Made by a program: the position numbers and the translations under genes
In this document: positions 1-23,169 of the stretch, one piece after another
Position numbering within the stretch: the first letter of the stretch is position 1
Layout: every line of letters begins with the position of its first letter
The notes under the pieces: model-generated
The model's input: the letters and a program-made list of their open reading frames with translations, nothing else
Database searches by the model: none
Told to the model about the DNA's origin: nothing
Virus record (IMG/VR): IMGVR_UViG_3300028558_000099
Coordinates: 1-23,169 of that record
Source: a virus
DNA length: 23,169 nt
Strand: one strand, 5' to 3'

Positions 1-1659
1 AGCTCCTGCAGCAAATTTTCTGTACTTTGACGGCTGAAATATGTCACCCAATCCCGTCAAGAAGTCCTTGAGCCCTGGAATTACGTTGACGAGCATTCTG
101 CCGAGCTTCACGCCCTCAAACAACACCGCCTGTAGCCCAAGCTTCACGTTCCAAATCGCTTTTCTGAACTCGTGTGTCGACTGCATTCCCCTGAACACGC
201 CGCTGATGAACTGATCGAGGAAGCCACCGTGCTGTGTCATGCCGCTCATCACCAGGCGTTCGATGGCATCTGCGAGCTTCTTCATGGCATCAGCCTGTGT
301 CAAAGTCTTTGCTGCCGCCTCGCCGCCCTTCTTTTTAATGTCGTCGAGAGACATTCCTTGATTTTTTGAAGAGAAAGCGAGCTTCGCAGTTGCTTCATCA
401 AGTCCCGTAGTTTGCGACAATAGTTTTAGCTCCTGTCGAGACATGTTCTCTGCGCTCTTGCCCGCAGCGAATAACGACTTACGCAACATGTCTACCTGTG
501 CTGCAGGATCCTGAGCCTGCATCATCTTGAACGCGTCGACTGTCACGCCAAATGACTGCGACAACTTTGCGGCATTTTCTGCGGCGCTGTCGAACGTCTC
601 AAACGCGTCGAGAGTGCCCGTTATCTTCTCGAGCTCTAACCCCAACTTGCGAGAGTACACTGACGCTTCAGCAATTTCCTTCACTGTCGCGCCTGCGAAG
701 TGCTTCACGTCTATCAATGCCTTGCCCATGTCGCGGCTGATCAACTTTGCGTCGAGCTTGAACGCATTGCCGAGCTCGTACGTGTACTTCGTGGTGTCCT
801 TGAGGTTGTCGGCGATTTTCTTACCATTGACGAGCGAAAGGTTGCCGAACGCAGACATCTGCTCACCCGTCAAGCCAAGTCCCTTTTGATATGCCAACAA
901 CGTCCCACCGTTCTTGCGAAATTCATCGGTGAACATGTTGAACGTCGGGCCCATTTCTTTCGCGAGCTCAATCATGTATTCGAGGCGCTGTGAGAACATG
1001 CCAAACACACGCCACGTTGACAGCCCAGTAGCACTGAAACCCGTCATGCTTTTTGACACGTCGATTATCGACTTGTTTGTTGGGCCCGACAAGCTACCAA
1101 ACTCAATGCGCATCTTGCGAACTGCCTCAGCGAGCTCGTTCATGCCGGTGTTAGACGCAGCTGCCATGTCTATAAAACGGGTGAATATCTTGAACGGTAT
1201 CGCTATGATCGATGCGCCGATTTCAAATATGCTACTTGCGACTGTGCCCAATAAACCAACGGCGCCCTTGCCAAGCGCAGTCAAATTTCTGAACCCTTGT
1301 CCTAAACCACTAACTGCAGCTGCAGTCACACCAATTTTCTTACCCGTCGACAGGAGCGCTTTTCCAAACATGTCAGACTGCTTGCTGACGCCGCTCGTCG
1401 ACTTTTTCAACTTGTCAAGCGTTGTGTTGAAGTCATCTGACTTTTTTCTCGCCTCGTCAACGCTTTTTGACAAGTCGTCTATCCAACTCGTAGACTTGCC
1501 TTCAGATTTTTGCTGAAGTGCAACGATGTTCTTCATCAAATCAAACTGTGTGCTGTAACTATTCTCGATGCGAGCGTTCGTGACAGCCATGTCATTAATA
1601 GTCTTCGACAGCTGTGTCGTTAACTTCAACTGATTTGAGATGTCGTCGTTATTTGCCAC
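1..1659 (-). CDS. Tail tape-measure protein, N-terminal 553 residues (runs off left edge)
   Basis: Translating the minus strand from a GTG at 1659 gives 553 codons with no stop to the window edge, so the C-terminus is missing. The N-terminus begins MANNDDISNQLKLTTQLSK and is polar and coiled-coil-like, with many Lys/Asp/Ser. A long Gly/Ala-rich hydrophobic stretch follows at about residues 105-160, then helical repeats with many 'GMTGFS/KLAFSSK' type segments. This is the usual make-up of phage tape-measure proteins, which span the tail lumen and set tail length. The gene lies directly downstream of a gp26-like hub gene and small genes, as the T4 tape measure (gp29) lies in the hub cluster. 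The start is chosen from AATAGGCG just upstream and the lack of an earlier in-frame start. The family call rests on composition and context, with no diagnostic motif. Confidence 0.8.
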   Translation of the reverse strand, partial: MANNDDISNQLKLTTQLSKTINDMAVTNARIENSYSTQFDLMKNIVALQQKSEGKSTSWIDDLSKSVDEARKKSDDFNTTLDKLKKSTSGVSKQSDMFGKALLSTGKKIGVTAAAVSGLGQGFRNLTALGKGAVGLLGTVASSIFEIGASIIAIPFKIFTRFIDMAAASNTGMNELAEAVRKMRIEFGSLSGPTNKSIIDVSKSMTGFSATGLSTWRVFGMFSQRLEYMIELAKEMGPTFNMFTDEFRKNGGTLLAYQKGLGLTGEQMSAFGNLSLVNGKKIADNLKDTTKYTYELGNAFKLDAKLISRDMGKALIDVKHFAGATVKEIAEASVYSRKLGLELEKITGTLDAFETFDSAAENAAKLSQSFGVTVDAFKMMQAQDPAAQVDMLRKSLFAAGKSAENMSRQELKLLSQTTGLDEATAKLAFSSKNQGMSLDDIKKKGGEAAAKTLTQADAMKKLADAIERLVMSGMTQHGGFLDQFISGVFRGMQSTHEFRKAIWNVKLGLQAVLFEGVKLGRMLVNVIPGLKDFLTGLGDIFQPSKYRKFAAGA

Positions 1660-1689
1660 GTACGCCTATTGATAATTAGGATTTCGTAT

Positions 1690-1965
1690 TTAAATTGGCC
1701 AAGAAATCCCAAGCGTACGCTCAAATTGAGCTCTCGATGCATTCTTCAACGCGAGCTTCTCAAACACGCTCTCGACTGTTGCGCCTGGACGACTTAACTC
1801 ATCCTGAAACCTGCGAGACGACGTCATTGCGTTTGCGATTGCATTCACTTCGTCGGGAGTCCCACGCATTTTTAATCCAGTGGCTTTCCCAATTAACCAT
1901 GCACCAACAGCTGCATAGAAAATTTTTCCCAATAGGTTAGTGTGAAGCTCGTTCAGTTTGTCCAC
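1690..1965 (-). CDS. Small protein with one hydrophobic helix, next to tape measure
   Basis: A 91-residue ORF starting at GTG 1965, nine bases after the stop of the upstream gene. Residues about 12-30 (KIFYAAVGAWLIGKATGLKM) form a single hydrophobic segment that could cross or contact a membrane. The rest is charged and helical. I do not recognise a family. Its position between the hub genes and the tape measure suggests a tail-assembly or tail-tip role, but that is inference. There is no strong Shine-Dalgarno; the start is preceded by TAATTATTAATC, a context seen at several other starts in this window. Confidence 0.7.
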   Translation of the reverse strand: MDKLNELHTNLLGKIFYAAVGAWLIGKATGLKMRGTPDEVNAIANAMTSSRRFQDELSRPGATVESVFEKLALKNASRAQFERTLGISWPI

Positions 1966-1974
1966 GATTAATAA

Positions 1975-2175
1975 TTATTCACCCAACAACTCTTTAATCT
2001 GTTCCTGTATCGTCTCAACGTTTCCTTGCAACTCATCGTACTCACGCTCAAGTGCAGACTTCGTGTACGGTGCCATGCGGTTAGTTGCATTAATAAGCAG
2101 AAACAACTTTCTGATCGCCAATGCGTTGTCTTCCAAATCAATTAGCGCTTTTAACACTTCATTCTCGATTGTCAC
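1975..2175 (-). CDS. Small coiled-coil protein in the hub/tape-measure operon
   Basis: A 66-residue, strongly helical and charged protein. Its two heptad-like halves (about residues 5-30 and 38-64, ending QEQIKELLGE) suggest a short coiled coil. The GTG start overlaps the previous gene's stop as GTGA, and an excellent Shine-Dalgarno (AAGGAGG) lies six bases upstream, so translation is probably coupled. The family is not recognised. In the T4 hub cluster, genes of this size act as assembly factors or chaperones, which is the most likely role here by context only. Confidence 0.7.
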   Translation of the reverse strand: MTIENEVLKALIDLEDNALAIRKLFLLINATNRMAPYTKSALEREYDELQGNVETIQEQIKELLGE

Positions 2176-2456
2176 GAAAACCTCCTTGTCCTCGCAGGAC
2201 CTTCTGTTCTTGTCATTCCTTGCAACGATCTCACGTCGGAAGTATTTTGGTGCGCAGCCCTTGATTGACCACTGTTTCCTTCGCCACCTTTATTTATCTC
2301 TTTTGAAATTCTGTTCAAAAACCACTGTCGATACGAAATTGGCAAATTCCACGCTTCTGTGAATGTAAACCCGCCGTAATAAATCAAGTTGAATACTGAT
2401 TCGAGCGTTACGTTTGACTTATCTTCAAGCGTTTGGCCAAAGAAAGGAAGAACCAA
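2172..2456 (-). CDS. Small hub-cluster protein, possible tail assembly chaperone
   Basis: A 94-residue ORF. Its N-terminal half contains NLIYYGGFTFTEAWNLP followed by an R-x-W-F-x-x-R segment. In my recollection this 'x-x-F-x-EAWNLP-x-x-x-R-x-W-F' pattern is common in short myophage proteins encoded right after gp26-like genes. The C-terminal third is polar and low in complexity (Gly, Ser, Arg, Gln). The only available start is TTG at 2456, 32 bases inside the end of the upstream hub gene; in this frame a stop lies three codons before it. The ORF could therefore start at TTG or be reached by a +1 ribosomal frameshift. Order hub, this gene, two small genes, tape measure fits a chaperone, but no function is proven. 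Confidence 0.65.
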   Translation of the reverse strand: MVLPFFGQTLEDKSNVTLESVFNLIYYGGFTFTEAWNLPISYRQWFLNRISKEINKGGEGNSGQSRAAHQNTSDVRSLQGMTRTEGPARTRRFS

Positions 2457-3294
2457 GCGGTATCGTCACCTCGTTCGTGTGTCCACACGCTGCACATACG
2501 TAATCCTGCTTCATGTCGATGCCGGGCTCGTTATCAACGATGTACTTACGTAGCGCCAAGCTATCGACGGGTGACAATTTGCTGATGAAGCGAGCAATCT
2601 TTGCCTTGTCTGTCACGCCGTTCACAGATTGTAACACGGTTGCAAGTCCACCCGACACTGTGCCTGCCTGTTGCAGGCCTAATTTTGTCTGTTTCTCTTT
2701 TATTTGTGACGTTTCAAGTTCGTCCTTGCTTGTCATGAACTTAAACCTGACAACTACGGGCTGTCCACCGAGGCGCGCCTTGGGTAAAGTGTACTCAAAC
2801 AAGTTCACGTGATCCTCAACGGGAGCGATCTTTAGGTTCTTTACGCCCAACTTCGACAGGTTGAACTTGTTCTTTAGTTTTGCATTGCACTCCTCACACT
2901 CGACTTCAGCCTCGTACTCAGCACCGTAACCTGTCACACGCACTGCCACGAGAATAGCGTTGCGATCGCCAACAATTAGATCAAGCGTGTTGAACGACTT
3001 TTCGAGCAAACAAGACTTGATCACCTCATTGATCACCGTGCCTTGTTTCAAGTAGGCGCGATTTGTCAGAATGTCTTCCTCACGAGTCGTCATCGCACAG
3101 ATCTGAACGCCTTCGGCATCGCAAAACGCACTACCTATAGGATAAATTAAACCACGTGATGGCAACGGCGCGATGTCTACAGGAACGTCTAAGTCGAGTT
3201 CATCTCGAGGAGACTGTTGCGGTGCTTGCTGAACCTGCGCAGGTGCAGTGATTGGATTTGAAAAAACTGAATTCTTTTCACGATCAGTTGACAT
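2425..3294 (-). CDS. Baseplate hub protein, T4 gp26-like (T4_baseplate family)
   Basis: A 289-residue protein with a disordered Gln/Pro-rich start (to about residue 40), then PLPSRGLIYPIGS (43-55) and AMTTREEDIL (67-76), a combination typical of the T4_baseplate (gp26) family. C133-x2-C136 and C267-x2-C270 look like a four-Cys zinc site. The C-terminus ends in the hydrophobic IPLGSSFLWPNA. In T4, gp26 is part of the baseplate hub and is encoded near the tape measure, as here. The start is ATG 3294 with AAGGA nine bases upstream. The family is recognised from memory of the motifs; the exact T4 counterpart is inferred. Confidence 0.75.
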   Translation of the reverse strand: MSTDREKNSVFSNPITAPAQVQQAPQQSPRDELDLDVPVDIAPLPSRGLIYPIGSAFCDAEGVQICAMTTREEDILTNRAYLKQGTVINEVIKSCLLEKSFNTLDLIVGDRNAILVAVRVTGYGAEYEAEVECEECNAKLKNKFNLSKLGVKNLKIAPVEDHVNLFEYTLPKARLGGQPVVVRFKFMTSKDELETSQIKEKQTKLGLQQAGTVSGGLATVLQSVNGVTDKAKIARFISKLSPVDSLALRKYIVDNEPGIDMKQDYVCAACGHTNEVTIPLGSSFLWPNA

Positions 3295-3348
3295 AGTGTA
3301 ATCCTTGTTAAAAAATTAACTCACCGCAAAAAATGTGATACACGTGCG

Positions 3349-3585
3349 TCAATTTGACAACGTTTTTCTTGTGCTCCTGTTTAACACACCATCACAAATC
3401 TCAACCCACCTGCGATCGACTTCATGAGCAAAGTCGTCCTTAGTCCATCCACACATGCTCATGAACTCTGCACACTTCTTCTCAAAGTTGTACGAAACAA
3501 TTCCATTTGCATTCACAAAGTCATCATCAATCTTGTCAAGTGTCTCACACATGACGTCAAATGGAACTCGCAAAAAAATGTTCAT
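3349..3585 (-). CDS. Hypothetical protein (78 aa)
   Basis: A small acidic, helical protein with three Cys, beginning MNIFLRVPFDVMCETL. I place the start at ATG 3585; a GTG at 3615 would add ten residues (MIEMFYYHNN). ATG 3585 is preceded by CATAATAAC, similar to other A/T-rich starts here. No domain is recognised. It lies just upstream of the hub gene on the same strand and diverges from the plus-strand polymerase cluster. Confidence 0.55.
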   Translation of the reverse strand: MNIFLRVPFDVMCETLDKIDDDFVNANGIVSYNFEKKCAEFMSMCGWTKDDFAHEVDRRWVEICDGVLNRSTRKTLSN

Positions 3586-3636
3586 GTTATTATGATAGTA
3601 AAACATTTCAATCACGTTGACAAATATTCTTCAAAA

Positions 3637-3665
3637 GTGAAAAATGCACAAGCGCTGTTTATAAT
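3637..3665 (+). promoter_or_regulatory. Possible sigma70-type promoter for the polymerase cluster
   Basis: TATAAT at 3660-3665 is a perfect -10 box, with GTGAAA at 3637-3642 as a weak -35 at a 17-base spacing. It lies 10 bases upstream of the ATG at 3676, in the gap between divergent genes. Host RNA polymerase could use it for early or middle expression of the four plus-strand genes. The short leader and poor -35 make this tentative. Confidence 0.4.
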
Positions 3666-3675
3666 TAACCACACA

Positions 3676-3894
3676 ATGATGAAGCACATGTTGCTCGTTT
3701 TATTTCTATCGTGTTCATGTTGCTCGACTCACAAACACATTACAGTGCAGCCATCACAAACGTACTACGAAGTGTGTAGTTCTCTCGAATGTAAGGTGAG
3801 CTGCGAACGTCCTAAAACTTACGTGCAAGGATCTTACTTAAGACGTGTTTGGATCGTGAACCAAAATCGACGCCTTGTATTAAAATCAAACTAA
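3676..3894 (+). CDS. Small Cys-rich secreted or lipoprotein candidate
   Basis: A 72-residue ORF starting at ATG 3676 (or the adjacent ATG 3679). The N-terminus MMKHMLLVLFLSCSCCST has one Lys, a hydrophobic core and a Cys cluster at about residues 13-16, like a signal peptide with a lipobox-type end (FLSC). The mature part has Cys at about residues 34, 39 and 43 and ends in a basic stretch. The frame is open further upstream (to 3424), but that region is antisense to another gene and lacks a signal sequence. Phage lipoproteins of this size include outer spanins and superinfection-exclusion proteins; nothing here identifies either. It is first of four plus-strand genes leading to the polymerase. 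Confidence 0.55.
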   Translation: MMKHMLLVLFLSCSCCSTHKHITVQPSQTYYEVCSSLECKVSCERPKTYVQGSYLRRVWIVNQNRRLVLKSN

Positions 3895-3899
3895 ATAAT

Positions 3900-4148
3900 A
3901 TGTCAACGCAACAAAAATGGGAAGAACTCAAGGCGCAAATTGCTTATGAAGCGATACGAGATTTTCGTTATTCGCTCGCAAAATCGATTTTGGTTGGGCC
4001 CGTCAATAACGACGATCCATCTGGGGATCATACAATTATTTTTGGTGAAGACGAATTTAAGATTGGACGTTTTGCAACTCGACACGACGCATGTAACGCC
4101 GCTAACGCGATTTCTGACGCAATCGAACAACACAGAATGAGAAAATAA
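3900..4148 (+). CDS. Hypothetical protein (82 aa)
   Basis: I chose ATG 3900 over the in-frame ATG at 3849, which lies inside the previous gene. The protein, MSTQQKWEELKAQIAYEA onward, is mixed alpha/beta with a central GDHTIIFGEDEFKIGRF strand pair and a helical end. I do not recognise a family. It follows the lipoprotein candidate by five bases and precedes the next gene by one base, so the cluster is probably one transcript with the polymerase. Confidence 0.65.
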   Translation: MSTQQKWEELKAQIAYEAIRDFRYSLAKSILVGPVNNDDPSGDHTIIFGEDEFKIGRFATRHDACNAANAISDAIEQHRMRK

Positions 4149-4149
4149 C

Positions 4150-4371
4150 ATGAACAATCAACAACAAATAGACGAATTGGTGAAGCTCGTAAATGAAGTG
4201 CCCACTCAACGCCTGGGACAGTTGATCGTCAACGCATTTTGCATGTCTGAACGCTACGACTGTGCAAATCTTGATTTAGACTTGTTCTACATCACTGACG
4301 AAAAGTTGCTTGAGCTGATCACAAATTTTATCTCCGTCACGCGCGAACGAAATGCAGTTCACACTCGATAA
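4150..4371 (+). CDS. Hypothetical protein (73 aa) upstream of the polymerase
   Basis: A 73-residue acidic helical protein starting MNNQQQIDELVKLVNEVP. No domain is recognised. It starts one base after the preceding stop, and its 3' end overlaps the polymerase start by 20 bases, which suggests translational coupling. A role in replication is possible from context only. Confidence 0.65.
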   Translation: MNNQQQIDELVKLVNEVPTQRLGQLIVNAFCMSERYDCANLDLDLFYITDEKLLELITNFISVTRERNAVHTR

Positions 4372-5551
4372 ATCAACGATAGGCACTGAAAAACACCTAT
4401 CGTGTGATGATAATAAACTGATGTGGGTTGACGAAGTTCAGCCTCCATCTTGGCATGTCACGAATGGGAATGTAATCGGAAAAAATTTCAACGACTTGGT
4501 GAACATCTCGTTGAAAGAGCTTGATTTTCTGCCCCCGAAGAAGTACGTTGACATGATGAAGACGTTCTCAAACGTCAACTTGTCGTGCGTTCCCTGGCAA
4601 CGGGTGATGACGAAGCGAGATCACGCTGCCTTCGTGAAGGCACTTCTTAACAAGATTGAATGTTTCCTTTGCAATGCTCCCACGAATTACTACGATGGAA
4701 CGTGGGTAAAAGCGAGTGCAGTCTTTAACAACTTGCAACGTGCGAAGATAAACAAAAGGCTCTTGAAAGAACTGTTCGACAAGAACAAAGGAAACATTTC
4801 GGCATTACAAACGTTTGTGCCACGTGACGACGGGTTTGCGAACGAAGTCGTGTACAACAGGTTTGCAACCGAAACTGGAAGACTTACAGTAAAGTCTGGG
4901 CCGCACATACTTGAGCTCAAGCGTGAACACAGGAGCATAATCGAGAGCATTCACGGTGACGACGGTGAAATATGCATCATTGACTTCAACGCATTAGAAC
5001 CTCGAGTCGTGTTGTACGAAGCAAACAAGTCTTGTGAAAATAAAGACATCTACTCGCACGTTGCAAACGAACACAAGTTGACGCGCACTGAAGCAAAGGC
5101 GGGCACAATATGCACAATGTACGGCGCAGGAACAAACTTGATAGTTGAGACTTTACAATGCGATGAAGCGCGAGCCGATGAAATCAGCAACGCTATCAGA
5201 AAGTACTACGAGATACGCGCGCTTACAAACAGGATCAAGACACAATTTATAAAGGAGGGCACGCTGCAAACGCGCTTCGGAAGGCCTTTGAAAATTGACG
5301 ATCCGAGAAGCAGCGTTTTGCTCAATCACTTTGTGCAAGGCACGGGGTGTGACGTCGTTTTGTTGGCATTCTCAAACATCACCGAAGAAATGAAGACGAA
5401 AACGCCAAATTGTCGCCCACTCTTCATGATTCATGATGCGTTGGTGATTGACGCATTGAAGAGCGAGCTGCCAAAACTCGACGAGCTACTGACTGTGAAA
5501 GTGAGTAGCTACGTGCAGAGGTTTTATTTGAAACGAACTAAGATTTATTAA
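4352..5551 (+). CDS. Family A DNA polymerase, polymerase domain only
   Basis: A 399-residue protein with the family A (Pol I type) motifs in order: TGRL at 175-178; motif A IIDFNALEPRV (D211, E216); motif B/O-helix R245-x3-K249...Y257-G258; N325 and Q329 in NHFVQGTGCD; motif C MIHDALVID (H361, D362). It would add nucleotides to a DNA primer. Three features are odd. The length covers only the palm/fingers/thumb, with no room for a 3'-5' exonuclease domain. The residue at the Pol I Phe762 position is Ile253, in TICTMYG instead of NFGxxYG. Motif C reads HDA instead of HDE. The catalytic aspartates remain, so it may be active. It is last in a plus-strand cluster, ending one base from a convergent gene. 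The nuclease part could be encoded elsewhere. Confidence 0.85.
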   Translation: MQFTLDKSTIGTEKHLSCDDNKLMWVDEVQPPSWHVTNGNVIGKNFNDLVNISLKELDFLPPKKYVDMMKTFSNVNLSCVPWQRVMTKRDHAAFVKALLNKIECFLCNAPTNYYDGTWVKASAVFNNLQRAKINKRLLKELFDKNKGNISALQTFVPRDDGFANEVVYNRFATETGRLTVKSGPHILELKREHRSIIESIHGDDGEICIIDFNALEPRVVLYEANKSCENKDIYSHVANEHKLTRTEAKAGTICTMYGAGTNLIVETLQCDEARADEISNAIRKYYEIRALTNRIKTQFIKEGTLQTRFGRPLKIDDPRSSVLLNHFVQGTGCDVVLLAFSNITEEMKTKTPNCRPLFMIHDALVIDALKSELPKLDELLTVKVSSYVQRFYLKRTKIY

Positions 5552-5552
5552 A

Positions 5553-5867
5553 TCAATAACCACAACCCATAAGTTCATATAACTTTTTGACAGACGCTTC
5601 AACTTCTCGTGCAACGTCATCGTACGTTGTGTCTTCTTCGTCATCAACGATGAAGTCAATACCTTCAATCGCGCCTGACAATGTTTTCTTTATTTCTCGT
5701 AACATTTTTAGCGAACTGTTGACGCATTTAACAATCACGTAATTTGGATCTGCTTCACTTGGCTTTTTGACGTTAGTTCCCACCTCTTCACCATATGCAC
5801 CGATTGATGGCTTGTTGAACTCTTCTCGAATTATTTGTTGTAGTTGTTTCTTTGTTAAAGTCGCCAT
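5553..5867 (-). CDS. Small tagged protein 1 (N-terminal LTxxQLxxIIREE peptide)
   Basis: A 104-residue protein beginning MATLTKKQLQQIIREEF, one of five proteins here with this N-terminal peptide; I13-R14-E15 gives the I-x-E signature. After the tag come a Gly/Pro-rich linker and an acidic helical domain with a DDEEDTTYDD stretch, ending ELMGCGY. The start is ATG 5867 with GAGGAAA upstream. The body resembles nothing I know. Its role is unknown; packaging into the virion is one idea based on the tag. Its end meets the polymerase gene tail to tail with a one-base gap. Confidence 0.7.
   Translation of the reverse strand: MATLTKKQLQQIIREEFNKPSIGAYGEEVGTNVKKPSEADPNYVIVKCVNSSLKMLREIKKTLSGAIEGIDFIVDDEEDTTYDDVAREVEASVKKLYELMGCGY
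5821..5852. repeat. 32-bp perfect direct repeat, copy 1
   Basis: The sequence tcttctcgaattatttgttg... at 5821-5852 is identical to 6043-6074. It encodes the KKQLQQIIREE part of the N-terminal tag in two neighbouring genes. Nucleotide identity inside otherwise different genes points to recent duplication or recombination of the tag. Confidence 0.9.
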
Positions 5868-5918
5868 GATTTAAATATTTCCTCAACGTTGCTAATGAAA
5901 AAAAATGTCAACGTGAGA

Positions 5919-6089
5919 CTATTTAAGTTGAGATTGAATCCAATCTGCAGCATCATACAGCCCATTTTGATTTGCAAACTTTATTAAATCTTTAAGTTGA
6001 TCAGTCACAGATCTCTGATCTGGCATTTTTGTGTTTGTTATTTCTTCTCGAATTATTTGTTGTAGTTGTTTCTTGGTTAGATTTGCCAT
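5919..6089 (-). CDS. Small tagged protein 2 (56 aa)
   Basis: A short gene found by reading the minus strand: ATG 6089 to TAG at 5919. It begins MANLTKKQLQQIIREEI, nearly identical to the start of its downstream neighbour, then continues with an unrelated 39-residue tail ending YDAADWIQSQLK. About a third of the protein is the shared tag, so it is close to a minimal tagged protein. AAAGAAAGA lies 10-18 bases upstream as a weak ribosome site. The start is three bases after the stop of the upstream gene. Function unknown. Confidence 0.65.
   Translation of the reverse strand: MANLTKKQLQQIIREEITNTKMPDQRSVTDQLKDLIKFANQNGLYDAADWIQSQLK
6043..6074. repeat. 32-bp perfect direct repeat, copy 2
   Basis: Second copy of the repeat at 5821-5852, 222 bp away in the same orientation, lying in the tag-coding part of the 56-residue gene. 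Identity ends at 6075 (g versus t). Confidence 0.9.
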
Positions 6090-6092
6090 TAT

Positions 6093-6362
6093 TCAATATC
6101 TTTCTTTGCTCTCGTATCTATGCTTTGCATATTTGTGAATATATCTACAAAGCTCTTCACCACGCTTTGCATGTCGCTTCATCCACGTGACGTTGTTTCG
6201 ACCTGCGCTATCATGCGTGTAAGCGTATGCCCAACCGGAGCTAAAGTAAACTTTGATCCAATCAGCACCCGTCTCATAGTCAACAACGCTCGACGTGCCA
6301 GTCAAGTTCTTGTAGAGTTCTTCGTTGATGGCTTTACGCAAAGCAGAAATTGTCAGTATCAC
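6093..6362 (-). CDS. Small tagged protein 3 (89 aa)
   Basis: I place the start at GTG 6362, giving MILTISALRKAINEEL; an upstream TTG at 6368 is also open. The GTG start aligns this N-terminus with the tag on four other proteins (M-x-L-T-x3-L-R-x2-I-x-E-E), which is the main reason for choosing it. The body has aromatic strands (WIKVYFSSGWAYAY) and ends in a basic helix with several His and Arg. No family is recognised. It starts nine bases after the stop of the preceding gene. Confidence 0.65.
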   Translation of the reverse strand: MILTISALRKAINEELYKNLTGTSSVVDYETGADWIKVYFSSGWAYAYTHDSAGRNNVTWMKRHAKRGEELCRYIHKYAKHRYESKERY

Positions 6363-6371
6363 AATCAATAA

Positions 6372-6581
6372 CTATTCATCATCTTCACACACAAAGTCGT
6401 AATCATTCTTTTCTCGTTCAAACTCGTAGTATCGTCCTTCTTCGCGAGAGAGGTTAACCAATTCATCAATCGTATTTGCAAATTCTTCGCTTGTCGCAGT
6501 TTTTGCGTATTCATGCAGGTCTTCACCAATGCGAGATGCAAAAACATAAATTGTATCATATTTTGAAAAATCAAATTTCAT
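6372..6581 (-). CDS. Hypothetical acidic protein (69 aa)
   Basis: The start is ATG 6581, overlapping the end of the upstream gene by 11 bases (ATGAAATTTGA). The frame is open further upstream to 6650, but that part lies inside the neighbour. The protein starts MKFDFSKYDTIYVFASRIG and ends in the very acidic NDYDFVCEDDE. A competing ORF in another frame (6365-6574) has poor composition and is rejected. No domain is recognised. Confidence 0.65.
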   Translation of the reverse strand: MKFDFSKYDTIYVFASRIGEDLHEYAKTATSEEFANTIDELVNLSREEGRYYEFEREKNDYDFVCEDDE

Positions 6582-6753
6582 AACGTATCGCTTTCTTACA
6601 CATTTCCCACATGTCTTCATCAAAGTGAGGATATCGTGCAAACAATGCAATGAACACGTTCAACACTGTGTGATCGTCTGGACGATTATTAATATGCGAC
6701 AACACATATTTCTTACCAGTGGCCTCGTCACAATCGTCAAGGAATTCACGCAC
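6571..6753 (-). CDS. Hypothetical protein (60 aa)
   Basis: A 60-residue ORF starting at GTG 6753, beginning MREFLDDCDEATGKKYV and ending KKAIRYEI. It is acidic, helical and not recognised. The start lies in a 15-bp palindrome (ACGTAATAATTACGT, 6752-6766), with no purine-rich ribosome site. Its stop overlaps the start of the next gene, suggesting coupled translation. Confidence 0.6.
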   Translation of the reverse strand: MREFLDDCDEATGKKYVLSHINNRPDDHTVLNVFIALFARYPHFDEDMWEMCKKAIRYEI

Positions 6754-6834
6754 GTAATAATTACGTCGTCGGGAGACAAAATCTAAGACTTGCCATCAGG
6801 ATCAAGTTGCTCCGACCACCACACAATTCAGGGT

Positions 6835-7209
6835 TCAGATAAAGGGCTCTGGTTCGTTTTCGAATTCTTGCTCGACAACCGGCTTCATACGAAGCTTGCG
6901 AGCTTGCAAAATGTTATACGCAGTCTGATATAATTTCATCTTTTGTTCAATCTTCGCAAGGACGACCTTCTGCGCCGTTTCAAGGGTTTCACACAAAAAA
7001 CTACACTCATTGATGAAGCCCTTTCCGAAATCCGCATTTACTATTACTGAGACTTCCCATCCATCACCACGTGGGTTTGCAAACACTTTAAAACATTTGC
7101 CAAAATCGCCATACACGACTGTGTATGGGAAATAACCATATTCACGCAGCTCTTCACTCGTCAACCTGTGAGCTGGCGCGCTAAATAATTCAACTATGTC
7201 ATTTTTCAT
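6835..7209 (-). CDS. Hypothetical protein (124 aa)
   Basis: A 124-residue protein starting at ATG 7209 with AAGGAAA upstream. The first 80 residues look alpha/beta (FPYTVVYGDFGKCFKVFANP, then WEVSVIVNADFGKGF). The C-terminus is a long basic helix followed by an acidic tail (EQEFENEPEPFI). I do not recognise a family. About 80 bases follow before the next gene; I see no gene or clear terminator there. The roughly 150 bases upstream, to the HNH gene, also hold no supported gene. Confidence 0.65.
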   Translation of the reverse strand: MKNDIVELFSAPAHRLTSEELREYGYFPYTVVYGDFGKCFKVFANPRGDGWEVSVIVNADFGKGFINECSFLCETLETAQKVVLAKIEQKMKLYQTAYNILQARKLRMKPVVEQEFENEPEPFI

Positions 7210-7362
7210 TGTGTTTCCTTCTGTTCACGTTGAGGTCATGCGAGAGTGCATGTCACAACGCATGAAGAGATAGTAAACAACGGGAGAAGAGAATTACACT
7301 TTCTCGTACACGAACAACGAGTTTGTGCAGCCTGTCACACGATTGTGCGTGTTGCTTTTCTG

Positions 7363-8250
7363 TCAAGCCACGAGATTTGTCTTGCGTAACTTTGTAAAAT
7401 TATACGAAGGATGTTCTTTTTTGTGACAATCAATACAAATTACTTCTCCTGAAACATTATTATTTATGTGATAATCAATTACGTTCTCCATAATTTCTTT
7501 CTTTATTTCAAAAGTATCAATCGTTTTAATCGTATGTTCTGGATTATCTAACAAGAACATAGCAACACACTCGTGAATTATGTCTGCCATTCGTTTTTCA
7601 TTGTGATGAATGCTCAAGTTGTTACCCATTCCACACCGTTGACACGTAAAATTATTTTTATGAAATTTAGGTAATTTCCATTCTTCATAAAAACGTTTAT
7701 GTGTACTAACTAACGCGCTGATTGACGATGTTCCGCCTTTCCATTGTGAGTGATCTGACCCAACAAGTGTTGGTATTGTACCATCGAGGCGATTGCTTCG
7801 CATTCGTTCAGCACGACGGTCAAGTTCGTCTTCATTTAAACGTATTGTTTCACTTCCACGAATGCCATACAATGCAACACGTTCATCTGTTTTTTTCGTC
7901 AACCCAACGTTCCAAGCAACTGTTTCACCGCTCTCAAATTTTCTACGTTTTGTTTCACTGCTCTTTTTTCTTACGTTATCAGGACGCTTTGTGCCAAACG
8001 TTGGATTTCCTTTACCACGAGCATTGTGACCATGTACAAACTTCATGTATCCACCATTTGTACTCCAAAATTTTGGTATTTCTCCGCATCCACAAGCACA
8101 CGTTGGTATTATTCCATGAAGAATTACTTCATCATACGTTTGTTTCGCATTAAACCCATGTTGTTTTCTACAATGATTTTTAATAGATCCAAACTTTTCA
8201 CATTGAAAATCACATTCAGTACACTGATACATAAAATAAAAATTAAACAT
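7363..8250 (-). CDS. HNH homing endonuclease with zinc-finger DNA-binding modules
   Basis: A 295-residue protein that likely cuts DNA to spread its own gene. Domains in order: C2H2-type finger (C10, C13, H26, H31); a CACGCG motif (51-56) followed by GGY...F..GH; a NUMOD3-like segment (GNPTFGTKRPDNVRKK); a WNVGLTKKTDERV module (113-125); and a C-terminal HNH domain with C203-x2-C206, H215-H216 and a final CIDCHKKEH. The DNA is A/T-rich compared with the structural genes. It lies just downstream of the tail-tube gene, typical for free-standing homing endonucleases. The start may instead be the ATG at 8232 (MYQCTEC). Confidence 0.85.
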   Translation of the reverse strand: MFNFYFMYQCTECDFQCEKFGSIKNHCRKQHGFNAKQTYDEVILHGIIPTCACGCGEIPKFWSTNGGYMKFVHGHNARGKGNPTFGTKRPDNVRKKSSETKRRKFESGETVAWNVGLTKKTDERVALYGIRGSETIRLNEDELDRRAERMRSNRLDGTIPTLVGSDHSQWKGGTSSISALVSTHKRFYEEWKLPKFHKNNFTCQRCGMGNNLSIHHNEKRMADIIHECVAMFLLDNPEHTIKTIDTFEIKKEIMENVIDYHINNNVSGEVICIDCHKKEHPSYNFTKLRKTNLVA

Positions 8251-8283
8251 TTACATACATGTGTACAAATTTTAAACACCAAA

Positions 8284-8301
8284 CGCCCGTAAAAACGAGC
8301 G
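8284..8301 (-). terminator. Hairpin downstream of the tail-tube gene
   Basis: Read on the minus strand, CGCTCGT-TTTT-ACGGGCG forms a 7-bp stem with one U-G wobble and a four-base loop, then TTTGGTGTTT. The wobble pairs only in minus-strand RNA. It lies 30 bases after the tube stop and before the HNH gene. The U-tract is weak, so it may be a partial terminator or an mRNA 3'-end hairpin. Confidence 0.45.
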
Positions 8302-8330
8302 AATGATGAATTTTTGGAGATTATAATGAA

Positions 8331-8822
8331 TTAATATTGTAAAACAGCGATGTCAAATCTAAGTGTAACACTAATATCCAACAATCCTGCATCTTCGTAC
8401 GTTAATTCTCCCATATCAACGTCACCTTGAAGCCAGGCACCTTTTATATCATAGAGGGAAATTACTGTCCCGACAGGATCCAGTAATTTCAACTGCACAT
8501 CACGCTTATAAAAGTCTGCATATCCTGCACGGCCTGAAACTGGATCAAAACACGTTCGCATCCATTCTGTGATCTGCTGCGCGCCCGATGGAGCAATTGC
8601 GCTGTGCAACGTGACAGGCATCGGAACGGGCTTCGTTTTACCAGCAACGTAACGAGTAGAATTCATGAACGGAATTTCAACTTCATCAGTGGTGTACGAA
8701 GGAACTTTTGTTGACGAAATAAGAAAACTATCTATACCTTCGATAGCGAGGATAAAGCGATTTTTCCTCGCGGGTTCAAATTGGTTGCACAACATTGATG
8801 TTACGTCTAAAGTCTCGGCCAT
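8331..8822 (-). CDS. Tail tube protein, T4 gp19-like
   Basis: A 163-residue protein, the usual length for the T4 gp19 family of contractile-tail tube subunits, which stack as hexamers inside the sheath. Typical features are NRFILAIEGIDSFLISSTKV at about 19-38, TRYVAGKTKPVPMPVTL in the middle, IAPSGAQQITEWMR, GRAGYADFYKRDVQLKLLDP, and a C-terminal ISVTLRFDIAVLQY. The start is ATG 8822 with GGAGA nine bases upstream; the frame is open further upstream but without family sequence. The gene is flanked on both sides by homing endonuclease genes. Confidence 0.92.
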   Translation of the reverse strand: MAETLDVTSMLCNQFEPARKNRFILAIEGIDSFLISSTKVPSYTTDEVEIPFMNSTRYVAGKTKPVPMPVTLHSAIAPSGAQQITEWMRTCFDPVSGRAGYADFYKRDVQLKLLDPVGTVISLYDIKGAWLQGDVDMGELTYEDAGLLDISVTLRFDIAVLQY

Positions 8823-8897
8823 GTGTATCTCCAATCGATAAATATTATGACATTGTGAACATTGAACATTAATGTGATATATTCTTAATGAAGATAT
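8823..8897. promoter_or_regulatory. Divergent intergenic region between tube and plus-strand endonuclease
   Basis: These 75 bases separate two divergent starts and should hold signals for both. On the minus side, ATATTTATCG lies about 23 bases before the tube ATG, a sequence also found before other structural genes. On the plus side, TATATT lies near 8877. The middle has a tandem TGAACAT repeat and CATTAATG. No promoter can be assigned firmly. Confidence 0.3.
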
Positions 8898-10670
8898 ATG
8901 TCGCTCACAAAGAAAAAAAATGATATTGATTTTGATGAAGTGACAAAAATGTGGACACGCGTTTGCCCAAATTGTAACAACGTTGTTTTTCACAAAAATA
9001 AGAATAAATGTATTCTTGGTAAAAAATACAATAAACTTTGTACAAAGTGTAACAGAAAATCTCTTGGAAAAAAGAATGCTAAGACTGATGCGTGTCCAAT
9101 TTGTAACGTTTTAATTCGAATTACACATGCAGATCAAAGTGAACTAAAATTGCATGCAGAAAGTCATCAATTGACATCTGAAGAACTTTGGTCAATAAAA
9201 TTTAGTAAACAACCGACATATTGCAAATGTGGATGTGGTGAAAAACCTGAATGGTTGGGATGGTGGGGAGGGTACAACGAGTTTGTTTTTGGACATCAAT
9301 CGAAACTCGCACAAAAAGGTAATAGAGGAAAAAATTGGCGAGAAGATCCCTACTGGAAAGGTAAAACAAAAGAGAATGATGAAGAGGTTGCAAATCGTGG
9401 AAATGCAACGTCAATTGGACGTAAACTCGCATTTGACGAAGGACGAATGACGTGTTGGTCGAAGGGATTAACAAAAGAAAATAATGAGAGTTTAGCAAGA
9501 CAATCTGAAGATTTAAAACGCATGTATGAACTTGGCGAAATTGTTCCATGGGCAGCTGGACTGAACAAAGAAAACAGTGAAAAAGTCCGCAACATGGCAG
9601 AAAAAATATCAAAAACTCATCGCGATATTAATCTTCGAAAACAACTTGACGATCAAAAGAAACGATCATTAGACAACGTCACATCAATGATCGAACAACG
9701 TAACATATTAAAATACGTGTCAGGATATGAAAACTACGTCAATGCAGGGTCAAGTCTTGTTGTACATTGTACAAAATGCGATCAAACATATGAAGAACGT
9801 CTTTACAAAATGTTTAATGGAATTTGTAGAAAATGTTCTCCGACTTCGCAACCTCAATTTGACATCGACGTCTTCGTAAGATCTCTTGGATTCACAACAA
9901 TCTCAAACAGTCGTAGCATAATACCGCCACAAGAAATTGATATCTTTGTTCCTGAAAAGAACTTCGGCATTGAGTTCAATGGTTTATATTGGCATAACGA
10001 GTGTGGCAAAACAAATTCATATCACGATGATAAGTCACAAGCAGCAAAACACGTAGGAATAAATTTATTGCACATATTCAACGACGAGTGGAATTTTAAA
10101 CAACCAATCGTTAGATCAATGATCGCTGCAAAGCTTGGTGTGTCACAAAACAATGTGGGAGCGCGGAAATGTGAAATTATTGAGCTTGATTATAAAACAA
10201 AAAAATCTTTTTTCAATGAAAATCATATAGACGGTGACGTACAATCAACATGTGCTTATGGGCTCATATTTGAAAATAATGTTGTAGCCGCGCTTAGTCT
10301 GCGTAAGCCGCGTCAAAAGAAATACGATGGTTATTATGAAGTTGCTCGATTTGCTCAAAAGGTTGATACTCATGTCGCAGGTGGGTTAAGTAAATTAACG
10401 AAACACGCACTCAAACAAATTAATTCTCCGCTCATGACGTACGTTGACACGAGAATGGGTTCACTATCACATGCATGGGAAAAATCAGGATGGTCAAAAA
10501 TTGACGAAACGGTCACACGTTGGTGGTGGACTGATTGTCACAATCGCTTTGATCGCTTCAAATACAAAGCTGACAAATCTCACGGACTAACCGAAAAGCA
10601 AGTCGCCGAAGAAGCCGGCGTCGTCAAAATATACGGGTGCAGAAATTTAGTGTATGAGATCAAACCATGA
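8898..10670 (+). CDS. Large homing endonuclease, VSR/EDxHD-like nuclease with zinc modules
   Basis: A 590-residue protein. Domains in order: a four-Cys zinc ribbon (C23, C26, C49, C52); a C2H2 finger (C66, C69, H86, H90); a CKCGCG motif (109-114) followed by GGYNEFVFGH; three tandem W-x-x-G-x-x-K-E-N-x-E modules at about 152-168, 186-202 and 217-233; a second four-Cys ribbon (C291, C294, C310, C313); and a nuclease-like domain with EID (346-348), GIEFNGLYWHNE (357-368) and LLHIFNDEW (390-398). The last resembles VSR-like phage homing endonucleases of the EDxHD type. It diverges from the tube gene and is A/T-rich, suggesting transfer. The exact nuclease class is from remembered motifs. Confidence 0.8.
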   Translation: MSLTKKKNDIDFDEVTKMWTRVCPNCNNVVFHKNKNKCILGKKYNKLCTKCNRKSLGKKNAKTDACPICNVLIRITHADQSELKLHAESHQLTSEELWSIKFSKQPTYCKCGCGEKPEWLGWWGGYNEFVFGHQSKLAQKGNRGKNWREDPYWKGKTKENDEEVANRGNATSIGRKLAFDEGRMTCWSKGLTKENNESLARQSEDLKRMYELGEIVPWAAGLNKENSEKVRNMAEKISKTHRDINLRKQLDDQKKRSLDNVTSMIEQRNILKYVSGYENYVNAGSSLVVHCTKCDQTYEERLYKMFNGICRKCSPTSQPQFDIDVFVRSLGFTTISNSRSIIPPQEIDIFVPEKNFGIEFNGLYWHNECGKTNSYHDDKSQAAKHVGINLLHIFNDEWNFKQPIVRSMIAAKLGVSQNNVGARKCEIIELDYKTKKSFFNENHIDGDVQSTCAYGLIFENNVVAALSLRKPRQKKYDGYYEVARFAQKVDTHVAGGLSKLTKHALKQINSPLMTYVDTRMGSLSHAWEKSGWSKIDETVTRWWWTDCHNRFDRFKYKADKSHGLTEKQVAEEAGVVKIYGCRNLVYEIKP

Positions 10671-10984
10671 TTGACATCAGACACGTGATCAACGAAAACA
10701 TTGAGCTTCTCGAAGAACTTGAGCTCAAATGTTCCAACGTTGAACAGTGGCGTTCTCTCGCAAAGCCCATCGCAGACTGCATCATCAAAATGCGAGACGA
10801 ACTCAACGCCCAACACGGCATTTACACCGTGCAAATCAACGAGATGTTATTTTTTTCAACGTGCTCAAATATGTGCAAAAATTGTAACATGTTATCAAGT
10901 GAAACTGCGTTTCACATGTGGTTATTTAGAACAAGAATGACAACGTCAATGCGTTGTCCGTTCTGCTTGTACCCGTATCAGTGA
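10667..10984 (+). CDS. Hypothetical protein with CxxC pairs (105 aa)
   Basis: This ORF starts in a 4-bp ATGA overlap with the endonuclease stop. The N-terminal half is helical and acidic (NENIELLEELELK); the C-terminal half has CKNC and CPFC pairs that could form a small zinc site, ending CLYPYQ. No family is recognised. It may have moved together with the endonuclease. Its last seven bases overlap the convergent minus-strand gene. Confidence 0.55.
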   Translation: MIDIRHVINENIELLEELELKCSNVEQWRSLAKPIADCIIKMRDELNAQHGIYTVQINEMLFFSTCSNMCKNCNMLSSETAFHMWLFRTRMTTSMRCPFCLYPYQ

Positions 10985-11235
10985 ACCCGCCTCTTTGGCA
11001 TCGGCACCACATACACTTCGTACTCGTCTTCGCCTACCTTGACGCGCTTTGGCTCGGCATTCATGTCGTCCTCGTCTGCGAGCATCAGTCCTTGTTTCTG
11101 AAGCTCTTTTGACGCAAGCGTGTCCCAGTCATCGTCAGCGAAGTCCCATGACATGTCACCTCTTACGAAGTCTGCTTCTTTTTCTTCAACTGCTTCACGA
11201 ATAGTTTCGCGAAGTTGCTTTACTGTTAGTTTCAT
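10978..11235 (-). CDS. Small tagged protein 4 (85 aa)
   Basis: The start is ATG 11235 in an ATGA overlap with the upstream gene; a GTG at 11244 is also open but would place WI before the tag. The protein begins MKLTVKQLRETIREAVEE, the shared peptide, with I12-R13-E14. The rest is very acidic (WDFADDDWDT, LADEDD), then KRVKVGEDEYEVYVVPMPKR, which looks like a beta-hairpin. No family is recognised. The upstream neighbour carries the same tag. Confidence 0.7.
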   Translation of the reverse strand: MKLTVKQLRETIREAVEEKEADFVRGDMSWDFADDDWDTLASKELQKQGLMLADEDDMNAEPKRVKVGEDEYEVYVVPMPKRRVH

Positions 11236-11552
11236 AATCCACACTTTCGTTCAACGCTCTCGCAAGCGTCTACAATTTGTACACGTATTTCGTCGAGCAA
11301 CCCGTTGCGCGTTAAATTTACAACCGTAACAGGTGACATGCTCCTGCTTCCCACCTCAACGTTTGCTTCTTTGAGGCGCTCTTGACACTTTTTTGACCAC
11401 ACAATGCACAACTCACGAAGCGCCTGTTCTACTTCTGGATCAAAGGCGACGCTGTATAAAAGACTGTATGGCTCTTCATTAGTGTCAAGCTCATTCTGTG
11501 AAATCTCTTCTTTGATGATATTACGTAGCTGCTGCATTGAGGTGAGTTTCAT
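11232..11552 (-). CDS. Small tagged protein 5 (106 aa)
   Basis: Begins MKLTSMQQLRNIIKEEIS, the shared tag with one extra residue before Q-L-R; I13-K14-E15 gives I-x-E. The body is helical (FDPEVEQALRELCIVWSKK) with a later strand/helix region (VTVVNLTRNGLLDEIRVQIV). Function unknown. The start is ATG 11552, with GAAAGA about 10 bases upstream and ATATTTAT farther upstream. Its 3' end overlaps the next tagged gene by 4 bp, so the two are probably translated together. Confidence 0.7.
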   Translation of the reverse strand: MKLTSMQQLRNIIKEEISQNELDTNEEPYSLLYSVAFDPEVEQALRELCIVWSKKCQERLKEANVEVGSRSMSPVTVVNLTRNGLLDEIRVQIVDACESVERKCGL

Positions 11553-11602
11553 TGTAACATCTTTCGAAGAATAAATATATTGTTCTCACGTTGTTTAAAT
11601 GA

Positions 11603-11626
11603 CGAACGCACCCGTAGGTGCGTTCG
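11603..11626 (-). terminator. UACG-loop hairpin after sheath 1
   Basis: On the minus strand CGAACGCACC-TACG-GGTGCGTTCG forms a perfect 10-bp stem closed as cUACGg, a very stable UNCG tetraloop. It starts 19 bases after the sheath 1 stop. Only ATTTAAAC follows, so there is no proper U-tract. It may terminate transcription or protect the mRNA 3' end. A near copy follows sheath 2. Confidence 0.65.
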
Positions 11627-11644
11627 ACTTATATTTTCGTTTGA

Positions 11645-14551
11645 TTATACACCAGAACCTGGATTTGACACCACGAAGTCAAGACTGACAAATTCAATTG
11701 CACGTAGTGGAACGATGTAGATTTTCCCACGGATACTGTTGTTAAGAATATCGGCCTGTGTAGTCGTCGTCGTGTCTATCTGCACCTTGTACTTCTCGAT
11801 GCCCGATAGCTTCTGAACGCGTTGCAGAATTGGCGTGACAGCGTTTTGGAACCTCGCCAACGTCGCCTCTCTGTTTGGCTCAAACATTATCGTCTGAGCA
11901 ACGTCTCGCACTTGGCGGCGAAGGTTGATCAACAATCGCCTGACGTTCACCCTGTCAAGTGCACTTGCTGAAGCCTGTAGCGTCTTCTGACCCCACACGA
12001 CCACGCCACCTGTGGGAGCAGTTCCGCCCGTGCCATTACCTGGGAAAGCAACAAGCGGGTTGACGTTGACATTGTAGAGAGCGTCCATGTCGTTCTTAGA
12101 TAACTTCACTCTCGTCTCAAGTGTCGTCTGAAGTGAACCTCGAGTCATGCCCGCAGGAGCAAACCACGGTTGAGCCAACTTATCGTTCAATGCCAATGCA
12201 CCTAGAACAGCGACCGACGGCGGTACGACCACGTTTGTCTTCGTTGTTGGGTCAGTCATCACGACGTCAGGGAAATATGCCGCGGCAAATGAACTGTCTG
12301 CAAGCCTGCCCGCAAACTGATCTACTGACGCGTTCACGACGGGTTGTTGATCGTCTCCGACGACGTTGTCGCCATTTCCATCTATTTGTTCAATGTCAAT
12401 GATGGCGAGGGCATCAAATCTCTCTTCAACTGCCGCAATCAACGTGTCTGTGACAGCAGGGTGGCGAATGCCAGGCACAAGCAATAGTTGCACGTCGACT
12501 TCTGTCGTTGATTGCATCAGTTGAATTGCTTTTCTGTACGCCATCACGTTGGGACCATTGTTTCTGCCTCGAGAAACGTTGTCCATGTCTGCAACGACAG
12601 CAGCATTATTTATCTCCGCTTCGTCTTTGTCAAAGATGTTCGTGCCATCGAACCCACCCTGCATCAACGTCGTGAACTTGATGAAGCGCTTGTTTGCTGA
12701 CGTCAAGTCACTGACGGCAAGGCCTCGAGTTTTTGTTGTGTCGTTGGCTGCAATTACACCGTTTGCGTTTCGCACGTACGTTGCAGAAGCCCACTGACTT
12801 GGATCTGCATTGCCAGCTGAACCGGTGACAATCTTCACATTTTCGAGAGAAAATTCATTGTTACAGAAAGTGTCATCACCGATAACAACAGGAGTGGTGG
12901 AAAACTCAGGAAAGTACTTTGCCCAAGAATTCAACGACGCGTTCTTCAATGTTGTGCCGTTTGGCATGTCAAGCGAAGCCTGATGCTCGAACTGAACGCC
13001 CCAATAAAGCTGTGGATTTACCAACGCCTTTGCACCTGAACCATTTGTTATGTTCTGTCGCAGGGGTAGTGGCGGTTGAATTGCGCCTGTCACAAAGTTA
13101 CAAAGAGTGCCGTCGAGCGATCCTGACGTTGTGACCAAGTGTAACGGTGAAGCAAAGCCAAACGGCAATGCAGTCGGTTCGATTGTGCCATTCTGAACAT
13201 CGTCTGCCACTTCAACGCGAACCAAGTTTGACGCATTTTCGAAGTCACCGTCGATTGCAAGCTTTTGTTCGCTGTCAGAACGATCAAAGTCAAAGTACGT
13301 GTGTAAGTCGCCAATGACGTTTGAAATGTAACGCGGCGAAGAAGGATCCAACGATAGGCCACGCCACTGTTCAAGGTAGCTAACGTTTCCGTCGGTGTCA
13401 TTCCAATCTCGAATTGTTACGTCGAACGTTCCGAATGGCGTTGTATTGTCTGAAGACGCAGCGATATTTTCAACTGAAATCTTATAGAGAGTTGAAATGT
13501 TTGCACCGCTATCGAGTGCCCAAATTCTAAACAGATTTTGCGTAACTCCGCCAAAGTGTTGAGACACTATCCAAGGCGAACGTGCGTTAGAGAAGCGATC
13601 AGTGAACGCTTCATAATTTGGCGCAGTTGCAATCGATGAACCGGTGACCAAGAATGCTAATGTTGAGGTCGTCGTTATGCCAGTTCCATTTACACCTGCT
13701 TGTGACGTTAATATGTCATAGTTTGCGTATAAAAAGTGACCTGTTTGTTGTAGCTTGTACGGATCAGTGTTGAACACGTTTGCAAAGTAATTTGATGCGT
13801 TTGGATCAAACGATGCGGTGATGACGTTTGGATACGAAGGATCGGTTCCAGGAATGCCATTCAACAGCAACCTGAAATCTTGTTTTACTGTCCCGTTGCT
13901 CAGTGTCGTCACAGTTCCAACAGACATGCCATGCGCTGTCGCATCAGCGGCGGCAACTACACTCGATGGTGGATTTGCGTTGTTGTACTCATCATTTGCG
14001 AGCCGCAAGATCACACCGTTTGCTGCCATCACAACGCCACGAACAACGGGTACTGACGGCGCGTTTATTGACGCAGAAGAAAATAATGACGAACCTGCAG
14101 ACGCTGACATTAGCGCGCCAAGGAAGTACGTGCGACCATGAGGGCCACCTGCAATCGCGTAAGGATTGTACACCAAGTTACCGTATGCAGGATCGCTTAT
14201 CGGCAATGACGTGTTTGGTTCATTTTCTCCGACAGTAAATCCAGCATTTGTCACTGATCCATCGGGATTACGCGTCTTGCCATCGCCCACGCCTAAAACT
14301 CGAACGGCTGTCAACGAGCTTTGATTTCGCAGCCACTCATTTGCAGCGAGAGGCATGAACTTTTTGCCATCGCTTGCTCCAAATTTTGCCGAATAATCAC
14401 TGAACACGCCAACAGTTATTGGAGCAAAAGCAGGACCCTTTGGCGACGTTCCAATAACGCCGGCAGGAATGCCTGTGGGTTTTTGTACCACTGGGCCCGA
14501 TATGTCAATTTCTGTTGCAGTTACGCCGGCTGAACCGTAGGTGATCGTCAT
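11645..14551 (-). CDS. Tail sheath protein, T4 gp18-like, copy 1
   Basis: A 968-residue sheath subunit. The N-terminus has the family pattern GVTATEIDISGPVVQ, then GIPAGVIGTSPKGPAFAPI and AANEWLRNQSSLTAVRVLG. The C-terminal core has WFAPAGMTRG (about 805-815), VVVWGQKTLQ, the RVNVRRLLINLRRQV helix, FEPN, and a final IEFVSLDFVVSNPG. These match the contractile-tail sheath family. T4 gp18 is 659 residues, so this protein is about 300 longer, with the extra length in the middle. The start is ATG 14551 with GAGGAA upstream. A diverged paralogue lies directly upstream. Confidence 0.92.
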   Translation of the reverse strand: MTITYGSAGVTATEIDISGPVVQKPTGIPAGVIGTSPKGPAFAPITVGVFSDYSAKFGASDGKKFMPLAANEWLRNQSSLTAVRVLGVGDGKTRNPDGSVTNAGFTVGENEPNTSLPISDPAYGNLVYNPYAIAGGPHGRTYFLGALMSASAGSSLFSSASINAPSVPVVRGVVMAANGVILRLANDEYNNANPPSSVVAAADATAHGMSVGTVTTLSNGTVKQDFRLLLNGIPGTDPSYPNVITASFDPNASNYFANVFNTDPYKLQQTGHFLYANYDILTSQAGVNGTGITTTSTLAFLVTGSSIATAPNYEAFTDRFSNARSPWIVSQHFGGVTQNLFRIWALDSGANISTLYKISVENIAASSDNTTPFGTFDVTIRDWNDTDGNVSYLEQWRGLSLDPSSPRYISNVIGDLHTYFDFDRSDSEQKLAIDGDFENASNLVRVEVADDVQNGTIEPTALPFGFASPLHLVTTSGSLDGTLCNFVTGAIQPPLPLRQNITNGSGAKALVNPQLYWGVQFEHQASLDMPNGTTLKNASLNSWAKYFPEFSTTPVVIGDDTFCNNEFSLENVKIVTGSAGNADPSQWASATYVRNANGVIAANDTTKTRGLAVSDLTSANKRFIKFTTLMQGGFDGTNIFDKDEAEINNAAVVADMDNVSRGRNNGPNVMAYRKAIQLMQSTTEVDVQLLLVPGIRHPAVTDTLIAAVEERFDALAIIDIEQIDGNGDNVVGDDQQPVVNASVDQFAGRLADSSFAAAYFPDVVMTDPTTKTNVVVPPSVAVLGALALNDKLAQPWFAPAGMTRGSLQTTLETRVKLSKNDMDALYNVNVNPLVAFPGNGTGGTAPTGGVVVWGQKTLQASASALDRVNVRRLLINLRRQVRDVAQTIMFEPNREATLARFQNAVTPILQRVQKLSGIEKYKVQIDTTTTTQADILNNSIRGKIYIVPLRAIEFVSLDFVVSNPGSGV

Positions 14552-14613
14552 AGTTCCTCAACACATAAATATGCTCATCATTTGAACTTTCACCTAAATT
14601 TAGTTTAAACAGC

Positions 14614-14635
14614 AAACGCACCCGTAGGTGCGTTC
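14614..14635 (-). terminator. UACG-loop hairpin after sheath 2
   Basis: Minus-strand GAACGCACC-TACG-GGTGCGTTT has an 8-bp stem plus a G-U pair and the same cUACGg loop as the hairpin after sheath 1. Similarity between the two sites covers about 37 bases, including a flanking TTTAAAC. It lies about 30 bases after the sheath 2 stop. Confidence 0.65.
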
Positions 14636-14665
14636 ACTTCATTCGTTATATTTGATTTATTTGAT

Positions 14666-17641
14666 TTATACGAATTCGACTCCACTGTTCGAAATTATAA
14701 AATCAATTCCTATATATTCAACGGATTTTGTGGGTGTCAAAACTATCCGCCCATTCAACTTGTTTGCAGCCGCGTCTGCAGCCGAATTATTAGTGCTGTC
14801 CATGATGACATTGAAGTCATCAAGCCCTGATTGAACTTGAATTAAACCAAGCTGCTCATTTGCAGACTTCACGAACAAGTCTCTCGTTGCCTGAGTGTTT
14901 TGCTCAAACGTGATGCCATTCGCTATTCCAATTATGATGCGCTTGACTTCAAGTAACAACCTGCGCACGTTTACGCGGTTGAGCGATGTCTTTGCGACCT
15001 GCAACGTCTTCTGACCATAGATAACAAACCCTGCACGTGGGAACGTTGCGATCGGGTTGATACGACTGTTGCTCAGCCTGTCTCTGTCGGCAGTGTTCAA
15101 GCGAACGACCACAGACTTGACGTCATCGAGCGCAGCCCTATTGAAACCAGCGGGAGCAAACCAAGGATAAGCAACTCTATCATTGAAGCCAATTGCACCG
15201 AGCGCAGTCACCGACGCCGGAACTCTTACGCGACGCTTGTTGACTGTGTCATCAATTGAAACATCAGGGAAATACGTACCAACGTAGTTGTTATCAATTG
15301 CGCGCGCATCAAAGATGTTTGCAGTCTTATTCACTGATGGTTTATTGATAGTATCAAACAAACGATTTTGGTTATCATCGTACGACGGAATGTCCATGAC
15401 GTAAAACGCAAGACCATACTCCTTTACTTTTTGTGCAGCATAGTCAGTGATGAACGAGTCACGAATTCCAGGAATTGCCAACACGTTGACGTTCACTGTC
15501 ATCTTGTCAGACATGATGTCAATCGCTTTTTTATACGAAGCGACTGTGCTATTCTTTTGTCCAACGCCACCCATGTTAGACGCAAGTCCAGGCGACACGT
15601 AATTTTGTTCTGCTCCGCCAAGCGCGTCGAATGATGAAATTTTGTCATTCATCCTGACTGCGTCTAAGTCCAAGAAGTTCACGCCGTCGAACCCACCGTA
15701 CATGAACGTTGAGAACTTTGCATAGTGTGAAAATTGATTGAACGTCGCAGCAGATCCAGACTGTAACAAGGTTGCAAATGTTAGTCGCTTTATACTTGAA
15801 TTCTGATCAACAATCGTGTAATCAGTCGAGTTCACAGTTGCATTGCGTATATACGCAGCTTCACGCATGTGATCAGTGACTGACGACGTGAGCGCCAATG
15901 TCGATGTTACTGACAGTGCAACCTTTGCAAGCGTGAACTTGTTGTCATTGAACGTGTCTGCGCCTGAACCTGTGACCAACGTGTCAAGCTGCGCAATGCC
16001 TAAGAATTTCGTGTACGACGAAATCAACGCGTTGGGCTCTGACGACAGGTTTGAATTTGTTGGATTATCGTTTCGTTCAAACTTGACGCCCCAACAATAG
16101 TTTGGATTTGTCACCTCTGTTGGACCAGGTTGTCCAACGAACGCGGGTTGTGACGACGGAACTTCGCCACGGGTGACCTTAAACCTAAACGGAACGGGTG
16201 GTAAAATAGATCCCGTTATTGCGCTTGCCGTTCCCAAAATTCCTGCGAGCCGCGGGACGTTCGTGTCATGGTCTGCAAGTGCGTCGTTTGTCTTCAATAA
16301 TTGAACGCCTCTAAAACCAAACGGAAGAATTGTTTGTGGTAGAATTGCACGATCTACTTCTTCTGCAATTTGCACTCTAACGTACTTTGACACGTTTGCG
16401 TACTTACCTGAAGACACAACGCGCTTTTCACTGTCTTCTACGTCAAAGTTGAAGAATACATTACGATCGCCAATCAATTTTCCAACGTAATGATCGCTCT
16501 GAGGATCAAGCGTGCATCCTGGATACGACTCCAGAACGTTCATGTTCGTGTCTGTGTCATTAAACGCACGTACTTGAACAGTAAATGAACCAAACTTGTT
16601 CGTAGGATCGAGCGAAGCCTGTAGGTTTGTTATTGTTATCTTTGTCTGCGTGTTTGCGTACTCGCCGTCGTCCATTGCTTCAAAGTAGAACAAATCGTAC
16701 TCTTTCGTGCCAAAGGGTTGCGAGATGAACATTGGCGTCTTCGCAGTCTTGTAACGTGACTTGAACGATCCGAACGCGTTCAAACAATTTCGTCCTGAAG
16801 CTGTGTTATTTGTTGAACCCGCAAGTATTGCTACATACGATGACGACAATATTTCAGCGTCAACTGCAAAATCAGCATACAAAAGGTGTTGTCGTGAGAC
16901 AAATTGACGTGGATCTGTGTTCAAAACTTTTCCAAAGTAATTTTGATCGTCAGGATTGAATGAAGCGCTGTAAATTGCAATTCCGGAATTTCCATCTGTG
17001 CTCACGTTTAAGTTGCTGCTCGAAACAATGAGTTTGAATTGTCCACCACTATCAGAAACGGCCGCTATGTCGTTTGGACCTGCACCAACAAAAGCGTTGA
17101 CGCTTGACGACGCTATGTGTTGCACAGCAATGCGAGCGCCTGTTGCAAGCATGATAGCACCACGCACGACGTTGATTGGCTTTGAGACATTAAAACTGTC
17201 ATTATCGTCAAACATCGGCATTCCTGTTGTTTCTTGTGAAGAAACATTGCCTTGTTGAGCCAAAAATTGAACCATTCCTGTATGTCGAGTTGGAATTGGC
17301 TGCAGCGCGTCGGGAAGCACGCTAACTCCTGCGTTCAGCGTTTCACCGTTTCCGTCTTCCATGTCTGATCCTGCGCCAAGAACCCTAAGATAGGTTAACG
17401 CGGTTCGATTATTGAGCCACTCGTTTGCAGCGTAAGTTCCGGGCTTGTAAATGTCCAATCCACCAAACGTGTTCGTGAAATCACCTAAATTTCCAACAAC
17501 AACGGGCACAAACGCTGGGCCCTTATTTGCAGTTCCAATAACACCAGCAGGCACGCCGATTGGGCCGGTGGGTGCGGGTTGTGATTGATCAATCTCTCGT
17601 TCAAGGATGCCAGGTGAATTGAGTATTTGTTCGGACGCCAT
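14666..17641 (-). CDS. Tail sheath protein, T4 gp18-like, copy 2
   Basis: A 991-residue sheath paralogue. I start it at ATG 17641 (MASEQILNSPGILEREIDQS), which has AGGAGA upstream and begins with the usual sheath N-terminus; the frame is open 25 codons further, but that stretch is promoter-like sequence. Family features: GVPAGVIGTANKGPAFVPVV, AANEWLNNRTALTYLRVLGAG, WFAPAGFNRA, YGQKTLQ, LNRVNVRRLLLEVKR, and a final VEYIGIDFIISNSG. It shares the domain order of copy 1 but differs at many positions even in the core, so the duplication looks old. Both copies look intact. It is encoded first, directly after the gp15-like gene. Confidence 0.92.
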   Translation of the reverse strand: MASEQILNSPGILEREIDQSQPAPTGPIGVPAGVIGTANKGPAFVPVVVGNLGDFTNTFGGLDIYKPGTYAANEWLNNRTALTYLRVLGAGSDMEDGNGETLNAGVSVLPDALQPIPTRHTGMVQFLAQQGNVSSQETTGMPMFDDNDSFNVSKPINVVRGAIMLATGARIAVQHIASSSVNAFVGAGPNDIAAVSDSGGQFKLIVSSSNLNVSTDGNSGIAIYSASFNPDDQNYFGKVLNTDPRQFVSRQHLLYADFAVDAEILSSSYVAILAGSTNNTASGRNCLNAFGSFKSRYKTAKTPMFISQPFGTKEYDLFYFEAMDDGEYANTQTKITITNLQASLDPTNKFGSFTVQVRAFNDTDTNMNVLESYPGCTLDPQSDHYVGKLIGDRNVFFNFDVEDSEKRVVSSGKYANVSKYVRVQIAEEVDRAILPQTILPFGFRGVQLLKTNDALADHDTNVPRLAGILGTASAITGSILPPVPFRFKVTRGEVPSSQPAFVGQPGPTEVTNPNYCWGVKFERNDNPTNSNLSSEPNALISSYTKFLGIAQLDTLVTGSGADTFNDNKFTLAKVALSVTSTLALTSSVTDHMREAAYIRNATVNSTDYTIVDQNSSIKRLTFATLLQSGSAATFNQFSHYAKFSTFMYGGFDGVNFLDLDAVRMNDKISSFDALGGAEQNYVSPGLASNMGGVGQKNSTVASYKKAIDIMSDKMTVNVNVLAIPGIRDSFITDYAAQKVKEYGLAFYVMDIPSYDDNQNRLFDTINKPSVNKTANIFDARAIDNNYVGTYFPDVSIDDTVNKRRVRVPASVTALGAIGFNDRVAYPWFAPAGFNRAALDDVKSVVVRLNTADRDRLSNSRINPIATFPRAGFVIYGQKTLQVAKTSLNRVNVRRLLLEVKRIIIGIANGITFEQNTQATRDLFVKSANEQLGLIQVQSGLDDFNVIMDSTNNSAADAAANKLNGRIVLTPTKSVEYIGIDFIISNSGVEFV

Positions 17642-17712
17642 AGAAAAAAGTCTCCTGTTTTCTAAATATACATCACCAACGCGCAGTTGAGTTACTGTAT
17701 ATTTATTAGATT

Positions 17713-19458
17713 TCACTCGTCAAGCAATATGCTCACTCCTCCCAAAGACGCATCACCAATCGCTATGACGCTCTCACCGGTGAACTTATTCACGCTTCTC
17801 ACCTTTACGTATCTTATCACCTGTTGACCTTTTTCGTTAATTGATGAAACCTTTTGATAACGCGCAATAGGAACACCTCGCGGCACAGTCGACAACGCAG
17901 GATCCTGTGGACTTGGATCGATTTCAGCCATGCCAGGATTTTTGTACAACAACGTGTTTCCGTCAAATCTATGATCCGGACGCTTGTTTGCATTTTTACT
18001 CATTGGCAACGTTGGATCATCTGCACCCAAGAATGGATCGACTATATCTGTAGTACCTGACCCGTAAAGTGGTGCTTGACACGTTGCAACATAATAATCT
18101 GCAAACAAAAATGTTGTCGTTGATGTTGTGAACGTAAGCACAAGCCCAGTGTTTGTCGGAACTGCACCCGAAATTTTTGTGAGCAACATTATTCCTGACA
18201 CTGGAACTAAAATTTGTTGTCCAAACGTCACACCACCATTTAACGAAATTTGTACTGCCACGTTTCCTGATGTTACGTATGCAGCAGACCCGATCAAATT
18301 TGACACTATTTTCACGCGTAAACGATAATTTCCATTTGGCGTTCCGGAAACAGAAATTAATCCTGTACCAGTCGCATGAGATGTGATTGATGAAACTACA
18401 CCGCTATTGATTAATGATTGGGTGAGATTTGACGTCGATATCTCAAACGACACTTGTGGCGCTGACACGTACCTTCGAACAGGTATTGGCTGTCCAGGTT
18501 CACGAGGTGCAAATGAATATCCTTTTATCGTGACAGTGAACTCGTACTTTATCACCCGTTCTTCGGCTGAAAAATCGTCAGCATTTTCCTTTGACGAGTA
18601 CGAGTTATTATCAACGACTGCGACGAACCAGTAGCCCGCAGGTGTGTCAATTCGCCACGCATTTCCCTGTGGAAGAAATGAACCCATCAACTGTCCCAAT
18701 AACTGGTTCATGTGTGTCGTGTACTGTGCCCAAAACGTGACTTCGTACGTTGCAGTGAAAAACTGTGGCGACGGGAGAACAATTATCTCAAATATGTTGT
18801 TTGTCTTGTTTGACTTCAACAATGCGCCGCTTGCGACGTCTGTGTCTGTCAAAAGCAAATCACTTACGCTTCTTGACGTCGCAGGTACAGAATTGCTTTC
18901 TTCAACCAACACTGGACTATTATCGTCGCCAACGATTTCATCGTCTGAGCTCGTTCCCAATGTCTCTGACACGACGTCAACACCTGCGCTCGACGCAACA
19001 TTTGACTGATGTTGTAATCCCAGGCGATTTATGCTATTTTGATACGCCCTATCGCTCTTGTCAAGCCTGCGCTTCACGACGAGCTCACCGGTCTGTTGGT
19101 TAATTCCTCTCCCGTTGATGTCAGTCGACATGTCCTGCACAACAGAAGTTCGCAACACGCTCATTATGGGAAGCTTTAGGCTGCCATTTCTGTCGCGCAT
19201 TGAGCGAAGCTTTTTCATCAACGCCCACTTTTCACCTGCTTGAAACACGACGCTCAACTTTTTTGCACCATCAACGTCGTCACCGGAAACTTGAAATCCA
19301 ATCTCTTTGTTAAAGAGGTTGAATAACGCCTTGTCTACATCTTCAATTCCAACGGGTGAAATGAACAAGTCGCTCGGCGTTGCCGAATATCCCGTTGGCA
19401 ACGGGGGTACAGAAAACAAACTCTTTTGGTAACAAGACGCTGTCTGACGAGTGGGCAT
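17713..19458 (-). CDS. Neck/tail-completion protein, probably gp15-like, with inserted beta-domain
   Basis: A 581-residue structural protein. Residues about 25-110 (DLFISPVGIEDVDKALFNLF ... LKLPIMSVLRTSV) and about 240-330 (ATYEVTFWAQYTTHMNQLL, then FLPQGNAWR, GYWFVAVVD) resemble the two halves of T4 gp15-type proteins that cap the tail tube and sheath. Between about 345 and 465 is a Ser/Thr/Gly-rich domain (GNYRLRVKIV, ISLNGGVTFGQQ) like a beta-sandwich repeat common in phage virion proteins. The C-terminus has a KVSSINEKGQQVIRYVKVR strand pair. T4 gp15 is about half this length. Its place just before the sheath genes matches T4 order. The gp15 assignment is inferred. Confidence 0.65.
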   Translation of the reverse strand: MPTRQTASCYQKSLFSVPPLPTGYSATPSDLFISPVGIEDVDKALFNLFNKEIGFQVSGDDVDGAKKLSVVFQAGEKWALMKKLRSMRDRNGSLKLPIMSVLRTSVVQDMSTDINGRGINQQTGELVVKRRLDKSDRAYQNSINRLGLQHQSNVASSAGVDVVSETLGTSSDDEIVGDDNSPVLVEESNSVPATSRSVSDLLLTDTDVASGALLKSNKTNNIFEIIVLPSPQFFTATYEVTFWAQYTTHMNQLLGQLMGSFLPQGNAWRIDTPAGYWFVAVVDNNSYSSKENADDFSAEERVIKYEFTVTIKGYSFAPREPGQPIPVRRYVSAPQVSFEISTSNLTQSLINSGVVSSITSHATGTGLISVSGTPNGNYRLRVKIVSNLIGSAAYVTSGNVAVQISLNGGVTFGQQILVPVSGIMLLTKISGAVPTNTGLVLTFTTSTTTFLFADYYVATCQAPLYGSGTTDIVDPFLGADDPTLPMSKNANKRPDHRFDGNTLLYKNPGMAEIDPSPQDPALSTVPRGVPIARYQKVSSINEKGQQVIRYVKVRSVNKFTGESVIAIGDASLGGVSILLDE

Positions 19459-19473
19459 AATTAAATAATAACT

Positions 19474-19851
19474 ATGTCAAACGTTGAACAACATTTACAA
19501 GAGAAAACTACATTTGAAAAAACAACGTCTGCACGTTCACCTGAGTGGCACAAGGTCGAACATGACTTTGTGTCAAAAAACAAGACGTGTGTGGCATGTG
19601 GAGGAACAGAAAAGCTACAAGTTCACCACATGCATCCGTTCCACTTACATCCCGAGCTTGAACTTGACGAGAACAACTTGATCACGCTGTGCATGCAGCA
19701 CGAAAAGGAGTGTCACTTGTTCATTGGCCACGGTGATAGCTGGCGCGCTTATAATCCAAACGTGTTAAAAGACGCCGCGATTGTACTTGCTGATCAGACA
19801 AAGCGAGATGAGATTATAACAGAAGTAAAGAAGAACAAATTGCTCGTTTAG
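19474..19851 (+). CDS. Small HNH endonuclease
   Basis: A 125-residue HNH protein: SPEWHKVEHDFV (22-33) before the domain, C39-x2-C42, HH at 51-52, N68 in DENNLITLC, C73, H76 and H81. This is a near-complete HNH fold with a zinc site, probably a free-standing homing endonuclease. Its ATG is only 15 bases from the divergent start of the gp15-like gene, and its stop overlaps by four bases the 3' end of the broken gene at 19848-20053. Base composition is close to its neighbours, unlike the other endonucleases here. A packaging-associated HNH nuclease is possible but less likely. Confidence 0.8.
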   Translation: MSNVEQHLQEKTTFEKTTSARSPEWHKVEHDFVSKNKTCVACGGTEKLQVHHMHPFHLHPELELDENNLITLCMQHEKECHLFIGHGDSWRAYNPNVLKDAAIVLADQTKRDEIITEVKKNKLLV

Positions 19852-20053
19852 TACGGGTTCGTCAATCTATCGGCTTGTAACAAACGACGTCTAATACGTT
19901 TAACTCTACGCATTATCTGATCAAATTCAGTTGTCGATAAATCGTTATCATTTGTCCACAGCTCAACACATTAAGCATGTGTGTCTCAAGATCATTATAA
20001 CGCCTATCCCAATCTCGTCGAAGTATTCTCAGTAAATGTTTTGGAACGTACAT
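19848..20053 (-). pseudogene. Small gene broken by a one-base frameshift
   Basis: From ATG 20053 (GAGGAGGT directly before it) the minus strand reads MYVPKHLLRILRRDWDRRYN and on to ...THMLNVLS, then loses sense and stops at 19913. The next frame (-1) carries a convincing continuation: ELWTNDNDLSTTEF, then DQIMRRVKRIRRRLLQ, ending LTNPY at 19848. Restoring one base near 19966 (TTGGAGCTG instead of TTGAGCTG) would give one helical, basic protein of about 68 residues. It starts seven bases after the upstream gene, as expected for an operon member. It may be a pseudogene, a sequencing error or, less likely, programmed frameshifting. Family not recognised. Confidence 0.55.
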
Positions 20054-20059
20054 ACCTCC

Positions 20060-20323
20060 TCAACAATCTACCCAATCAGGTTTCTTTTCATTGTACACGC
20101 AACCACGATCTTCAACGCGTACAAGCGCTGACAGTGGGAAATAAAAATCCAATCTCTTCCCACATTTGACGCAGACGAGCTCACGCCAAATGGGATGACT
20201 TTCGTTGTACGCACCGACGTAAGGCATGCACTTGAGCACGTGTTCAATGCCAGGCTTTCCCTTACACCACTTTTTGCGATCCTTTTTTGATCGATGTGGG
20301 ATAGGTTTATCGTCGTCAATCAT
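20060..20323 (-). CDS. Small zinc-ribbon-like protein (87 aa)
   Basis: An 87-residue basic protein: HRSKKDRKKWCKGKPG near the start, CVKCGKRLDFYFPL in the middle and a Cys-terminated end (KPDWVDC). The C-x-x-C-G-K-R pair with other Cys suggests a small zinc ribbon. I do not recognise the family. It starts at ATG 20323, five bases after the stop of the upstream gene. Another frame of similar length over the same bases (20068-20319) was rejected because it lacks this Cys pattern and coupling. Confidence 0.6.
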   Translation of the reverse strand: MIDDDKPIPHRSKKDRKKWCKGKPGIEHVLKCMPYVGAYNESHPIWRELVCVKCGKRLDFYFPLSALVRVEDRGCVYNEKKPDWVDC

Positions 20324-20327
20324 GTTT

Positions 20328-20570
20328 TCATTCGCTCACAATAGCAAGTTTTCCACCAGACTTAGGACACGCAAGCATCAAAATATCATATCCCTCATCA
20401 TTTGGTATATCAATTGCCACGCCTTGCGATGTAACACACAAAAACAATTCTTTGCCTGTTTCAGTTTCAGGTACATCAAGTTCAATACAATTTCCCATGC
20501 TTTTTAGCATGGGATTATTTGCGAGTTTGAGATCGAGATTTGACTGAATTCGTAGTTTAATTTTTGCCAT
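20328..20570 (-). CDS. Hypothetical protein (80 aa)
   Basis: An 80-residue protein starting MAKIKLRIQSNLDLKL, mostly beta by appearance (CIELDVPETETGKELFLCVT, then GVAIDIPNDEGYDILML). No family is recognised. The start ATG 20570 follows an A/T-rich leader without a clear Shine-Dalgarno. The coding sequence contains an 8-bp-stem hairpin at 20493-20514. Confidence 0.6.
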   Translation of the reverse strand: MAKIKLRIQSNLDLKLANNPMLKSMGNCIELDVPETETGKELFLCVTSQGVAIDIPNDEGYDILMLACPKSGGKLAIVSE

Positions 20571-20605
20571 GTAAAAATACTAAGCTACGTTATAACTTTC
20601 GTACA

Positions 20606-21271
20606 CTAATCAGCGTAAAATGAACTACCCGTGTCTTCATCGTTACCTCTCGGCGAAACTTCGCGCGGGCCATTTTCGGGTAATTCAAGCACGCCATTTT
20701 CAATTAGTGCACGTTTGTCGCCTGTTTTACCTTGTGAATTCTCGGAGAAACCTCTCTCCTGAACAAAAGTCGTTTGCACGGCATCTTTATCAAGATATTT
20801 CTCATCAGTCGGCCCCTGAATGAGCGCCTGGAACTCAGTCTCACGAGCTTTCGTACCTGATATCTTTATTGAATTACGATATTCGGGCAACCCAAACGAA
20901 TTTTTCAGTGCTATTTTGTCCGAAACAACGTAAAAGACGTCTGAGAACGAAAACATGTCGCCAATGTTACAATTTATTCCCCTGTCTAACAAGTCTCTGT
21001 ACTGAATGAAAACTTCGATAGTCCAGTGTGCGTCGACACCAAATTTACCAGTCGTTGTGGGTTGTTGGTTTGACGTGTCGACGAGAGCCGCAATGCGGAT
21101 TGGGTGATCGAAAATTTTAGCAGAACTCTCATTATAGATACCGTGCGTTTTTGTTTTGAGTTCGTTGATGGGATAATATATTATTTCTGTTCCCACAACA
21201 TCACGTGTGACCTCTTTGGTAATATCTGAAAGAAAATTAATTTCTTTTTGCCCAACAAATAATCTTGACAT
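20606..21271 (-). CDS. Probable neck / head-tail connector protein
   Basis: A 221-residue protein starting MSRLFVGQKEINFLSDITKE, then VVGTEIIYYPINELKTKTH, a middle KFGVDAHWTIEVFIQYRDLL, GDMFSFSDVFYVVSD, and a disordered acidic C-terminus (about 175-221). The layout (short helix, then 'G-x-x-I-x-YYPI', a KFG...IEV strand, then 'GD-x-F-x-F...F-x-V') resembles T4 gp14-type neck proteins and related connectors in marine myophages, as I recall them. Its position before the gp15-like and sheath genes fits T4 order 13-14-15-18-19. The assignment is inference; tail terminator is the main alternative. On the minus strand TATAAAAA lies about 20 bases upstream of the ATG. Confidence 0.5.
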   Translation of the reverse strand: MSRLFVGQKEINFLSDITKEVTRDVVGTEIIYYPINELKTKTHGIYNESSAKIFDHPIRIAALVDTSNQQPTTTGKFGVDAHWTIEVFIQYRDLLDRGINCNIGDMFSFSDVFYVVSDKIALKNSFGLPEYRNSIKISGTKARETEFQALIQGPTDEKYLDKDAVQTTFVQERGFSENSQGKTGDKRALIENGVLELPENGPREVSPRGNDEDTGSSFYAD

Positions 21272-21322
21272 TTTTAATAACTAGTTTTTATACACTCACA
21301 AAACATTTATTAATATTAATAT

Positions 21323-22165
21323 ATGAAAAAAACGTTACCTAAGAATTATAAATTTCTCGTCTACAAACACACATGTACGATAACGAATAAATCATATATC
21401 GGATACACATCAAAAACAATGGAAAAACGTTGGGAAGAACATCTTACATGTGCTGCCACTGGTAAACGTTGGAAAATTTCAATTGCACTGTGTGAACATG
21501 GCATTGATGATTGGGAACACACTATTCTTGGACATTTCGAAACAAAAGAAGACGCCGCAAAATATGAAATAGAAATGATTGCAAAATATGACACTCATCG
21601 TAACGGTTACAATTCATCGCCAGGAGGATTTGGTGGTAGCACGTTTAAAGGTGGTAAACACACACCACAATCAATTGCACATTTCGTAGAAGCACAAAAT
21701 CGACCTGAACAAAAATTGTTGCTTCACAATATACACGTAGGAATACCAAAATCACCTGAACATTGTGCCGCGATGCGCGAAGGTGCAAAACATCGTCCAC
21801 CAATTTCAGAAGAAACACGTCAAAATTTAAGCGATGCACAACTAATTGCGCAAAATCGTCCTGAAGTAAAACAAGCAAAAAGTGAAAGACAAAAAGAACT
21901 TTGTAAAAATCCTGAGTATCAAGAAAAACGCGTTATGACTTTACAAATAACAAATAAAACGCCTGAAACAAAAGCAAAACGCAAAAAAGCATCAGATGGT
22001 GAAAATAACGGGATGTTTGGTAAAACTCATTCAGACGAAGCAAAACAAAAAATGTCAAAAATACGAATGCGTGTTACGCATTTACGTTGGTTTGCAACAA
22101 GACTTGCAAATGCGTTACAATTAAAGAATTTCACAATAAACGTAAGAACAAATAAAGATTACTAA
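21323..22165 (+). CDS. GIY-YIG homing endonuclease
   Basis: A 280-residue protein with an N-terminal GIY-YIG nuclease domain: LVY at 12-14, YIG at 25-27 in NKSYIGYTSKTMEKRWEEH, R36 and H40, then the catalytic-Glu region KYEIEMIAKY (80-89) and NGYNSSPGG. The C-terminal half has NUMOD3-like DNA-binding segments: GIPKSPEHCAAMREG, RPPISEETRQNLSDAQ and GENNGMFGKTHSDEAKQK. It is A/T-rich compared with neighbours and on the opposite strand, between the neck gene and the peptidase gene. This matches free-standing phage homing endonucleases of the T4 Seg type. The domain assignment is firm; the target site is unknown. Confidence 0.9.
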   Translation: MKKTLPKNYKFLVYKHTCTITNKSYIGYTSKTMEKRWEEHLTCAATGKRWKISIALCEHGIDDWEHTILGHFETKEDAAKYEIEMIAKYDTHRNGYNSSPGGFGGSTFKGGKHTPQSIAHFVEAQNRPEQKLLLHNIHVGIPKSPEHCAAMREGAKHRPPISEETRQNLSDAQLIAQNRPEVKQAKSERQKELCKNPEYQEKRVMTLQITNKTPETKAKRKKASDGENNGMFGKTHSDEAKQKMSKIRMRVTHLRWFATRLANALQLKNFTINVRTNKDY

Positions 22166-22196
22166 TCACGTAGTGAATAAAAACGTCTTATAACTC

Positions 22197-22215
22197 AAGT
22201 GAATATTTTTCACTT
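22197..22215. terminator. Possible bidirectional A/T-rich hairpin between convergent genes
   Basis: AAGTGAA-TATTT-TTCACTT forms a 7-bp stem with a five-base loop. It lies between the convergent GIY-YIG and peptidase genes and overlaps the peptidase stop codon. The stem is weak and neither side has a long T-run. Confidence 0.3.
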
Positions 22216-23016
22216 CGCGACAGTGATTGTCCAACAATCGCTCACCATGTCACTTGTCATGATTGAGTATGGGAGCCAGAAATAACCTCCCTCTTTCTTA
22301 CACCAATCTTTGCCCCATGAATTCCTCACAAGAAAAGCTTTCTTGATATCAGAATATCCCACGACGACCATGCAATGTCCTCCAACTTCCTCTTCGTTCT
22401 TCACGTTCGGAAATGGCATCATGCACGTAGTCTCTGTCCAATCACCCTTTTCGAAGCTCTCGTACAACGTGATACCAAAGACAATACACGCATTCGCGTC
22501 TAAACACGCTTTCATGCTGTTCAACGACTTGTTGTCTATGCGATAGTACTGAATTGCGACGTGTTGTGACGCCTCATTGTAACAGGCGATCGGAGGTTTA
22601 ATTTTGAACTTGTTCTCAACGTACGGCCACTTCACCTCATCACACACACCTTGTTTTGCAACGGATTTGATGCCATCTCTAATTTGAGCACCATCGTCAG
22701 AATTAACTGTGTGTTCAATTTCTCGCTCATTGTAGTATATGAACAATCGCGATGGAATGAAAACTTTTAACTTCTCCATTGCATAAACAAAAGCAAGAAG
22801 CGCTGAAATTCCATTTCCTGTACATGACCCAATTTGACCTTGGTCAAACACTTCGGTAAATTTAGATCGCAAGTCAACAGTCTTCGGTGCCGTTAACCCA
22901 AGCTTCACTCCGATGTTGCGAGCGAACATTGCAACGTGTTCTGGAAGCGTTGCAGATTGTATTAAATCTCGTGGATCATGTGTATCTCGAATGCACCCGT
23001 ACTTGTGATTGGCCAT
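22210..23016 (-). CDS. Papain-like (C1 family) cysteine peptidase
   Basis: A 268-residue protein with C1-type active-site motifs: VDLRSKFTEVFDQGQIGSCT (oxyanion Gln59, catalytic Cys65), EEVGGHCMVVVGYSD (His214) and LVRNSWGKDW (Asn232). It would hydrolyse peptide bonds. There is no obvious signal peptide or long propeptide; the mature-domain motif begins at about residue 46. Its place just upstream of neck genes is unusual, because prohead proteases are normally of other (serine) families. It could process virion proteins, act on host proteins during infection, or degrade surface peptides. The start ATG 23016 is preceded by TAGTTATTATTAAC, with no Shine-Dalgarno. Confidence 0.85.
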   Translation of the reverse strand: MANHKYGCIRDTHDPRDLIQSATLPEHVAMFARNIGVKLGLTAPKTVDLRSKFTEVFDQGQIGSCTGNGISALLAFVYAMEKLKVFIPSRLFIYYNEREIEHTVNSDDGAQIRDGIKSVAKQGVCDEVKWPYVENKFKIKPPIACYNEASQHVAIQYYRIDNKSLNSMKACLDANACIVFGITLYESFEKGDWTETTCMMPFPNVKNEEEVGGHCMVVVGYSDIKKAFLVRNSWGKDWCKKEGGYFWLPYSIMTSDMVSDCWTITVAK

Positions 23017-23054
23017 GTTAATAATAACTATGTTATCACAATGGGAGACTTAAA

Positions 23055-23087
23055 TAAAAACCCGCCGTGTTACAAAGCCCGACGGGT
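23055..23087 (-). terminator. Rho-independent terminator
   Basis: Minus-strand ACCCGTCG - 12-base loop - CGGCGGGT forms an 8-bp stem with one U-G wobble, followed directly by TTTTTATTTAAG. The wobble and the T-run both favour the minus strand. It would end a transcript entering from the right, about 40 bases before the peptidase gene. Confidence 0.8.
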
Positions 23088-23120
23088 ATAAGCTATTTAA
23101 ACACTCGCCAAAGTGTGCTT

Positions 23121-23168
23121 CTACGAGATTTCAGGTCCCGGCGAGAGGCATGGCGAGTTTACTATCTT
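23121..23168 (-). CDS. Possible C-terminal end of a gene entering from the right edge
   Basis: Sixteen minus-strand codons read KIVNSPCLSPGPEIS and stop at TAG 23121-23123, about 34 bases before a terminator on the same strand. A gene end is expected there, but this is too short to tell coding from chance. Confidence 0.25.
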   Translation of the reverse strand, partial: KIVNSPCLSPGPEIS

Positions 23169-23169
23169 A

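Follow-up and report, generated by a model that had tools for sequence, protein, structure and literature searches.

A large group of uncultured T4-like phages places the same short N-terminal peptide on about 200 small proteins that are otherwise unrelated; it is most likely a removable label for packing into the head and delivery with the DNA. The peptide (hereafter the tag) was identified in an IMG/VR fragment of 23,169 bp (IMGVR_UViG_3300028558_000099), which is the whole stretch of DNA analysed here and is referred to below as the window. Judged from its sequence, the window is a piece of the genome of a T4-like myophage.

The Window and Its Five Tagged Genes

Five ORFs of the minus strand begin with the tag, and all were found at the positions given in the first-pass annotation. 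These are gene 1 (5553..5867, 104 aa; tag MATLTKKQLQQIIREE at 5820-5867), gene 2 (5919..6089, 56 aa; tag MANLTKKQLQQIIREE at 6042-6089), gene 3 (6093..6362, 89 aa; tag MILTISALRKAINEE at 6318-6362), whose start codon is GTG and not ATG, gene 4 (10978..11235, 85 aa; tag MKLTVKQLRETIREA at 11191-11235) and gene 5 (11232..11552, 106 aa; tag MKLTSMQQLRNIIKEE at 11505-11552). Their common core reads MKLTKxQLxxIIKEE. The same annotation had noted an I-x-E motif in each tag (IRE, IRE, INE, IRE and IKE, in gene order) and a lack of resemblance between the rest of the five proteins. Both points hold: the mature parts are unrelated, and what genes 1 and 2 have in common is a run of 32 identical bases of tag DNA. 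A position-specific scan of the window returned five N-terminal matches and no internal one, and no tag match was obtained in 60 block shuffles of the window. A helix is predicted over residues 5-22 of the gene 5 product in a structure model of low confidence (the models of proteins 3 and 5 have a mean pLDDT of 56-60).

The tail module of the window comprises two tail sheath genes (11645..14551 and 14666-17647, both on the minus strand), a gp19-like tube gene (8331..8807, minus strand; PHROG 4542 E=7e-19, PF06841 E=0.0018), and genes for a T4 baseplate protein and a gp15-like protein. By its tube gene the window belongs to a T4-like tail module. Tagged genes 4 and 5 are located between the tube gene and the first sheath gene, where relatives carry tagged genes as well. 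The sheath genes are long, divergent and in tandem, and double sheath genes recur in relatives. A DNA polymerase A family protein of 399 aa is encoded on the plus strand (4352-5551), its gene ending 2 bp from tagged gene 1 on the opposite strand. HNH and GIY-YIG/NUMOD3 endonuclease genes (19474-19851 and 21323-22165, plus strand) are found among the tail genes; two larger ORFs (7363-8250, minus strand; 8898-10670, plus strand) are homing endonuclease candidates by eye, without a Pfam match. The tail region also contains a gene for a papain-family (C1) cysteine protease (22210-23016, minus strand).

Distribution of the Tag and Diversity of the Cargo

A check for the tag beyond the window, proposed in the first-pass annotation, was carried out with the degenerate pattern MKLTxxQLxxIIxEE, which recurs in at least 120 viral stretches of IMG/VR. 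In bacterial and archaeal genomes totalling 257 Gb the pattern matched one contig only; this contig is metagenome-assembled, also encodes a RadA-like ATPase and, judged by eye, is probably viral in origin. The tag is restricted to viruses. When three tag peptides were compared with cultured phages by tblastn, no match was significant (one hit at E=10). Regions of Mel-JY01, immuto and RM378 were considered as tag carriers and rejected, having no clear N-terminal tag. Literature text searches for tag strings returned nothing, and no paper describing such a tag was found.

A scan of complete loci identified 293 tagged proteins that fall into 205 clusters unrelated to each other after the tag. Their alignment consensus is MKLTKxQLxxIIKEExxxxxxE, with no consensus beyond. 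The restriction to N-termini is observed directly: away from start codons the core gave 22 matches in 1.35 million scan windows, several of them being second tags. Large contigs carry from 2 to 20 tagged genes each. One 10-kb tandem array (G002 / L137:28-10280) contains eighteen of them; it is located at one end of its 185-kb contig, and further tagged genes may follow beyond. Two consecutive tags precede the mature part in L048:4230-4916 and L026:6560-7246, as if tags were stackable. The L098 prohead protease seemed to have a tag at its C-terminus, but this match stems from an overlapping reading frame and was discarded.

Hardly any of the cargo proteins contain a known domain. Only two of 141 have a Pfam match and four a PHROGs match, while PADLOC matched none of the cargo proteins. 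A PAP2 phosphatase domain on one tagged protein (alignment A1, E=7e-9) is a rare case of recognisable cargo. Among the five cargo proteins of the window, protein 3 stands out as recognisable: its mature part matches PHROG 17428 (E=5e-15) and PHROG 24656, a virion structural protein (E=2e-7). Its domain is also present within phiKZ gp303 and 201phi2-1 gp455; gp455 is on record as a virion protein identified by mass spectrometry. Cleavage mapping in phiKZ located cuts in gp94, gp177 and gp303, with enrichment of an LSxE motif (PMC10449902); a validation of gp303 injection is not reported. Mel-JY01 encodes the protein 3 domain nearly alone and untagged. The domain is therefore not virion-only; it is portable and is delivered or expressed in different ways.

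A Protease-Type Motif at the End of the Tag

The I-x-E of the tag had been proposed to be a protease-type end, a proposal strengthened by a second [LI]-x-E that closes the conserved stretch in most families. Since the families were chosen solely on the core up to EE, the residues that follow provide an independent test. Among 145 families, [LIVM]xE peaks at positions +6 (22%) and +7 (37%) after the core, as compared to ~2% per position further downstream. It occurs within 14 residues after the core in 79.8% of 198 families, against 16–21% in windows taken further along these proteins; 500 shuffles gave 47% at most. The spacing depends on the lineage: it is +12 in G004 rather than +6/7, and the conserved stretch still ends in GL[IL]xE. 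In the window's own lineage the following [LIVM]xE is found in 22 of 32 families, compared with 3–4 downstream. A site within the tag or following it is present in all 204 families scored (204/204), and the six families that lack the in-tag site all have the following one. The five tags of the window have only the in-tag I-x-E; a second L-x-E site is absent from them, except for a V-E-E in gene 4.

Linkage to Head Genes, Prohead Protease and Capsid

A T4-like terminase is encoded by 55 of the tag-selected loci listed; others encode portal, prohead protease or MCP. Of 16 smaller tagged contigs, nine encode the protease, and these same nine encode gp23. The terminase-MCP interval contains one or more tagged genes in nine of ten large contigs (rotation of tag sets, P=1e-5). 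Most tagged genes (83 of 94) are outside the head block, several of these being in the tail module, and the 11 inside, compared to 5.7 expected, do not reach significance alone (P=0.11). The linkage to head genes is thus significant only as per-genome presence, not as the number of tags inside the head block.

Although the window covers only part of a genome, head genes are present in its close relative G018 (76–93% DNA identity over aligned segments), where portal, protease, tagged gene and MCP follow each other in a row. Similar tagged genes of ~80 codons are located between protease and MCP in G018, G014, G015 and G003. The first-pass annotation read the tagged proteins as possible internal virion proteins and proposed, as one check, to find the prohead protease of the phage and the cleavage site of its scaffold and capsid. 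A T4-like prohead protease is indeed present in tagged phages and L-[KR]-E precedes the mature capsid N-arm; the location of tagged genes within the head gene block lends further support to that reading. In all MCPs, L[KR]E and then a small residue directly precede the part that aligns with the mature N-arm of T4 gp23 (ALRE/SNSL in G018, which belongs to the window's own group). No tag-like sequence was noticed at the N-termini of scaffold, protease or MCP. The prohead proteases of L003-L122 have a conserved DLLTE at about residue 20–25, a possible autocleavage site. In Mel-JY01, an ORF between the prohead protease and capsid genes (L123:10453-11619) is ADP-ribosyltransferase-like by eye and would parallel T4 Alt.

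Duplication and Turnover of Tag DNA

Tag DNA is duplicated within genomes. In the window, 32 bp of gene 1 (5821..5852, minus strand) are identical to 6043..6074 of gene 2 (minus strand), synonymous sites included, and the sequences diverge afterwards. In every contig with at least four tags, codons for the same residue match between the tags of one genome more often than predicted from codon usage (278 matches versus 184 predicted in G004, 219 versus 149 in G008). A caveat is that genes may use codons differently near their starts. Turnover is observed between close relatives. G019 lacks gene 1 due to an indel of ~300 bp exactly around it, 39 bp replacing positions 5551-5885 of the window. Gene 2 of G019 is frameshifted just after the tag. 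Its gene 4 ortholog retains the tag, followed by an insertion, and in its gene 5 most differences fall in the linker that comes after the tag.

Proposed Function of the Tag and Alternative Explanations

We consider it probable that the tag is a capsid-targeting propeptide that docks on the prohead core and is cleaved, the cargo staying in the head to be ejected with the DNA. In this model the shared peptide would fold into an amphipathic helix, by which each small protein attaches to the prohead core while the head is being assembled. Cleavage by the T4-type prohead protease would follow, behind an [LI]-x-E that is either the one within the tag or, for most relatives, one located 3–12 residues further on. 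The mature cargo would remain in the head with the DNA before being ejected into the host, where it may play a counter-defence role. Core docking and this role of the cargo are inferred; packaging, cleavage and injection are likewise only inferred because there is no virion proteomics for any tagged phage. What is demonstrated concerns sequence, gene position and co-occurrence, and the protein 3 domain in 201phi2-1 gp455 is no more than an indirect indication of a place inside the head. Counting against the propeptide reading are the missing second L-x-E site in the window's tags (gene 4 with its V-E-E excepted), the many tagged genes outside the head block, the untagged copy of the protein 3 domain in Mel-JY01, and the absence of any noticed tag-like N-terminus on scaffold, protease or MCP.

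An unremoved helix that docks the proteins on another shared partner (tail, baseplate, polymerase or other phage complex) would also account for a common N-terminus, for the position of tagged genes of the window's lineage, repeatedly between sheath and tube, for the distance of most tags from head genes and for the helical prediction, itself of low confidence. Such a helix does not need an [LI]xE end with lineage-dependent spacing (mostly +6/7, +12 in G004), and it leaves unexplained why a conserved tagged gene is a neighbour of the prohead protease gene; we regard it as unlikely. That conserved gene, between the protease and capsid genes, is in turn an argument for the tagged proteins being parts of the prohead core or scaffold, similar to T4 gp67/gp68 and degraded or kept in the head rather than delivered as effectors, as are the small size and lack of a recognisable domain of many of them. 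The ~200 unrelated cargo families, the up to 20 tagged genes per contig and the gain and loss among close relatives are accessory-like and make a core role for the tagged proteins in general very doubtful; such a role probably applies to no tagged gene but the conserved one. A tag that is short and built of common helix residues could in principle be a chance similarity or simply the way in which small phage proteins commonly begin. This explanation, to which we give practically no credit, is already refuted by the absence of matches in shuffles, by the rarity of internal matches, several of which are true second tags, and by the single match in cellular genomes.

A wider proposal, for and against which we see the case as evenly balanced, is that this T4-like branch of uncultured phages has a self-duplicating "tag plus start" DNA cassette that recruits arbitrary ORFs into the virion. 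The cassette would constitute an evolvable delivery system with ~200 cargo families in this sample, whose mature domains would mostly be undescribed injected counter-defence or takeover proteins. If the capsid-targeting function of the tag is correct, a short pattern would reveal which unknown phage proteins of uncultured viruses enter the head and are injected, for which the recognition of T-even ip genes by their signal is an analogous precedent. It would also yield ~200 undescribed candidate families of injected proteins with defined starts of the mature forms, and a new address label to load proteins into phage heads. The origin of internal proteins would become testable, as neighbouring genes share duplicated tag DNA while their cargo differs.

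Comparison with Known Systems

Head and ejection proteins of SPN3US and phiKZ resemble what is proposed for the tagged proteins in that their propeptides are cut by the prohead protease after x-E motifs, and the domain of protein 3 in gp303 and gp455 is a further likeness to phiKZ and 201phi2-1. Those propeptides are mostly longer than 100 residues with a protease motif S/A/G-x-E (PMC5694885; PMC10449902) and, unlike the tag, are not one shared short peptide. A system of this type, defined by a long propeptide and S/A/G-x-E, does not fit tags of 15 to ~27 aa that end in L/I-x-E. The small T4 proteins gp67 and gp68, encoded beside the prohead protease, have a possible counterpart, judged by gene position and size, in the conserved tagged gene only.

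The internal proteins of T4 share nothing except their leader (PMC12373910; PMC9026906). The leader brings them into the head; they are injected and act as inhibitors of type IV restriction enzymes (PMC12373910; PMC9026906; PMC3012670). The tag differs from the T4 CTS in its sequence, in its greater length (15 to ~27 aa versus 10–19 in T4), in the second cleavage-type site often found in tagged proteins and in having no significant match in cultured phages; there are also up to 20 tagged genes per contig and ~200 families, as compared to a handful of genes in T4. Only K2 and I-x-E are visibly common to the tag and the T4 peptide quoted in the first-pass annotation, which are too short to align meaningfully. 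Formal membership of the T4 CTS type cannot be claimed because removal of the peptide and packaging are only inferred and the T4 peptide cannot be shown to be homologous. Several traits of that type are found together here. As in IPI-III and Alt of T4, unrelated small proteins have a common short N-terminal peptide that ends in [I/L]-x-E (in the window, the in-tag I-x-E only). Tagged phages also have a T4-like prohead protease and gp23, as well as a variable gene content; a gp21-type protease and a gp23-type capsid with an L-x-E maturation site are encoded in the same genome, for the window by way of G018. By analogy, the best fit to these features is a tag system that would work like the T4 CTS system.
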